NCBI GenBank assembly: GCA_009773735.1
Contig: WSYG01000002.1
Location: 1 to 57,949, forward strand
Direction: 5' to 3'
Origin: Erysipelotrichaceae bacterium
Lineage (GTDB): Bacteria > Bacillota_I > Bacilli_A > Erysipelotrichales > Erysipelotrichaceae
DNA length: 57,949 bases
The notes below the pieces were generated by a model that searched no databases, had not been told where the DNA came from, and saw only the letters and a program-made list of their open reading frames with translations. Both the position numbers and the translations under genes were made by a program. Within the stretch, counting starts at the first letter, position 1. Each line of letters starts with the position of its first letter. Of the stretch, positions 1 through 57,949 are shown piece after piece.

Positions 1-39
1 GAAAAGAAACAGGCAATCGATGCCATTAAAAACAGTTAG
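1..39 (+). CDS. 3' end of an upstream DUF1430-type exporter permease (partial)
   Basis: Only the last 12 codons and the TAG stop are inside the window. The encoded tail (EKKQAIDAIKNS) matches the last residues of the complete permease at 1067-3097 (EKKQAIDAIKNN). This shows that a second copy of the permease lies just upstream. It sits 8 bases before the ATPase gene, as expected for a permease-ATPase operon. Confidence 0.75.
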   Translation, partial: EKKQAIDAIKNS

Positions 40-47
40 GGAACTCT

Positions 48-677
48 ATGAAAATCATTAAAGTTGAAAAGTTAAACAAATCGTTTGGAAACCAGCATGT
101 CTTAAAAGACTTATCCTTTGAAGTAGAAACCAATGAAATGATTGCCTTGATGGGCAAATCGGGAACAGGGAAGTCGACTCTACTCAATATCTTAGGATTA
201 CTCGATAAACCAGACAGCGGTGATTATATCTTATTTGAACACAAAAATATCAAACCCTTTTCACCCAAAGCAACCAAGATGTTAAGAGAAAAAATCGGAT
301 TTCTTTTTCAGAACTTTGCGTTAATTGATAGTAAAGATGTTTACTACAATTTAAATCTAGCATTAAAGAATCGTCATAAAGTGAATCATGAGGAAGTTAT
401 CGCCAAAGTCTTAGAAACCGTAGGATTACCAGGTTTTGAAACCAAAAGGATCTATCAATGTTCCGGTGGGGAACAGCAGCGTATCGCGGTCGCAAGGCTT
501 CTGTTGAAACCTTGTGAGCTGATTCTGGCAGATGAACCTACAGGGAGTTTGGACCATCAAAATCGAGATGAGATCATAGAGCTTCTCAAAATACTAAAAG
601 CTCAAGGAAAGACGATCGTTGTTGTAACTCATGATGAAGCAGTTGCTATCCATTGTAATCGGACCATACATTTATAA
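48..677 (+). CDS. ABC transporter ATPase, lactococcin-972-type bacteriocin export group
   Basis: This 209-residue protein is a stand-alone ABC ATPase. It has a Walker A (GKSGTGKST, residues 36-44), a Q-loop (Q88), a signature (CSGGEQ, 138-143), a Walker B with catalytic glutamate (ILADEP, 159-164) and an H-loop His195, so it should hydrolyse ATP. The [10 protein letters not shown] stretch is typical of the group paired with DUF1430 permeases in lactococcin-972-like export and immunity loci. The start follows an AGGGA site by six bases and lies 8 bases after the upstream permease stop, so the two are probably co-transcribed. Substrate is inferred from family; no precursor peptide is visible. 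Confidence 0.85.
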
Positions 678-1066
678 TTTTATGATTATTTTATAAGATT
701 ATTCTTGAGTTATAAAATTGCAGAGTTACTCTAGAACAATATATGTATTGATTTCTTTCCAATTTAGGAGAAGAAATCATTCTCTGTCTATACAAAATGC
801 TAAAGTCGATTAAAACTGGAAAAAATGGTACGATTCATTAAAGGCTGGAAGGTAAGGTAAAAGAGGGGAAAAGAAAAAATAGAATTTCATCTTCTGCTAC
901 ATTGGATATATTCATATGCACAATTATTGGAACTTTTCTATTTGTTATCTCATTTTTGCATAGTCATAGACTAATAACGGGTATTTTGCATTGGATAGAG
1001 TGTGGACAGTTCCGAATATATCGACCATAATGGAAATGTCAACAAACTGTTTACGTAAGGCTAAAA
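678..1066 (+). other. 389-bp intergenic stretch with no supported gene
   Basis: AT-rich spacer between the exporter ATPase and the second permease. Lactococcin-972-type loci often carry the secreted precursor gene directly before the permease. Here every frame is broken by stops: the ATG at about 797 opens only 14 codons, and the hydrophobic run near 910-960 has no start with a ribosome site. It may be a decayed gene, but that cannot be shown from this sequence. Confidence 0.5.
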
Positions 1067-3097
1067 ATGAACAGAAAAACAATACTGGTAACCTTTGTAC
1101 TTTCTTTCTCATTGAGTTTCTTTGCACTCAATGTTTTCAACAGGGGATTATGGCGACAAATCTATGATCCTTATCCTGAATCATCCACAACTATTCACAT
1201 AAATTATACAATGGATATTTCCACAGGTCAGTTGATTGAAAAACTTTATGAAGGGTCACAACGTTACAATGTGACTGTTTCAAAAGGATATATCACAGAC
1301 GGACATCTTGATAAGTATGTCATTTCCAACGATTATGATGCCTACTTTTCGCCATTTCCACTGATCAACAAACTTAATGTTAGCATGAATGACAATACAA
1401 CAGATATTCACTATACAACTGATGCAAACGATCCATTGAGTTCTGGTTTGTTCTATACGGTATTTCCTAGTGGGATGAAGTCAATCACATATCATAATTT
1501 TTACAAAATCACCAGCGGAGAAGTTAACCCATTTGGCTATCTACATGTTTCTGAAGGCGAAGAGGTGAATCGATTCCAGTTTATAAAGTTTCTCCAAGAA
1601 AGTTTTCCTGAACGTGTATCAGTTCCGGATATATCATCGGACAATGTCATTGATGAGACACCGAAGCTGTCGGTTATGTTTGTTTCCTCAACACTTTTTT
1701 TGTTGATCCTATTAATGGAAGTCTCCAAAAACATGAAAGAGATATCGTTAAGAAAAGCCTTTGGTGAGCCGTTTACTAAAATAGAATTTGAACTTTTCAA
1801 ATCGTTTATCTTTTCGATTTTTAGTATCTCATTATTAACTTTTATATTTTCATATGCTGTTTTAATCAAGACGATCAATTCCTTTACGATCGAGTTTGTA
1901 TGGATGCTTATACAGAATTTCATACTGGTTATCCTCATCACACTTATACTCATTGTTTTTATCGGAGCAATACTTTACTTTGTATCACCGATTGGCATTA
2001 TAAAAAACAGAAACTTTAATAAGTCTCTGTATCGTTTCAACTTCATGATAAAGATCGTTTTCGTAGTGATCCTTTTTCCGGAATTTCTAGTGTTTACCAA
2101 AAATATTGTGGTCCAATCTAAGAACCTCATTGACTATACTCAGGCAAAAGAGGATCTGCTTTCGGTTGTAAAATTACGTGGGTTTAATTCCGCGGCGCAA
2201 ACCGGAGGCGGTGGTTTGGCTGAAGGAATCCAATTTAGTTCTAAAATACTCGCCTATCAAAAAGAGAATGGGGCAACATACATTAACTATGCGATTGCTA
2301 ATATCCCAGACAATGTTTATCCGGATAATAATGATTATAGCAAGTACATATACGTTGAAATTACTGCAGATTATTCGACATACTTATCGCCAGAAATCCA
2401 AGAAATCATAGAGCAAAATAAAGATCAGACTTTTGTGCTGGTCAACAAAAATACACTAAAAAATATTAAATACTCAATTAAAGATGTTTGTGCAAACTGC
2501 ATGGTTATCCAAACTAATGAAACTTATCGACTCTTAAGTTATCAGTCACAAACATCATCATACCTCTACAATCCAGTTTTGATCATTCATCCAGATTTAA
2601 GTCATGCTAAAAATGTAAATATAGGAAATATGTATTTCATAATGCCTAACCCCGAGAAAGCTGAAGAAATGATGAATCAAGCAACTGATTATTTCAATAA
2701 AGGTGTTGTATTTACAAATGACAACAATACTATTGAAAATATAATTACTTCAATGAAAATTCAATGGTATTACACCTTTATCGTTTTTATTGAAGGGTTG
2801 TTTGTTTTATATTTAGTGACTGGTCATGGAGTTACAGTCCTCTATGAACTTAATAAGAAAGAAATTGCTATTCACTATTTTTCCGGATATTCATTTCTAC
2901 AGAGAAGTTCATATATTGTATTTCAGGACACAATATTGTTCGCTTTGCTTTGGTTTTACTTAAGTACTAAAAAATACAACTTATTTGAATCTTTTGGTTA
3001 TGCTTCTTTAGTCATGTGTATAAACCTAGTCTTCGCCTCGATACATTTGCTTAGGCACGAAAAGAAACAAGCGATTGACGCCATTAAAAACAATTAA
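1067..3097 (+). CDS. DUF1430-type bacteriocin-associated integral membrane protein (exporter permease)
   Basis: This 676-residue membrane protein has an N-terminal membrane segment (about 5-25) and an extracytoplasmic domain to about residue 200. A block of four helices follows (about 205-345), then a second large outside domain (about 350-570) and three C-terminal helices. That plan fits the 650-700-residue DUF1430 family that partners the ATPase type at 48-677. The start is the first ATG after an in-frame stop, with a weak TAAGG site. Its C-terminus is nearly identical to the fragment at 1-39, so it is the second copy of a duplicated permease. The ATPase that should follow is a stub, so this copy may borrow the ATPase at 48-677. 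The transported substrate is not determined. Confidence 0.7.
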   Translation: MNRKTILVTFVLSFSLSFFALNVFNRGLWRQIYDPYPESSTTIHINYTMDISTGQLIEKLYEGSQRYNVTVSKGYITDGHLDKYVISNDYDAYFSPFPLINKLNVSMNDNTTDIHYTTDANDPLSSGLFYTVFPSGMKSITYHNFYKITSGEVNPFGYLHVSEGEEVNRFQFIKFLQESFPERVSVPDISSDNVIDETPKLSVMFVSSTLFLLILLMEVSKNMKEISLRKAFGEPFTKIEFELFKSFIFSIFSISLLTFIFSYAVLIKTINSFTIEFVWMLIQNFILVILITLILIVFIGAILYFVSPIGIIKNRNFNKSLYRFNFMIKIVFVVILFPEFLVFTKNIVVQSKNLIDYTQAKEDLLSVVKLRGFNSAAQTGGGGLAEGIQFSSKILAYQKENGATYINYAIANIPDNVYPDNNDYSKYIYVEITADYSTYLSPEIQEIIEQNKDQTFVLVNKNTLKNIKYSIKDVCANCMVIQTNETYRLLSYQSQTSSYLYNPVLIIHPDLSHAKNVNIGNMYFIMPNPEKAEEMMNQATDYFNKGVVFTNDNNTIENIITSMKIQWYYTFIVFIEGLFVLYLVTGHGVTVLYELNKKEIAIHYFSGYSFLQRSSYIVFQDTILFALLWFYLSTKKYNLFESFGYASLVMCINLVFASIHLLRHEKKQAIDAIKNN

Positions 3098-3180
3098 TGA
3101 AATGTATGGAAATCATTAAAGTTGAAAAATTAATCAAATTGTTTGGGAACCAGCATGTCTTAAAAGCTCTGTCTTTCAAT
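3059..3180 (+). repeat. Second copy of the permease-end/ATPase-start junction (first copy at 1-122)
   Basis: Bases 3059-3180 align without gaps to bases 1-122. They cover the permease C-terminus, the short spacer and the first 25 or so ATPase codons. The copies differ mainly by substitutions, and homology stops after the codons for the LSF motif. This is a direct repeat left by tandem duplication of a permease-ATPase unit, followed by loss of the rest of the second ATPase. Confidence 0.8.
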
Positions 3181-3210
3181 ATAACATCATATTGTTACAT
3201 TAACGTATAG
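3106..3210 (+). pseudogene. Truncated exporter ATPase (5' remnant)
   Basis: A 34-codon reading frame begins like the ATPase at 48-677 (EIIKVEKL, then FGNQHVLK) in the same position after the permease stop. It then diverges and ends at a TAG before the Walker A region. It has no nucleotide-binding motif and cannot be a functional ATPase. The following 200 bases hold no recognisable continuation in any frame, so the gene was cut off rather than simply frameshifted. Confidence 0.8.
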
Positions 3211-3382
3211 AAGAAATATTAAACTGTTATGTTTTCAATGGAGACATCTATTTTCTATCCATTATTGTTTAATGATTTATCATTTTCGATAATGAAAAAT
3301 ACGTTTAGTCAAGAATCATGGTGGCAGTACCATATGACACAATACCTTTAAACTTAACTCACTCAAAATAAAGGTTTTTTGA

Positions 3383-3388
3383 TATAAT
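3383..3388 (+). promoter_or_regulatory. -10 box before the PEPCK-like gene
   Basis: A perfect TATAAT lies 24 bases before the ATG at 3413, with a TAGGAG ribosome site between them. No convincing -35 is present at 17 bases. The upstream 200 bases (3211-3382) show nothing else recognisable. Confidence 0.55.
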
Positions 3389-3412
3389 AGTGCAATAGTT
3401 AGGAGAAAACCG

Positions 3413-5110
3413 ATGAAACAAGCCCTTTATATCAAAGACAATACAGCCATCATCAACTTTTCTACATTTTTTGCGCAGACTACAGATGAATTCATCTCTT
3501 CCGATAGTTTTAAGAAAATGATGAGTCATTATGTAACTCTTTTAAAAACAGAAAATAGAGAACGTTATGATTGGTTGACCAAAGGTCAAAGTGAATCAGA
3601 AGCCTTGAATCAATTGGTGAAGGTCTTAAAGCTATTGTTGGTACTTGATGTCGAAGAGGTTCAACATCCCTTGCTCAGTGACCGCAATCGCTTCAACGCC
3701 ATGATTGAAGATTGGTACAACAGTTGGAGACAACTTCAACGCTGTTCCGTCATCAAGATCTCTTCTTCTCACTCCGGTCAAGTCAATAACTTCATCGAAG
3801 CCGATACTAAATTCAATGCTTTGATCCTAGCTGTTTATCGTGGGATCCAAGAAAAAATACAAGGTCATAAAAACCGTGTGTATCGTCAACTTCAAGCCGG
3901 AACCAACGCATCGATGGTGCTTAAAGATGTTAGATGGCCTATCTTTGAAGGCTATGAAGCTTTAAAAGGTATCCCATTTGTCGATTCGATGTTGATTCGG
4001 GCACCTTTACTGCTTCATCCCAGAAGTTCAAAACGGGTAGGTTCATTTGAGCCTGTTTTGGTCAATCCTTTTAATGGGTTAACACTAGATCGTGAAGAAT
4101 GGTTTTGTTATCCCGCAAAAGTAGGCAGTTTACTGATCTTGATCTATGTCCATATCGATTTTACTTTCTCTGGGATCACCAACGCCAATCTCTTTGAATT
4201 GGCCAGTGATGAAGAAGTTCTGAAATCTAAACCTGATGGGATCGTCTTGTTTGGACTCAAAGATAAATCGGATGAATGCACTTATACCTATGATGAAAAG
4301 AATAAAATGTGGGTCGGTAAAGTCCCTTATCAAACTCGAATCGAATACTTTGGTTATATGAAGAAAATGGTCTTGACCATTCATAATGTGATCATGATGA
4401 AGAATGGTTGGTTACCGATTCATGGATCCATGATCAATGTCAATTTCAAAGGTGGACGAAAAGTAGGGGTCGTCTTTATGGGAGACAGTGGAGCTGGCAA
4501 ATCAGAGACCATAGAAGCGATTCAAATGTGTGGCCATGAAGATCTAGTATCGATGGATGTCATTTTTGATGATATGGGTTCATTCCATGTTGAAGATGGT
4601 CAATTGGTGGCCCAAGGCACTGAAATTGGTGCTTTTATAAGATTGGACGATCTTGATAAAGGATCGCCGTATAAAACGATGGATCGCTCCATCTTTATGA
4701 ATCCAGAATCTACAGTCAACGCAAGAGTCGTTATTCCTGTCAATACGTATAAAGAAATCGTAAAGAATCATAAAGTCGATTACTTCCTATATGCCAATAA
4801 CTATGTCGAAAAGACGGGGTTATTGATCGCTGAACATGCAGCTGATCTTAAGCAAGTGTTCATAGAAGGCAAGCGTATGGCCATTGCGACAACCCATGAG
4901 ACTGGATTATCGACCACTTATTTTGCCAATCCTTTTGGACCCATGCAAAATCAAGCCCTCTGTGATCCACTCATCGAACATTACTTCAAAGTCCTCGATG
5001 AAACACACGTCAAGACAGGAGAAGTTTATACAGGTTTAGGACTAAAAGAAAAGGTGGATAACCACCTCGAATTGACAGCACAAGCTGTATTAAATCTTAT
5101 CCACGACTAA
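3413..5110 (+). CDS. PEPCK/HPr-kinase-like P-loop protein
   Basis: A 565-residue soluble protein with a poorly conserved N-terminal half and a C-terminal kinase-like domain. The P-loop GDSGAGKSE (about 357-365) follows an HGSMINV strand. An acidic SMDVIFDD motif (about 380-388) comes next, as in the nucleotide and metal sites of ATP-dependent phosphoenolpyruvate carboxykinases and HPr kinase. It lacks several hallmark segments of classical PckA, so the reaction cannot be assigned with confidence. It is preceded by its own -10 box and an AGGAG site. Its stop overlaps the stop of the convergent HAD gene by four bases. It could be a carboxykinase paralogue or a kinase of another small molecule or protein. 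Confidence 0.55.
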   Translation: MKQALYIKDNTAIINFSTFFAQTTDEFISSDSFKKMMSHYVTLLKTENRERYDWLTKGQSESEALNQLVKVLKLLLVLDVEEVQHPLLSDRNRFNAMIEDWYNSWRQLQRCSVIKISSSHSGQVNNFIEADTKFNALILAVYRGIQEKIQGHKNRVYRQLQAGTNASMVLKDVRWPIFEGYEALKGIPFVDSMLIRAPLLLHPRSSKRVGSFEPVLVNPFNGLTLDREEWFCYPAKVGSLLILIYVHIDFTFSGITNANLFELASDEEVLKSKPDGIVLFGLKDKSDECTYTYDEKNKMWVGKVPYQTRIEYFGYMKKMVLTIHNVIMMKNGWLPIHGSMINVNFKGGRKVGVVFMGDSGAGKSETIEAIQMCGHEDLVSMDVIFDDMGSFHVEDGQLVAQGTEIGAFIRLDDLDKGSPYKTMDRSIFMNPESTVNARVVIPVNTYKEIVKNHKVDYFLYANNYVEKTGLLIAEHAADLKQVFIEGKRMAIATTHETGLSTTYFANPFGPMQNQALCDPLIEHYFKVLDETHVKTGEVYTGLGLKEKVDNHLELTAQAVLNLIHD

Positions 5111-5892
5111 TCTACCATATAGCCCAATCGACTCAGAATCTTAGCGACGCCATCTTGATCGACATCTTCTGTAACATAATGGGCTATTTTTTTAATGGGT
5201 TCTAAAGCATTGCCCATGGCCACACTGATGGGAGCATGTTGCAACATTTCCAGATCGTTCATCGAATCACCAAAGGCAATATAATAATCTGAATAGCCAT
5301 GAGTCAATAATACATCAACGATACTACTGTGTTTAGATACACCAGCTTTCATAACATCGACAGAGGTTGTCATCGTTTCTTTGATGCTTAGTTCAGTTAA
5401 ATCGCTAAAGAGTGACCAATCAAAACCTTCTTTTTCGTAAAGGGTGATCTTATCGATGGGTTCATTTTCATACTGTTTTACTTTCGGAATCGGTTCTCGA
5501 TAGTAGGCATGAGAAGTTAAAACATAGGAATTGGGTTCTTCACTCATCATGTCACCTTCAGGACCACCTAGGAAGACAGGAATATGATGTTCTTTAGCAC
5601 GTTTAACTAAAGCATGGATCGTTGTTGGATCGACAAAGTGATGACGGATCACTTTAAGATTCTCATCGAGTATGATATGACCATTGCCTAAGATCACAAA
5701 TTTCCATTTGACTAAATTGTCCAAACGAAGTTCAGAAAACATATGCCGATCTCGTCCAGTTGCGATACATATCGCATAACCCTGATCTGCTAACTTATTT
5801 AAAGCAAGAACAGCAGACTGTGGGACTTGATGGGTACTAGTATCCAGTAAGGTTCCATCGATATCAAAAAAGAGGGCATTTGGCAAGTTCAT
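5107..5892 (-). CDS. Cof-type HAD-superfamily phosphatase
   Basis: A 261-residue protein with the HAD catalytic motif DIDGTLLD near the N-terminus (nucleophile and acid aspartates), motif II in CIATGRD, and motif III/IV GDSMNDLEML near residue 215. The large cap between them is of the Cof (type IIB) class, which dephosphorylates sugar phosphates, nucleotides or pyridoxal phosphate. The exact substrate is not readable. It is divergent from a second Cof-type gene at 5949 and may share substrates with it. The start has no Shine-Dalgarno; an extended -10 (TGT-TATAAT) ends exactly six bases before the ATG, implying a leaderless mRNA. Confidence 0.85.
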   Translation of the reverse strand: MNLPNALFFDIDGTLLDTSTHQVPQSAVLALNKLADQGYAICIATGRDRHMFSELRLDNLVKWKFVILGNGHIILDENLKVIRHHFVDPTTIHALVKRAKEHHIPVFLGGPEGDMMSEEPNSYVLTSHAYYREPIPKVKQYENEPIDKITLYEKEGFDWSLFSDLTELSIKETMTTSVDVMKAGVSKHSSIVDVLLTHGYSDYYIAFGDSMNDLEMLQHAPISVAMGNALEPIKKIAHYVTEDVDQDGVAKILSRLGYMVD

Positions 5893-5898
5893 GAATTC

Positions 5899-5907
5899 AT
5901 TATAACA
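5899..5907 (-). promoter_or_regulatory. Extended -10 promoter, leaderless, for the HAD gene at 5107-5892
   Basis: On the minus strand TGT-TATAAT is followed by GAATTC and then the ATG. Transcription starting about seven bases after the hexamer would begin at the start codon. No ribosome site lies between. There is no good -35, as is common for extended -10 promoters. Confidence 0.6.
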
Positions 5908-5913
5908 AAGCTG

Positions 5914-5942
5914 TTCACTTGAAAGGACTTTAATGATAGAAT
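5914..5942 (+). promoter_or_regulatory. Promoter, leaderless, for the HAD gene at 5949
   Basis: TTCACT (5914-5919), a 17-base spacer ending in TGA, then TAGAAT (5937-5942). Six bases later comes the ATG at 5949, so the transcript should start at or next to the start codon. It overlaps the back-to-back promoter of the divergent HAD gene. Confidence 0.6.
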
Positions 5943-5948
5943 ACTTTC

Positions 5949-6761
5949 ATGATTAAACTTTTCGTATGTGATGTTGACAATACTTTGTTGACCCATCAAG
6001 TAGGAATACCTCAAGAAAATATCGACGCCATTTTAACGTTACAAGAAAATGGCATCATCGTTGCCTTAGCCAGTGGCAGAATTATTCCAGGCATGATCGA
6101 CTTGGCCAATCGTCTTCAACTTAAAAGATATGGAGGATATTTGGTGGCTTCCAATGGGGCAACCGTTATCTCACTTAAAGATGATAAAGTCTTGTTGGAT
6201 GAAAGAATCTCGCTTGATAAACTAAAAGAAATCACAGAAACAGCCAAATATTTGGGCATATATACCCATGTCCAACAAGGGGATGACCTCTATTATACGC
6301 AAGAAAATGAAGTTTTGAGATACAATCGAGACGTGGTTGGTTTACACGTCAAGAAACATGAAGACATGACTTCAGCTCTTTTTGAAGCAGCCCCAAAAGT
6401 GGAAATAACCAGTTGGTTTCAAAGCGATAAGAAGCCTTTTGATGAATTCGTTAAACGCTATGAAAACGAATATACCATGATTCGTGGACATCGTAATTTC
6501 ATTGACCTAACTCCTTTAAATGTGACCAAAGCCACTGGAGTTGCGGTCATCATGAAGAAACATGGTTTAATAGCAAGTGAAGTCGCAGCCATAGGAGATG
6601 GTGAAAATGATCGACATATGCTTAAAGCAGCTGGATTATCTGCTACTTTAGCCAATGCAGATGTATCACTTCAATCTGAAGTTGATCATGTGGTTGCCTC
6701 TGTTGAACAAGCAGGACTATCTCATTTTGCCCATCTTGTATTAGCAAAGAATGCAAATTGA
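5949..6761 (+). CDS. Cof-type HAD-superfamily phosphatase
   Basis: A 270-residue protein with motif I DVDNTLLT at residues 7-14, motif II in LASGR, and motif III/IV GDGENDRHML near 217. Motif I has Asn where most members have Gly (DxDxT is intact, so catalysis should be retained). The cap domain is of the Cof type. The paralogue at 5107-5892 is divergent. The substrate is probably a phosphorylated sugar or cofactor. There is no Shine-Dalgarno before the ATG, only the extended -10 six bases upstream. Confidence 0.85.
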   Translation: MIKLFVCDVDNTLLTHQVGIPQENIDAILTLQENGIIVALASGRIIPGMIDLANRLQLKRYGGYLVASNGATVISLKDDKVLLDERISLDKLKEITETAKYLGIYTHVQQGDDLYYTQENEVLRYNRDVVGLHVKKHEDMTSALFEAAPKVEITSWFQSDKKPFDEFVKRYENEYTMIRGHRNFIDLTPLNVTKATGVAVIMKKHGLIASEVAAIGDGENDRHMLKAAGLSATLANADVSLQSEVDHVVASVEQAGLSHFAHLVLAKNAN

Positions 6762-6793
6762 TGATTGATCTAGAGAGCATCGAAATGTTTTTT

Positions 6794-7618
6794 TTATTTC
6801 TTTAATGTAATAACAACCAACTCAGGTCCATTAAACAATCGTAAAGGTAAGACACTTTCTCCTAAACCTCGACTGATGATCATGGTGGTTGTGTCTTTTG
6901 AAAATGATCCTGCTGTATATTTAGGTAAAATTCCTTCATTAGGGGTATATAGTCCTTGGCCAAAGAATCGCCATTGACCTCCGTGTGCATGTCCGACCAA
7001 TACCACATCAACACCAAGTCTTACATAATCATCAAAATTATTGGGATGATGAGCCAAGAGTAAGTTAAAAAGATTCGGAATGACTTTATCACTTACATAT
7101 ATTCCACGATCTTCAACAAAAAACCTTTCTTTTAGTCCAATCAGATTGATTGAGCTGTCTTGTTTGGTGATCAACAGTGATTCATCTTCCAACACAAGGC
7201 CACCCGCATCGATCATGGCTTGTTTTTGTATGGGGTAAGTCTTTATTCTGGCATCATGATTCCCATCGACGATGATCACAGGAGCGATCTTGAGGGCTTC
7301 TTTGATCAACACCAATGAATGGTCATACTTAGGGTCCCAACTGCCTACCATATCCCCAGTTAAAACAATCAAATCTGGATTTTGAGTTTTAATGGCTTGA
7401 ATGAGTCTTTCTTGATTTTTCCCAAACGATTTATTATGAAGATCTGAGACTTGGACGATCACATAACCATCAAAAGCTTCTGAGATCTTTGTTGAAGTTA
7501 TCTCATAAGATGTAATCGTAATCTTTGAATTTGGGATTGTACCAACGATTAAAATTCCTGAAATAAGTAAGGCGACAATGATCCAGACTAAGGTAAAATA
7601 ATTGAATTGAAATTGCAT
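6794..7618 (-). CDS. Membrane-anchored calcineurin-like metallophosphatase (YkuE-like)
   Basis: A 274-residue protein that begins with one hydrophobic anchor (about 8-28) and continues with the metal-binding motifs of metallophosphoesterases in order: SDLHN, TGDMVG, GNHD and GHAHGGQ. The active site should face outside the membrane. Homologues act on phosphate esters, in some cases lipid or UDP-sugar substrates; the target here is unknown. The start is preceded by GGGGA. A TAGAAT lies nine bases upstream, so any leader is very short. The next gene upstream on this strand is a sugar symporter, 62 bases away. Confidence 0.8.
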   Translation of the reverse strand: MQFQFNYFTLVWIIVALLISGILIVGTIPNSKITITSYEITSTKISEAFDGYVIVQVSDLHNKSFGKNQERLIQAIKTQNPDLIVLTGDMVGSWDPKYDHSLVLIKEALKIAPVIIVDGNHDARIKTYPIQKQAMIDAGGLVLEDESLLITKQDSSINLIGLKERFFVEDRGIYVSDKVIPNLFNLLLAHHPNNFDDYVRLGVDVVLVGHAHGGQWRFFGQGLYTPNEGILPKYTAGSFSKDTTTMIISRGLGESVLPLRLFNGPELVVITLKK

Positions 7619-7680
7619 AATGTCCCCATTCTAAAAAGATAATATCGAAGAATTCTATTTTTATTGTGTGAGATTTAATC

Positions 7681-9018
7681 TTATGGATGAAGTTCAGCCA
7701 AGATCTGTTCGTGTTCTTGAGTTGTGAACTTATAGAAATACATTGGGATCAAACTCAACAGACATGCGATGGCAGGAAACAAAGATAAGAGTGAGAATAT
7801 GCCTTGGTAAGCCAATGGGGTTTGTTCTAAGACGTCTCCTTGATAGCCTACCAGTGATAACACGATCCCTATGAAAGCAAGCCCTAAAGCACTTTGTAGG
7901 ATCGTCGTAAAGGTATTGAGTGAAAAGACCATGCCTTCAGCTCTTTGGCCTGTTTTATGTTCCAGGTAATCAACCGTATCTCCAACGATCGAATAGACTA
8001 CCACATCATTGATCCCTAAAGATATCCCACTGATAAACAAGAGTCCAAAGACAAAAATCAAATTTTCATAACCTACGATAAACAAAACCGCATGGGCTAC
8101 AAAACCTAAAATCAATGAATAATTGTAACTGAGTTTCTTACCCCATAAACGAACACATAGTGGCGCAAAAAACATAGAGAAGATCATGGCGGCAATCAAA
8201 ATTCCACCTAAAATCGTATATTGAGTTGGATCGGCTAAATTCTTATTGGCGAAATAAAGTCCTGCTGTGGCGATCACCATTCTAAATGAGCCTAAGATAC
8301 GACTTGTTTGTAGGACCAATAAAGGTTTATTCTTCGCCAAGATCCTGAATTTTGGAGTTTCAGTACTGACTTGATGAACACGTTCTTTGGTAAAGAATCC
8401 GGCCAACGCAAACAAAGCCGAACCGATGATCCCAATGATCATGGCCGTATATAAATAAGCTTGGCTGTTTCCAGCGACGTTTTCCACAGTCGATCCGCCT
8501 AGACTGTTGATCAAGATCGGTGGGACTAAGATCCCAATCGCCATCCCGACATTACAGAAGATACGGACCATCGTTACTAAATGTAAACGTTCTTTTGGAT
8601 TATCCGTGATCGCAACCGACATGCCCCAATAGGGAATATCACTGACTGTATAGGTCATACTCCAAAGATTGTAACTGATGATCGCATATAAGACACGGAT
8701 CGATTCGCTCATATTAGGAACCGCAAAAGTCAAGATGGTAAAGATTGCTAATGGAATTGGTACAGCCATCAAATAAGGTCTGAGCTTACCAAATCTTGTT
8801 TTTGTTTTATCGACGATCATGCCCATTAAAGGATCATTGATCGCATCCCATAAGCGGGTAAAAAACATAATCGACGCGACCACTTCAGGTTTAATAAGAG
8901 CTACATCCGTATAGTAAAACATAACCAACGTAATAACTAGATTATAGACGATGTTTTGACCCATTCCTGCCAAACCAAAGGACAACTTCTCAAACAAAGA
9001 CAACTTGTGTTTTTGCAT
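7681..9018 (-). CDS. GPH-family sugar:cation symporter (MFS_2)
   Basis: A 445-residue protein with about twelve hydrophobic segments. The first part (LSFGLAGMGQNIVYNLV, then DAINDPLMGMIVDKT and RFGKLRPYL) carries the loop 2-3 signature of glycoside-pentoside-hexuronide symporters such as MelB and XylP. It should import an oligosaccharide or glycoside with Na+ or H+. No glycosidase is adjacent, so the sugar is not indicated. Its start has an AGAGGG ribosome site. A TATACT -10 at 9040-9045 leaves a leader of about 15 bases. Confidence 0.85.
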   Translation of the reverse strand: MQKHKLSLFEKLSFGLAGMGQNIVYNLVITLVMFYYTDVALIKPEVVASIMFFTRLWDAINDPLMGMIVDKTKTRFGKLRPYLMAVPIPLAIFTILTFAVPNMSESIRVLYAIISYNLWSMTYTVSDIPYWGMSVAITDNPKERLHLVTMVRIFCNVGMAIGILVPPILINSLGGSTVENVAGNSQAYLYTAMIIGIIGSALFALAGFFTKERVHQVSTETPKFRILAKNKPLLVLQTSRILGSFRMVIATAGLYFANKNLADPTQYTILGGILIAAMIFSMFFAPLCVRLWGKKLSYNYSLILGFVAHAVLFIVGYENLIFVFGLLFISGISLGINDVVVYSIVGDTVDYLEHKTGQRAEGMVFSLNTFTTILQSALGLAFIGIVLSLVGYQGDVLEQTPLAYQGIFSLLSLFPAIACLLSLIPMYFYKFTTQEHEQILAELHP

Positions 9019-9061
9019 AAAAAACCCTCTTTAATTCCAAGTATATCGTATTTTTAAGCTA

Positions 9062-9070
9062 TGGTATACT
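9062..9070 (+). promoter_or_regulatory. Extended -10 promoter, leaderless, for the 58-aa gene
   Basis: TGG-TATACT is followed by TGTTTC and then the ATG at 9077. The 6-base distance implies a transcript starting at the start codon. No ribosome site is present. Confidence 0.6.
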
Positions 9071-9076
9071 TGTTTC

Positions 9077-9253
9077 ATGAACGAAACATTTGAAATTAGA
9101 AATACTTTTGCCAAAGCCATTGCCATAAAATCAGCAGATCTGCTTGAACACTATCAATGGGGCAAACAATCTGTCTCTGATCAAGAAGTCTTAGGCACCC
9201 TTAATGATCTGCAAGCCCTACTTTTAGAACTTCAAAAAACACTCAGGGATTAG
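9077..9253 (+). CDS. Small MazG-like protein (58 aa), probably without catalytic activity
   Basis: This 58-codon frame resembles the first helices of MazG-like nucleotide pyrophosphohydrolases. The NTFAKAIAIKSADLLEHYQWG stretch fits the family pattern N-x-A-x-A-I-x-x-E-x-x-E-L-L-E-H-F-Q-W. The two metal-binding glutamates are replaced by Lys18 and Asp21. The second metal-binding helix (ExxD) that normally follows is missing. It could be a truncated gene or a small helical protein that binds without cleaving. Its own leaderless promoter and an intact frame argue that it is expressed. It stands alone between a divergent transporter and a 41-aa membrane protein. Confidence 0.55.
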   Translation: MNETFEIRNTFAKAIAIKSADLLEHYQWGKQSVSDQEVLGTLNDLQALLLELQKTLRD

Positions 9254-9287
9254 TCATCGTTCTTCGTAAAAGTGAGTGGAGGACATC

Positions 9288-9413
9288 ATGACAACATCAA
9301 GTATTCTTATGTTTGTTGCGATCGCAGCCGGAATAGCTGCCATCTACAAGCTTCTGACCTCAGGACGAGGCAGGGTGAGTATTCCCGGGATTGAAATGAC
9401 TTGGGGAAAATGA
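9288..9413 (+). CDS. Small single-span membrane protein (41 aa)
   Basis: A 41-codon frame with a good ribosome site (TGGAGGA, seven bases before the ATG). An N-terminal hydrophobic helix spans about residues 4-22. A short tail containing SGRGR and ending in EMTWGK follows. No family is recognised. It begins 34 bases after the MazG-like gene, so the two may be co-transcribed. A compact hairpin with a T-run starts inside its stop codon and probably ends the transcript before radC. Confidence 0.5.
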   Translation: MTTSSILMFVAIAAGIAAIYKLLTSGRGRVSIPGIEMTWGK

Positions 9414-9430
9414 GGACTTAGTCCTCTTTT
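9412..9430 (+). terminator. Short hairpin terminator between the 41-aa gene and radC
   Basis: GAGGAC, a three-base loop, GTCCTC, then TTTT. It ends four bases before the radC ATG and would also remove any ribosome site for radC on a read-through transcript. Confidence 0.5.
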
Positions 9431-9433
9431 ATT

Positions 9434-10111
9434 ATGAAAATAAAAGATACGGTATTAAGTGATCGTCCTCGAGAAAAACTACAACGATTAGGCGTCAGAG
9501 CATTAAATGACACGGAATTACTGGCGATCTTGCTTAGAAGTGGAACGCTAGGCAAATCTGCACTTGATTTGGCGCGTGAGATCTTAAATTTATGTGGTTC
9601 ACTCAATAATCTTCCTGCATTAGATGATCAAACTTTAACTGAAATCAAAGGTATCAAAACAGCCAAGGCATCTGAAATCTTGGCCATGTGTGAAATCAGT
9701 CGCAGAATGGCTCAAGAAGCATCGCTAGAAGTCAACGTGATCGATCAACCTTCACGATTGGTTCATTGGTTAAAGAAAGAACTGGGTTCAGCTCAGCAAG
9801 AACAGTTCATGGTGGTTTTTCTGAATACGAAAAACCACATCATCGGCCATAAGATCTTATATACAGGGGGTTTAGATCGATCGATCGTTCATCCTAGAGA
9901 AGTCTACAAAGAAGCCCTAAAAGTATCCGCAGCCCGCATCATCGTCGTTCATAATCATCCCAGTGGGGATGTCAGTCCCAGTGAAAATGATCATTTGGTG
10001 ACTAAGGTTCTGCAAGAAGCAGGAGATACGATGGGGATTCCGCTCCTAGATCATTTGATCGTTTCTCACTTTGGATACACAAGTATGCGTCAAATACTGA
10101 AAAAAGATTGA
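9434..10111 (+). CDS. radC: RadC-family JAB/MPN-domain protein
   Basis: A 225-residue RadC of normal length. An N-terminal helix-hairpin-helix region (about 30-80, with GIKTAKASEI) is followed by the JAB1/MPN domain. That domain has a zinc ligand set HNHPSGDVSPSEND (about 174-187) and an upstream catalytic Glu in the PREVYKEAL segment. The family is conserved but its molecular role is still unclear; the old repair label is not well founded. The genes mreC and mreD follow directly, as in many Firmicutes. The ATG is preceded only by a hairpin and has no Shine-Dalgarno. No strong -10 was found, so expression control is uncertain. Confidence 0.9.
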   Translation: MKIKDTVLSDRPREKLQRLGVRALNDTELLAILLRSGTLGKSALDLAREILNLCGSLNNLPALDDQTLTEIKGIKTAKASEILAMCEISRRMAQEASLEVNVIDQPSRLVHWLKKELGSAQQEQFMVVFLNTKNHIIGHKILYTGGLDRSIVHPREVYKEALKVSAARIIVVHNHPSGDVSPSENDHLVTKVLQEAGDTMGIPLLDHLIVSHFGYTSMRQILKKD

Positions 10112-10136
10112 AGAAAGGGTCCACTCTCTCTATAAT
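10108..10136 (+). promoter_or_regulatory. Promoter for mreC
   Basis: TTGAAG (10108-10113), a 17-base spacer and TATAAT (10131-10136) lie across the end of radC. The start codon at 10150 is 13 bases after the -10, so the leader is only about seven bases. Confidence 0.6.
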
Positions 10137-10149
10137 AGGGGTTAGACTT

Positions 10150-11004
10150 ATGAACCGATTCAATCCCTTAAACAGATTCTTACTTAAACTCATCGCAGGT
10201 TTGCTTGCCATATCTGTGTTTTTAGCTGCGGTAAGATTCAATTCGTCTCTACAAAGTTCAACGGATCAAGCTTTTGGCTTCTTCACCAGTATAAGAGTGA
10301 CCTTATTTGATCATCCAATCCAAGCGATTGGAGATTTTATCTCTGATTTTACATCACTTTATGCCCTTAAGGCAGAAAATGATCGCTTACGATTACAAAT
10401 CGACATGCTTGAACAATTCCAAGCTCGTTTAGAAGAAGCCTATCGCGACATCGAAGATTTAAAGACCATCAATGATCTAAAAGAATCAATGACCGAGTAT
10501 CATTTGATTGCCGCAATGGTGCTCAATCGTCCTGCTGATACTTTTAACCATAAGATTCGATTGAATGTTGGAACACTGGATGATGTTGCCTTAAATGATG
10601 CGGTCATCAGTTCTGAAGGTTTGATTGGAAAAGTAGTTACCGTAACGTCATCGACTTGTGATGTCTTACTCTTGACCACTGAACAAGAACTCAATAAAGT
10701 ATCTGTCAAGATCCAAATCTCAAAAACAGACACGATAGAAGCTTTGCTTGAGTCCTATGACGTCAATGAAGGGGCTTATGTCTTAAGTCTGCTTGAAACC
10801 AGTTCAACGGTTGTACAAGGAATGACGGTCATATCCAGTGGTTTAGGTGAAACTTATCCCAGTGGATTATTGGTCGGCTACGTCCTCAAAGTCGATACAG
10901 CTCAAAGTGCTGGTGGGATTAAAGTATATGTGAGTCCAGCTGCTGATTTTACCCATCTCAATTATGTGGCGATCGTCAAGCGGGGAAATCTCAATGTGGA
11001 TTGA
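10150..11004 (+). CDS. mreC: Rod shape-determining protein MreC
   Basis: A 284-residue protein with an N-terminal membrane anchor (about 10-30), then a coiled coil (about 75-115, with LKAENDRLRLQIDMLEQF). The paired beta-barrel domain typical of MreC follows, including an EGLIGKV segment. It scaffolds the elongation machinery (MreB, MreD, RodA, PBP2) on the outside of the membrane. A longer reading frame from a TTG at 10108 exists. The ATG at 10150 is preferred because it follows a promoter and an AGGGG-type site and places the anchor at the N-terminus. The mreD start overlaps its last codons. Confidence 0.9.
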   Translation: MNRFNPLNRFLLKLIAGLLAISVFLAAVRFNSSLQSSTDQAFGFFTSIRVTLFDHPIQAIGDFISDFTSLYALKAENDRLRLQIDMLEQFQARLEEAYRDIEDLKTINDLKESMTEYHLIAAMVLNRPADTFNHKIRLNVGTLDDVALNDAVISSEGLIGKVVTVTSSTCDVLLLTTEQELNKVSVKIQISKTDTIEALLESYDVNEGAYVLSLLETSSTVVQGMTVISSGLGETYPSGLLVGYVLKVDTAQSAGGIKVYVSPAADFTHLNYVAIVKRGNLNVD

Positions 11005-11545
11005 CCTCGCTTTTGTTTTGGCCGGTTTTACTTTAGACAGCATCTTGAGGATGTTTTTTCCGATTGATCCTGCTTTGCAATTTCTTGCCTTTGTTCCAAA
11101 TTTAGGCTTTCTAGCGTTCCTACTGGTTTCTTTGAATAAAACCTATCGTAGAGCAATGATCTTAGCTTTTCTACTGGGACTTACAGTCGATTTTTTAAGA
11201 AATGAAATGTTGGCCAATGCGATAGCGTATCCAATCAGTATTTATGTCATCAAAGTATGGGCCAATCAACTCAATGAATCCCTGTTTGAACAGGTATTCT
11301 TAGGAACGATCGGGTTATTTTTTAAAGAATTCATCTTGTTTGCGACATTGACTCTTATTGGAATTACTCAATTAAGCATCGATAATTGGTTTGTCAAAAG
11401 AGAGTTCTTGACGATCATTGGTCATATCCCGCTTATATGGGGTTTAAGTTATCTCAATCGGTATAAATCTGGGGCTCAAAACGTCTTGGAACGAAAGAAA
11501 AAGCGCCGGGAAAGAGTGCTTTGGAACCCTACTGTAAAGCCATAG
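10994..11545 (+). CDS. mreD: Rod shape-determining membrane protein MreD
   Basis: A 183-residue polytopic protein with five or so hydrophobic segments and a basic C-terminus (about 165-175, RKKKRRER). This matches MreD in size and in its place after mreC. It works with MreC in side-wall peptidoglycan synthesis. The chosen ATG at 10994 overlaps the end of mreC by 11 bases and follows a GGGGAA site. An upstream in-frame ATG at 10964 would add ten polar residues and has no ribosome site. Neither mreB nor minCD is nearby. Confidence 0.85.
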   Translation: MWIDLAFVLAGFTLDSILRMFFPIDPALQFLAFVPNLGFLAFLLVSLNKTYRRAMILAFLLGLTVDFLRNEMLANAIAYPISIYVIKVWANQLNESLFEQVFLGTIGLFFKEFILFATLTLIGITQLSIDNWFVKREFLTIIGHIPLIWGLSYLNRYKSGAQNVLERKKKRRERVLWNPTVKP

Positions 11546-11547
11546 TG

Positions 11548-11556
11548 TGCTATAAT
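11548..11556 (+). promoter_or_regulatory. Extended -10 promoter for the ZnuA-like lipoprotein gene
   Basis: TGC-TATAAT lies 20 bases before the ATG at 11577, with an AATGGAG ribosome site between. No -35 is evident. Confidence 0.55.
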
Positions 11557-11576
11557 TATTTGGAAATGGAGTCGAC

Positions 11577-12533
11577 ATGCGTAAAAAAATCCTTATTTTA
11601 ATGTTATCAATGTTCACCATTTTAGGCAGCCTAAGCGGCTGTAAGTTAAGTGTGCTTGAAATCGGGGTATCTACTTATCCTGTTGAATATTTAGTCAAAA
11701 GAATTGCCAAAGATAAAGTCAACGTAGTGATGTTAAGTTCGGGGATCACCATCACCAGAGCTCAAGCAATCAATGATTTTAAATCGCAGCTTGAGAAGTT
11801 GGATGTCTTTTTTCAGATGGGTCAATTGGAACCTTATATATCAGTTCACTTAGAAGAAGTCCGAAAAAGCAATGTTAAAATCATTGACTTGGTTGGAACT
11901 TCTGCCGTTTATGCTTTTAAGCGTTATACCACCAATACGATCGGTTCTCAAACCATATCGGTTATCAGTGATTATTATGATGGTTCACTTTTTAAAGCAA
12001 TAGACATGTATGATACTGATCCTTATTTATGGATCGATCCCATTACCATGACATCCATGGCTTCTACCATCAAGAAATGGTTGGTCAGTAATTATCCTGA
12101 AGAAAAAGCTTTCTTTGAAACTAATTTTGCTGATCTTGAAATTGAATTGGCCAATATGGATGCGAATTACCAGGTCTTACGCCAAAAAGAAATCTCGTTT
12201 ATCAGTGTGACTCCTAGTTTTGGAAATTGGCAAAAAGCCTATGGGATGAGAGTTTATCCTGTGATTTTATCAAAATATGGTGTCTTGCCTAATGACCAAC
12301 AATTAGCCATCATCAAAGCCAATGCCTTAGAAGAAGGTGTCCAATACATCGTCAAAGACCCTTTGATGAGTGAAGACATGTTGGCTTTACACAATCTATT
12401 AAAGACAGAGTTGGGTCTTAATGAGATCATATTACACAGCTTGGCTTTCCTAAGTGAAAAAGACATTGAAGACAAGAAGGACTACATGACCCTCATGTAT
12501 GAAAATCTTGCGGTATTGAAATCGATTGATTAA
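11577..12533 (+). CDS. ZnuA/TroA-like lipoprotein lacking the usual metal ligands
   Basis: A 318-residue lipoprotein with a signal peptide and lipobox LSGC (Cys22). The fold pattern follows metal-binding solute proteins: STYPVEYLVKRIAKDK near 33, an FQMGQLEPYI segment and DPYLWIDP (about 148-155). The four metal ligands are not conserved. The PHxYEP histidine segment reads SGITITRAQ. DPHxWLDP has Tyr for His. The third histidine position reads VTPSFGNW, and the C-terminal acidic ligand lies in LHSLAFLS. There is no His-rich loop and no ABC permease or ATPase gene nearby. It may bind something else or serve an envelope role. It lies between mreD and polA on its own promoter. Confidence 0.7.
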   Translation: MRKKILILMLSMFTILGSLSGCKLSVLEIGVSTYPVEYLVKRIAKDKVNVVMLSSGITITRAQAINDFKSQLEKLDVFFQMGQLEPYISVHLEEVRKSNVKIIDLVGTSAVYAFKRYTTNTIGSQTISVISDYYDGSLFKAIDMYDTDPYLWIDPITMTSMASTIKKWLVSNYPEEKAFFETNFADLEIELANMDANYQVLRQKEISFISVTPSFGNWQKAYGMRVYPVILSKYGVLPNDQQLAIIKANALEEGVQYIVKDPLMSEDMLALHNLLKTELGLNEIILHSLAFLSEKDIEDKKDYMTLMYENLAVLKSID

Positions 12534-12557
12534 GTGAATCCCAAGGGATTCACTTTT
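12532..12557 (+). terminator. Perfect hairpin between the ZnuA-like gene and polA
   Basis: Eleven-base perfect arms (AAGTGAATCCC and GGGATTCACTT) are separated by AA and followed by a short T-run. The structure starts inside the stop codon. It is probably an intrinsic terminator, with a weak U-tract. Confidence 0.65.
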
Positions 12558-12579
12558 GAAATAAAAGTGAGGTTAACGT

Positions 12580-15111
12580 ATGAAGAAAATGCTCTTGGTA
12601 GATGGAAATTCCATGTTTTTCAGGGCTTATTATGCCACTGCTTATACCCGTTTGAGTGCCAACAGTCAAGGGGTCTATACCAATGCTGTGTTTGGTTTTG
12701 TCAGTATGCTCAATAAAGCAGTTGAACTCGTTCAACCACAAGCTTTGATGGTTGCTTTTGATAGCGGTAAGAAAACCTTTAGACATGATCAATTCGAAGA
12801 GTATAAAGGAACACGTAAAGCTTTGCCTGAAGAACTCATCATGCAGTTTCCAATCGTTAGGGAATACTGTGATGCTGCACATATCTGTCATTATCAGCAA
12901 GATGGTCTAGAAGCCGATGATATTATTGGTTCTTTGGTCAAACGTTATCCAGATTGGGACATCAATGTTTTAAGCAGCGATAAAGACTTGTTACAGCTGA
13001 TTGATCCAACGACATCGGTTTGGTTGATGAAAAAAGGCCTCACTGAAATCAAGAAAATGGATGAAGCTGCTTTAATGGAAGAAATGGCCTTGAAACCGCA
13101 TCAGATCTGTGACTTAAAAGGTTTAATGGGTGATGCTTCGGATAATATTCCTGGTTTACCAGGTGTTGGAGAAAAAACAGCGCTTAAATTACTGGCTGAT
13201 TATGGAAGTTTAGAGAATGTCCTTGAACATAAAGATGACCTTAAAGGCAAGTTAAAAGAAAATGTAGAAACATATGCTCAACAAGCCATCTTTTCAAAAT
13301 GGTTAGCGACCATTAAAACAGATGCCCATATTGAACTCCCACTGGATAAAATGGTTTATCAACCTGAAACCAGTCAGGCCAATCCTTTCTTTGAACGTTA
13401 TGAAATGAAATCTTTGCTTAAAGTTGAAAAAGTAAAAATAGAACATCTTGAAAGCGGGGATCGTTTTGAAGATCTTAAACAAGATCAAATCTTTATCTTT
13501 CCGCATTATCGTTTGGATACACAATGGCCTCATCCTTTCTTCGGATTGGCTTTTTCTGATGGTTCTAAGAGCTGTTTCATCACGTCTGATAATCTACCTC
13601 AAGAACCCAACATCATCGCTTATCTGATCTCTAATGAATCCAAGCGAGTGTATGATGCGAAAGCTTTTCTACATGCCTGTGATGCTCAAAAGGTTCATGT
13701 GGAAGGATCCTTTATTGATCCAACCATCTTGATCTATCTGGATGATTCATCGATCAATAGTTATGAGAAGATCCAAGCGAAATTGACTTGGCCTGATTAT
13801 CCAAAAGCTGTACTTAACGAAGATACGATCAATCTATCGCGTTTGATAGCTCAAAAGATGGCTCAAGATACACCAGTATTACTCGAAAAAATTGAGATGA
13901 AATCGATGAAAACATTATATGATACGATTGAAGAACCTCTGATCAGGATCCTTTATCATATGGAAAAAGAAGGGATCTGTGTCGATGAAAAAGTCCTAAA
14001 TACGATTGCGGATGAAACACTCGCTAAGCTCAATGATTTATCGACTCAAATCTATCAAGCAGCTGGACGTTCATTCAATGTGAATTCACCCAAACAATTG
14101 GCAGAAGTTTTATTTGATGAATTACAGTTGCCTTCAAACAAAAAACAATCCACAGCCATCGATGTGTTGGAAGGATTGGTCGATGCACATCCGATCATCT
14201 CATTGTTGATCGAATATCGTAAATATCAAAAACTCTATTCAACATATGCCCAAGGTTTAAAGAAATATATTTTAAGCGATCATAAGATCCATACAGTCTA
14301 TAGTCAAACAACGGCTCAAACAGGACGCTTGTCTTCCTATGATCCAAATCTACAAAACATATCGGTTCGTGATGAAGAATCACGTTTGATCCGTAAAGCA
14401 TTTATCCCAAGCCCTGGCCATGTTTTGTTTGCCTGTGATTATTCACAGATCGAACTAAGAGTATTGGCCCATATGGCAGATGAAAGTGCCATGATCGAAG
14501 CCTTCAGGACTAAACTTGACATTCATACGAAAACGGCCATGGATGTGTTTAATGTAGAAGCAGACAAAGTAACTTCTTCGATGCGTAGGCAAGCCAAAGC
14601 CGTTAACTTTGGGATCATTTATGGGATCAGTGATTTTGGTTTAGCAGCACAGTTGGGTACAGATCGTAAGAGTGCTCAAAAATTCATAGAAGCCTATTTG
14701 ATGTCTTATCCTAATATTCAGCGCTACATGGATGAAACGGTCTTTAGTGTTCAAAGACAAGGCTATGTTGAAACCTTGTTTAAAAGAAGAAGAGAAATTC
14801 CTGAAATCTTTGATAAATCCTATCAGATCAGAGAATTTGGAAAGCGCGCTGCGATGAATGCACCTATTCAAGGTACAGCTGCCGACATCATCAAAGTTGC
14901 GATGATCAATGTTGATAAAGCTCTAAAAGCGAATCATTATAAGACAAAAATGATTCTGCAAGTTCACGATGAACTGGTTTTTGATGTCCCGCGTGATGAA
15001 CTGCAAGCCATACGACAATTGATCCAAGAAACGATGATCCATGCGGTTGATTTAAAAGTACCTATGGAAGTCTCAGAAGCCTATGGTGATTCTTGGTATG
15101 AGGCAAAATAA
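12580..15111 (+). CDS. polA: DNA polymerase I
   Basis: An 843-residue family A polymerase. The 5' nuclease domain occupies about 1-290 (DGNSMFFRAYYA, GDASDNIPGLPGVGEKTA). The middle domain is short and lacks the DxE motif of the 3'-5' exonuclease, so proofreading is probably absent, as in Bacillus and Thermus enzymes. The polymerase domain has motif A DYSQIELR (about 620), motif B RRQAKAVNFGIIYG (about 669) and motif C QVHDEL (about 793), all intact. It fills gaps and removes Okazaki primers. The start follows a GAGG site. Its stop overlaps mutM by one base, so the two are coupled. Confidence 0.97.
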   Translation: MKKMLLVDGNSMFFRAYYATAYTRLSANSQGVYTNAVFGFVSMLNKAVELVQPQALMVAFDSGKKTFRHDQFEEYKGTRKALPEELIMQFPIVREYCDAAHICHYQQDGLEADDIIGSLVKRYPDWDINVLSSDKDLLQLIDPTTSVWLMKKGLTEIKKMDEAALMEEMALKPHQICDLKGLMGDASDNIPGLPGVGEKTALKLLADYGSLENVLEHKDDLKGKLKENVETYAQQAIFSKWLATIKTDAHIELPLDKMVYQPETSQANPFFERYEMKSLLKVEKVKIEHLESGDRFEDLKQDQIFIFPHYRLDTQWPHPFFGLAFSDGSKSCFITSDNLPQEPNIIAYLISNESKRVYDAKAFLHACDAQKVHVEGSFIDPTILIYLDDSSINSYEKIQAKLTWPDYPKAVLNEDTINLSRLIAQKMAQDTPVLLEKIEMKSMKTLYDTIEEPLIRILYHMEKEGICVDEKVLNTIADETLAKLNDLSTQIYQAAGRSFNVNSPKQLAEVLFDELQLPSNKKQSTAIDVLEGLVDAHPIISLLIEYRKYQKLYSTYAQGLKKYILSDHKIHTVYSQTTAQTGRLSSYDPNLQNISVRDEESRLIRKAFIPSPGHVLFACDYSQIELRVLAHMADESAMIEAFRTKLDIHTKTAMDVFNVEADKVTSSMRRQAKAVNFGIIYGISDFGLAAQLGTDRKSAQKFIEAYLMSYPNIQRYMDETVFSVQRQGYVETLFKRRREIPEIFDKSYQIREFGKRAAMNAPIQGTAADIIKVAMINVDKALKANHYKTKMILQVHDELVFDVPRDELQAIRQLIQETMIHAVDLKVPMEVSEAYGDSWYEAK

Positions 15112-15917
15112 TGCCTGAATTACCAGAAGTTGAAACGGTTGTCAGGACCTTAAGAAACCACATCCTACATGAAAAGATACATCACGTTCAAGTCTTTTGG
15201 GAAAGAACGGTGTATGAATCTGAAACCTTCATTCAGGACCTAACCAACCAACACATACAAGACATCACTCGTAGAGGTAAATATCTTATTTTTACCTTAG
15301 ATAAAGGGTTTATGAGTGTTCATTTGAGAATGGAAGGGCGGTTTTATATGACGCCTTTGGATGAAGCCCCTAAGAAACATACGCATGTCGTGTTTTATCT
15401 TAAGGATCAAAAATTAGAGTTCAACGATACGCGTAAATTTGGACGCATCAAATACTGCACAGAAGATCCTGTAATCTTGTTGACACAACTTGGACTTGAA
15501 CCATTCGATGAATGTTTAAATCCTGCTTATTTAAGACTAAAGGCAAAAAATCGCTCGATTCCAATTAAGACATTCTTATTGGATCAATCGGTGATTGCGG
15601 GCATTGGTAATATCTATGCCGATGAGATTTGTTTCTTATGTCACTTGTCACCATTGAAGAAAGTCAAAACCTTGACCCTTAAACAATGGCAGGAACTTAT
15701 CGACAATGTGCGTATGGTATTAAGTGATGCGATACTAGCAGGAGGGACGACAGTTCGCTCCTATACCTCATCGCTTGGGGTCACAGGTCGTTTCCAAAAC
15801 ACCTTAAATGTCTATGGTCGAGCATCATTGGCATGTGTCAGTTGCACAACGCCTCTAAAAAGCATTAAAATAGGACAAAGGACATCCGTATATTGTCCCG
15901 CTTGTCAGAAAGGCTGA
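15111..15917 (+). CDS. mutM: Formamidopyrimidine-DNA glycosylase
   Basis: A 268-residue Fpg/MutM that removes 8-oxoguanine and ring-opened purines. The N-terminal PELPEVE carries the catalytic Pro and Glu after Met removal. A helix-two-turn-helix motif includes QSVIAGIGNIYADE. The C-terminal zinc finger has paired cysteines (CVSC and CPAC). Overlap of the start with the polA stop indicates translational coupling. The polA-mutM-coaE order is shared with Bacillus-type genomes. Confidence 0.97.
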   Translation: MPELPEVETVVRTLRNHILHEKIHHVQVFWERTVYESETFIQDLTNQHIQDITRRGKYLIFTLDKGFMSVHLRMEGRFYMTPLDEAPKKHTHVVFYLKDQKLEFNDTRKFGRIKYCTEDPVILLTQLGLEPFDECLNPAYLRLKAKNRSIPIKTFLLDQSVIAGIGNIYADEICFLCHLSPLKKVKTLTLKQWQELIDNVRMVLSDAILAGGTTVRSYTSSLGVTGRFQNTLNVYGRASLACVSCTTPLKSIKIGQRTSVYCPACQKG

Positions 15918-15918
15918 T

Positions 15919-16515
15919 ATGCACATCGCGATCACAGGGAATATTGGCAGTGGTAAATCCAGTGTCAGTCGAATATTAAGATCACTGGGTTATCCTGTTT
16001 TTGATGCGGACAGCATCGCTAAAGCCCAATATGAAAAAGCAGAAGTCAAAGCAGCCATCAATGATTACTTTCATGAGGATCTCTATAAAAACGGCGTGAT
16101 CGATCCTGCATGCTTATCCCAACTTATTTTTCAAGATACTCGTATCGAAGCCAGACAATTCGTGGAAGCTTTGATTCATCCTTTGGCTTTGGAAGATCTC
16201 AATCGATTGGCGATTGAAAGTAAAGAGCCCATTGTCTTTAGTGAAGTTCCACTTCTGTATGAATCTCATGGGGAAACAAACTTTGATCGTGTGCTTTTGG
16301 TGACTTGTGATGATGATGTCGCTGATAAACGTTTGATGGAACAAAGAGGTTTAGACCTTAAAGAAATTAGACGCAGACGCAAATTACAGCTGAGTCCAAA
16401 AATAAAAGCCATCTTAGCCGATGACATCATTGAAAACAATGATAATGAGACCAGTTTAGTTGATAAAGTAAGCCGCTACAGTGATAAAATAAGAAGTGTC
16501 TATGGAAAGAAATAA
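15919..16515 (+). CDS. coaE: Dephospho-CoA kinase
   Basis: A 198-residue P-loop kinase with Walker A GNIGSGKSS at residues 7-15 and the DADSIAKAQY substrate region. It catalyses the last step of coenzyme A synthesis, phosphorylating the ribose 3'-hydroxyl of dephospho-CoA. It starts one base after mutM, and its last codons overlap the start of dnaB. Its place between mutM and dnaB is conserved in Firmicutes. Confidence 0.93.
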   Translation: MHIAITGNIGSGKSSVSRILRSLGYPVFDADSIAKAQYEKAEVKAAINDYFHEDLYKNGVIDPACLSQLIFQDTRIEARQFVEALIHPLALEDLNRLAIESKEPIVFSEVPLLYESHGETNFDRVLLVTCDDDVADKRLMEQRGLDLKEIRRRRKLQLSPKIKAILADDIIENNDNETSLVDKVSRYSDKIRSVYGKK

Positions 16516-17650
16516 AAACGCCATCATCCACATCGAATCTTTTTCAAATCCTCTGGATACGACCAGTCTTTTTATGGTGTATCAGAAATTATGCTCAAGC
16601 AGTGCTATTGCTTTATATGGCGTGATGGTTCACTTGTCTGTACCCGAACATTTTACCCATGCTCAATTAACTGAACTCTTAGGCACAACGCACGAAAAAT
16701 TACTCTCAGATTTTGAAGCGCTTGAACAAGTTTCTTTACTTGAAAGTTATCATCATCCGGTAGATGATTCTTACTTATATGTCATGAAGATGCCTTTAAA
16801 GATTACCGAGGCCTTAAATCATCCTGTTTTAGGCAGAGCCTATCTAAAATCAGTTGGTGAAGTTCATTATGATACCATCAAACAACGTTATGCTTCGCAT
16901 AAAGTTGTTAAATCTGGCTATGAATCAATCAGTAAACCATTTGAAGCCCATCGTTTAAAAGACTTTGATCCTCAATCAGAAACGCATTTTATCCCAGAAA
17001 ACAGTGAGCTCAGTGGTTTGCGTTTCAATATTCTAGAGCTTAAACAAAGGTGTTCTGACCTTGTTTTTCCACCTCAATTACGAACAGCAGAAAATTTGAA
17101 ATCGATTGAAGAGTTAGGTTCAGTATATGGGGTCACTGTTGCGAAAATGATCCAGTGTCTTGGCGATTGCATCAACATCCATACTTTAACCTTTGATACA
17201 GATAAATTAGAAGGTTTGATTCGTAAAGTCAAGGATCCTATACCACTGCCTGATGATCCATATATGAGTGAACCTGTTGTGTTTTTAAGATGGTTACAAG
17301 AAGGTAAAGAACCAACGGATACAGAAAAACGTTTATTGAGTTCATTGGTAATAGAACAACGGCTTAATCCTGAAGTGGTCAATGTCTTAGTTAAACATGC
17401 TCTAGATTCTAGTAATCAATCCCTAAAGAAAGCGTATGTAGAAACCATTGCAGCTTCATGGAGTCGTTTAAAGATCACCACCAAGGCTCAAGCCTTAGCC
17501 CATATCCAAGGCATATCTAAAAAGCCTGAAAAGGGTAGAAAAGAAGCCATTCCTGATTATAAAGCAGAGTCTGAACCTATGAGCAATAATGAATTGGATG
17601 ACTTAAAAGCAAGACTCAAGAAACTGGGGGAAAAACATGGAAAAGATTAA
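16502..17650 (+). CDS. dnaB: Replication initiation and membrane attachment protein DnaB (Firmicute type)
   Basis: A protein of about 382 residues resembling the Firmicute primosome protein DnaB, which helps load the replicative helicase with DnaD and DnaI. The N-terminal part looks like a winged-helix region. The C-terminal part (about 240-320) resembles the DnaD/DnaB_2 helical domain, with a WLQEGKEPTDTEKRLL stretch. The last 40 residues are charged and probably disordered. Assignment rests partly on its position directly before dnaI. The ATG at 16502 lies inside the end of coaE; a GTG at 16496 is an alternative. It overlaps dnaI by 14 bases. No nrdR lies between coaE and dnaB here. Confidence 0.8.
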   Translation: MERNKNAIIHIESFSNPLDTTSLFMVYQKLCSSSAIALYGVMVHLSVPEHFTHAQLTELLGTTHEKLLSDFEALEQVSLLESYHHPVDDSYLYVMKMPLKITEALNHPVLGRAYLKSVGEVHYDTIKQRYASHKVVKSGYESISKPFEAHRLKDFDPQSETHFIPENSELSGLRFNILELKQRCSDLVFPPQLRTAENLKSIEELGSVYGVTVAKMIQCLGDCINIHTLTFDTDKLEGLIRKVKDPIPLPDDPYMSEPVVFLRWLQEGKEPTDTEKRLLSSLVIEQRLNPEVVNVLVKHALDSSNQSLKKAYVETIAASWSRLKITTKAQALAHIQGISKKPEKGRKEAIPDYKAESEPMSNNELDDLKARLKKLGEKHGKD

Positions 17651-18551
17651 CATCAGTTTCGAACTGAATGAACAACAAAAAGCAGCCCGGGTTCTTTTGA
17701 TCCAAAATGTACTCAAAGATCCAAAAGTCATGAACTTTATGAAACTTCATCATTTAAGCGAATCTTTTGTCTCAAGTCATGTTCAACGTTTTGCGGATTG
17801 GTCGCAAGAACTTGGTCGTTGTGACAACTGTCCAGGTCTACATGCTTGTAAACAAAAAGAAACGGGTCATTTCTTAGATCTTGAATTTGAAGGCATCTTA
17901 CAGACTGTATTTAAACCATGTATGTATCAAAGTGCACAAAACATAAAAACAGCTCATGAGAAACAATACCTAATTAGAGATGGTGGAAAAGAGGTCTTAG
18001 TGGCTGAATTTTCTGATCTTTTAAATGCTGATTTTGATGCGACCTATGCGGAAAGTATTGCGAAAATTGCCTCTTGGATTGAACAACCCAGTGAAAAAGG
18101 CTTTTATCTCTATGGTAATAGTGGGGTAGGCAAGACCTATCTGGCTTCTGCAGTGCTCAACATTTATGCCAAACAAGGATTAAACGTAGCCTTGGTTCAT
18201 GTACCATCTTTGGCCATCAAAGTTAAACAAAGCTTTGATACACCCGATGTGATCGACTATACGATGGCTATGATTAAAAAAGCCAGAGTCGTTGTGTTTG
18301 ATGACATTGGGGCAGAATCTTTATCGGGTTGGTTTAGAGATGAGATCTTATTGCCTTTACTCAACTATCGTATGGAACACCAAAAGATCACTTGGTTTAC
18401 CAGTAATTTGAAGATCGATGGGTTAAGAGCCCACTTCAGATTCAATCAAAAAGGTGATGATGAAGCTTTAAAAGCCAACCGTTTGATGGAGCGTATCGAA
18501 AGTTTAGCAAGTCCGCTGTTGGTTGGTGGAAATAACCGCAGAAACAAGTAA
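17637..18551 (+). CDS. dnaI: Primosomal helicase loader DnaI
   Basis: A 304-residue AAA+ ATPase. The N-terminal region carries clustered Cys and His residues (CDNCPGLHAC, about 62-71), the zinc-binding part that contacts the helicase in DnaI. The C-terminal AAA+ domain has Walker A GNSGVGKTYLAS (about 161-172), Walker B VVVFDDIGAE (about 219-228) and a sensor 1 TSN. It loads the replicative helicase at origins and restart sites. The start follows a GGGGG site inside the end of dnaB. Confidence 0.92.
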   Translation: MEKINISFELNEQQKAARVLLIQNVLKDPKVMNFMKLHHLSESFVSSHVQRFADWSQELGRCDNCPGLHACKQKETGHFLDLEFEGILQTVFKPCMYQSAQNIKTAHEKQYLIRDGGKEVLVAEFSDLLNADFDATYAESIAKIASWIEQPSEKGFYLYGNSGVGKTYLASAVLNIYAKQGLNVALVHVPSLAIKVKQSFDTPDVIDYTMAMIKKARVVVFDDIGAESLSGWFRDEILLPLLNYRMEHQKITWFTSNLKIDGLRAHFRFNQKGDDEALKANRLMERIESLASPLLVGGNNRRNK

Positions 18552-18568
18552 AAAGATACACAAAAAGG

Positions 18569-18592
18569 CCTCATAATGATAAAATTGATGAG
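18569..18592 (+). promoter_or_regulatory. Promoter with overlapping palindrome for pfkA
   Basis: TACACA (18557-18562), 17 bases, then TGA-TAAAAT (-10 at 18580-18585). Six-base inverted arms CCTCAT (18569-18574) and ATGAGG (18587-18592) flank the -10 symmetrically. The repeat could be an operator or an RNA hairpin. No regulator gene is adjacent. Confidence 0.5.
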
Positions 18593-18609
18593 GATAAAAA
18601 GGTGCAGAT

Positions 18610-19572
18610 ATGATCAAAAGAATCGGTGTATTGACTTCAGGTGGAGACTCTCCAGGTATGAATGCTGCCATCAGAGCGATCGTGAGATCGGCTTTGGCGC
18701 GTGGTTTGGAAGTCGTCGCCATTGAAGATGGATATAAAGGCATGGTTGAAGGACGGATGTGGCAAATGAACAGCCGCAGTGTCAGTGACATCATTTTAAA
18801 AGGTGGCACAATTTTAGGAACGGCTCGTTTACCAGAATTCAAAGATCGCATTGTAAGGGCCGCAGCCATCCGCAACCTTGAAGAAAACGGGGTTGAAGCA
18901 GTGGTTGTCATTGGTGGTGATGGGACATATCGAGGCGCTCAAGCTTTAACGGATATGGGCATCAATTGTATTGGACTACCAGGAACCATCGATAATGATG
19001 TGTCATCCAGCGATTATACGATAGGTTTTGATACAGCACTCAATACTGTCATTCAAAACATAGATAAATTAAGAGATACCTCCTCTTCGCATCATCGTTG
19101 CTCGGTCGTAGAAGTCATGGGCAATCGGTGCGGTGATCTTGCGGTATTTGCAGGCATCAGTTGTGGTGCAGAAATGATCATTACCCCTGAAAGGGGTTAT
19201 GATGAAGCTGCTGTTTTAGCGAAACTGAAATATTTCGATGAAGTTCGTAAGAAACGACATGCAATCGTCGTGATCAGTGAAAAGATCACAGACGTGAATG
19301 CCTTGGCCAATAAAATCAGTGAATCTACCAGTTTCTCAGGTCGTGCAACAGTTTTGGGTCACATCCAGCGTGGAGGATCCCCAACCGCATTTGATCGTGT
19401 CTTAGCGACGAGAATGGGCGATAAGGCAGTCGAATTATTGTTAAATGGCATCGGTGGTCATTGTATCGGTATGCTTAAAAACGAGATTATATCCATGCCG
19501 ATCGCAGAAGCATTAGCTTTGCCTAGAAGATCAAGAGAAGAGTTGCTTGCCTTGCATGAAAGGCTGATCTAA
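18610..19572 (+). CDS. pfkA: ATP-dependent 6-phosphofructokinase
   Basis: A 320-residue PfkA of normal length. GGDSPGMNAAIRAIV near the N-terminus binds ATP. GTIDNDVSSSDYTIGFDTALN (about 122-142) holds the catalytic aspartate of the TIDND motif. Gly rather than Lys follows the GGDGT motif region, as expected for ATP rather than PPi use. It commits fructose-6-phosphate to glycolysis. pyk follows after nine bases and a ROK kinase after that, forming a glycolytic operon. The start is preceded by AAGGTG. Confidence 0.96.
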   Translation: MIKRIGVLTSGGDSPGMNAAIRAIVRSALARGLEVVAIEDGYKGMVEGRMWQMNSRSVSDIILKGGTILGTARLPEFKDRIVRAAAIRNLEENGVEAVVVIGGDGTYRGAQALTDMGINCIGLPGTIDNDVSSSDYTIGFDTALNTVIQNIDKLRDTSSSHHRCSVVEVMGNRCGDLAVFAGISCGAEMIITPERGYDEAAVLAKLKYFDEVRKKRHAIVVISEKITDVNALANKISESTSFSGRATVLGHIQRGGSPTAFDRVLATRMGDKAVELLLNGIGGHCIGMLKNEIISMPIAEALALPRRSREELLALHERLI

Positions 19573-19581
19573 GGAGGTCAC

Positions 19582-21006
19582 ATGAATAAGATCCGAAAAA
19601 CAAAGATTATATGTACACTGGGTCCTGCCAGTCAAACAAGAGAAATGATCGTTAATCTTGCGGAAGCCGGAATGAACATCGTTCGCTTGAATTTTTCGCA
19701 CGGAGATCACGAAGGCCATGGTGAAAGAATCCGTTTGGTCAACGATGTCAATGATGTTTCAGGCTACAACCTGGCCATTATGCTGGATACCAAAGGTCCG
19801 GAGATTCGCTGCGGAGAAATGGAAAACGGGGTCCTAACTTTTAAGAAAGGTGATCTTGTCAAAGTTGTCCGCGAAGTGGTGGTTGGAAACAACGAACGTT
19901 TCCATGTCGATTGTGCTGAAATGTATGAAGATGTCAAACCTGGTAATTACTTGTTGATCGATGATGGGAAAATGAGATTAACGGTACTTGAAGTAAAAGA
20001 AGGTGAACTAAGCTGCAGAATAGAAAATTCAGGAATAATCAAAACTAGGAAAGGGGTCAACGTACCTAACGTTACCTTGTCGATGCCTTTTATCTCCGAG
20101 AAGGATGATGCTGATTTAAGATTTGGATGTAAGATGGATGTTGATTTCATTGCTGCAAGTTTTGTAAGACGTGCAGCAGATGTCTTGGCCATTCGTAAGA
20201 TCTTGCTGTCTGAAGGTAAACCAAAGATTGAAATCATCGCTAAAATCGAAAATCAAGAAGGTTATGATAATCTAGAATCGATCTTGGAAGTTGCAGATGG
20301 GGTCATGGTCGCCAGAGGCGATCTAGGCGTCGAAGTATCTACCCAATTGGTTCCAATCTATCAAAAGAAAATGATCAAAATGGCCAATGAAATGGGTAAA
20401 CCTGTCATCACGGCGACGCATATGCTTGAATCCATGATGTACAATCCTCGTCCTACAAGAGCAGAAGCTTCTGATGTTGCTAATGCAGTACTAGATGGTT
20501 CAGATGCAATCATGCTGTCTGGTGAAACAGCGGCTGGCGAATATCCTTTAGAAGCTGTTAAAACGATGGACATCATCGCAACAGCCATGGAAGAAATCTT
20601 GCCTTATCGTGAAAGATTAGATTTATCGATTAAATCATCCCGCAAAACCATTCAGGATGCGATTGGGATCTCAGTTGCTGACTCAGCATTACAGTTAGAT
20701 GAAGTTAAAGCCATCGTTGCCTTTACCCAAGGCGGATCAACCGCTAAACGTATATCTAAATTTAGACCTTCTGTTCCAATATTCGCTGTAACCTTTACCA
20801 AGTCTGTTCAACGTAAATTAAATCTATATTGGGGTGTTATCCCTATGTTCTCAGACATTCAAAACAGCATGACCAATGACGATGAATTAGCCAGCATCAT
20901 CGCCAAAGACAGTGGATTTAGAGCTGGAGAATTTGTGATCATCACAGCTGGTTATCCAACAGGTGAAGGCTCCGCCAACATGATGAAAATCGTAGAGATA
21001 AAATAA
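19582..21006 (+). CDS. pyk: Pyruvate kinase
   Basis: A 474-residue pyruvate kinase with KIICTLGPAS at the N-terminus, the barrel motif IEIIAKIENQEG (about 213-224, catalytic Lys and metal-binding Glu), and MVARGDLGVE. The regulatory C-domain is complete, but the extra PEP-utilising domain found on Bacillus enzymes is missing. It makes pyruvate and ATP from phosphoenolpyruvate. A strong AAGGAGG site precedes it, and it sits in one run with pfkA and the ROK kinase. Confidence 0.97.
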   Translation: MNKIRKTKIICTLGPASQTREMIVNLAEAGMNIVRLNFSHGDHEGHGERIRLVNDVNDVSGYNLAIMLDTKGPEIRCGEMENGVLTFKKGDLVKVVREVVVGNNERFHVDCAEMYEDVKPGNYLLIDDGKMRLTVLEVKEGELSCRIENSGIIKTRKGVNVPNVTLSMPFISEKDDADLRFGCKMDVDFIAASFVRRAADVLAIRKILLSEGKPKIEIIAKIENQEGYDNLESILEVADGVMVARGDLGVEVSTQLVPIYQKKMIKMANEMGKPVITATHMLESMMYNPRPTRAEASDVANAVLDGSDAIMLSGETAAGEYPLEAVKTMDIIATAMEEILPYRERLDLSIKSSRKTIQDAIGISVADSALQLDEVKAIVAFTQGGSTAKRISKFRPSVPIFAVTFTKSVQRKLNLYWGVIPMFSDIQNSMTNDDELASIIAKDSGFRAGEFVIITAGYPTGEGSANMMKIVEIK

Positions 21007-21008
21007 AC

Positions 21009-21908
21009 ATGAAAACAGTCATTGGAATCGATTTAGGCGGCACCAACGTCCGTGTCGCAAAAGTAACAGAAGATGGACAAATCCTTCAAGAATTCAAAAG
21101 CCCATCTTATTCTCAAGAAGGACCTGAAAAGGTCACTTCAAACATCATTTCATTGATCAAAAAGATCGATGGGGTCAAAGATTGTGTTGGGATCGGAATT
21201 GGCGTTCCAGGACCTGTTGATACCATCGCTAACGTCATGAAAATGTCGACTAATCTGAAAGATTTTACTAATTATCCACTGGGTGAACTCTTAGAAAATG
21301 AATTTGGTTTACCTTGTTATTTAGATAATGATGCGAATGTAGCTGGTTTGGCAGAAGCCTTGTTGGGTGCAGGACGCGGCGAAAAAATCGTTTACTACAT
21401 TACCCATTCAACTGGGATCGGTGGTGCTTTGGTGGTTGCAGGTCAAGTCATTTCTGGTAAAAACGGTTATGCTGGAGAAGTTGGAAACATCATCGTTACC
21501 CGTGATGGTGAAAAAATAAATCATCTCAATGTGGGAGCCATCGAAAATTTAGCATCTGGTTTGGCTTTGATTAAAGCAGCTCAAACTAAGATTGATCCTA
21601 AGATTGACACTGCTTATGAACTATTTAAACTCGCTAAGGAAAATCATCCAGTTGCCTTAGAAATCATCGATAGAATGGCGTTTGATTTTGCGTCAATGTG
21701 CTCTGCAGTTGGACATGTGGTTGATCCTGCGGTATTTGTGATTGGGGGAGGCGTTAGCCAATCTCATGAACAATATTTTCCGCTGATCAAGAAATATTAT
21801 CAAGGTTTAGTGCATACAGGTATGAGAGATGTTCAATTCAAACCTGCTGAATTGGATGAACCGGGAATCTTAGGTGCAGCGATGCTACCTATATCCCATG
21901 GCAAATAA
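21009..21908 (+). CDS. ROK-family glucokinase
   Basis: A 299-residue ROK kinase without a DNA-binding domain. DLGGTNVRVAKV (residues 7-18) is the phosphate-binding loop, and LDNDANVAGLAEAL carries the catalytic Asp. The usual zinc motif of ROK proteins (CxCGxxGCxE) is absent; the same place reads DGEKINHLNVGAIENLASG, with no cysteine. The fold may be stabilised without zinc. Position after pfkA and pyk supports glucose as substrate. It starts two bases after the pyk stop with a weak ribosome site. Confidence 0.85.
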   Translation: MKTVIGIDLGGTNVRVAKVTEDGQILQEFKSPSYSQEGPEKVTSNIISLIKKIDGVKDCVGIGIGVPGPVDTIANVMKMSTNLKDFTNYPLGELLENEFGLPCYLDNDANVAGLAEALLGAGRGEKIVYYITHSTGIGGALVVAGQVISGKNGYAGEVGNIIVTRDGEKINHLNVGAIENLASGLALIKAAQTKIDPKIDTAYELFKLAKENHPVALEIIDRMAFDFASMCSAVGHVVDPAVFVIGGGVSQSHEQYFPLIKKYYQGLVHTGMRDVQFKPAELDEPGILGAAMLPISHGK

Positions 21909-21919
21909 AGGAGAATATT

Positions 21920-23155
21920 ATGCCCAGTCAAAGAATGCTTAAAAAGTATGCAAAGCTTGCAGTATGTGTCGGTGCCAATGTTAGAAAAGGTCAACCTTTA
22001 TTGATTTCAGCCTCAGTTGAAACAAAGGATTTCGTTCGATTATGTGTAGAAGAAGGCTATAAAGCAGGCGCGTCTATGGTATCTGTACGTTGGTTGGATC
22101 AAATGGTTTCCCATACGACTTTCAAATATGCCAGTATCGATGTGTTGACTGAAGTTCCTAATTATATCGTTGAACAAATGAAATTCTACATCGATAAAGG
22201 ATATGCAGCCATAAGTATTTCGGCTGATACCCCAGGTGTTATGGCAGATATCGATCAGATCAAGCTACAAAAAGTTGGCATGGCAACTGGAAAAGTATTG
22301 AAATTCTACAGTGAACACATGATGGGCAATAGAACCCAATGGTGTGTTGTATCAGTTCCTACAGAAGGTTGGGCTAAGAAAGTATTTCCTAATGAACGTC
22401 CTTCAAAAGCGGTTGAAAAACTGTGGGATGCAATCTTAAGCGCTGTTAGAATCACCAAAGACAATGATCCTGTTAAAGCATGGAAAGCACATAATGAGAT
22501 TTTGCATAAACACAATGACATGCTCAATCAATACAACTTCAAAGCGTTGAAGTTTGAAAATAGTTTGGGTACGGATTTAACTGTTGGCTTGGTCAAGAAT
22601 CATGTTTGGGCTGGCGGTAATGAAAAATCAACCAAAGGCATCGTCTTTAATCCAAATATGCCAACGGAAGAAAGTTTTACGATGCCTGAGAAAAAAGGCG
22701 TTAATGGAAAAGTTGTTGCAACAAAACCTCTTAACTACAATGGTTCTTTGATCGAAGATTTCTGGTTAACTTTTAAAGATGGAAAAGTAGTCGATTTTGA
22801 TGCGAAAGCAGCCAAAGAATCACTATCTGCCTTGGTCAACTATGATGAAGGATCATGCTATTTAGGCGAAGTTGCCTTGATTTCTCATGATTCTCCAATT
22901 TCAAACTCGAACATCTTATTCTTCAATACTTTATTTGATGAAAATGCATCATGTCACTTGGCGTTAGGCCGTGCTTATCCAATGAATGTCAAAGGGGGCA
23001 ATTCGATGACCCAGGAACAATTGGATGCTGCGGGTGCCAATAATTCTATGACCCACAATGATTTCATGTTTGGATCTGCCGATATGTCGATCACTGGGAT
23101 CACTCAGGATGATCATGAAGTCATTGTCTTTAAAAAAGGAAATTTCGTCTTTTAA
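21920..23155 (+). CDS. M29-family metal-dependent aminopeptidase
   Basis: A 411-residue thermophilic-type aminopeptidase (AmpS/PepS/AmpII family). Typical features include an N-terminal RMLKKYAKLAVCVGANVRKGQ, central SLGTDLTVGLV with NMPTEE, and the C-terminal metal ligands in LGEVALIS, FNTLFDENASCHLALG and MTHNDFMFGS. It trims N-terminal residues from peptides in the cytoplasm. It starts eleven bases after the ROK kinase with an AAAGGAG site. The T-box promoter of thrS begins immediately after its stop. Confidence 0.93.
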   Translation: MPSQRMLKKYAKLAVCVGANVRKGQPLLISASVETKDFVRLCVEEGYKAGASMVSVRWLDQMVSHTTFKYASIDVLTEVPNYIVEQMKFYIDKGYAAISISADTPGVMADIDQIKLQKVGMATGKVLKFYSEHMMGNRTQWCVVSVPTEGWAKKVFPNERPSKAVEKLWDAILSAVRITKDNDPVKAWKAHNEILHKHNDMLNQYNFKALKFENSLGTDLTVGLVKNHVWAGGNEKSTKGIVFNPNMPTEESFTMPEKKGVNGKVVATKPLNYNGSLIEDFWLTFKDGKVVDFDAKAAKESLSALVNYDEGSCYLGEVALISHDSPISNSNILFFNTLFDENASCHLALGRAYPMNVKGGNSMTQEQLDAAGANNSMTHNDFMFGSADMSITGITQDDHEVIVFKKGNFVF

Positions 23156-23184
23156 TTGACAAGTTTTAGCTTAAGCATTACACT
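23156..23184 (+). promoter_or_regulatory. Promoter for the T-box/thrS transcript
   Basis: A consensus TTGACA (23156-23161) starts directly after the aminopeptidase stop. A 17-base spacer and TACACT (23179-23184) follow, giving an expected start near 23191. Confidence 0.8.
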
Positions 23185-23190
23185 TATTTC

Positions 23191-23390
23191 ATAAACCTAC
23201 AACACGGAACAACAGACCCATCCGACATTAGAGAGAAAGTATTTGGTGAAAGCTTTCATAAGGATCATGTCTTACCATCTGTGAGGGAACTTTGAAAAGT
23301 TACGTGACTCTGCGTTAATGAGTTGAGCGCATGAAAGTGCGAAATCAAGGTGGTACCACGAGACACTCGTCCTTATGACGGGTGTTTTTT
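23191..23390 (+). promoter_or_regulatory. Threonine T-box riboswitch with terminator
   Basis: The leader shows the T-box order. Stem I carries AGAGAG and paired arms GACAT/ATGTC and ACAGA/TCTGT. Between them the specifier loop reads TTACCA, giving the threonine codon ACC (23274-23276) followed by A. The T-box AAGGTGGTACCACG (23347-23360) contains UGGU, whose last base would pair with an A73 discriminator. A terminator (ACACTCGTC, five-base loop, GACGGGTGT, T-run; 23363-23390) follows. Uncharged tRNA-Thr should favour the antiterminator and allow thrS transcription. Confidence 0.93.
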
Positions 23391-23406
23391 ATTTAAAAGG
23401 AGATCT

Positions 23407-25140
23407 ATGATCAACATCAAAGAAGATGAAAAACTCAGTGTATTGAATCATTCTGCAGCCCATATGATGGCTCAGGCCATTAAACGGCTTTATCCACAAG
23501 CCTTGTTTTGGGTTGGACCTGTCATTACCGAAGGCTTCTATTACGACATCGATTTAGGCGATGCGATCATCAATGATGAAGCGTTGGTTAAGATCGAAGC
23601 CGAAATGAAGAAAATCGCGAAAGATGGGAAACGGATCGTTCGTGAAGAACTCTCTAAGCAAGAAGCTTTAAAGAAGTTCAAAGATGATCCGTATAAATTG
23701 GACCTGATTTCAAACATGGAAGAAGGATCCATCATTTCAACCTATCGTCAGGATGAATTCGTTGACTTGTGTCGTGGACCGCATGCGAGCACAACCAAAG
23801 AACTTAAGTTTTTCAAGTTGCTGAAAGTTTCTGGAGCGTATTGGAAAGGCGATGCCAACAATAAAATGCTACAAAGAGTCTATGGGATCTGCTTTGACAG
23901 CCAAGAAGCTTTGGATGCACATCTGCATTTACTAGAGGAAGCAAAAAAACGCGATCATAAAAAATTGGGTAAAGAACTCGATCTCTTTATGATGAGCGAA
24001 TATGGACCTGGTTTTCCATTTTGGTTACCAAATGGAATGATCTTAAGAAATATCCTTGAGAACTTTTGGTATGAAGAACATACGAAAGAAGGGTATGAAT
24101 TTATTAAGACCCCGATCATGTTGAACCAAGATCTCTGGGAAGTATCTGGACACTGGTTCAATTATCGTGAAAATATGTATGTTTCTGAGATTGATGATCA
24201 CAAGTTTGCAATCAAACCGATGAATTGTCCGGGAGGCATCTTGGTTTATAAGAATAGTTTACATTCCTACAAAGATTTACCTATTCGTACTGGAGAATTG
24301 GGTTTGGTTCATCGTCATGAAGCCTCTGGTGCCCTCAATGGCTTATTTAGAGTCAGGACTTTTACTCAAGATGATGCCCATATCTACATGCGTCCTGATC
24401 AAATTGAAAGTGAAGTCGTACGTCTCATCAACTTCTTTGATCGTTTCTATAAACTGTTTAATTTACAGTATACGATCGAATTATCGACTCGTCCTGAGTC
24501 CAAATACATTGGATCAATCGACGTATGGGATGCCTCTGAATTGGCTCTACAAAAGGCCTGTGAAGCAGCAGGGAAGTCCTTTAAGATCAATCCTGGAGAT
24601 GGGGCTTTCTATGGACCAAAACTGGATTTTCATATCAGTGATTCTTTAGGGCGTGAGTGGCAATGCGGTACGATCCAATTGGACATGAACTTGCCTGAAC
24701 GTTTTGATATGACGTACATCGATTCTGATGGAGAAAAGAAACGCCCGGTCATGTTGCATAGAGTTATCTTTGGTTCAGTTGAACGCTTTATCGGGATCTT
24801 GATTGAACATTATGCAGGAGCTTTCCCATTATGGTTGGCACCAGTTCAAATTGCTATCTTAGGTGTTAATGGAGAGCTTCATCATGATTATTGTGAAGCA
24901 GTAAAAGATAAATTATTGGCTTTGAAGTTTAGAGCCATCGTTGACAATCGTAATGAAAAATTAGGCTATCGTATGCGTGATGCGCAAATGAAAAAAATCC
25001 CAATCCAATTGGTTATTGGCGATGGAGAAGTCGCATCAGCATCAGTCAATGTCAGAAGATATGGTAAGAATGAATCTGTTTCGATGCCTCTTGATGAGTT
25101 TATCTCAAGCATTCAAGCCGAAAAGGACAGTAAACAATGA
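23407..25140 (+). CDS. thrS: Threonyl-tRNA synthetase lacking the N-terminal TGS domain
   Basis: A 577-residue class II synthetase. The N-terminus enters almost at once into the editing domain, with HSAAH (His15, His19) and CRGPH (about 122-126), the zinc-like site that clears Ser-tRNA-Thr. The catalytic core (about 210-475) has MNCPGG with the zinc Cys, and motif 2 RHEASGALNGLFRVRTFTQDD. The anticodon domain is complete. Typical bacterial ThrS of about 640 residues begins with a TGS domain, which is missing here. Start at 23407 after AAAAGGAG; a longer frame from 23350 would begin in the T-box terminator. The stop overlaps the next gene by four bases. Confidence 0.95.
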   Translation: MINIKEDEKLSVLNHSAAHMMAQAIKRLYPQALFWVGPVITEGFYYDIDLGDAIINDEALVKIEAEMKKIAKDGKRIVREELSKQEALKKFKDDPYKLDLISNMEEGSIISTYRQDEFVDLCRGPHASTTKELKFFKLLKVSGAYWKGDANNKMLQRVYGICFDSQEALDAHLHLLEEAKKRDHKKLGKELDLFMMSEYGPGFPFWLPNGMILRNILENFWYEEHTKEGYEFIKTPIMLNQDLWEVSGHWFNYRENMYVSEIDDHKFAIKPMNCPGGILVYKNSLHSYKDLPIRTGELGLVHRHEASGALNGLFRVRTFTQDDAHIYMRPDQIESEVVRLINFFDRFYKLFNLQYTIELSTRPESKYIGSIDVWDASELALQKACEAAGKSFKINPGDGAFYGPKLDFHISDSLGREWQCGTIQLDMNLPERFDMTYIDSDGEKKRPVMLHRVIFGSVERFIGILIEHYAGAFPLWLAPVQIAILGVNGELHHDYCEAVKDKLLALKFRAIVDNRNEKLGYRMRDAQMKKIPIQLVIGDGEVASASVNVRRYGKNESVSMPLDEFISSIQAEKDSKQ

Positions 25141-26045
25141 AGAAATTTCTTATATTGATTGTGCTGATTTTAAGTTTGACGGCTTGTGTTCCTGCAAAAA
25201 AAGTTCCTTTCACCTGGCTTGCTCCAAAAGGAGCCCCATCTGTTGCCTTGATCCCTATTTTAAAAGCTGATTTTGATCAAGTTGAATCCGTAGATGGGAC
25301 CGATATTTTATCAGCCGCCTTGATTCAAGGCAGTAAAGACATCATCATTGCCCCAATCAATTTGGGATCCAAATTGATTCAAGCTGGGAATGCTGATTAT
25401 AAGCTGTTGGCCGTTGTGACTTGGGGCAACCTATATATCTTAAAAGATGCTGCTGTGCCATTTTCTGAAAACATGAATCTTGCGATGTTTGGCCAAAACG
25501 CAGTTCCAGAACTTGTTTTAAATCATGTTTCAGATCAATTGGACTTTACCTATACCAAGGTTCCGTTTAACTCTGTTGCGGATGTCAAAGGTCAATTGGT
25601 TGCAAAAGTCTATTCACTAGGTCTATTGGCTGAACCTGTCGCAACGGCGACCATCGTAGCCGCTAAAGCCGCAGGCATTACAATAAGTGTTGTCGCTGAT
25701 CTACAAGAAGCCTGGAAATCAAAAACTGGCTATGATAATTATCCTCAAGCTGCGATTTTTGTGAAGAATGGACTCAGTACTGCACAACTCAAACAAATCA
25801 AAGAACGCATTACCTTGATGATCGATTATGTTTCAAGTGTCGATGCGGATAAAACAGTCGTTGAAACAGACATCACTGCTTTAACGGCAGAATTGGTTGG
25901 TGTTCCTTCAGCTGCGATCGTCAAAGCAACTTGGGCCAATCTAAATGTCGATGTTAAATACGCCAGTGATGTCAAAGACGAAATCAAAACCTTCTTAGCA
26001 TTGTTTAATATTGTCTTAGATGATGCTGATTTGATATTGAAATAG
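25137..26045 (+). CDS. ABC-type solute-binding lipoprotein (NMT1/SsuA-like)
   Basis: A 302-residue lipoprotein with signal peptide and lipobox LTAC (Cys17). The body has the pattern of type II periplasmic binding proteins of the NMT1/SsuA/TauA class (nitrate, sulfonate or pyrimidine precursors), with an IIIAPINLGSKLI segment and a ligand cleft. The ATG overlaps the thrS stop (ATGA), so translation is coupled and the gene falls under the threonine T-box. A likely permease lies at 26423 but is separated by a PQ-loop gene and a terminator; no ATPase gene is present. The ligand is unknown. Confidence 0.75.
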   Translation: MKKFLILIVLILSLTACVPAKKVPFTWLAPKGAPSVALIPILKADFDQVESVDGTDILSAALIQGSKDIIIAPINLGSKLIQAGNADYKLLAVVTWGNLYILKDAAVPFSENMNLAMFGQNAVPELVLNHVSDQLDFTYTKVPFNSVADVKGQLVAKVYSLGLLAEPVATATIVAAKAAGITISVVADLQEAWKSKTGYDNYPQAAIFVKNGLSTAQLKQIKERITLMIDYVSSVDADKTVVETDITALTAELVGVPSAAIVKATWANLNVDVKYASDVKDEIKTFLALFNIVLDDADLILK

Positions 26046-26073
26046 TGGTTACATTACGCGAAAGGGGGTTATT

Positions 26074-26343
26074 ATGGCTGAAATATTTGAGGTATTAATG
26101 GTGGTAAGTTTTGGGATATCTTGGCCAATGTCCATTATGAAATCATATAAAGCCAGGACCGCCAAAGGTAAAAGTCTGTTTTTTCTTTGTATGATTCTAT
26201 TTGGGTATGCCTGTGGAATCACTTCTAAGCTATTAAACGGAAGAATCAATTATGTTATAGCTTTCTATATTCTGAATTTCATCATGGTCAGTATTGATTT
26301 GTTCATCTTTTTTAGAAATCAAAAACTGGATCTTCAATCTTAA
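26074..26343 (+). CDS. SemiSWEET/PQ-loop membrane protein
   Basis: An 89-residue protein with three hydrophobic segments. The first helix carries a PQ-loop-like motif (SFGISWPMSIMKSYKART). Size and layout fit bacterial SemiSWEET transporters, which form dimers and move sugars or other small solutes. The substrate cannot be read. The start has a strong AAAGGGGG site 28 bases after the lipoprotein gene. A terminator follows at once, so it is likely the last gene of the T-box-controlled transcript. Confidence 0.75.
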   Translation: MAEIFEVLMVVSFGISWPMSIMKSYKARTAKGKSLFFLCMILFGYACGITSKLLNGRINYVIAFYILNFIMVSIDLFIFFRNQKLDLQS

Positions 26344-26346
26344 GTT

Positions 26347-26372
26347 ACGCTCAACCCTATTGAGCGTTTTTT
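26347..26372 (+). terminator. Intrinsic terminator after the PQ-loop gene
   Basis: ACGCTCAA, a five-base loop, TTGAGCGT and a run of six T. It ends the thrS-lipoprotein-PQ-loop transcript. Confidence 0.85.
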
Positions 26373-26409
26373 AATTTATGGCACTGTTTTAACATGGTTA
26401 AAGATAAGG

Positions 26410-26415
26410 TATAAT
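26410..26415 (+). promoter_or_regulatory. Promoter at the ABC permease gene, probably leaderless
   Basis: TATAAT with a TTTAAC-like -35 16 bases upstream. An in-frame ATG at 26414 lies inside the -10 itself. The next ATG at 26423 is seven bases after the hexamer, so it is the likely start codon. Confidence 0.5.
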
Positions 26416-26422
26416 GGATGAA

Positions 26423-27133
26423 ATGAAAAAAGTAATGATTTGGCTATTTTATGCCTTGCTTTGGGAATTATCAGCATTGTTGGTTAATAAAGCCATCATT
26501 TTGCCGTCTTTTTCATCTGTCATTATTTTGATGTCTCAACAACTTTTCACCTCTACACTTTATATTAGTTTGGGAGCCAGTTTGTTTAGGGTCATTATTG
26601 GCACAATGATCGCTTTGATTTTAGCTTTGACGCTGAGTTTATTAGCTGAATCCTTTCCAAAATTAAAACCCTGGTTTAGACCTTTAGTGTTGATCAGTAA
26701 GACCATCCCCAACATTACCTATATCTTGATCATCTTGATTTGGTTCTCACGTGAAATGACAGTCAGTATCATCACATTGTTGATTCTGTTTCCAGTTTTA
26801 TACAGTCACATCAGTCTTGCGATAGAAACAACATTACCTGAATATCGTGATCTGCATCAGCTGTTTCCAGAACGATATAGCCATCGATTAAGAGAAGTCA
26901 TATTGCCTTTGATTCGAGTTCATCTAATAGAAAGCATTCAAACGGCTGTATCCTTGGGATTTAAAGTTGGGGTCATGGCAGAACTGTTAGGTCAAGTTCA
27001 ACCTGGTCTTGGATATCAGCTTTATTTAGCGAAACTTGATTTAAATACACCAGCCTTATTTGCCTATACCGGTTGGATGATCATCACCGTGATTTTGGCT
27101 GAAAGACTTATTGGATTGTTGAGGAAAGATTGA
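26423..27133 (+). CDS. ABC transporter permease (SsuC/TauC-like)
   Basis: A protein of about 236 residues with six hydrophobic segments. The cytoplasmic loop has the EAA-type pattern (about 155-180, LFPERYSHRLREVILPLI) that contacts an ATPase. It resembles permeases of sulfonate/taurine/thiamine-precursor importers. The binding protein at 25137 is the obvious partner. No matching ATPase is encoded in this stretch, so either a distant ATPase is shared or the system is incomplete. The start at 26423 is preferred to 26414, which lies within the -10 box. The next gene overlaps the stop by one base. Confidence 0.75.
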   Translation: MKKVMIWLFYALLWELSALLVNKAIILPSFSSVIILMSQQLFTSTLYISLGASLFRVIIGTMIALILALTLSLLAESFPKLKPWFRPLVLISKTIPNITYILIILIWFSREMTVSIITLLILFPVLYSHISLAIETTLPEYRDLHQLFPERYSHRLREVILPLIRVHLIESIQTAVSLGFKVGVMAELLGQVQPGLGYQLYLAKLDLNTPALFAYTGWMIITVILAERLIGLLRKD

Positions 27134-27585
27134 TGGACCTTCAAATCTGGATTCAAGAGATGAAAGATCAAGGCGTAAGTCCTAAGCGAGCTTTGTTTAA
27201 CATAAAAGTACGTAAAGGATCTGTGTCTTCAGAAGCATTTGCTTTGGTTCAAAAAATATTTCAATTAAGTGAGACGGAACTGAAGTTGTTGCTGGGATGG
27301 TTTCCTCAACTAAAAGATAAACCTATTGCCAAACATCAATTGTTAATCTGTAAGTCATGTCAAAAAGGGGATGAATCCCTCATCAACAAGATCAGTACAC
27401 TGTTGGATACTCCAATCAATTCGATCAGTTCGGATGGATTAATTTCACTAGAATTAACGGGATGCATGGGTTTATGTGCTTTGGGACCAAATGCTGTGCT
27501 TGATCAACAAATCTATAATTCAATCAATACGAACACTGTATTTAGAAACAAACTCAAACAAATCTTGGAAGAAAGAGAGAAATAA
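27133..27585 (+). CDS. NuoE-like thioredoxin-fold [2Fe-2S] protein
   Basis: A 150-residue protein with a helical N-terminal half and a C-terminal thioredoxin-like ferredoxin domain. Cysteines lie in LLICKSCQKG and TGCMGLCALGPN, like the 24-kDa subunit of NADH dehydrogenases and bifurcating hydrogenases. The first pair is spaced CxxC rather than the usual Cx4C or longer, so cluster binding may differ. No NuoF or hydrogenase gene follows; it stands alone after an ABC permease. The function is not known. It starts by overlapping the permease stop (TGATG). A TTG three bases earlier is a less likely start. Confidence 0.65.
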   Translation: MDLQIWIQEMKDQGVSPKRALFNIKVRKGSVSSEAFALVQKIFQLSETELKLLLGWFPQLKDKPIAKHQLLICKSCQKGDESLINKISTLLDTPINSISSDGLISLELTGCMGLCALGPNAVLDQQIYNSINTNTVFRNKLKQILEEREK

Positions 27586-27587
27586 CA

Positions 27588-27932
27588 ATGGACATGAGAC
27601 AAAAGATCGCATGGAAACATGTGGTCAATCAAAAAGGCAATATATACCTAATGGATGAAGCTGAAATAACCTACATTGTCGATTTTAGTAAATTATCCAC
27701 ATCATCTAAACGACATCTAAATCAAATGCATCTTTTTCATATGATCGCCATATATGCATTCCCAATCTTTGCGGTCATGTTGACCTTGCCTTTTAAGTTG
27801 GATTCATTTACGAAATTCTTGATTATCGTAACGTCAATATCCCTGATCTTACTAATCGATTATTTGATGATGATTTATTTGGTGCTACCCAGAAATATCC
27901 GAGAAATACTAGAAGCTAAGAAACATGCATGA
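27588..27932 (+). CDS. Membrane protein of unknown function (114 aa)
   Basis: A 114-residue protein with a polar N-terminal half (about 1-45) and two hydrophobic segments (about 47-65 and 73-95). A short basic C-terminus follows. No family is recognised. It starts two bases after the NuoE-like gene with only a weak AGAGAG site, and is followed by a strong terminator. It therefore closes a three-gene transcript with the ABC permease. Confidence 0.6.
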   Translation: MDMRQKIAWKHVVNQKGNIYLMDEAEITYIVDFSKLSTSSKRHLNQMHLFHMIAIYAFPIFAVMLTLPFKLDSFTKFLIIVTSISLILLIDYLMMIYLVLPRNIREILEAKKHA

Positions 27933-27959
27933 AAAAGGTTGATATGTAATCAACCTTTT
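27933..27959. terminator. Bidirectional terminator between the membrane protein gene and proS
   Basis: Eleven-base arms AAAAGGTTGAT and ATCAACCTTTT around a five-base loop, with A-run and T-run on the two sides. It serves both convergent transcripts. Confidence 0.85.
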
Positions 27960-27962
27960 ATT

Positions 27963-29654
27963 TTACTTTAAGAAATTTTGGACAAAGGGGAGGACTTGAT
28001 CAAGATCAATGAGTTGAATTTCCTTCTCATTTCTCAATTTAACTTCAACTTTTCCTTGGTCAATGGTTTTACCAACCGTGATGCGTAAAGGGATACCAAT
28101 GAGGTCCATATCGTTGAATTTGACACCTGCACGTTCATCGCGATCATCAAGTAATACATCTATCCCTTCGCGAGAAAGGATTTTGTATAAGGTTTCTGCA
28201 CTTGAACTTTGAAGTTCAATTTTGGTGTTGATGACAACGATGGCAACACCATAAGGTGCTAAAGCTTTTGGCCAAATGATCCCATAATCATCATGATTTT
28301 GTTCGACAATGGCGGCTAAACAACGACCCGTTCCAATGCCATAAGATCCCATAACGACTGGATGTAATGTGTTATCCGCATCCAAATATTCTAGTCCCAG
28401 AGCTTTTGAATATTTATCGCCCAGTTTAAATGTGTTTCCAATCTCGATCCCATTGTTGAAATAGATTTTTCCACCACAGTTTGGACATTTATCTCCAGGT
28501 TTGATGTTTCGAATATCGGCAAATTGGGTGACTTGGAAATCGCGTCCAACATTGACGTTTTGGAAATGAACATCGGTTTTGTTGGCTCCAATTAAGAAAT
28601 TGGACATGGTTTTAATGCGATGATCCGCAATGATCTTAGTTGAAATCCCAATGGGTCCTGCATATCCAATTTTTGCGTGAGAAATTGTTTCTACTACTTC
28701 GTTATTGGCTAACTCTACAGTTTTAGCACTGAATAGTTTTTGTAGTTTTACTTCATTGATCTCATCATCGGCTCTTACCATCACTAAGACTGCTTGTTTA
28801 TCGATCATATAGATCATAGATTTGGTCATCTTATCTTCAGAGATTTGATAATTATCTACCAAATCTTTGATTTTCCCAACATTTGGCGTATATAGTTCAC
28901 TCATTTCTCTTAGATCTTCAAGAACTGGTTCATCTGTAACACAAGGACTGACTTCAATGTTGGAGGCAAATTCACAGCGATCACATAACACAAGACGATC
29001 TTCACCGATATCGGTTACCGCTTGGAATTCTTCCGATAAAAGTCCACCCATGACCCCAGTATCCGCTGTTACGATCTTATAACGGATTCCCATACGATCA
29101 AAAGAAGCTTTATAGGCATCAACCATCTTCTGATATGATATTGCGAGTCCATCAAGATCCTTATCGAAGGAATAAGCATCCTTCATGATGAATTCACGGA
29201 CTCTGATCAAACCAAAGCGTGGTCGTGGTTCATCTCTGAATTTGGTTTGGAACTGATATAAGTTAAAAGGCAGATCCTTATATGATTTGACATGATGACT
29301 GGCAGCCATGACAAACAATTCTTCATGGGTCGGACCTAAGACAAAAGGCTTTCCAAATCTATCCTTTAAAGCAAACATGGAAGATCCAATCAAGGCTCTA
29401 CGGCCTGATTGCTCATAGATCTCTTCAGGAATCAAAGAAGGCATCAAGACTTCCTGAGCACCTGCTTCATTCATCTCTTTGCGAATAATCTGTTCGATCT
29501 TCTTGAGGACTTTATAGCCTAACGGAAGATACATGTAGATTCCTGAAGAATTCTTCTTGATCATACCGCTTCTGGATAAAAGATTACCTGAAACGGAGTC
29601 TTCATCTTTAACGTTTTCACGTAAAGTAAAGAAATAGCTGCTTTTTAATTTCAT
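27963..29654 (-). CDS. proS: Prolyl-tRNA synthetase (bacterial type with editing insertion)
   Basis: A 563-residue class II synthetase of the bacterial ProS type. N-terminal motifs include SGMIKKNSSGIYMYLPLGYKVLKK. Motif 2 is FRDEPRPRFGLIRVREFIMKD. An insertion domain (about 220-390) is related to YbaK and clears mischarged Ala-tRNA-Pro. Motif 3 is GSYGIGTGRCLAA, followed by the anticodon domain. A CPNCGG segment precedes motif 3. The start has a GCGAGG site and an extended -10 promoter about 25 bases upstream. No T-box is present in its short leader. Confidence 0.97.
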   Translation of the reverse strand: MKLKSSYFFTLRENVKDEDSVSGNLLSRSGMIKKNSSGIYMYLPLGYKVLKKIEQIIRKEMNEAGAQEVLMPSLIPEEIYEQSGRRALIGSSMFALKDRFGKPFVLGPTHEELFVMAASHHVKSYKDLPFNLYQFQTKFRDEPRPRFGLIRVREFIMKDAYSFDKDLDGLAISYQKMVDAYKASFDRMGIRYKIVTADTGVMGGLLSEEFQAVTDIGEDRLVLCDRCEFASNIEVSPCVTDEPVLEDLREMSELYTPNVGKIKDLVDNYQISEDKMTKSMIYMIDKQAVLVMVRADDEINEVKLQKLFSAKTVELANNEVVETISHAKIGYAGPIGISTKIIADHRIKTMSNFLIGANKTDVHFQNVNVGRDFQVTQFADIRNIKPGDKCPNCGGKIYFNNGIEIGNTFKLGDKYSKALGLEYLDADNTLHPVVMGSYGIGTGRCLAAIVEQNHDDYGIIWPKALAPYGVAIVVINTKIELQSSSAETLYKILSREGIDVLLDDRDERAGVKFNDMDLIGIPLRITVGKTIDQGKVEVKLRNEKEIQLIDLDQVLPFVQNFLK

Positions 29655-29679
29655 AAGAAACCTCGCTGATACGTATAGA

Positions 29680-29688
29680 ATTATAGCA
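29680..29688 (-). promoter_or_regulatory. Extended -10 promoter for proS
   Basis: On the minus strand TGC-TATAAT lies 25 bases before the ATG, with a GCGAGG ribosome site between. It is back to back with the infC promoter. Confidence 0.65.
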
Positions 29689-29701
29689 TGTTAACTTTTG
29701 T

Positions 29702-29730
29702 TTGACACCCAAGTTTAATCATGTTAAACT
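29702..29730 (+). promoter_or_regulatory. Promoter for the infC-rpmI-rplT operon
   Basis: TTGACA (29702-29707), a 17-base spacer ending in TGT, then TAAACT (29725-29730). The expected start is near 29737. Confidence 0.8.
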
Positions 29731-29736
29731 AACTCT

Positions 29737-29850
29737 GCAAATAACTGTGGAAAGAAGAAGTTCCTGCTTCTCACCTGATGGCCTAAGTCATGGGTACGTG
29801 CTACAAAACTGTTTTGGTACTTTTAAGCGGGAAATTCAAGCCCGCTTTTT
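29737..29850 (+). promoter_or_regulatory. Ribosomal-protein leader (L20-type) with terminator upstream of infC
   Basis: A leader of about 115 bases before infC ends in a terminator: AAGCGGG (29825-29831), a nine-base loop, CCCGCTT (29841-29847) and a T-run. The leader contains further complementary stretches (AAGAAGTTCCTGCTTCTC). Firmicute infC-rpmI-rplT operons carry an L20-binding leader that controls premature termination. Assignment to that class rests on position and architecture, not on a covariance search. Confidence 0.75.
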
Positions 29851-29873
29851 ATTTGAAAATGGAGGACTTTTAT

Positions 29874-30401
29874 ATCACAAAACGACCTGTAAATGATGAA
29901 TTGGTGAATGAAAACATTCGCTTTAAAGAAGTGTTGGTCATCGGCCCTAATGGAGAACAATTAGGTCATCTGATGCGCCGTGAAGCTCTTGAGAAAGCGT
30001 ATGATTATGGTTTGGATCTTTTCTGTGTTGCACCGAATGCCGTTCCACCGGTCTGTAAGATCATGGACTATGGAAAATACCGCTTCGAGCAGCAGAAAAA
30101 ACTCAAAGAAGCAAAGAAGAATCAGCAAGTGACTGAAGTTAAACCTTTGCGCTTATCACCGGTCATTGACACCCACGATTTTGAAACGAAGCTCAATCAC
30201 GCCAAAGAATGGATCGCCGAAGGCTTAAAAGTCCGAATCGACATGCGTTTTAGAGGCCGTCTCATCACCCACATCGAAGTGGGCCAAAAAGTCATGGATG
30301 AATTTGCGAGACAGATGAGTGAAGTTGCGGTTATCGAAAAACCGGCGGTTATGGACAACCGTACCATGATATTGGTTCTAAGTCCGAAGAAAACAAAATA
30401 G
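29874..30401 (+). CDS. infC: Translation initiation factor IF-3, probable AUC start
   Basis: IF-3 of about 175 residues. The N-terminal domain begins at [17 protein letters not shown], with the linker near [14 protein letters not shown]. The C-terminal domain has DMRFRGR and ends LVLSPKK. It blocks subunit joining and proofreads start codons. The only Shine-Dalgarno (GGAGG, 29861-29865) lies eight bases before an in-frame ATC at 29874. The in-frame ATG at 29859 overlaps that site and has none of its own, and the ATG at 29790 is in the leader hairpin region. Non-AUG starts on infC are known and let IF-3 repress its own synthesis. Confidence 0.9.
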
Positions 30402-30412
30402 AGGAGCAGACT

Positions 30413-30607
30413 ATGCCAAAAATGAAGACTAAAAGTGCTTTGGCCAAACGTGTCAAAGTCACAGGCAGCGGTAAACTGAAACGTTCCCATGCGTATGTTT
30501 CCCACTTCGCAGCCAATAAGACCCACAAGCAGAAAAGACATTTAAGAAAATCAACCTTGGTCAGCAAAGCAGATTTCAAGCGCATCAAGCTGTTGATTCA
30601 AAGGTAA
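30413..30607 (+). CDS. rpmI: Ribosomal protein bL35
   Basis: A 64-residue basic protein with [19 protein letters not shown] at the N-terminus and [10 protein letters not shown] near the C-terminus, the standard bL35 pattern. It lies between infC and rplT and starts twelve bases after infC, with an AGAGGAG site. Confidence 0.97.
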
Positions 30608-30618
30608 AGGAGTAACAC

Positions 30619-30996
30619 ATGCCAAGAGTAAAAGGTGGTTATGTCACCAGAAGACGCCGTAAAGGCATATTAAAATTAGCCAAGGGCTATTTTGGAAGCA
30701 AACATACGATTTATAAGACTGCTCATGAGCAGGTCATGCATTCTCTAAAGTATGCGTACAGAGATCGTAAGAATCTTAAACGTGAAATGAGAAAACTCTG
30801 GATTGCCCGTATTAATGCGGCAGCCAGAATGAATGACATCAGTTATTCTAGATTGATGAATGCATTGAAGTTGGCCAATGTTTTGGTCAACCGTAAGATG
30901 TTGTCAGAAATGGCCATTCATGATCCTAAAGGTTTCAGCGCCTTGGTTGAAAAAGCCAAAAAAGCTGCATCAAAAGCAGAAGCAAAAGCCGATTAA
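30619..30996 (+). CDS. rplT: Ribosomal protein bL20
   Basis: A 125-residue basic protein with [23 protein letters not shown] at the start and the RNA-binding core around [20 protein letters not shown]. It is a few residues longer than usual because of an Ala/Lys-rich tail ([14 protein letters not shown]). It is an early 50S assembly protein and, in Firmicutes, the repressor acting on the operon leader. It starts eleven bases after rpmI with AAAGGAG and is followed by a terminator. Confidence 0.97.
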
Positions 30997-31023
30997 AATA
31001 GTTCCGAAAGGAACTATTTTTTT
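30997..31023. terminator. Terminator after rplT
   Basis: AATAGTTCC, a GAAA tetraloop, GGAACTATT and a T-run. The upstream A-run lets it also serve the convergent kinase gene. Confidence 0.9.
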
Positions 31024-31037
31024 ATGTAAGATTATTT

Positions 31038-31856
31038 TTAAGCATTAAGCTGGTTTAGTTTATCTTGAGCGATGTTTTGATAGATTTCTAAGTGTCTGCT
31101 TTCATACATCATAGTAGCCCAAGTACACCACAATAGATTATGGAAATCTTCATAGGCTTTTAAAGCCTCTATTTCTTGAGAAGTTAAAGGTTGATCGAAA
31201 TAGGACTTTAGGAATTCTTTGCGTTCTTCATCCGTTAGTCTATTTTCAGTAATGAAACTCATCACGTCAAAGTAAGGATCATTATCACCAGCATATTCAT
31301 AGTCGATCAAATAATCGCGGTGATGAGTAAATCCGATGTTTCCGCTGACCCAATCGTTATGACACAGGGTAGGGAAATAAGGAATTTTATGTATGGCTTC
31401 GATAATGTCTGCAGCACGAGTATCATTGATTAGTGCATTTTTGACATAACTTCTGTATTGGTGATATCGGGCAATGGGATCAAAATCATAACCAATGGTT
31501 TGTTGAAGTGCATGCAGACGTTTCATCAAGATGGCTGTTCTTTTGATTTTATCAGATCCCTGATATTCTTCAAAAGTCATAAAATCTGGTACATATTCTG
31601 TGATTTTGATGCCTGTATTTGGATCATAATAGATCGTATTCACATCCAGCTGGGCATTTTTAATCAAATCAAGTGCTTTTTCTTCATGTGGAAAATGAAC
31701 GATTTGGTGGGCATCATCTTTAGGAACACGGCAAACAAAACGTTGATCACCAACCATAATCAGGTAATTGTCGTTGGTCAAGCCTTTGTTGAGCTTTTCT
31801 TTTGTGAAAGTATCTGTCTTAAAGAATGTCTTTAAGAGTGGATTTAGATCTGTCAT
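31038..31856 (-). CDS. Choline/ethanolamine kinase-like phosphotransferase (LicA/APH fold)
   Basis: A protein of about 272 residues with the aminoglycoside-phosphotransferase fold. The nucleotide region has GLTNDNYLI and FVCRVP. The catalytic loop is LCHNDWVSGNIGF (about 168-180), with the catalytic Asp, and the metal motif is LIDYEYAGDNDPYFD (about 188-202). The DYEYAGDNDPxFD form is typical of LicA-like choline kinases rather than antibiotic kinases. It may supply phosphocholine for surface decoration or act in lipid head-group use. No licB, licC or licD gene is adjacent. Start at 31856, six bases after an extended -10; an ATG two codons earlier would lie within the untranscribed promoter region. 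Confidence 0.75.
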   Translation of the reverse strand: MTDLNPLLKTFFKTDTFTKEKLNKGLTNDNYLIMVGDQRFVCRVPKDDAHQIVHFPHEEKALDLIKNAQLDVNTIYYDPNTGIKITEYVPDFMTFEEYQGSDKIKRTAILMKRLHALQQTIGYDFDPIARYHQYRSYVKNALINDTRAADIIEAIHKIPYFPTLCHNDWVSGNIGFTHHRDYLIDYEYAGDNDPYFDVMSFITENRLTDEERKEFLKSYFDQPLTSQEIEALKAYEDFHNLLWCTWATMMYESRHLEIYQNIAQDKLNQLNA

Positions 31857-31862
31857 GACCAT

Positions 31863-31871
31863 ATCATATCA
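31863..31871 (-). promoter_or_regulatory. Extended -10 promoter, leaderless, for the choline-kinase-like gene
   Basis: On the minus strand TGA-TATGAT is followed by ATGGTC and then the ATG at 31856. The 6-base distance matches the other leaderless promoters in this window. Confidence 0.55.
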
Positions 31872-31924
31872 TACTGTCATCGCTTGTTTCAGTACACATC
31901 TTCATAGCATTAACCAAAGTCCTT

Positions 31925-31933
31925 TGATAGAAT
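31925..31933 (+). promoter_or_regulatory. Extended -10 promoter for the radical-SAM operon
   Basis: TGA-TAGAAT lies eight bases before the ATG at 31942. An AGGAG sequence sits between -10 and ATG, but transcription would be expected to start at or after it, so the leader is at most a few bases. Confidence 0.45.
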
Positions 31934-31941
31934 AGGAGCAT

Positions 31942-33570
31942 ATGAAAACAGCCTTGGTCAGTTTGAATGTCAGCTATATCCACAAGAATCTGGCCTTAAG
32001 ATGGTTGATGGTTACCAAACCACACCATCATGAAGCCATGATCTTTGAAGGCATCTGTAAGACACCCTTGAGTCTGTTGGATGATATTTTGTTATATGAA
32101 CCTGATGTGGTAGCAATTAGCATCTACATCTTCAATATCGATGCTTCAATCCGTTTAATCAAAGCCATAAAAGAAAAACGTCCAACTCTTAAGATCGTAG
32201 CAGGTGGTCCTGAAGCCACCTATCATCCTGAACCGTTATGGGAATGTGGTATAGATGGTATCTTTAAAGGTGAGACAGAACTTGTTTTTTGGGATCAACT
32301 AGAAGGGAAGACCACTCAGGGCTATCAAAGTGATCCACATGAGAAAACAGAGATTCTCAAAGTCGATCTTAAGCGATTAGAAGAATATCCTTCGCCTTAT
32401 TTCTTACCTGAAGATCAAAAGGACATGGGGCAGCGTTATTTATATGTCGAAACATCCAGAGGTTGTCCATATGGGTGTACCTATTGTATGGCATCATTGG
32501 ATCGTCAAGTTCGTTTGTTTTCTGAATCGTATTTGGAGGATTTCTTTAAACAACTCCAAAATTCAAAGGTCAAACAAGTTAAATTTCTCGATCGTACGTT
32601 CAACATTTCCAAGACTAGGGCGCTCAAAATTGCTCATCAATGTCTCGCAATGCCTGAAGTGATGTCGTTTCATGTGGAATTGGTAGGAGATACACTTGAT
32701 GAAGAGCTGATTCAGTTTTTTGTAACACAAGGTCAAGATCGTTTTAGAATGGAAATCGGGGTTCAATCATTGAATCCAAAGACACTAAAAGCTGTCTCTC
32801 GAGTTTCTAATTTACCAAAACTTTTGAATTTGATCGATCTCTTTTCGTCCCATCATCTAAAACAACATGTCGATCTGATTGCCGGTTTGCCTTTTGAAGA
32901 TCTGACTTCTTTTAAACAATCCTTTCAAGGTCTCATCAAACTAAAACCTCATGAGATCCAAGTGGGTATCCTAAAGCTTTTATATGGCTCTGAATTAAAA
33001 GAAAAAGCCCAAGAATATGGTTATACCGCATCAAAATATGCGTCTTATCAAATCACTCAGAGTCACTGGATGAGCTATAAAGACATCCGAGAAGTGGAAG
33101 CGGTAGCGTTGGCGACCGAAAAGACGTATAATACTCAAAAACTCAATCAAGAACTTGACCTTGTTTTTCAAGACGAACAACTGATCGCGTTTGACGTGAT
33201 GAGGACCATTGGAACGCTCATCAAAGATTTATCGCATCCCTATACCAATCAAGCACTCTACCATGCTGTTTATCAAGGTTTATCCCAACACATCGATCCA
33301 GTGCGTGCTCGGAAGTTGATCAATCATGCGTACTATAAAAACAGTACTTTATGTCCTCCAGCTTTGTTCCCATATTCCTTTGATAAAATGCGAATCAATA
33401 AGATCAAAGAAAACCTAAACTTAGGCCATGAGGTAAAGCATCTCATCTTGATCGATCGCATCGATGGATTACAGGGACATACCTGCTTTATTTATGGAAG
33501 TAAAGGAACGTTAAAATCAGTTGTGTTATTGGATGAATCAGATCACGCTGATCAAAAAGGATTATCATGA
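31942..33570 (+). CDS. B12-binding-domain radical SAM protein (DUF4080 type)
   Basis: A 542-residue enzyme. The N-terminal domain (about 1-135) has the cobalamin-binding-like fold. The radical SAM core has the cluster motif TSRGCPYGCTYCMAS (about 172-186, CxxxCxxC) and the GVQSLNPKTLKAVSR segment. A C-terminal domain of the DUF4080 kind follows. Such enzymes methylate or rearrange unreactive carbons; the substrate is unknown. It heads a run of five genes with four-base overlaps that includes rdgB and trmL. Confidence 0.85.
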   Translation: MKTALVSLNVSYIHKNLALRWLMVTKPHHHEAMIFEGICKTPLSLLDDILLYEPDVVAISIYIFNIDASIRLIKAIKEKRPTLKIVAGGPEATYHPEPLWECGIDGIFKGETELVFWDQLEGKTTQGYQSDPHEKTEILKVDLKRLEEYPSPYFLPEDQKDMGQRYLYVETSRGCPYGCTYCMASLDRQVRLFSESYLEDFFKQLQNSKVKQVKFLDRTFNISKTRALKIAHQCLAMPEVMSFHVELVGDTLDEELIQFFVTQGQDRFRMEIGVQSLNPKTLKAVSRVSNLPKLLNLIDLFSSHHLKQHVDLIAGLPFEDLTSFKQSFQGLIKLKPHEIQVGILKLLYGSELKEKAQEYGYTASKYASYQITQSHWMSYKDIREVEAVALATEKTYNTQKLNQELDLVFQDEQLIAFDVMRTIGTLIKDLSHPYTNQALYHAVYQGLSQHIDPVRARKLINHAYYKNSTLCPPALFPYSFDKMRINKIKENLNLGHEVKHLILIDRIDGLQGHTCFIYGSKGTLKSVVLLDESDHADQKGLS

Positions 33571-34184
33571 AACTCTGTCTCGCAACCCACAATCAAAATA
33601 AAGTCATTGAACTAAGATCCTTACTTAGTGATCATCCTGACGTTGAAATCTTGACCTTCAATGATTTAGACATCACCGATGAACCTGAAGAAAATGAACC
33701 CACCTTTGAAGGCAATGCTCGTTTAAAGGCATTGTGGGCTGCTCAACAAACCGGACTGATTGCTTTGGCAGATGATTCAGGATTAGAAATTGATGCTTTG
33801 AATAAAGAACCTGGGGTTTATTCAGCCCGTTATTTAGGTAAAGATACACCATATCCAGAAAAAAACGAAATCATCCTCGATCGTTTAAAAAACATCAGCG
33901 ATCGAAGTGCTCGTTTCATCAGTGTCGTGGCGATTGCTTTTCCGCAAGGCAGTAAACCACACCTTGAGAATACTGATATAATTTGTTGTGAAGGGATCAT
34001 GGAAGGGCATATCGCTTATGCTCAAAAAGGATCTAATGGATTTGGCTATGATCCCATCTTTATTCCTTCAGGTTTTAATGAAACCTATGCCCAAATGAGT
34101 ACTTTAGATAAAAATAAAGTATCTCATCGAGGTCAAGCCTTCAGAAGTGCCGTCAAGATCTTAATCGGAAAGGGAAAGTTATGA
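33567..34184 (+). CDS. rdgB: dITP/XTP pyrophosphatase (RdgB/HAM1)
   Basis: A 205-residue Ham1-family protein with an N-terminal THNQNKVIELRSLL, the catalytic segment LADDSGLEIDALNKEPGVYSAR (about 68-89) and GSNGFGYDPIF (about 155-165). It hydrolyses dITP, XTP and ITP to monophosphates, keeping deaminated purines out of DNA. It overlaps both neighbours by four bases (ATGA), implying coupled translation. Confidence 0.94.
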   Translation: MKLCLATHNQNKVIELRSLLSDHPDVEILTFNDLDITDEPEENEPTFEGNARLKALWAAQQTGLIALADDSGLEIDALNKEPGVYSARYLGKDTPYPEKNEIILDRLKNISDRSARFISVVAIAFPQGSKPHLENTDIICCEGIMEGHIAYAQKGSNGFGYDPIFIPSGFNETYAQMSTLDKNKVSHRGQAFRSAVKILIGKGKL

Positions 34185-35590
34185 GACGAGTAGAAAAAGT
34201 AAACGCTATTGCGTTAGGCGTGATCATATGGATCGTTTTGATTTTAAGTGCACTTCAATTAACAGGGTTTAATTTAGATTTTTATGTTGAACAATACGCA
34301 TCACGCGACACCGCAGAAGAAATTGGGGTTTCTTCTCAAGATCTTATGATCGCAACTGAAGTTTTATTGGATTATACCTCAGGTAAAAGAGAAGATATGA
34401 TCGTAGAAGTCGAAGTCAATGGGACAGTTCAACCTTTCTTTAATCAAAAAGAAATCCATCATATGTTGGATGTCAGGATCTTATATCTCAATGTGATACA
34501 ACTAAGAAACATATTGCTGATTTTTGCCTTAATAAATATATTTGCCTTGATTGCCTTTAATCGTAAATCCACGATTTCGATCCTACAGTTTGGCTTAAAA
34601 TGGGTATCGATTGGTTTAGGATCGATTATTGTTGCCTTAGCTGCTTTTGCGATCATCGATTTTGATGCCTTCTGGACAGCTTTTCATAAAGTCTTGTTTA
34701 CCAATGATCTATGGCTTTTAGATCCATATACAGATAATTTGATCAATATGGTCCCTGAACGATTCTTTATTGATTTGATCTTGATGATTGCGGTTCATTT
34801 TACATTAGCCATGTTAACTTTGTTTACTTTACTTCAAGGTATAAAAGACAAAGGCATCAATCAAAATATGTTGAAAGTGATTGCGGTCATTACGATGACC
34901 ATTGATCATGTTGGATATTTCTTGTTTCCTGAAATACGAGAATTACGCATCATTGGCAGAATAGCTTATCCGATCTTTACCTACTTGTTTGCGATCAGTT
35001 ATCGATTCTCACATGATCGAAAAGCCCTGTTGATTCGTTTAAGTATCTTTGCCATCTTAGGTCATGGTTTGATCTATGCGGCTGGACAAAGAGGATTCTA
35101 TAATATTTTATTCTTGTTTATCTTAGGTTGGTTTGCCTTTTGGATCATCGATCAAAAAAAGGACATCCTCTTATCCATCGTTGGGCTAGGAATATTGGCA
35201 ACTATCGCAGAGATGGGTGGCGTTGATTATGGGGCCTATGGGATCGTGACCTTGGTCATCTTTTATGTTTTCCATGATCAAAAACTTAAACAGTTTGGAG
35301 CTTTTACCTTATTGACCTTCTTGTTTAGTTTCCAATGGCTGATCGTAAGATTGATCAATGACTCTACGTATTGGAGTAATTTACCGCAGATCTTCAGTAG
35401 AGGCATCTATAGTTTGACTGGTAGTTTCCCTCAAATATTCGCGGTCTTAGCTTTGATCCCATTAGCCTTGTATATTTATAAAGTTCCCAAAAACAAGACC
35501 AGTCTTGTCTATAAGGCCAATCAGTACTTCTATTATGCCTACTATCCAATCCACTTTGCCATATTGGCGTATATCCACTATCACCTATGA
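34181..35590 (+). CDS. TraX-family membrane protein with N-terminal membrane extension
   Basis: A 469-residue polytopic protein. The C-terminal half (about 225-465) has the TraX pattern: NMLKVIAVITMTIDHVGYFLF, then RIIGRIAYPIFTYLFAISY. The family includes the F-pilin N-acetyltransferase TraX and many chromosomal homologues of unknown substrate. The N-terminal 220 residues add a signal-anchor-like helix, a soluble loop (about 35-105) and three more helices, which I do not recognise. There are no conjugation genes nearby, so an acyltransferase for a surface molecule is more likely. It overlaps rdgB and trmL by four bases each. Confidence 0.75.
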   Translation: MRRVEKVNAIALGVIIWIVLILSALQLTGFNLDFYVEQYASRDTAEEIGVSSQDLMIATEVLLDYTSGKREDMIVEVEVNGTVQPFFNQKEIHHMLDVRILYLNVIQLRNILLIFALINIFALIAFNRKSTISILQFGLKWVSIGLGSIIVALAAFAIIDFDAFWTAFHKVLFTNDLWLLDPYTDNLINMVPERFFIDLILMIAVHFTLAMLTLFTLLQGIKDKGINQNMLKVIAVITMTIDHVGYFLFPEIRELRIIGRIAYPIFTYLFAISYRFSHDRKALLIRLSIFAILGHGLIYAAGQRGFYNILFLFILGWFAFWIIDQKKDILLSIVGLGILATIAEMGGVDYGAYGIVTLVIFYVFHDQKLKQFGAFTLLTFLFSFQWLIVRLINDSTYWSNLPQIFSRGIYSLTGSFPQIFAVLALIPLALYIYKVPKNKTSLVYKANQYFYYAYYPIHFAILAYIHYHL

Positions 35591-36093
35591 TCCACATTGT
35601 CTTATACGAACCAGAGATCCCACAAAATACAGGCAACATCATGCGGACATGTGTTGCGACAGGGGCGACGTTACATCTGATCAAGCCTTTGGGGTTCAAG
35701 TTGGATGAACAACGTATACGAAGAAGCGGGATGGATTATATCGATGATTTGTCTTACTTTGTGTATGAGAACTTTGATGACTTCAAACTTCAACATCCTC
35801 ATGATCTTTTCTACATCACTCGTTATGGGAAAAAGACCCCATATGAAATTGATTTCAAAGCAGTAAACGATGATATTTACCTGATGTTTGGGAAAGAAAG
35901 CACAGGCATACCCAAAGCCATCCTACAAGCCCATTTAGAGCGCTGTCTAAGGCTTCCAATGGTTAAGACAGCCAGAAGTCTCAACCTCTCCAATAGTGTC
36001 GCCATCGTCATTTATGAGGTGCTCAGACAACTTGATTTTCCAGATTTATCAACAGTAGAATTTCTGAAAGGCGAAGACTGGTTAAACCAATGA
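35587..36093 (+). CDS. trmL: tRNA (cytidine(34)-2'-O)-methyltransferase
   Basis: A 168-residue SPOUT methyltransferase with IVLYEPEIPQNTGNIMRTC at residues 4-22, the knot segments LMFGKESTGIP (about 98-108) and the C-terminal RSLNLSNSVAIVIYEVLRQ (about 132-150). It methylates the ribose of wobble position 34 in leucine tRNAs. It overlaps TraX and the next gene by four bases each. Confidence 0.93.
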   Translation: MIHIVLYEPEIPQNTGNIMRTCVATGATLHLIKPLGFKLDEQRIRRSGMDYIDDLSYFVYENFDDFKLQHPHDLFYITRYGKKTPYEIDFKAVNDDIYLMFGKESTGIPKAILQAHLERCLRLPMVKTARSLNLSNSVAIVIYEVLRQLDFPDLSTVEFLKGEDWLNQ

Positions 36094-36617
36094 ACAGTGT
36101 GTTGGATTGGTTAGATTCTAGACATCAACGAATGGTGTTGATCTATGGGATCTTCATCTTAAGTGCCTGGTGGATCCTTAAAAACCAGATCGCTTTTGCC
36201 TATCCTTTAACAAAAATCGAGTCCATATCGCAATTGACCATCTTAACCCAATTAAAAGATGCGACCTTGATGAGTAGATGGGGTGCGATATATTTAGATT
36301 ACGGACTTCAATTTAGTGCGTTGTTTAGTGCCATTCATATTGAAGATTGGGTCTTCTTAGGTTTAGGCATTCTTTTGTGTTTTAAAGCAAGAGGCTATAA
36401 AACACACATCATCGTAAGAATCGTGGTGGGTTTAGAACTATTAATCAATGCGGGATTGGCATATGTGATGCTTTTTGGGATGCAGTCTTTTGATACTTTA
36501 GCGATCTTAAACAATGTCAGATTCTTTGCGATGTTTGAACTCATAGGTTCACTTGGTTTAATGATCCTACTTTTCATTACTTTCTTGAGAATGTGTTTTA
36601 ATGAGTATTCGGATTGA
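36090..36617 (+). CDS. Membrane protein of unknown function (175 aa)
   Basis: A 175-residue protein with about four hydrophobic segments (about 14-30, 85-102, 110-130 and 143-168), possibly with a large loop after the first. No family is recognised. The start overlaps the trmL stop by four bases, so it is the last gene of the radical-SAM operon. The 48-aa gene 40 bases downstream has its own promoter. Confidence 0.65.
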   Translation: MNSVLDWLDSRHQRMVLIYGIFILSAWWILKNQIAFAYPLTKIESISQLTILTQLKDATLMSRWGAIYLDYGLQFSALFSAIHIEDWVFLGLGILLCFKARGYKTHIIVRIVVGLELLINAGLAYVMLFGMQSFDTLAILNNVRFFAMFELIGSLGLMILLFITFLRMCFNEYSD

Positions 36618-36642
36618 AAGATATGAGTTGGATGCGTATAAT
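36614..36642 (+). promoter_or_regulatory. Promoter for the 48-aa membrane protein
   Basis: TTGAAA (36614-36619), a 17-base spacer and TATAAT (36637-36642). The ATG at 36661 follows after a GAGGTAA ribosome site. Confidence 0.75.
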
Positions 36643-36660
36643 AAATGACGAGGTAAAGCC

Positions 36661-36807
36661 ATGATTGAAAATCTGAACGACGTAATGTCTGCATTCTTGA
36701 TCATCTTAAGTGTGGCATTTGCGCTCATCCTGAATTTAGGTTTATTCATACGTCATCGTAAGAAGAAGATCATTCAGGAAGAAATCGAATACTACAAAGA
36801 GTGGTAA
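36661..36807 (+). CDS. Small single-span membrane protein (48 aa)
   Basis: A 48-codon frame with a consensus promoter and a GAGG ribosome site. Residues 9-30 form one hydrophobic helix. The stop-transfer sequence RHRKKK follows, then a charged tail ending in EYYKEW. The N-terminus should be outside. No family is recognised. It lies ten bases before the RidA gene and probably shares its transcript. Confidence 0.6.
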   Translation: MIENLNDVMSAFLIILSVAFALILNLGLFIRHRKKKIIQEEIEYYKEW

Positions 36808-36817
36808 AAGGAGCACC

Positions 36818-37411
36818 ATGTTTACAAAATCATTTGCATCCCCTAATGTTTATAAGCCGATCGGACCTTATTCACCAGCCGTAAAACTGGGTGATTTCGT
36901 GTATCTCAGTGGACAACTTCCGCTGGATCTAGAAGGTAAATTGGTTGAAGGCGATATCCAAGAACAAGCTTATCAAGTCCTAAAAAACATGGAAGCTACA
37001 TTGGCTGAAATGAATCTTGAGATGCGCCATATCGTTAAGACCACTGTGTTTTTAACGGATTTGAGTGAATTCCAAGCGATGAATGAGATTTATGCGACCT
37101 ATTTTTCAGATCCTTATCCAGCTCGTTCAGCAGTTCAAGTCGTTGCTTTACCAAAAGGAGCTAAGATCGAAATCGAAGCCATCGTCATCGATACCCTCGT
37201 CTATGAACAACAACTCGCACATCAACATGGTGAAGCGTGTGGTTGTGGAGACGACTGCGGATGCGAAGACGGCTGTTCTTGCGGTGAAGGCGATGAAGCT
37301 TGTGAATGTAAAGAAGGCGACGAAGGTTGTGAGTGTAAAGAAGGCGATGAAGGTTGTGAGTGTAAAGAAGTCGAAGAAGAAACAACATGTGAAGGGAATT
37401 GCTGCGGTTAG
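36818..37411 (+). CDS. RidA/YjgF-family enamine deaminase with a cysteine-rich C-terminal tail
   Basis: A 197-residue protein. Residues 1-128 are a complete RidA domain (IGPYSPAV, YLSGQLP, PARSAVQVVALPKGAKIEIEA) with the substrate-binding Arg103 and Glu120. RidA hydrolyses reactive 2-aminoacrylate and related enamines. Residues 137-197 form an added tail with 15 cysteines, six of them in CxC pairs. These are set in acidic repeats of nine residues (KEGDEGCEC). Ordinary RidA proteins stop near residue 128. The tail looks like a metal-binding or redox module. It is encoded by tandem 27-base repeats and followed directly by a terminator. Confidence 0.85.
   Translation: MFTKSFASPNVYKPIGPYSPAVKLGDFVYLSGQLPLDLEGKLVEGDIQEQAYQVLKNMEATLAEMNLEMRHIVKTTVFLTDLSEFQAMNEIYATYFSDPYPARSAVQVVALPKGAKIEIEAIVIDTLVYEQQLAHQHGEACGCGDDCGCEDGCSCGEGDEACECKEGDEGCECKEGDEGCECKEVEEETTCEGNCCG
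37286..37366 (+). repeat. Three tandem 27-base coding repeats in the RidA tail
   Basis: Units at 37286-37312, 37313-37339 and 37340-37366 differ at only a few bases and keep the frame, each encoding an acidic nonapeptide with a CxC pair. The repeat number could change by slippage. Confidence 0.85.
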
Positions 37412-37434
37412 AGAAATCTAGCCGTTTTTTTTTT
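37405..37434 (+). terminator. Terminator after the RidA gene
   Basis: CGGTTAGA, a GAAA tetraloop, TCTAGCCG (one G-U pair) and a run of ten T. It begins inside the last codons. Confidence 0.9.
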
Positions 37435-37468
37435 AGGAATTTTAAGCTTTATCGTAGTAGAAGAAGGT

Positions 37469-37927
37469 ATGCGCCATGTTAATTATTTAAAGTATGATTC
37501 ACTTAATCAAATCACCTTGATCATTGGTTTAGAAAACAAGAGGTTGTTTGGTAAACCATTGACTTTGCTTGAGACATGGGCCAATGCCTATGGTTTAGGT
37601 GCTTCAGGATCCTATGCAGCGTTTAAAAAAATGTTGAGTGTCAAACAAAAGATACCCATTCTGATCGATCCTTTTCATCAAATCTATTTCTTTCCAACCC
37701 TAAGTCCTCAGCTTAGTGAATGCTACTGGATCAATGCCTCGCAAGTTCAAGCGATCAAGTCAAAAGAGTTAGAGTCGATCGTGAACTTCAAAGATGGATC
37801 GTCATTGGTGTTGGGTATCGGAAGACGATCTTTGATGAAGCAAGTTCAACGTTGCCAAAGCATGCAACGGTTGATTCAACAAACTCATCTTAATCAAGGA
37901 CTTACACTTTTAAATCTTCATCCTTAG
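37469..37927 (+). CDS. comK: ComK-like competence transcription factor
   Basis: A 152-residue protein that aligns with Bacillus ComK over its centre and C-terminus. Matching elements are the ILIDPFHQIYFFPTLSP stretch (about 70-86; ComK has a MVDPSNQIFLFPTLS version), then ECYWINASQVQ, an FKDGSSLVL strand, and a helix with MKQVQRC. ComK activates DNA-uptake genes by binding AT-rich boxes. The C-terminal 40 residues of Bacillus ComK, involved in MecA/ClpCP control and oligomers, are shorter here. The start follows an AGAAGG site closely. No obvious K-box pair or strong promoter precedes it. Confidence 0.75.
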   Translation: MRHVNYLKYDSLNQITLIIGLENKRLFGKPLTLLETWANAYGLGASGSYAAFKKMLSVKQKIPILIDPFHQIYFFPTLSPQLSECYWINASQVQAIKSKELESIVNFKDGSSLVLGIGRRSLMKQVQRCQSMQRLIQQTHLNQGLTLLNLHP

Positions 37928-38036
37928 CTTGAACAAAGCTCCCAACTGTCCAAAAATAAAGCCAACCTGATGAAGATTGATCAAAATAAGGACTTTGACT
38001 TGCGAAATGCATCTGATTATGGTTAAATTATCCTGT

Positions 38037-38172
38037 CTTATCCAGAGTTGAGGTAGAGAGTTAGCTCGCATTACCTCACGCCAACCTGCATTACGCAAGG
38101 TGGTTCCGCTAACACCGATGAGGGACCTATTGACACGTGAACCCTTCTTGAGTGGATTAAGACGGGTTTTTT
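38037..38172 (+). promoter_or_regulatory. SAM riboswitch (S-box clan) with terminator, upstream of metK
   Basis: P1 pairs CTTATC (38037-38042) with GATGAG (38117-38122), the usual S-box closing stem. AGAG follows the 5' strand. An internal helix pairs GAGGTA with TACCTC. GCCAACC and AAGGTGGTTCC sit where S-box RNAs have GCAACC and AAGGTGCTAATTCC. The canonical GAGGGA/GGCCC junction is not evident, so this is a divergent S-box or a SAM-I/IV variant. A terminator (AACCC-TCTT / AAGA-GGGTT, T-run, 38140-38172) follows, so SAM should switch metK off. A TTGACT at 37995 may be the promoter -35. Confidence 0.8.
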
Positions 38173-38187
38173 ATAAGGAGGAACCAT

Positions 38188-39330
38188 ATGAGCAGAAAAT
38201 ACTATTTTTCATCAGAAAGCGTTACAGATGGACATCCAGATAAGTGTTGCGATCAAATCGCAGATGCGATCTTGGATGAAGCTTTAAGCAGAAACAAACA
38301 TGCGAAGATGGCTGTAGAAGCGACAATCAAAGATGATATCGTCATCGTTTATGGGGAACAGAATCTATATGCCAATCTTAATATCGATCATTTACCAGAA
38401 GGATTTGATCCAACAATTGATTTCGCATCGATTGCAAAAAAGGTGTTACATGACATTGGTTATACCAATGAATTTAAAGTATTCGTTTTGGTTGGATCAC
38501 AATCCAAAGACATCTTTAGTAAAGTTGTTTTGGGTAATGAAGTTGCTGCAGGAGACCAAGGCATCATGTTTGGCTATGCTTGTAAAGATACCCCTAACTA
38601 TATGCCACTTGCGATAGACACAGCCCATAAGCTTTCTAAACGCCTCTCAGACTTTAAACGTGAAGATGATCGCATCAAACCAGATGGTAAGACACAAGTC
38701 ACTGTTTTATATGAAGATGATAAACCTGTTAAGATCACCAAAGTCGTTGTATCGACTCAGCATGATGCTTCATTAAAATTACCTGAACTACAAAAACTCA
38801 TTCGTCAAGAAGTCATCGATAAGACCATCGATCCTAAATGGATCGATCCTAGTGATTTTGAAGCCATCATCAATCCAGGAGGGGACTTCATCATTGGAGG
38901 ACCTTATGGAGATTCAGGGACCACAGGTCGTAAAATCGTCGTGGATACCTATGGTGGATCAGGCAGAATCGGAGGGGGTTGTTTCAGTTCCAAAGATCCG
39001 TCTAAAGTCGATCGTAGTGCTGCTTATTATTGTCGATATGTCGCAAAAAACATCGTCGCCAATGGACTAGCAGATCGTTGTGAAGTTCAAGTCTCTTATG
39101 CGATTGGGATGAAAGATCCTTTATCGGTCTACATCAATACGTTCAATACCGAAAAAAAACCAGTTGAAGAGATCGCACAGATCGTCGATCGCAATTTCAA
39201 CTTTACGGTAGGAAACATCATCAAAGAACTTGATTTATTAAGACCCATCTATCGAAAAACCAGTAATTTTGGACATTTCGGTCGTGAAGAACAAGAATTC
39301 ACGTGGGAAAAGATCATTCATCTTAAGTAG
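38188..39330 (+). CDS. metK: S-adenosylmethionine synthetase
   Basis: A 380-residue MetK with FSSESVTDGHPDKCCDQIADAILDEAL at residues 7-33. The ATP and metal residues GDQGIMFGYA (about 113-122) and the P-loop GGDFIIGGPYGDSGTTGRKI (about 231-250) are present. It makes S-adenosylmethionine from methionine and ATP. It has a strong AAGGAGG site and lies under an S-box-type riboswitch, a feedback loop on its own product. Confidence 0.97.
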   Translation: MSRKYYFSSESVTDGHPDKCCDQIADAILDEALSRNKHAKMAVEATIKDDIVIVYGEQNLYANLNIDHLPEGFDPTIDFASIAKKVLHDIGYTNEFKVFVLVGSQSKDIFSKVVLGNEVAAGDQGIMFGYACKDTPNYMPLAIDTAHKLSKRLSDFKREDDRIKPDGKTQVTVLYEDDKPVKITKVVVSTQHDASLKLPELQKLIRQEVIDKTIDPKWIDPSDFEAIINPGGDFIIGGPYGDSGTTGRKIVVDTYGGSGRIGGGCFSSKDPSKVDRSAAYYCRYVAKNIVANGLADRCEVQVSYAIGMKDPLSVYINTFNTEKKPVEEIAQIVDRNFNFTVGNIIKELDLLRPIYRKTSNFGHFGREEQEFTWEKIIHLK

Positions 39331-39350
39331 GACCCTTTGCGGTCCTTTTT
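39329..39350 (+). terminator. Terminator after metK
   Basis: AGGACC, a six-base loop, GGTCCT and a T-run, starting at the stop codon. Confidence 0.88.
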
Positions 39351-39351
39351 C

Positions 39352-39387
39352 TTGTATGTCGATAAAACGAGTGATATACTTAACTCG
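39352..39387 (+). promoter_or_regulatory. Promoter and candidate MarR operator for the efflux operon at 39420
   Basis: TTGTAT (39352-39357), a 17-base spacer ending in TGA, and TATACT (39375-39380). Inverted arms CGAGT (39368-39372) and ACTCG (39383-39387) flank the -10. The encoded MarR protein would block transcription by binding there; that is inference. Confidence 0.6.
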
Positions 39388-39419
39388 CTTAACAATTATC
39401 TCACCTTGAAAGGAGTTTT

Positions 39420-39860
39420 ATGGTAGATCAACCTTTATCACAACAGTTATCCATGGCTATGGATAACATCAAACGAGCTCAAAAACACATGCGTAAAGTG
39501 TTCAATACGGATGATAAGCCTTTGTTTCTTTTAATGCATTTCGATGAAGTTGCACAAGGAGGCAGTATTAAGATCTCCGCATTGAAAGAAGCTTTGGGAG
39601 TCACTGCAGCTGCTGCGACGCAATTTGTCAAAAGGCTTGAACATTTTGGGTATGTACAGCGTGAACTTGATCACAGTGATCGCAGAATCATCAATGTCTA
39701 TTTAAGTCCAAAAGGAATAGAAACTGTCAATCAAACTAAAGCTTGTTTCGGATTAGCATTGAATGGTCTTGTTGAGGATTTGGGTCAAGAAGATACGAAA
39801 ACCTTGATTCGCTTATTGAATAAAACGTCCATCTATTTGGAGAAGGAATTTCTAAAATGA
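39420..39860 (+). CDS. MarR-family transcriptional regulator
   Basis: A 146-residue regulator with a winged helix (about 35-100). The recognition helix lies near ALGVTAAAATQFVKRLE and the wing near LDHSDRRIINVYLSPKG. Flanking helices form the dimer interface. It is the first gene of an operon with an efflux adaptor and a MacB-like ABC transporter, and probably represses it in response to a toxic ligand. A GAAAGGAG site precedes the start. Its stop overlaps the adaptor gene by four bases. Confidence 0.88.
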   Translation: MVDQPLSQQLSMAMDNIKRAQKHMRKVFNTDDKPLFLLMHFDEVAQGGSIKISALKEALGVTAAAATQFVKRLEHFGYVQRELDHSDRRIINVYLSPKGIETVNQTKACFGLALNGLVEDLGQEDTKTLIRLLNKTSIYLEKEFLK

Positions 39861-40735
39861 AAAGGAAATCAAAACGCTTGTTTATCATCTGGGGCATTAT
39901 TGCCTTGCTTGTGCTTGTTGGATTTGTAGGTTTCAATAACTTACGTAATCGAGCCATGAAGAACCTTGTCGACTCTGCGGAAATCTACAGAATCGAAAAA
40001 AGCGATCTGATGATCTATAGCTTTGCGAAAGGTAAGATTGTTTCTGCAGAAACAACAGAGTATAACTTTACGGGTTCTTTGTCTTCGAACACTGTAGGTT
40101 TAGGTGATAAAGTGGTCAATGGAACAGACTTAGGAAAATATGTCAATATGATAGGCCAAACACGTCTCATCGAATCTATAGTCAGTGGGATCGTTACCCA
40201 AGTTCCAAGTTCTTTCAACAATGGTTGGGTGATTTCAAATGCAGAAAAACTGCAGATGAGTGTCCAAATCAGTGAAAAAGACATCTCGAAGATTACTTTA
40301 GATCAAGTGGCCTCAGTCTATATAGATGCCTTGAAAATCAACGTTGAAGGTAAAGTTACCGACATCAATTATCTTGGGAACACGACTGCGGATTATACGA
40401 CCTATACTGTTACTGTCAGTTTCGATAAAGCCGATCATCCGATCTTTTTAGGGATGACTGGAAGTGGAAAAATAGAAATCAGTGCCAATCGCGATATTTT
40501 AGTGGTACCGGTTGAAGCTTTGATTGAAAAGAGCGGAAAATACTACCTACTTGAAAAAGCATGGCTAGAAAATGTTGAGAAGTCGCAATCTGCTTTCTAT
40601 ATTGAAGTTACTGTTGGGGTCGCAGACATCAACGTCGTCCAAGTCATCGGAGAAGGTCTAGAAAATAAAGAAGTCGTTATATTGCCCACTGATGCACCTA
40701 CAGGCTTCTTTGCTGGGTTAAGAAACAATGATTAG
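39857..40735 (+). CDS. HlyD/MacA-like efflux adaptor (short form)
   Basis: A 292-residue protein with an N-terminal membrane anchor (about 8-28) and beta-rich adaptor domains, including LQMSVQISEKDISKI and VVPVEALIEKSGKYYLL. It is shorter than MacA-type adaptors because no long alpha-hairpin is present, fitting a Gram-positive cell without an outer-membrane channel. It should cooperate with the ATPase and FtsX-type permease that follow. Overlaps of four and eight bases with its neighbours show coupled translation. Confidence 0.75.
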   Translation: MKRKSKRLFIIWGIIALLVLVGFVGFNNLRNRAMKNLVDSAEIYRIEKSDLMIYSFAKGKIVSAETTEYNFTGSLSSNTVGLGDKVVNGTDLGKYVNMIGQTRLIESIVSGIVTQVPSSFNNGWVISNAEKLQMSVQISEKDISKITLDQVASVYIDALKINVEGKVTDINYLGNTTADYTTYTVTVSFDKADHPIFLGMTGSGKIEISANRDILVVPVEALIEKSGKYYLLEKAWLENVEKSQSAFYIEVTVGVADINVVQVIGEGLENKEVVILPTDAPTGFFAGLRNND

Positions 40736-41417
40736 TCTTTCGAAGGTGACCAAACACTATCATATGGGTGATGTGTTGGTTAAAGCTCTAGATGGGATCT
40801 CATTTGAGATTGAAGAGGGTGAATTTGTTGCGATCGTTGGTCCGTCAGGCAGCGGTAAATCAACCTTGATGAACATTCTAGGTTGTTTGGATATCGTGAC
40901 GGACGGAACCTATAAACTCAATCAAAAAATGATCAATGAATATGATGAGAATGACTTAGCTGGAATTAGAAATACCTCGATTGGCTTTGTCTTTCAGCAA
41001 TTTAACCTATTACCTAGTTTTACGGCCTTGGAGAATGTATTGATTCCATTGACCTATGCGAGAGTTCATCGAAAAGAGCGCGAACAAACAGCAAAAGCAT
41101 TGTTGACTCAAGTTGGACTAGGTGATCGCATGTATCACAAACCAACCGAATTATCAGGGGGTCAGCAACAGCGTGTATCGATTGCGCGAGCTTTGGCCAA
41201 CAATCCTGAGATCATATTGGCTGATGAACCGACTGGCGCTTTGGATTCTAAAACAGGCCAAGAAGTATTAAGTTTATTGTCACAGTTGAATCAGCAAGGC
41301 AAGACCATCATCATAATTACGCATGATATGGCCATTGCCCAACATGCAAGACGAATCATTCGTCTGAAAGACGGACTCGTTGAAAGCGATGCCCGGTATG
41401 AGGACTTCGATGTTTAA
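40728..41417 (+). CDS. MacB/LolD-type ABC transporter ATPase
   Basis: A 229-residue ATPase with Walker A GPSGSGKST (about 38-46), Q-loop in FVFQQFNLLPSF, signature LSGGQQQRVSIARAL (about 139-153), Walker [13 protein letters not shown] and H-loop in IIITHD. All catalytic residues are present. The class powers MacB-like mechanotransmission pumps for peptides, macrolides or lipids. It overlaps the adaptor gene by eight bases and the permease by eight. Confidence 0.92.
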   Translation: MISLSKVTKHYHMGDVLVKALDGISFEIEEGEFVAIVGPSGSGKSTLMNILGCLDIVTDGTYKLNQKMINEYDENDLAGIRNTSIGFVFQQFNLLPSFTALENVLIPLTYARVHRKEREQTAKALLTQVGLGDRMYHKPTELSGGQQQRVSIARALANNPEIILADEPTGALDSKTGQEVLSLLSQLNQQGKTIIIITHDMAIAQHARRIIRLKDGLVESDARYEDFDV

Positions 41418-42573
41418 AGAGTACTTCTCGATTGCTTGGCGCTCTGTTACTTCGCATAAGATCAGGGCATTATTGACAACCTTAGGTGTTGTGATCGGCG
41501 TAAGCAGCGTTATCTTATTGTTGTCATTAGGCAACAGTGCGAAAGCAGAAGCTGAAAAACAGATTCGCAGTATCGGATCGAATTTGATCTTTGTGAGTGT
41601 TTCTGATCCAATAGGGGTCTTACCTTCGATCTGGATGGATGAAATCAAAGAAAGTGCTAAAATTGCATATTACAGCCCAATGGTTCAACGTCCTGTCAGT
41701 TATTCCATCAATGGGGTAAATACAGAAGTGACAATCAGTGGAGTCAATGAGGATTATGATTATGTGTCATCATTAACGATGACCTCAGGTCGTTTCTTAA
41801 ATAAACTCGACATTCAAAGCAATTATCCAGTCGCCGTTGTTGGTTCAAAAATCGCTGACAGTTTGTTTGCTGGAGCCGATCCGATTGGAAAAACCTTGGT
41901 CATCAATGGGGTTCCGTTTGAAGTCATTGGCGAAGTTGGTGCTCGAGGTCAAAATTTCTCAGGCGACAATGATATGTTGGTGTATATTTCCTATGATTAT
42001 GCATTGAATCTGTTCTCAAGCCGTGCCTTTATGACCACTTACTACATTACTTCGGTTACTGAAGCCTCAGTCAATACGACTTTAGCGAAAGTATCAGCCT
42101 ATTTAGACTCTGTGTTGCCTTCTAATTCCTTGTATAGAGCCTTTAGTCAATCTCAGATTTTAGGGATCATGGATACCTTGATGAGTCTCTTGACGAGTTT
42201 ATTGGCAGGCATAGCCTCTATATCACTTCTGGTTGGTGGAATTGGAATCATGAACATTATGTTGGTGACCGTTCGTGAAAGAACTCGAGAAATTGGGATT
42301 CGAAAAGCATTAGGCGCAAAACGCTCACAGATCTTGCTTCAGTTCTTGATTGAAGCCGTGATCATTACCTTATTAGGAGGATTGATTGGTTTAGGAATTG
42401 CTTATATGGGAGCTTTCTTGATTTCAGCCCTAAGTGACTTTAAAGTGACGATTGGCTTGGATACGGTTGTCTTAGCCTTATTGTTCTCGATTTCTATTGG
42501 TCTTATCTTTGGAATTTATCCTGCCAATAAGGCCAGTCTATTAGAACCTGTGGAAGCCTTACGTTACGAATAA
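41410..42573 (+). CDS. MacB/FtsX-type ABC transporter permease
   Basis: A 387-residue permease with one N-terminal helix (about 20-40), a large extracytoplasmic MacB_PCD domain (about 45-260) and three C-terminal helices. The conserved cytoplasmic motif MLVTVRERTREIGIRKALGAKRSQI is present. It exports its substrate with the ATPase encoded upstream. The ATG at 41410 is chosen because GAGGA lies six bases before it; upstream in-frame ATGs at 41398 and 41380 lack ribosome sites. Confidence 0.9.
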   Translation: MFKEYFSIAWRSVTSHKIRALLTTLGVVIGVSSVILLLSLGNSAKAEAEKQIRSIGSNLIFVSVSDPIGVLPSIWMDEIKESAKIAYYSPMVQRPVSYSINGVNTEVTISGVNEDYDYVSSLTMTSGRFLNKLDIQSNYPVAVVGSKIADSLFAGADPIGKTLVINGVPFEVIGEVGARGQNFSGDNDMLVYISYDYALNLFSSRAFMTTYYITSVTEASVNTTLAKVSAYLDSVLPSNSLYRAFSQSQILGIMDTLMSLLTSLLAGIASISLLVGGIGIMNIMLVTVRERTREIGIRKALGAKRSQILLQFLIEAVIITLLGGLIGLGIAYMGAFLISALSDFKVTIGLDTVVLALLFSISIGLIFGIYPANKASLLEPVEALRYE

Positions 42574-42575
42574 GA

Positions 42576-42614
42576 ACCAAAAGCTAAAGCTCGAAAGAGT
42601 TTTTAGTTTTGGGT
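42576..42614 (+). terminator. Imperfect hairpin after the efflux operon
   Basis: Long complementary arms (about 17 bases, one bulge) close on a GAAA tetraloop. The downstream T-run is poor. The remaining bases to 42783 hold no gene I can support. Confidence 0.55.
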
Positions 42615-42783
42615 ATTATGATGTCTCTGTGGTGTATCCATGGTGATGGGCAATATCTTAGCTTCGATCGAAAACAAATGGGCTAGGATTGGGGTAGTGC
42701 GCCTGTATTTGTTTATTTTCATTAAGCGAAAAGAATTGCTTTCATCAACCAGATTATATTCATATAAACCCTTGATCGATGAA

Positions 42784-44607
42784 TTAACTTTCTGGTTCGA
42801 ATTGACTTAAGTAAAGTGAAGTGTAAAATCCTTTTTGATCCATCAAAGATACATGGGTGCCTTGTTCAATGATGGCACCATGATTCATGACCAAGATCAG
42901 ATCAGCATCTTTTATCGTCGATAAACGATGAGCAATGATGAAAGAAGTTTTGTTGCCCATGAGTTTTTCCATGGCCCTTTGGATGAGCACTTCAGTCCGG
43001 GTATCTACAGATGACGTCGCTTCATCCAGAATCAAAACAGAAGGATTTGACATGAAAGCTCTGGCAATCGTCAAGAGTTGTTTTTGACCAGAGGAAATGT
43101 TGTTGGCTTCTTCGTTGATCAAAAGATCATAGCCTTCAGGTAAAGTTTGTACAAAATGATCGACTTTTGCAGAATCTGCAGCCATAAGCATTTGTTCTTC
43201 GGTGGCTTTTGGATCTGAAAATTTGATGTTTTCACGAATGGATCCATTAAACAACCAAGTATCTTGTAGGACCATCCCAAAGATGTTTCTAAGATCATAT
43301 CGTGATAGAGTTCGAATATCGATCCCATCGACTTCAATGCTTCCACCTTTGACATCATAGAAACGCATCAGAAGATTGATAAGGGTTGTTTTGCCTGCCC
43401 CAGTAGGACCTACAATGGCGACGCGTTGACCTGGTTTAACCTCAATGTTGAGGTTTTTGATGAAGATATTGTCATCAGAATAACCAAAGTCAACATTTCT
43501 AAATGAAACAGCGCCAGTAACTTCAGGGCAAGGTGTGCCAACCTGATCTTCTGCTTCATTAGGCTGATCAACAAATTCAAAGACACGTTCAGCTGAAGCA
43601 ACCGTGGATTGTAGAACAGTTCCTATATTGGCAACTTGATTGATCGGTGCTGAAAAGTTACGAATGTATTGGATGAAAGCTTGGATGCTACCGACTTGAA
43701 GTTGTCCTTGAATCACAAGTGTTGCTCCTAAAACACTGACGGCAATATAGGAAAGATTGGATACCAAACTGATGATGGGCATCATCATGCCTGAAAAACT
43801 TTCTGATTTCCAACTTTCTAGAAAGAACTTGGTCGATAATTTTTCAAAGGCTTGGGTTTGTTGATTTTCCCCATTAAATACTTTGATGATCGGATGATTC
43901 GCAAACGATTCTTCGATATGACCATTTAACATGCCTAAAGTTCTGGTTCTAGCTCGATAGTATTTCTGTCCGATCTTAACGATTCGAGTTACCATAAATA
44001 AACTGATAGGCAATGAAATCAGTGCAATAAGCGTCATTTCAAATGAGATCGAAAACATCATAAACAAGATCCCAATGACAGTCGTCAATGCGGTTATTGA
44101 CTGTGTTACAGATTGTTGAAAAGACTGGGCAATCGTATCAACATCATACGTGATCCTGGATAAGACATCCCCAATGGGTTCTGTATCAAAATATTTTAAA
44201 GGCAAATGATTTATTTTTTCGGTAATTAACAGTCGCAGATTAAATGTGATCTTTTGAGTGACTTTAACCATGACATAGGATTGAAGATACGTAAATAAGG
44301 CATGACCAGAATATAGCAAAGCGAGTAAATTAATGATCGAATTGACATAATCTAGATCGATCTTAGCATTTGGTACACCTTGAGCAATTTGATACAAACC
44401 TTCCGCAACTTTGGACGTAATGTTTCCAACAAGTTTTGGGGCAATGATCGCAAAGATCGTACCGGCCATGGCCATCACGATGACCAGTGTCATTTGAAAC
44501 ATGAAAGGGGAGGTAAAGCGAATCAAGCGTTTAACAGTCTTACTGAAGTCTTTAGGTTTGACGACGGTTGTCCGCATCGCCATCATAGGTCCATGGCCGC
44601 TGGTCAT
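42784..44607 (-). CDS. Heterodimeric ABC exporter subunit with catalytic Walker B, degenerate signature
   Basis: A 607-residue half-transporter: six membrane helices (about 30-330), then a nucleotide-binding domain. Walker A is GPTGAGKTTL and Walker B is VLILDEATSSVD, with the catalytic glutamate. The signature reads ISSGQKQ instead of LSGGQ. The partner at 44604-46334 has the opposite pattern, so the pair forms one working and one degenerate site, as in LmrCD, BmrCD or TM287/288. It probably exports drugs or lipids. The start overlaps the partner's stop by four bases; a short disordered segment precedes the first helix. Confidence 0.92.
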   Translation of the reverse strand: MTSGHGPMMAMRTTVVKPKDFSKTVKRLIRFTSPFMFQMTLVIVMAMAGTIFAIIAPKLVGNITSKVAEGLYQIAQGVPNAKIDLDYVNSIINLLALLYSGHALFTYLQSYVMVKVTQKITFNLRLLITEKINHLPLKYFDTEPIGDVLSRITYDVDTIAQSFQQSVTQSITALTTVIGILFMMFSISFEMTLIALISLPISLFMVTRIVKIGQKYYRARTRTLGMLNGHIEESFANHPIIKVFNGENQQTQAFEKLSTKFFLESWKSESFSGMMMPIISLVSNLSYIAVSVLGATLVIQGQLQVGSIQAFIQYIRNFSAPINQVANIGTVLQSTVASAERVFEFVDQPNEAEDQVGTPCPEVTGAVSFRNVDFGYSDDNIFIKNLNIEVKPGQRVAIVGPTGAGKTTLINLLMRFYDVKGGSIEVDGIDIRTLSRYDLRNIFGMVLQDTWLFNGSIRENIKFSDPKATEEQMLMAADSAKVDHFVQTLPEGYDLLINEEANNISSGQKQLLTIARAFMSNPSVLILDEATSSVDTRTEVLIQRAMEKLMGNKTSFIIAHRLSTIKDADLILVMNHGAIIEQGTHVSLMDQKGFYTSLYLSQFEPES

Positions 44608-46334
44608 GCGAGTTCCTCCTGACTTAATTGTGAAGAGGCGATCTCGTAATAAACAGGACAGGTTTTTAGTAAGTCTCGGTGTTTGCCGATTCCAGCGATT
44701 CTTCCTTTTTCTAAGACAACGATTTGATCCGCATTCATGATGGTACTGACTCGTTGACCCACGATAAATAAGGTGCTTTCACCAACTTCTTTGTGTAAAG
44801 CTTTTCTTAATGCCGCATCGGTTTTAAAATCTAGGGCTGAAAATGAATCATCAAAGATATAGACATCTGCTTGTTTAACCAAAGCTCTGGCAATCGACAA
44901 ACGTTGTTTTTGTCCACCCGAAAGATTAGTTGCTCCTTGAGCCAATTTAAACAGGTACTGATCTTCTTTTTCATGGATGAAGGTTGATGCTTGGGCAATA
45001 CTAGCAGCGTGTTCTACGACTTCATGTGAGGCTTCTGGTGCCCCAAATAATAGGTTATCTTCTATTGTTCCAGAAAGCAGCATGCCTTTTTGAGGTACAT
45101 AACCGATTTTGGCTCGTAAGTCTTTTTGAGCGACTTGTCGAATATCGACCCCATCGATCAAGATAGACCCTTTTGAGACATCATACAGTCGTGGAATAAG
45201 ATTGATCAGAGTACTTTTACCACTGCCAGTGGAACCAATAAATGCGGTAACTGTTCCAGGTTTTGCGGTAAATGAGATTTCATTTAAAACATCTTCGTTG
45301 GCTTTGGGATATCTAAAAGAAACCCGATCAAAGACGATTTCACCTTTTTTGGTGGGTTCAAAAGACAATGGAATTTGTGGATCGATGATCATAGGTTGTG
45401 TATCCAATACTTCTCTAATGCGTCGAGCACTGACCATAGCACGAGGCAACATGGTAAAAATCATGGTCATGTTGATGAAGGAAGCCAATACCTGAGATGT
45501 ATATTGCATAAATGCCATCATTTGACCGATCTGCATCATCCCAGCACTGATTCTATCAGAGGCAGTATACAGAATCAAAAGCGTCGTAAAACTCATAAAG
45601 ATCATGATGACGGGATCCATAAAGCTCATGATCCGCATTAAGGTCACATTGTTGGAGTAAACAGCTTGATTGACGGTTTGGAATTTTTCGGTTTGTGTTT
45701 TTTGGGCGTTAAAGGCTCTGACGACTCTAATTCCACTCAAACTTTCACGCGCAATCAAATTTAGTTTGTCAGTTAATTTTTGGACTTTTTCAAACTTTGG
45801 CGAAGTTATACCGATGATCAAGATAACTGCGATCGACATGATCGGAAAGATCACCATAAAGATCCAACTTAAGCTCGGAGTCAATTCAACTGCTTTTATT
45901 AGTGCGACAATGCCAGTTAAAGGAGCTGCCAATAAGATACGAAAAGACATGGCCATGATGTGTTGGACCTGTTGAACATCGTTGGTTGAACGGGTAATCA
46001 AAGAAGCGGTAGAGAAACGATCGAATTCTACCAGAGAGAAACTTTCAATTTTTTTAAATATATCTTTACGGATCAGATCTCCGACTCGTGAGCCGATGTA
46101 TGAAGCCAAGAAATTTGAAGTGAAAAACAAAACAACGACCAATATCGCCACCATCAACATCGATGTCCCTGTCCTAATGACATAATCCATATCTTTTAGA
46201 ACAATTCCATTATCGATGATACGCATCATGTAGTCAGGCAAAGATAAATCTGCCATAACCCTCATGGTTAACGCTGTGATGGCTGATAATGCTTGCCACC
46301 AAGTATGTTTTAAGTAACCATACATCTTGATCAT
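44604..46334 (-). CDS. Heterodimeric ABC exporter subunit with degenerate Walker B
   Basis: A 576-residue half-transporter with six membrane helices in the first 310 residues. The nucleotide-binding domain has Walker A GSTGSGKSTL and a canonical signature LSGGQKQR. The Walker B is VYIFDDSFSALD, with Asp in place of the catalytic Glu. Together with the 607-residue partner it makes the asymmetric site pair of heterodimeric multidrug exporters. It overlaps the MarR gene upstream and its partner downstream by four bases each, so the three form one tightly coupled operon. Confidence 0.92.
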   Translation of the reverse strand: MIKMYGYLKHTWWQALSAITALTMRVMADLSLPDYMMRIIDNGIVLKDMDYVIRTGTSMLMVAILVVVLFFTSNFLASYIGSRVGDLIRKDIFKKIESFSLVEFDRFSTASLITRSTNDVQQVQHIMAMSFRILLAAPLTGIVALIKAVELTPSLSWIFMVIFPIMSIAVILIIGITSPKFEKVQKLTDKLNLIARESLSGIRVVRAFNAQKTQTEKFQTVNQAVYSNNVTLMRIMSFMDPVIMIFMSFTTLLILYTASDRISAGMMQIGQMMAFMQYTSQVLASFINMTMIFTMLPRAMVSARRIREVLDTQPMIIDPQIPLSFEPTKKGEIVFDRVSFRYPKANEDVLNEISFTAKPGTVTAFIGSTGSGKSTLINLIPRLYDVSKGSILIDGVDIRQVAQKDLRAKIGYVPQKGMLLSGTIEDNLLFGAPEASHEVVEHAASIAQASTFIHEKEDQYLFKLAQGATNLSGGQKQRLSIARALVKQADVYIFDDSFSALDFKTDAALRKALHKEVGESTLFIVGQRVSTIMNADQIVVLEKGRIAGIGKHRDLLKTCPVYYEIASSQLSQEELA

Positions 46335-46753
46335 GGATTAGATTCTCTGGTTTCAGTAGTATAACTGTTGAGTTTATCGATGAGATCTAACAGTTGTTTC
46401 TGTTCTTCCATACTTAAAACAGAAAGATTCTTTTCAATTTGATGTTGTCTTTTCTCATGAAAGTTCATTTTATCCGAAAAAGGAATAATTAGGATTTGAC
46501 GACGATCATGTGGATTTACTTCTCGCTTAAGATAGTTTTTAGCTTCTAAACTATTTAAAAGGGGAGTTACAGCTGATCTGGAAAGACCGAGATGTATTCC
46601 TAGTTCAGAAGGCAACATGCTTTTTTTATCGATAGGTAAATGCCTACTTAAAGCCATCATGACCATGCGTTCTCCAACACTTAAATCACCTGTATTGCGA
46701 CTTGGACGATTAAGATATAAAAATTGCTGTAAAGCATCGATCAGTTCTTTCAT
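46331..46753 (-). CDS. MarR-family regulator of the ABC exporter pair
   Basis: A 140-residue MarR protein with a winged helix (about 45-105, with GLSRSAVTPLLNSLEAK as recognition helix and VNPHDRRQILI as wing). It is the first gene of the exporter operon. An 11-base perfect inverted repeat between its -10 box and start codon is the likely operator, indicating autorepression relieved by an exported compound. Confidence 0.88.
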   Translation of the reverse strand: MKELIDALQQFLYLNRPSRNTGDLSVGERMVMMALSRHLPIDKKSMLPSELGIHLGLSRSAVTPLLNSLEAKNYLKREVNPHDRRQILIIPFSDKMNFHEKRQHQIEKNLSVLSMEEQKQLLDLIDKLNSYTTETRESNP

Positions 46754-46766
46754 AGTTCTCCCATTA

Positions 46767-46809
46767 AAAATAGTTCATATCATTGAACTATTTTATACTA
46801 TGTATTATA
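46767..46809 (-). promoter_or_regulatory. Promoter and palindromic MarR operator
   Basis: On the minus strand TATAAT (46804-46809) is followed by a perfect inverted repeat with arms AAAATAGTTCA and TGAACTATTTT (46767-46777 and 46784-46794) around six bases. The repeat covers the expected transcription start, so a bound MarR dimer would block RNA polymerase. Confidence 0.8.
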
Positions 46810-46834
46810 AACGACTGTGATTTAAATACAAGAC

Positions 46835-48478
46835 TTACATTTGATCAAATGCAACTTTGCAGGTTTTCTTGGCGATGATGATCGCAAAAACATCTAAGAT
46901 GAAAAAGGTGATGAATAAAGTAAAGGCAAACCACATCGGCTGATCAAACCATCCGACACTAAAGAAAAGACCAGCTCCTAATCCCATCGCGGGAATCAAG
47001 GTGAATGCTGAGTTGATGTTTTGTTTGACTGGAACAGCTTCTTGTTCCCAAACAAGTTTGGGATGGATCATATCTACGATGATCCCAATATAATTGATCA
47101 ATAAACCACTTAAAATCGCAGCTAAGAAGGCTAAAAATAAACTAAATGGAGGAATTCCCAATAAGACTCCAAACGGAATCAACATAAACAAGATCCCAAA
47201 GAAACTGATAATCAAACCACTATATACCTTGGCTTGGATTTGATTAAAATAAGACATCGGAATATACTTCATGAAGTAAACATGTGCTCCTTCACGAGAA
47301 ATCGCAGAGACAGTAATCATATTTATAGCGCTCATGAAGAGCCCAATGGCTGCCCCAGCGGCTAAAACATAAGCCAATACATCTGGATCATCCCAAGGAA
47401 TAGAGTTGATCATAACAATCACTTCATCCTGACTTCCAACACCACCAAGAATAGAAATCATCATGATAATTGGCATCAAGAAGACAGTTGCGATGTTGTT
47501 GAGAAGATAAATGGGTGTACGGATCATTATCTTCAATTCTTTGATGGTATAAGTGATAACAGGATTTGAACTCAGGGTCATCTTGGCATAATCTTTGCTT
47601 TTAAGTGCTTTTCTAGATGCCCCAGTTTCATTGACCCCAACTGCTGTTGAGAAATAGACCAAGTCAGAAACCACAAGGAAAACTCCAACAAATCCAGCTG
47701 CAATCAACAAAGTGATGCCCAAGTTAACGATACTTAGTTCAACCATGGCTTTGATCGCAAAAGGAATACTTGGGATCAAATACCCAAAGATTGAAGTCAA
47801 TGAATTATTACCTTTGACCAACATGTCGATCATGCTTTGTGAATCGATGGTGACGATCGAACCAATCGCTGCATTGATTCCAATCGCAAAAGCCAACGCA
47901 ACAAAACCACTTAGATAATTAAACAGATCACGATTTCTAGCTTTAGGAATAACCGCCATGACAACCATGACAATGAGTCCTGCTAAAATCAAAGGAATCA
48001 ACGGTGCAAAAATCAAGACGACCAAAGTAATCACATAAAACATCGGCTCTGGACGAACATTGATGATGTAGGCGGCTAAGATTGGAAAACCGATCATAAT
48101 AACACTTAGGTATTCATAAATCAAACTGACACCTAGTTTTGCAGCTACGATCGTATGTGCTTTTAAAGGTAGGCTCAACAGTATTTCAACATCTTTTGAA
48201 AAATAGAAAACAGCAGGTATCAAAAAGATTGCCAAAAAGAAGATCATCAGTGACATCGCTGTCAACATCAACCCTAATATGACACCTGATTGTTGAATGG
48301 GAATCAATAACTTCAGAGCTTCTTCAGCCAATGCATAGAAGCTGAACAAAGTCGGAATAAAGGCTACCACTAAAAAGGCAGGCAAAAGACGTGTCCATAT
48401 GGATTTCTTTTTACTGGACTCTACTAAACTTAATGTGTTTTTAAGTGTCGCAACAAAAAGAGCCCAAAAACTACGCAT
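46835..48478 (-). CDS. ABC-2-like transporter permease
   Basis: A 547-residue protein with about twelve hydrophobic segments and no soluble domain. Large permeases of this kind occur in Firmicutes next to an ABC ATPase, as here. The N-terminal third has an FFLAIFLIPAVFYFSKDVEILLSLPLK segment, the cytoplasmic part typical of ABC-2 exporters. The substrate is unknown. It overlaps the ATPase gene by eight bases and forms an operon with that gene and a DUF1648 protein. Confidence 0.75.
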   Translation of the reverse strand: MRSFWALFVATLKNTLSLVESSKKKSIWTRLLPAFLVVAFIPTLFSFYALAEEALKLLIPIQQSGVILGLMLTAMSLMIFFLAIFLIPAVFYFSKDVEILLSLPLKAHTIVAAKLGVSLIYEYLSVIMIGFPILAAYIINVRPEPMFYVITLVVLIFAPLIPLILAGLIVMVVMAVIPKARNRDLFNYLSGFVALAFAIGINAAIGSIVTIDSQSMIDMLVKGNNSLTSIFGYLIPSIPFAIKAMVELSIVNLGITLLIAAGFVGVFLVVSDLVYFSTAVGVNETGASRKALKSKDYAKMTLSSNPVITYTIKELKIMIRTPIYLLNNIATVFLMPIIMMISILGGVGSQDEVIVMINSIPWDDPDVLAYVLAAGAAIGLFMSAINMITVSAISREGAHVYFMKYIPMSYFNQIQAKVYSGLIISFFGILFMLIPFGVLLGIPPFSLFLAFLAAILSGLLINYIGIIVDMIHPKLVWEQEAVPVKQNINSAFTLIPAMGLGAGLFFSVGWFDQPMWFAFTLFITFFILDVFAIIIAKKTCKVAFDQM

Positions 48479-49193
48479 GAGAGGTAACCTCTAAGAAGAT
48501 GTCTTCTAAGGATTTGCCCGCATTTCCCTTCTTGAGTTCTTCTAAAGTTCCGTAGAATAGAATCTGACCTTTATTGATGATGGCAACTTTGGTACATAAC
48601 TTTTCAGCTACTTCCAAGACATGGGTCGAAAAGAAGACTGTTTTACCTAAAGAGGCCTGAACTTTCATGATTTCTTTTAATGAGAATGCGGATTGAGGAT
48701 CCAAACCAGTTAAAGGCTCATCCAAGATCCAAATCGAAGGATCATGAATCAAAACACCCATCAATATAATTTTCTGTCTCATCCCATGAGAATAGGACAG
48801 GATCTTATCGCTTAATGCAGAAGTCATCTCAAACATCGCAGCGAATTTATCGATCCGTACTCGCCTATCCGCCACGGGAACATCATAAATATCGGCCATA
48901 AAATTAAGATACTCAATGCCTTTTAAGCGCAGAAATAAATCCGGATTATCAGAGACATATCCAAATTGACGTTTGGCTTCCAAAGGTCTTTCTTGAATGT
49001 TAATCCCATTAAGGGTGATGGTTCCAGAATCGGGTCTTAAAATACCGGTCATCATTTTGATGGTGGTTGTTTTACCAGCTCCATTGGGTCCAATAAATCC
49101 AATGATTTCTCCTGGTTGAATGATCAATGACAAGTCATTAACGGCTTTAACTTTACCTGAATACGTTTTACTGACGGATTTGATTTCGATCAT
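48471..49193 (-). CDS. ABC transporter ATPase (ABC-2 exporter type)
   Basis: A 240-residue ATPase with Walker A GPNGAGKTT (about 35-43), signature YSHGMRQK (in place of LSGGQ, common in this group), Walker B IWILDEPLTGLD and H-loop in FFSTHV. It pairs with the permease encoded directly downstream. It starts nine bases after the DUF1648 gene with a GGAG site. Confidence 0.9.
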   Translation of the reverse strand: MIEIKSVSKTYSGKVKAVNDLSLIIQPGEIIGFIGPNGAGKTTTIKMMTGILRPDSGTITLNGINIQERPLEAKRQFGYVSDNPDLFLRLKGIEYLNFMADIYDVPVADRRVRIDKFAAMFEMTSALSDKILSYSHGMRQKIILMGVLIHDPSIWILDEPLTGLDPQSAFSLKEIMKVQASLGKTVFFSTHVLEVAEKLCTKVAIINKGQILFYGTLEELKKGNAGKSLEDIFLEVTSHA

Positions 49194-49202
49194 GGTGGCT
49201 CC

Positions 49203-49511
49203 TTATGTGATGATCATGGCAAAGACGAGGATGGCAATAAACATAAAAGGCAAAAGTATTGCGACGACACTGTCTTTGATGGGATAAGATTCATCTTTTC
49301 TGAATCTAAAATAAACTTGTCCAACAAATACAACAAAAAAAGCAACAAAAGCAAAAAGTGCAACATTCAGCGGCAGGCTCCAATTGACTTTACCTGTCAA
49401 CGAAAACTGCATTGGGACACTTTCCGGTAATTGTGCAAAGAAGAAAACCAGAAAGAGGGGGAAGGTAACTGCGCTTAGTGTAATAAACAAGAAGACCCTG
49501 TTCTTTTTCAT
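49203..49511 (-). CDS. DUF1648-like small membrane protein (102 aa)
   Basis: A 102-residue protein with three hydrophobic segments. The first loop has the DUF1648 pattern LPESVPMQFSLTGKVNWSLP, as in the first part of SdpI-type immunity proteins and many transporter accessory proteins. It is the first gene of the ABC-2 operon. An extended -10 (TGC-TAAACT, 49528-49536, minus strand) and an AAGGAG site precede it. It may protect against or assist export of the transporter substrate; that is inference. Confidence 0.7.
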   Translation of the reverse strand: MKKNRVFLFITLSAVTFPLFLVFFFAQLPESVPMQFSLTGKVNWSLPLNVALFAFVAFFVVFVGQVYFRFRKDESYPIKDSVVAILLPFMFIAILVFAMIIT

Positions 49512-50154
49512 TTAAATCTCCTTTTTTAGTTTAGCACTTTTGAGTACATTTCGAAATCTAAATATTGATAAACCCTTATTCAACTTAGCATTTTTGATCT
49601 CTAAAAGTATAAAAAAAACAGCATTTGACAGCATTTAAACAGATTTTATCACTTAAAATCAAAGAACAAATGATTCAATAAATGACGATTTGAATTCAAT
49701 ATCTTTTATCTATTTGATTTTCCTTTCTTTGAGAATCGACATAGGTCACTTTATACCAGATGGTTGATCAATTTAGTTTGTGAGGGTGTAATAAATCTTG
49801 GATTATTGACTTTTGAACAATTTACCGCATCTTGGAAAAGATATAGATCTCCATTATTTCAAGCATCTATCCATGTCTTAATTGTGCAAAATTATTTGAC
49901 TGTGGTGCTGAAGGAAATTTAGCAATATTAATTAAGATTAGCTACAAGATTAATTTAGGATTCTATTTTATTCACTTTAATCACTAAAATCAAGTTTTAG
50001 AGTATAATAAAAAAAAGTAACGAACACAAAGAGGGTTATTAATAACGTAAATTTTCCAATTCTTCAAAATGTCATTCCGTGTTTATTATGTTTCTCTATT
50101 GAGAACAACTTTGAGATTAAACTGAAATTCAATTAGTAAAGGAAAATTGTAACA
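49512..50154. other. 643-bp AT-rich intergenic region
   Basis: Between divergent operons. The left end holds the promoter of the DUF1648 gene. A TATAAT near 50005 may serve the plus-strand operon at 50155, which would give a leader of about 140 bases. No reading frame with a ribosome site, no hairpin with a T-run and no known riboswitch pattern was found. A nine-base direct repeat (ACAGCATTT) occurs twice at about 49618-49637. Confidence 0.5.
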
Positions 50155-51273
50155 ATGAAACTGAAGTTTTGTTTATATCCACTAATTGTGAGTCTGATAC
50201 TTTTTTCGGCATGTGCATCTTCTAAACAAACCATTAAGCTCGGTTTTGCTGGTGGATTATCTGGAAGTGGTTCTAATCTTGGGATTGATGGTATGTATGG
50301 AGCACTGCTTGCAGTTGACGATATCAATAGCCAAAGCGGAATAAATGGACAAGAATTCGAACTTATTGTTAAAAATGATCAAAATAATCCAGAGCAGGCT
50401 TTGAAAGTCGATAAAGAACTTATAGCTGCTGGATGCAACATAATTATTGGACATATGATTAGTAGTGTTGCTTTGGATACGGTACCATTTATTAATGAAA
50501 AAAAGGTATTAATGATAAGTCCAACTATTGCCAAGGATGAATTATCTATGTTAGATGATCATTTTATTCGACTCATTCCCAGCAATTTAACTCAAGCAAA
50601 CTTGTTATCAGAGACAATCATTAAATTAGGTATCGCTAATCTTGGAATTCTTTATTCCAAGAATAACATGTTGTTTGCAAATACTTTTATACAAGCAATA
50701 AATGACAGTGTAATAAATAGTAAGACCAAAGTAGTAGCCAATATTGGTTTTGATCTCAATGAAGAATTGAATTACGGTCAATTGGTTGCTGATTTTAGAG
50801 AGCAAAAAGTTGATGGGCTACTAATAATTGCATCTGGAGACATTGTCGCGACATTTGCTCAATATTCTAGTCTACTTTCCTATAATCCAAAAGTCTTTCT
50901 ACCCGCTTGGGCTATGACCAATGATTTAATAATTAAAGGCGGAAAATCAGTCGAAGACTATTATGGAGTCAATTATATTCAATTAGACTCAATAAACCCT
51001 GATTTTTTGAGTTTTAAAACAAAGTTTCGGAACAAATTTGGCACGGAACCCACATTCAGTGCCATTATGGCTTACGAGTCAGTTATGCTGGTCGCTTATG
51101 CAATTAAATCATCTCGATCAAGTGATCCTATGGTTATAAAAAAGTCGATTACTAAAAACAATAGTTACTATGGAGTGTTTGGGGATTTGATAATCGATGA
51201 ATATGGTGATGCGACAAGAAATATCAATTTGTTTCAGATTCGAGACGGGAAATTTGAAATGGTACAACCATGA
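50155..51273 (+). CDS. Type I solute-binding lipoprotein (LivJ-like), probable sensor partner
   Basis: A 372-residue lipoprotein with lipobox FSAC (Cys20), then the Peripla_BP_6 pattern of branched-chain amino acid/amide binding proteins: LGFAGGLSGSGSNLG and DDINSQSGINGQEFELIVKND. No permease or ATPase gene is nearby. Instead its stop overlaps by four bases the start of a Cache-GGDEF-EAL membrane protein. That suggests it binds a ligand outside and signals through that partner rather than feeding a transporter. Its ribosome site is AAAGGA eleven bases upstream. Codon use looks more AT-rich than in neighbouring operons. Confidence 0.8.
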   Translation: MKLKFCLYPLIVSLILFSACASSKQTIKLGFAGGLSGSGSNLGIDGMYGALLAVDDINSQSGINGQEFELIVKNDQNNPEQALKVDKELIAAGCNIIIGHMISSVALDTVPFINEKKVLMISPTIAKDELSMLDDHFIRLIPSNLTQANLLSETIIKLGIANLGILYSKNNMLFANTFIQAINDSVINSKTKVVANIGFDLNEELNYGQLVADFREQKVDGLLIIASGDIVATFAQYSSLLSYNPKVFLPAWAMTNDLIIKGGKSVEDYYGVNYIQLDSINPDFLSFKTKFRNKFGTEPTFSAIMAYESVMLVAYAIKSSRSSDPMVIKKSITKNNSYYGVFGDLIIDEYGDATRNINLFQIRDGKFEMVQP

Positions 51274-53642
51274 AAAAAAGAACGCCGAGACTATTTGAAA
51301 CACTCTTTGCATTGGGTTTTATTTCCATTTTTGTTTCGCTTTTTTTAGCATGGCTTTTGGTTTCAAATAGTCTCACTAATTATTTTATTAATGTCGCTGT
51401 AGAGCGTAACTTGGAAATATCGAATTCAATTACAGCATATATTGATGATAAGTTAAGAGAAGCACTTAGCCAATTGAACCTCATACGTGAATCGATAGAA
51501 TTTAATAAATCATCTGGTTCTGAAATCAATGATTTGATTCTACAAATGAATCAAATTAATCAATCTTTTGTAGGCATAGAAGTTGTCAGTTTTGAAGGAA
51601 AGGTTGTATACACTTTGCCTCAACACTCTAGTGAAATTGGGTCTGATCGTAGTCGAGAAGCATACTTTAGAGAGTTTGAACGTGAAATGGATGTCTATTG
51701 GTCTAGTGTTCAGATTTCACCGTATACCAATTCAAATGCAATTACGATTGTTGTTCATAGTCGAGATGGTTTTCTAGTTGGAAATTTAGATCTTAAAGAG
51801 ATTCAAGAATTGTCGAATGTATACTTAGAGATATTTGGTGAACACAAAGAGATTACTATTACAGATCGAAATGGGATATATCTAGTCAATAAAGATATAA
51901 GTTTAGTAGTTGAAAGAAGACTAGATCCACATCATTCAATGGCTGTTGATATCATCAATGGTGATGAAGTATTTTTGCATAAAGAATCAGGACTAGAAAC
52001 GGTTTTAATCACGTCAACTCAAATACCCAGTACAGGTTGGATCGCTAGCATATCTGAACCTTATTACAATGCAATCGGGGGGATAAATTACATAATTGGG
52101 ATTTTGATCTCGTTTGTAACCATAATGCTATTGGTCTACACTCTATTGCTGTGGAGAGGGAATTCAAAGGTTATTCAGGATTTACGGAATTTTTCTAAGA
52201 GATTGGTAAATGTTTCACAGGGTATTGAGACTAATTCCGGTAAAGGTAATTTTAAGGAGTTTGAATCCCTAAACGAGTCATTCAATGTTATGGTGGACAA
52301 AATTGCTGATCGAGACAAGAAACTCTCGAACTTAGCATATCATGATGCATTGACTGGTTTTCACAATCGAGCTTATCTTGAGGAATTAATTTTAAGTCTT
52401 ATGAAATCACCCGAAAAAGAGTATGCAGTTATTTATCTGGATCTAGACAACTTCTCGCATATCAATGATACCTATGGTCATCAAGTAGGCGATCAACTAT
52501 TAATAGAATTCAGCAAGCAACTTGAATTGTTACTAGATGAGAGTATAGATATTGTCCGCTTAGGAGGGGATGAATTTATATTAATTATTCGTGCCATAGC
52601 AGACTTTGAAAAAGCAATTCTTGACCTTGTATCTAAGATAATGTCAATATCCAGTAGTCCATTGAAGTGTAATGATAGGCTGATCTATTTTACTATGAGT
52701 ACTGGCATCAGTTTTTATCCTAATGATGGAAATGAATTCTGGACGATACTCAGAAATGCAGACACTGCGATGTACCAGGCTAAAGCGGTCGGAAAGAATA
52801 CATCCAGCTATTTTACTCAAGATATGAATGCGTATATTGAAAGGCGACTCTTAATGGAGCAGCATTTACGTCCAGCAATCAAAAATGGAGAATTCAAGCT
52901 GGAGTTTCAACCGCAGTTCTCAATTGATGGAAACATTATACGAGGATTTGAGGCTTTGGTGCGTTGGGATAACCCAACTTTAGGTAGGGTAAGCCCTGTT
53001 GATTTTATCGCTATCACAGAAGAAAATAAGATGATAATTCCGCTTGGAAGATGGATCATGAAACAAGCATGCGAAAGTATAAAAATTCTGAATGACAGAT
53101 ATGATATGCAATTTGTTATGGCAATCAATGTTTCTCCTTTAGAATTAAAAGAAGCGACATTTGCGGACAGTGTAATAGAGATTATCAATGAAACTAATAT
53201 TCAACCACATTGGTTGGAGATTGAGATAACCGAGAATATGTCCATAGACAAGTATTTGTCTTTAAAGATTACATTGGAGAAGCTTCATCAGTACGGTGTT
53301 AGTATATCAATCGATGATTTTGGAACCGGCTACTCATCGTTAGCTTATTTACAAAATATCCCACTAGATATTTTGAAAATTGATCGAACCTTTATAACTC
53401 ATCTTGGAGAGGCTAATGATCAAAATTTGATGACTGAAACAATATTTTTAATGGCTAAAAAACTAGGGCTTATGACGATTGCTGAAGGCGTCGAAACTGC
53501 TCAACATATTAATTTTTTGAAGGATCTTGAATGTGATTTTGTACAAGGATTCTTGATGAGTAAGCCACTTAGAATGGACAATTTAATAATCTTTATTGAT
53601 GAATATTTCAACAATAAGAAACTCAAAATTGATGATGTTTAA
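51270..53642 (+). CDS. Cache-domain diguanylate cyclase/phosphodiesterase (GGDEF-EAL)
   Basis: A 790-residue membrane protein: helix 1 (about 12-32), a double-Cache-like outside domain (about 35-265), helix 2 (about 273-298), a HAMP-like linker, GGDEF (motif 432-436) and EAL (about 525-780). The GGDEF motif is intact, but the RxxD inhibitory site before it is not (ESID). EAL residues are all present: FEALVRW, INVSPLEL, EITEN, DDFGTGYSS, LKIDR, AEGVET and VQGF. It should therefore make or break c-di-GMP, with the direction set by its sensor. It overlaps the lipoprotein gene, a likely ligand-binding partner. Confidence 0.92.
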   Translation: MKKRTPRLFETLFALGFISIFVSLFLAWLLVSNSLTNYFINVAVERNLEISNSITAYIDDKLREALSQLNLIRESIEFNKSSGSEINDLILQMNQINQSFVGIEVVSFEGKVVYTLPQHSSEIGSDRSREAYFREFEREMDVYWSSVQISPYTNSNAITIVVHSRDGFLVGNLDLKEIQELSNVYLEIFGEHKEITITDRNGIYLVNKDISLVVERRLDPHHSMAVDIINGDEVFLHKESGLETVLITSTQIPSTGWIASISEPYYNAIGGINYIIGILISFVTIMLLVYTLLLWRGNSKVIQDLRNFSKRLVNVSQGIETNSGKGNFKEFESLNESFNVMVDKIADRDKKLSNLAYHDALTGFHNRAYLEELILSLMKSPEKEYAVIYLDLDNFSHINDTYGHQVGDQLLIEFSKQLELLLDESIDIVRLGGDEFILIIRAIADFEKAILDLVSKIMSISSSPLKCNDRLIYFTMSTGISFYPNDGNEFWTILRNADTAMYQAKAVGKNTSSYFTQDMNAYIERRLLMEQHLRPAIKNGEFKLEFQPQFSIDGNIIRGFEALVRWDNPTLGRVSPVDFIAITEENKMIIPLGRWIMKQACESIKILNDRYDMQFVMAINVSPLELKEATFADSVIEIINETNIQPHWLEIEITENMSIDKYLSLKITLEKLHQYGVSISIDDFGTGYSSLAYLQNIPLDILKIDRTFITHLGEANDQNLMTETIFLMAKKLGLMTIAEGVETAQHINFLKDLECDFVQGFLMSKPLRMDNLIIFIDEYFNNKKLKIDDV

Positions 53643-53753
53643 AAACTGTTGGTCTAGGAATAAGTAAAATATGTCGCTATTTTGTCCAAAATGCAATCTT
53701 TTAACCAGTTTCCAATAAAAAATATGACATTTTTTAGCTATAGTATTTTTTGA

Positions 53754-55916
53754 TTATTCGCACAAGTATTCTAGTAAACATGTTTTTCTAGGATTATCGT
53801 CTTTTCTTGATAATCCATAGGAAAAAGCGCTTTTTTCACCGATTAGGATTAAGGACTTTGAAGCTCTCGTGATGGCTGTATAAAGAAGACGTCGTTGAAG
53901 CATGATTTTTTGTTCGTTTAAGACAGGTAGGATTACAATAGGGTATTCACTGCCTTGGGATTTATGAATGGAGATACAGTAAGCCAAGGTAATGTTGATG
54001 AAAGTTTCTGAGGTATATTCAACGATGCGTCCATCAAAATCGACCACTAGTCGGTTTTGCTTACGTTCATCGTCTTTAGCATGTATAACTTCAATTAAAA
54101 TTCCAATATCACCATTATAGACATCATCATTGGGTTGATTTTTAAGTTGCAAAATTTTGTCGCCTTCACGGAAAGTAACATATCCGATTTGGAGTTCATT
54201 GTGTTGAGCAACTGGTGGATTGACCATTTTTTGAACCGCATGATTCAATGCATCGATACCAGCCTGACGATTATACATGGGCGCTAAGACTTGAATGTCA
54301 CTGACTGAGTAACCTTTTTCTAGTCCTTGGGCAATGATATCTAAGATGAGCTGTTTGACTTCGATCGCATGACAATCGATCCAACGGATATCTTTGGTCA
54401 ATCCTTCAAGATCAACTCTATTTTCGCGGATCTGATGAGCCAGTTCTATGACATCAGAGCCTTCTTTTTGACGATATATCGTTTGTAAAGCAATGACTGA
54501 AAAACGCTGTGAGTCAATTAAATCTCTTAGAACAGATCCAGGGGCAACCGATGGTAACTGATCGACATCTCCTACAATCAAGATCTTCTTCACACTTTTG
54601 CATGCTTTTAAGAGATTGCCAAACAACCATGTATCTACCATAGAGAATTCATCGATGATCAAACAATCTAAAGCCAAAGGATCGGCTTCATTTTTACCAA
54701 ACGTATTGGCTTCAAGATCCCACTTCAATAAGGCATGGATCGTGGTTGAATCCGTTCCAGTCAGTTCATTGAGACGTTTGGCAGCGCGACCAGTAGGGGC
54801 ACAACAGACCACTGAAGCGGTCGAATAAAGCGTCTTGAATAAATCAATCATGGCTCCAACCACCGTGGTTTTGCCGGTCCCAGGACCACCCGTCAAAATA
54901 GTGATCGGTTCTTTGAAGAAAGTCTGTATGGCATAGTTTTGGAGCTCATCATAATGGATGGCGAGTCTTTTTTCGCGATGGGCTAAAGCTTCATCCAAAT
55001 CATATTGATAATACGGATCTAATGTTTCAATCGGATAGGTTTCAAAATAAGTTGCGATAAATTTCTCATTGGTATATTGAGAAGGATGGAAATAGTGTTG
55101 ATCTATTTGAACGATTTTTCGTTGCCGGACACAATCATCCAGAATCATGTCGAAAAGATGCTGGTGATCACTGAATTCTTTTGCGAATTGCGTTTCTAGA
55201 GTTGAGTATTCTACATAACTGTCGCCTGTTTTCATGCATTCATTTAAAACCATCATGATGGTAGCCGCTCTTAAGCGACGTGGATCATCTAATTCAAAAC
55301 CCATTGATAAAGCAAGCTTATCTGCGGTAATGAATCCGATCCCATCGACCTCTTCAACCAATCGATAAGGATTCTCTTTGACAACTTCTAGTACTTTGTT
55401 GCCATAGATTCGATCCAAGCGCATGATGTTTCGAATGCCCAATCCATGAGTCGTAAAGAACTTCATGGCTTCTTCGCTCTCACCAGCTAAGATAAGACCT
55501 TCATAAATGGCTTCTTCTTTGGTTTTGGTCCAGCCTTTGATCCGTCGAATGATGGTGACATCGTCTTTTAATTGGTGTAATACATCTTCGCCAAAGGTAT
55601 CCACCAACTTTTCCGCAAAGCCTTTCCCAATTCCTTTGAAAATCGGAGATTTAAGGTAACTGATGATCGAATCGCGATCGGTAGGTAAGATCCTTCGATA
55701 ATGAGCGACTTGAAACTGCATCCCAAAACGCGGATGTTCTTGATAAGTTCCGCTTAATGCGACCAATAAATCTTTGTTGAATTTAGGAAAATAACCGGTA
55801 ACAGTCACATCTTTTTCATTGAGGTCATATAACTTAAAAACACCAACGGTGAATTGGTTAACTTCTGAATGAAAAATCGTTTTGATCAGTCTTCCAATTA
55901 TTTCGATGGTGTCCAT
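53754..55916 (-). CDS. recD2: RecD2-family DNA helicase
   Basis: A 720-residue superfamily 1B helicase. The N-terminal OB region and helix-hairpin-helix motifs (KGIGKGFAEKLVDTFG near 90, VDGIGFITADKLAL near 190) are those of RecD2. The helicase core has Walker A TGGPGTGKTTVV (about 340-351), motif II LIIDEFSMVD and motif III VGDVDQLPSV. The C-terminal motifs include HKSQGSEYPIVILP. RecD2 acts in replication-fork repair without RecB and RecC. It overlaps the CPBP protease gene by one base and is third in an operon with mnmA. Confidence 0.95.
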   Translation of the reverse strand: MDTIEIIGRLIKTIFHSEVNQFTVGVFKLYDLNEKDVTVTGYFPKFNKDLLVALSGTYQEHPRFGMQFQVAHYRRILPTDRDSIISYLKSPIFKGIGKGFAEKLVDTFGEDVLHQLKDDVTIIRRIKGWTKTKEEAIYEGLILAGESEEAMKFFTTHGLGIRNIMRLDRIYGNKVLEVVKENPYRLVEEVDGIGFITADKLALSMGFELDDPRRLRAATIMMVLNECMKTGDSYVEYSTLETQFAKEFSDHQHLFDMILDDCVRQRKIVQIDQHYFHPSQYTNEKFIATYFETYPIETLDPYYQYDLDEALAHREKRLAIHYDELQNYAIQTFFKEPITILTGGPGTGKTTVVGAMIDLFKTLYSTASVVCCAPTGRAAKRLNELTGTDSTTIHALLKWDLEANTFGKNEADPLALDCLIIDEFSMVDTWLFGNLLKACKSVKKILIVGDVDQLPSVAPGSVLRDLIDSQRFSVIALQTIYRQKEGSDVIELAHQIRENRVDLEGLTKDIRWIDCHAIEVKQLILDIIAQGLEKGYSVSDIQVLAPMYNRQAGIDALNHAVQKMVNPPVAQHNELQIGYVTFREGDKILQLKNQPNDDVYNGDIGILIEVIHAKDDERKQNRLVVDFDGRIVEYTSETFINITLAYCISIHKSQGSEYPIVILPVLNEQKIMLQRRLLYTAITRASKSLILIGEKSAFSYGLSRKDDNPRKTCLLEYLCE

Positions 55917-56641
55917 TAGGTAATCGAATGTTCTATGGCATATAACATCGCTAAAATCGAGATGGTATTGTTGATGAAATGCAGAAGAATGGATGAATAC
56001 AGATTCTGTGTTTGCTCATAGGTATAAGTTAGAATCAAAGACATGAAGGCATAAAGGGGAAGGTACAATAGGTCGATCCAGTTTCCGTCCAATATCGCAT
56101 TGAGCGAATGCATCAAGGCGAACAACAGTGTAGAAATAATCAAAGGTAAAAGATATCGTCCCGCTTTTTTAAAGTGACGATAAATGACTCCTCTGAAGAT
56201 AACTTCTTCTACGATTGGGGCAAAAATCAAAGCTTGGACCATGATGGCTATTTTATTGGTTTTAAACGTTTCATAGATGAGGTTTTGATTAACGGGATCA
56301 CCTTGACCTGTCAGTGAATTAAGTGCCATCCCATAAAAGATTGAGACCCAAAGCATCACCATTGCGGCAATAATTGGGACATAGATCGACATAATGGACC
56401 AATGCTTATTGGATTCGTGTAATAATTTTGAACCTAGGAAAAGAAAGACAAGGGTCATGATCGTATGAAAGATGATTTCTGTATAAGTCCAGCCTAAGAA
56501 ACCAGGAATCCACAAACGATCGACCAAGACCATTGCGATTGGAATGAGCAAGAGATAGAAAACAAAATACATCAGTAACATCACAACGACATTTTTTCTT
56601 GATAAAGGACTGGGATTCTGAATGTGTTTGAAGATTTTCAT
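55916..56641 (-). CDS. CPBP-family intramembrane metalloprotease
   Basis: A 241-residue protein with about eight hydrophobic segments. The Abi/CPBP motifs are present: VEEVIFRGVIYR (EExxxR), ALMHSLNA (catalytic His) and HFINNTIS. Members include CAAX-type proteases and bacteriocin-immunity proteins; the target here is unknown. It overlaps mnmA by four bases and recD2 by one, so it is translated together with them. Confidence 0.88.
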   Translation of the reverse strand: MKIFKHIQNPSPLSRKNVVVMLLMYFVFYLLLIPIAMVLVDRLWIPGFLGWTYTEIIFHTIMTLVFLFLGSKLLHESNKHWSIMSIYVPIIAAMVMLWVSIFYGMALNSLTGQGDPVNQNLIYETFKTNKIAIMVQALIFAPIVEEVIFRGVIYRHFKKAGRYLLPLIISTLLFALMHSLNAILDGNWIDLLYLPLYAFMSLILTYTYEQTQNLYSSILLHFINNTISILAMLYAIEHSIT

Positions 56642-57777
56642 CGGTGGGCCTTGATTCTTTCTTGTAGACTGATTTTATCAACATAAACATCTTCTATGAC
56701 ACCACCACCAATACATATATCTCCAATATAGAAGACTGCTTCTTGACCAGGCGTCACTGCTGCAATCGGATTCTTAAAATCGACCCATATCGCATGATTT
56801 TCAACAGCTCTGATCGTTACTTTTTGATCTTTTTGTCGATATCTGAATTTTGCCATACACGTTAGAGGTTCACTCAAATCAATCGGATTAAACCAGTTAA
56901 GATCTGTAATTAGAGCACTTTCTGAGGTCAACCAAGGATTGTTTTGACCTTTAACGACATATAACTCATTGCTTTGGATGTCTTTGCCTGCAACAAACCA
57001 GGGACCTTCATAGGCATTGATGTCTAATCCTTTACGTTGACCTAAGGTATAATAGAGCACACCCAAGTGTTTTCCTAAAACAGTTTTCGTTTCTAAGTCA
57101 ATGATATCTCCAGATTTGGCTGGTAAGTAATTCGCCAAGAAGGCTTTAAAGTCACGTTCTCCGATAAAACAAATCCCTGTAGAATCTTTTTTCTTCGCAA
57201 CACTTAAGTTCAGCAGTTCAGCAATCCTTCGTACTTCAGGCTTTTCTAGTTCACCCAAAGGGAATAATGTTTTCGCCAAAGCTTTTTGAGATATCTGGGC
57301 TAAGAAATAGGATTGATCTTTATTGAGATCCAAACCTTTTAAAAGTTCAGAATGATCTTTATGATGAACAACTCGGGCATAATGACCTGTCGCAACCTTA
57401 TCAAACCCGTTTTTCATCGCATAATCAAAGAAATGGTCGAATTTAATGAATTTATTGCATAAAATATCTGGATTTGGGGTTCTGCCTTTTTTATACTCAC
57501 TTAAAAAGAAGCTAAAAACTTCATCCCAATATTCCTTTATGAAATCAACCCGATGTATTTTAAGCCCTAAACTTGAAGCGACAGCTAAAGCATCATTATA
57601 GTCCTCTTCTTGGGTACAAATGGCGGCATCCAGTGTAGGATTGCCTAAAATATCATTGTTGGTCAATGAATCCCAATTGCGCATAAAAGCACACTCAACA
57701 TCATGTCCTTGAGCTTTTAGTAAATAAGCAGCGACCGCAGAATCAACACCACCAGATAACCCTAAGAGTATTTTCAC
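56638..57777 (-). CDS. mnmA: tRNA-specific 2-thiouridylase
   Basis: A 379-residue MnmA. The PP-loop GLSGGVDSAVAAYLL sits at residues 6-20. The nucleophilic Cys lies in NPDILCNKFIKF (about 106) and the second catalytic Cys in STGICFIGERDF (about 204). It adds sulfur to U34 of tRNAs for Lys, Glu and Gln. The GTG at 57777 is preferred. An extended -10 (TGG-TATAAT) ends six bases before it, so an in-frame TTG at 57780 lies in the promoter gap. There is no Shine-Dalgarno, which implies a leaderless mRNA. Confidence 0.95.
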   Translation of the reverse strand: MKILLGLSGGVDSAVAAYLLKAQGHDVECAFMRNWDSLTNNDILGNPTLDAAICTQEEDYNDALAVASSLGLKIHRVDFIKEYWDEVFSFFLSEYKKGRTPNPDILCNKFIKFDHFFDYAMKNGFDKVATGHYARVVHHKDHSELLKGLDLNKDQSYFLAQISQKALAKTLFPLGELEKPEVRRIAELLNLSVAKKKDSTGICFIGERDFKAFLANYLPAKSGDIIDLETKTVLGKHLGVLYYTLGQRKGLDINAYEGPWFVAGKDIQSNELYVVKGQNNPWLTSESALITDLNWFNPIDLSEPLTCMAKFRYRQKDQKVTIRAVENHAIWVDFKNPIAAVTPGQEAVFYIGDICIGGGVIEDVYVDKISLQERIKAHR

Positions 57778-57783
57778 CAAGAA

Positions 57784-57792
57784 ATTATACCA
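57784..57792 (-). promoter_or_regulatory. Extended -10 promoter, leaderless, for mnmA-CPBP-recD2
   Basis: On the minus strand TGG-TATAAT is followed by TTCTTG and GTG. No -35 consensus is seen. Spacing to the start codon equals that of the other leaderless promoters found here. Confidence 0.65.
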
Positions 57793-57905
57793 AAATTATC
57801 ATTAAAAAACGGTTCTAAGGTCTGTAATGTCCGTTTTTGAGGGCTCTTTACGGTAGTATAAAATATCTTGTGTAAACGTACAAAGTAGAAAAGGACGAAA
57901 TTTCT

Positions 57906-57949
57906 ATGAATAGAGGAAGCACTCCGTGTAAAATATTGGTGTCAAATCA
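57906..57949 (+). CDS. 5' end of an unidentified gene (partial)
   Basis: Fourteen codons from an ATG run to the window edge without a stop (MNRGSTPCKILVSN). AAAGGA lies about ten bases upstream. TTGAGG (57837-57842), a 16-base spacer and TAAAAT (57859-57864) form a plausible promoter. It is divergent from mnmA. Too little is visible to name a product. Confidence 0.4.
   Translation, partial: MNRGSTPCKILVSN

Follow-up and report, generated by a model that had tools for sequence, protein, structure and literature searches.

Among the genomes sampled, a cysteine-rich C-terminal tail on the housekeeping protein RidA is confined to part of the Erysipelotrichaceae, where the tail arose once or twice and where its reading frame is under purifying selection. 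The gene described here lies in a window of 57,949 nucleotides, the whole stretch of DNA analysed, from an Erysipelotrichaceae genome of 1.94 Mb in 82 contigs. We consider it probable that its product is a RidA with a disordered, thiolate-rich appendage that binds soft metals in a metallothionein-like manner and has a role in buffering, storage or protection. The RidA proteins are among the most widespread proteins of life; they are imine/enamine deaminases that form trimers, and 2-aminoacrylate arises from PLP enzymes that metabolise cysteine and serine. Known RidA proteins are, to our knowledge, normally a bare domain that ends at about residue 124-130.

The RidA core and its C-terminal extension

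The open reading frame at 36818-37411 on the forward strand encodes 197 residues, of which residues 135-197 are encoded in frame by 37220-37408, and the stop codon occupies 37409-37411. An earlier note on this DNA had described a complete RidA domain followed by an acidic cysteine tail, and this description holds, with 15 cysteines and six CxC pairs in the tail and matches to two RidA models, both above their curated cut-offs across the full domain as expected of the RidA subfamily: PF01042 aligns with residues 13-124 (E 7.9e-41, 139.3 bits, cut-off 27.3) and TIGR00004 scores 147.3 bits against a cut-off of 106.25, over a RidA span of residues 10-124. The closest solved chains are YjgF/UK114/YabJ structures (e.g., PDB 1xrg, 1qu9 and YabJ 1qd9), all of which align only to residue 120-125, and an AF2 model of the monomer gives the core pLDDT values that are mostly above 90. 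Five residues that align with the RidA active site, Y18, S31, N89, R103 and E118, are unchanged in 44 relatives, and we take Y18, S31, N89 and E118 to be the partners of the arginine, as in RidA structures. The arginine itself, R103, which is present together with its neighbouring residues as in other members of the subfamily, is the counterpart of Arg105 in E. coli TdcF, the active-site arginine that is essential for catalysis (PMC4433059). All of this fits a core that is catalytically intact and is predicted to function as an imine/enamine deaminase.

Beyond the core, AF2 predicts an additional C-terminal helix at residues 127-139, which is missing from the RidA proteins of sister families, and then a tail with pLDDT values of about 40-50, i.e., a segment predicted to be disordered in the apo form of the monomer. 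This tail, the last 58 residues, ends in CCG and contains no aromatic residues, so that in composition (15 cysteines in 58 residues) the resemblance to metallothioneins that had been suggested is borne out. The next most cysteine-rich stretch of 60 residues, among all open reading frames of at least 100 amino acids in the window, has 5 cysteines, and a search of the host genome with the tail alone, at E values up to 10, returned no match besides the ridA gene itself. The features of the locus are listed in Table 1.

Table 1. Features of the tailed ridA locus, with coordinates in the window
Feature	Position	Strand	Evidence
RidA (YjgF/YER057c/UK114) core, residues 1-124	36818..37189	+	PF01042, TIGR00004, AF2
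Family-specific linker helix, residues 125-139 (DTLVYEQQLAHQHGE)	37190..37234	+	DTxxxE motif, AF2
Acidic Cys-rich tail, residues 140-197, 15 Cys	37235..37408	+	Sequence, AF2, tails at the homologous position in 33 genera
27-bp tandem repeat, 3.5 copies, encoding EGDE(A/G)CECK	37286..37379	+	TRF score 153
Intrinsic-terminator-like hairpin and T-run	37404..37425	+	1 found against a shuffle mean of 1.0; weak on count, well placed
ComK-family protein, directly downstream of ridA	37469..37927	+	PF06338 E 9.8e-23, synteny

Distribution, selection and growth of the tail

A search within the host genus detected relatives in 5 other genomes, with tails that differ in length between genomes, and the closest of these (G003) encodes a RidA with 84% protein identity across the full 197 residues. 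Across the family, RidA matches were found in 166 of 195 Erysipelotrichaceae genomes. When the matches that extend past the core were taken, they comprised 70 loci from 70 genomes and from 33 of the 59 genera sampled, and every one of them has a tail with at least 2 cysteines (69 of the 70 with at least 3; median 6, range 2-22). The survey of RidA proteins that the earlier note had called for did find similar tails, and the tail is not something that repeats created in a single genome but a family-level feature, spread over 33 genera, that the repeats only lengthen in this one.

The motif DTxxxE follows the core directly in 69 of the 70 tailed proteins, and the tails that follow are about 20 to 140 residues long. 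On average, the tails of the tailed clade consist of 21% Cys, 23% Gly, 20% Asp plus Glu and 6% His, with 0.8% aromatic residues, and their cysteines are irregularly spaced at intervals of 1, 2, 3 and 4 (CC, CxC, CxxC and Cx3C). The tail at locus L016 (MQGGCGGCGGGCSSEEGGCCGGDCCGE) and that at L023, which begins HHHHHDHEGCGCGGHHHDEDEEGCGCGGHHHH, are examples; in 12 of the tails, 5-18 histidines are interspersed with CGC, e.g., HHHHHDHEGCGCGGHHH, histidine being the second ligand that commonly holds metals. The RidA of genome G027 (L019:1501-2292) carries a tail of 140 residues with 22 Cys and 11 His and with long repeats of its own (EGCGCDGKGKHDGSGHGKHK), and appears to have expanded this shared tail independently.

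Outside the Erysipelotrichaceae, RidA matches in samples of the order, class and phylum (294, 395 and 392 genomes, respectively) end at model position ~124-134, on or near the position where RidA genes usually stop; the RidA proteins inspected from the sister family, and from tail-less members of the family, end no more than 3 residues after the core. Among the sampled genomes the extension is restricted to one lineage: 33 genera of one family have it, whereas the sister family and the other members of the class in the sample lack it. For Clostridia and other phyla the coverage was a single pattern-based scan of contigs, in which the tailed matches belonged to records with the titles Erysipelotrichaceae, Firmicutes/Bacillota or uncultured bacterium, and cysteine tails may have been added to RidA independently in lineages elsewhere. 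The tail-less RidA genes of Erysipelotrichaceae occupy other gene contexts than the tailed ones.

On a tree of the RidA core (101 rows, built by a quick method and poorly resolved inside), the tail state changes 2 times, as compared to 29.6 times when states are shuffled; the second change falls in genus g58, a distantly placed group whose tails are short (CEGCCCD, for example). Among nine groups of close relatives, dN/dS by the Nei-Gojobori method is ~0.17 in the tail as compared to ~0.07 in the core, from pairs that are not independent of one another. At aligned tail positions Cys is kept in 97% of cases, His in 96%, Asp in 58% and Lys in 29%, by aligners that favour Cys-Cys matches. In ungapped pairs of tails, of equal or near-equal length and with one pair affected by compensating indels left out, Cys or His changed less often (4 of 65 positions) than other residues (20 of 161), but the difference is not significant (Fisher p = 0.23), and so the 97% retention of Cys may be in part an effect of alignment. 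The stronger argument for selection comes from the Cys content, which stays at ~21% across genera even though many pairs of sequences from one genus already approach synonymous saturation.

It had also been claimed that 27-base direct repeats encode the tail. A tandem array is indeed present, with a period of 27 and 91% matches (the second-best array in the window has a TRF score of 41), and its units translate as EGDEACECK, EGDEGCECK and EGDEGCECK, followed by a degenerate part copy; it spans 94 of the 192 bases in question, or about half of the tail, and leaves outside it the tail's N-terminal half (CGCGDDCGCEDGCSCG) and its end (TCEGNCCG). Since the tails of other relatives are present without the 27-bp array, and G003 has a diverged version of the repeat stretch (EGKEGCDCKEGEECKCKEGEACDCNEG), the repeats merely lengthen an existing tail. 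In the host genome the 27-bp duplication is a lineage-specific event that has given the pre-existing tail extra CxC units.

The gene neighbourhood

The gene order near tailed ridA genes is often rdgB, (Lit-TraX), SpoU methylase, ridA and comK, with metK further on. No metal- or redox-related gene was found in the ridA neighbourhood, either at the host locus or in syntenic relatives. The suggestion that the fusion links enamine detoxification to metal or redox sensing is therefore unsupported, as the neighbours (rdgB, Lit-TraX, SpoU methylase, ComK and a SAM riboswitch with metK) offer no such context. A comK gene lies directly 3' of ridA in 41 of 69 tailed loci as compared to 1 of 19 tail-less ones. 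That single tail-less locus, L222 of the sister family, has ComK without a tail, and so the two are not coupled; we regard ComK as a conserved neighbour and do not claim it as part of any tail mechanism. Nothing specific on ComK in Erysipelotrichaceae was found in the open-access literature. The 5' arm of the terminator-like hairpin overlaps the last ridA codons and the stop codon, and its position at the end of ridA suggests that comK is transcribed separately.

Several other features of the window were observed in passing. A diverged SAM (S-box) riboswitch lies upstream of metK at 38035-38124 (RF00162, 29.3 bits, E 1e-4), with a score below the gathering score of 44.4, so that it is not detected at the default threshold. 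A single open reading frame at 34181-35590 combines two domains with strong matches, Lit (PF07314, the lipoprotein intramolecular transacylase) and TraX (PF05857), and is a possible membrane acyltransferase fusion. Immediately 5' of ridA is a small membrane-type open reading frame of 48 amino acids (36661-36807) with no confident family match. At 27130-27585 there is a protein with a thioredoxin-like [2Fe-2S] ferredoxin domain (PF01257, NuoE-like), adjoining a membrane-transport permease-like and a lipoprotein-like open reading frame, which is an unusual setting for this domain.

A proposed metal-binding appendage and its alternatives

From the sequences we infer metal binding, the identity of the metal and a physiological role along the following lines. 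The short extra helix would join a disordered, thiolate-rich tail to a catalytically normal RidA, and the tail would bind soft metals, with Zn(II) or Cu(I) as the likeliest ions and Ni, Fe or Cd as further possibilities. In the host protein, the three tails of a trimer would offer up to 45 thiolates. The composition, the variable spacing of cysteines, the predicted disorder and the His blocks beside CGC point to a plastic cluster of metal ligands and not to a single fixed Zn or Fe-S fold, and the tail would probably let a housekeeping protein buffer or store metal inside the cell, or would protect the enzyme. Counting against a metallothionein function, some members have just 2-4 tail cysteines, few for such a role, and counting against a metal role in general, the neighbourhood lacks a metal transporter or metalloregulator. 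A broader proposal, that of a dual-function RidA which combines enamine detoxification with service as a main metallothionein-like metal buffer of the cell (or with a thiol/metal switch of RidA activity) at a capacity set by repeat number, strikes us as rather doubtful.

The main rival, which we judge unlikely, is a thiol redox device in which the tail cysteines would form disulfides or be the first to be oxidised, and so serve as a sacrificial oxidant trap or a switch of RidA activity, oligomerisation or chaperone function. It would account for the many vicinal cysteines (CC, CxC and CxxC) and for conserved thiols in a disordered segment, and it draws on reports that RidA proteins from outside the tailed clade act as chaperones after oxidation; neither the His-rich blocks that alternate with CGC in several genera nor the loose spacing and number of cysteines would follow from it, and the neighbourhood holds no redox genes. 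That the tail is largely neutral, a low-complexity sequence of little function grown by replication slippage of Gly, Cys and acidic codons, is an improbable reading, even with the 27-bp repeats of the host, the wide range of tail lengths among relatives and an evolution faster than that of the core in its favour, given that frame and Cys content are held across 33 genera at saturated dS, that dN/dS in the tail is 0.17, that DTxxxE is so nearly constant and that the tree has only two changes of tail state.

Tail thiols might also act as nucleophiles that capture escaping 2-aminoacrylate, a dehydroalanine-like enamine to which thiols can add, and so supplement hydrolysis by RidA. Such extra chemistry would sit beside an enzyme that handles 2-aminoacrylate, and in its own genome the tail is found on RidA only; yet a stoichiometric, consumable trap next to a catalytic hydrolase would be inefficient, the His-rich variants would go unexplained and no precedent was found in the open-access literature, all of which makes the idea very improbable. 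Virtually no weight can be given to a sequencing or assembly frameshift that joined RidA to out-of-frame repeats, an artefact that the earlier note had allowed for in case relatives did not share the frame. A 112-aa open reading frame does run across the tail in an alternative frame (37083-37421), but independent assemblies of 33 genera likewise have a Cys-rich tail in frame with RidA and the G003 protein matches throughout its length, and with the tail frame conserved in relatives we reject this explanation.

To return to the metal-binding tail, a stable and selected cysteine appendage on RidA suggests a tie between the control of damage from PLP enzymes and metal or thiol homeostasis, and the natural series of tails, with from 2 to 22 cysteines, makes the RidA tail directly testable. 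Our search of the open-access literature found no relevant description of a Cys-rich or metallothionein-fused RidA, and papers retrieved on RidA and copper were unrelated. Among known systems, the RidA/YjgF/UK114 proteins (PF01042, TIGR00004) share the whole catalytic core, with the active-site-aligned residues invariant, and differ in that known members end at ~124-130, where the tailed proteins add a C-terminal helix and a disordered Cys-rich tail. Metallothioneins of the bacterial SmtA/BmtA type (Pfam Metallothio_Pro) are likewise very high in Cys, with CxC, CC and CxxC and almost no aromatics, a composition that the tail has as well; the RidA tail, compared at the level of sequence, is not a free small protein, is acidic and Gly-rich, and is classed as metallothionein-like and not as metallothionein because five tails searched against Pfam at E values up to 10 matched no metallothionein model or other family. 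The closest parallel in design is with the GroES protein HspA of H. pylori, and also with SlyD, in which a housekeeping protein carries a lineage-specific C-terminal tail rich in Cys and His. The HspA tail binds nickel, and its deletion leads to less cellular nickel and higher nickel sensitivity (PMC3856676), whereas in the Erysipelotrichaceae the carrier is RidA and not a chaperonin, the lineage is unrelated, and the tails, known from sequence, are mostly Cys, Gly and acidic residues with few His.

Follow-up and report, generated by a model that had tools for sequence, protein, structure and literature searches.

Why does the gene for a LivJ-like solute-binding lipoprotein overlap that for a membrane-bound c-di-GMP enzyme, with no permease gene alongside? 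The initial annotation had suggested that the two products could form a two-piece extracellular sensor, in which a bound ligand would tune c-di-GMP synthesis or breakdown. In the window, i.e., the whole stretch of 57,949 nucleotides that was analysed, the pair consists of two plus-strand ORFs with the following features:

50155-51273, plus strand: LivJ-type solute-binding lipoprotein of 372 aa, proposed ligand-binding co-receptor (Pfam, fold, tree)
50155-50214, plus strand: signal peptide and lipobox, to Cys20 (LILFSAC; sequence, with Cys20 invariant)
51270-51273, plus strand: ATGA stop/start overlap of the lipoprotein and enzyme genes (ORF sequence)
51270-53642, plus strand: dCache-GGDEF-EAL transmembrane c-di-GMP enzyme of 790 aa, proposed signalling partner (Pfam, motifs)
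51306-51362, plus strand: first transmembrane (TM) helix, residues ~13-31 (hydropathy; helix 6-78 in the predicted structure)
51405-52043, plus strand: extracytoplasmic dCache_1 domain, residues 46-258 (Pfam, 50.6 bits)
52092-52148, plus strand: second TM helix, residues ~275-293 (hydropathy)
52335-52799, plus strand: GGDEF domain, residues 356-510, with the GGDEF motif at 432-436 and no RxxD I-site (Pfam, motif)
52860-53567, plus strand: EAL domain, residues 531-766, with catalytic motifs intact (Pfam, motifs)

The ATGA overlap suggests translational coupling of the two genes. Because the neighbouring genes all lie on the opposite strand, the pair is an isolated two-gene unit. To its left are ABC exporter and regulator genes (assigned for some from Pfam domains), and to its right recD2 and CPBP-like and mnmA-like genes, the latter two named by eye. 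None of the flanking genes in the window encodes a permease, so that the earlier statement that there are no permease genes holds for the neighbourhood, but not for the genome, where there are nine matches to BPD_transp_2 elsewhere. The G+C content of the pair is 33-35%, compared with ~36-43% for most of the window, although the first 4 kb are equally low. The promoter region of the pair may lie in the 643 bases 5' of it (49512-50154), where there is no ORF of at least 100 aa; Rfam gave 0 matches there, as in the rest of the window.

The lipoprotein matched only three Pfam families, i.e., Peripla_BP_6 (residues 26-365, E 3e-40), ANF_receptor and Peripla_BP_5, and Pfam did not place it in the PotD polyamine-binding family. 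Cys20 is invariant in 7/7 aligned lipoprotein homologues. In an AlphaFold2 model (pLDDT 87.7), the nearest solved chain, by fold as well as by sequence, was pneumococcal LivJ (4gnr; Z 42.6, rmsd 2.4, 341 residues aligned, 20% identity in a PDB fold search), and the protein belongs to the Peripla_BP_6 fold family by both sequence profile and fold.

The dCache_1 domain (PF02743) of the membrane protein, lying between the two TM helices, scored just above the Pfam cut-off (50.6 against 45 bits). Phosphodiesterases of the EAL type depend on the residues EAL, N, ExTE, DD, K, EGVE and Q. The window enzyme contains EAL, N620, ExTE, DDFG, K703, EGVE and QG, as expected of an active phosphodiesterase; it also carries the GG(D/E)EF motif expected of an active diguanylate cyclase. 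At the place of the I-site it reads DESI rather than RxxD. Thus, the main elements read from the sequence by the initial annotation were all recovered: the four-base overlap, a LivJ-like lipoprotein (Peripla_BP_6 match, lipobox cysteine and 4gnr as best match), a two-TM protein with an outside Cache domain and both c-di-GMP domains, intact catalytic residues in each of the latter, and the absence of the inhibitory RxxD site.

A second strong match to the SBP was found among 98 genomes including that of the window, in a different genus of the same family (G040). This protein is 40% identical, and its gene adjoins, in a different gene neighbourhood, one for a dCache-GGDEF-EAL protein that is ~34% identical to the window enzyme; a complete Liv operon is also present elsewhere in G040. 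A two-row SBP profile, searched against 395 genomes of the class, then gave matches in G223, G131 (two copies) and G401, with E values from 6e-73 to 2e-49 (next, 3e-33), and a GGDEF-EAL partner adjoins the SBP in G223, G131 (contig C7) and G401. In G401 the order is reversed, with the enzyme first and four bases between the ORFs. With a five-row profile and 294 genomes of the order, we obtained one more match, in G626, outside the training set (428 bits; next, 146), and the partner was then found next door. Counting the window, the pair therefore occurs in six genomes representing five genera and three families, with 25-40% protein identity between the window pair and the other five.

A profile of the N-terminal half of the partner gave four strong matches among the 395 genomes of the class (448-473 bits, followed by 72 bits), and each of the four genomes concerned also has the SBP; because the profile was built with those four members, their scores arise by construction, which is not true of the absence of other strong matches. 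In a phylum sample of 392 genomes, drawn evenly and overlapping the other samples, strong SBP matches were confined to the window genome (G000) and G131. Within the genus of the window there was no strong SBP match in the seven other genomes, five of them less than 90% complete and two more than 90%. By these searches, the pair is patchy in its distribution. Beyond the phylum, the search consisted of scans of viral contigs, with 0 confirmed SBP relatives, and of wider genome contigs, where a two-row alignment search (two peptide patterns, of low sensitivity) gave 3 loci and the pair only at the record of G040 itself (JAHFCO010000011.1).

We also mapped the neighbours, within three genes, of 31 SBP homologues outside the window; these were among the best-scoring matches rather than a random draw, and G059, G049 and most lower-scoring SBP matches were left out. 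Five of the 31 lie by an EAL protein without LivH/M and 24 by LivH/M without EAL, while two lie by neither (the second G131 copy, and one in G149 where LivH is further off). Accordingly, 24 of the 26 unpaired homologues adjoin LivH/LivM, and there are no LivH/M genes in the six paired neighbourhoods. A tree of 34 SBPs placed the six paired proteins and the orphan from G131 on one branch with 100/100 support, apart from the Liv transporter lipoproteins. The partners also formed one group, with weaker support (71/85). However, the two trees disagree on G401, which joined the G131 orphan in the SBP tree and G131's partner in the partner tree (80/82), and for this reason duplication or partner exchange in the history of the pair is likely.

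The G131 orphan (L070:4099-5223, G131:C13) has neither Liv genes nor an EAL partner next to it. Upstream are genes for a PAS-GGDEF-HD_5 protein, a VitK2_biosynth-type protein and a BPD_transp_1 permease, and downstream is a radical SAM gene.

The genome of the window (1.94 Mb in 82 contigs, 99% complete) contains three Peripla_BP_6 genes, of which only that in the window lacks an adjoining permease. One of the others is part of an SBP-LivH-LivM-LivG-LivF set on contig C49, and the third belongs to a second Liv-like set on C74. The remaining BPD_transp_2 sets have binding proteins of other kinds, i.e., Bmp on C69 and C40 and Peripla_BP_4 on C64. The initial annotation had asked whether the pair co-occurs across genomes, and had named two findings that would speak against it: conservation in no relative, or pairing of the lipoprotein with a distant LivHMGF system. 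Neither finding was made: the pair recurs in five further genomes, once in reversed order, and both Liv-type sets in the genome have SBPs of their own, although as far as the sequence goes the lipoprotein might still serve a distant Liv transporter promiscuously.

In LivJ, the amino acid ligand is hydrogen bonded by S79, A100, T102, Y202 and E226 (PMC13103812). We compared the six paired SBPs with 27 others, including LivJ and LivK of E. coli, by sequence alignment rather than structure superposition. The corresponding features in the window are:

50461-50463, plus strand: Ser103, equivalent to LivJ Ser79 (alignment; kept in 6/6 paired SBPs)
50530-50532, plus strand: Ala126, at the position of LivJ Thr102, which is lost (alignment; Ala, Ser or Gly in paired SBPs)
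50905-50910, plus strand: Ala251-Trp252, at the position of LivJ Glu226-Gly227, the acid being lost (alignment; Trp in 6/6 paired SBPs and the orphan)

The equivalent of S79 was kept by all of the aligned SBPs, and was the only member of the set S79, T102, Y202 and E226 to be retained in the paired ones. At the T102 position all six had Ala, Ser or Gly, whereas 24 of the 27 others had Thr; at Y202 they had Ser or Pro (Tyr in 25/27 others), and at E226 Ala, Val, Met or Ser, with an acid in none (Asp or Glu in 25/27). The position of LivJ Gly227 is Trp in the six paired SBPs and the G131 orphan, and Gly in 26 of the 27 others, while Tyr18, present in 25/27 others, is replaced by Leu or Val in all six. 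Because the equivalents of T102, Y202 and E226 are lost, amino acids are poor ligand candidates, and an amino acid as the default ligand was dropped as the leading idea. The ligand is probably not an α-amino acid held in the manner of LivJ, and the earlier proposal to try candidate amino acids was probably directed at the wrong chemistry.

The conservation of the pair, the separate position of the SBP clade and the provision of the Liv sets with their own SBPs support, at the level of sequence, the reading as a two-piece extracellular sensor. We hold it to be probable, with good confidence, that the two genes represent one receptor, in which the SBP is a dedicated co-receptor for the c-di-GMP enzyme. 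If the lipoprotein instead fed a distant Liv-type permease, and were merely co-transcribed with the enzyme, the two Liv-type sets on C49 and C74 would be the obvious destinations; SBPs can serve permeases encoded elsewhere, and E. coli livJ lies one gene apart from livKHMGF. However, a Peripla_BP_6 gene already lies beside each of the two, and the sets on C69, C40 and C64 have Bmp or Peripla_BP_4. The window lipoprotein itself does not fall among the Liv SBPs in the tree and has lost the residues with which they hold the ligand, so that we regard a purely transporting role as quite unlikely.

Transport and signalling can also be combined, as is known for SBPs linked to chemoreceptors. SBPs that stimulate receptors besides handing substrates to transporters are described in PMC9602780, and by these precedents the lipoprotein might deliver its ligand to a transporter as well as signalling to the GGDEF-EAL protein. 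Such dual use seems to us unlikely, given the lack of LivH/M in the six paired neighbourhoods and the divergence from transporter SBPs. The two proteins might, finally, be independent, with the dCache domain binding a ligand of its own and the lipoprotein being an accessory or unrelated surface protein. Amino acids or amines are direct ligands of many dCache_1 domains (PMC10104139), and the G131 orphan belongs to the paired clade without having an adjacent partner. Adjacency is nevertheless kept in six genomes, including the reversed arrangement in G401, which makes independence very improbable.

How does the proposed co-receptor compare with known systems? In Vibrio parahaemolyticus, a solute-binding protein, ScrB, reportedly controls the GGDEF-EAL enzyme ScrC. 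ScrB and ScrC are accompanied by a signal-making enzyme, ScrA, whereas no ScrA-type gene adjoins the window pair. In XylFII-LytS and TorT-TorS, too, a signalling protein in the membrane has an SBP for its co-receptor, as proposed here, but the output is a histidine kinase. The AmiC amide receptor (1pea, 1qo0) uses the same fold class for sensing rather than transport; it binds the regulator AmiR, while the proposed target here is a membrane c-di-GMP enzyme. The lipoprotein resembles LivJ and LivK in fold (Z 42.6 for 4gnr) and in belonging to Peripla_BP_6, but differs in the absence of an adjacent permease, the loss of T102, Y202 and E226, and the Trp at the Gly227 position.

The closest parallel is NspS-MbaA of Vibrio cholerae and Sinorhizobium meliloti, where, according to PMC9993111 and PMC8967002, the SBP gene likewise overlaps that for a membrane GGDEF-EAL protein (by 16 bp and 3 bp, respectively), a periplasmic domain lies between two TM regions, and docking of the SBP shifts synthesis and breakdown of c-di-GMP. 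By analogy, docking would alter synthesis or breakdown here too, and the best reading is a mechanism like that of NspS-MbaA, in which the SBP comes from a family unrelated to that of NspS. The latter is a polyamine SBP of the PotD type, whereas the window lipoprotein is of the LivJ type and its lineage Bacillota-like. The window enzyme has GGDEF and EAL motifs, unlike V. cholerae MbaA (SGDEF and EVL). Like MbaA, which is reported to be bifunctional (PMC8967002), it is possibly a bifunctional enzyme.

None of the literature matches listed refers, in its title or the start of its abstract, to the pairing of a Peripla_BP_6 SBP with a GGDEF-EAL protein. A J. Bacteriol. review gives SBP_bac_3, in RmcA, as the only PBP-clan family studied in c-di-GMP networks (PMC8846402). 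Few systems are known in which an SBP drives a c-di-GMP enzyme, and a second SBP family used in this way in a Bacillota-like lineage would, if true, mean that such an arrangement has had more than one origin.

Which activity might be controlled? The EAL core residues are invariant in 6/6 partners. The GGDEF motif is intact in three of them (those of the window, G040 and G626), whereas in G223, G131 and G401 it is degenerate; because of this, the output that has been conserved is more likely to be breakdown. The partners in the latter three genomes have KIS in place of KID, a change that may weaken phosphodiesterase activity. An RxxD site is present in none of the six. Outside the window, dCache_1 fell under the Pfam cut-off in G131 and G040 and gave no match in G223, G401 and G626. 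For the whole partner, the model was of lower quality (pLDDT 73.9, pTM 0.40), and PDB fold searches with it were filled by GGDEF-EAL structures, which were uninformative on the outside domain.

In the mechanism that we propose, the lipoprotein, anchored outside the membrane, would close on a small extracellular ligand, probably not a standard α-amino acid. In its open or closed form it would dock on the membrane protein encoded next to it, at the dCache domain, and docking would shift the balance between cytoplasmic synthesis by GGDEF and breakdown by EAL. Downstream effects on pili or surface proteins might be exerted via the c-di-GMP riboswitches of the genome.

In the window genome there are 19 matches to GGDEF against 3 to EAL, and none to PilZ, and for this reason riboswitches may be its main readers of c-di-GMP; it contains two of class I and one of class II. 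One c-di-GMP-I riboswitch (L190:1271-1358, G000:C25) ends 10 bases before a prepilin-type ORF (from 1369), which has an N_methyl motif and heads a run of ORFs on the same strand. The c-di-GMP-II riboswitch (L191:1495-1577, G000:C50) precedes a gene whose product is long, apparently secreted and matched by no Pfam family. Both genes are plausible readouts. We judge the odds to be about even that the system represents a new c-di-GMP receptor family, in which a LivJ-type lipoprotein left amino acid transport, lost the residues that hold amino acids, gained an invariant Trp in the cleft and now recognizes some other extracellular ligand on behalf of a Cache-GGDEF-EAL enzyme, the output being read by riboswitches that precede genes for prepilin and surface proteins. 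With those residues lost, the identity of the ligand becomes accessible to experiment, and the prepilin operon, linked as it is to a riboswitch, provides a readout. The second c-di-GMP-I riboswitch lies on another contig (L189:192-281, G000:C18), which also carries a pemK RNA motif (L189:1933-2029).
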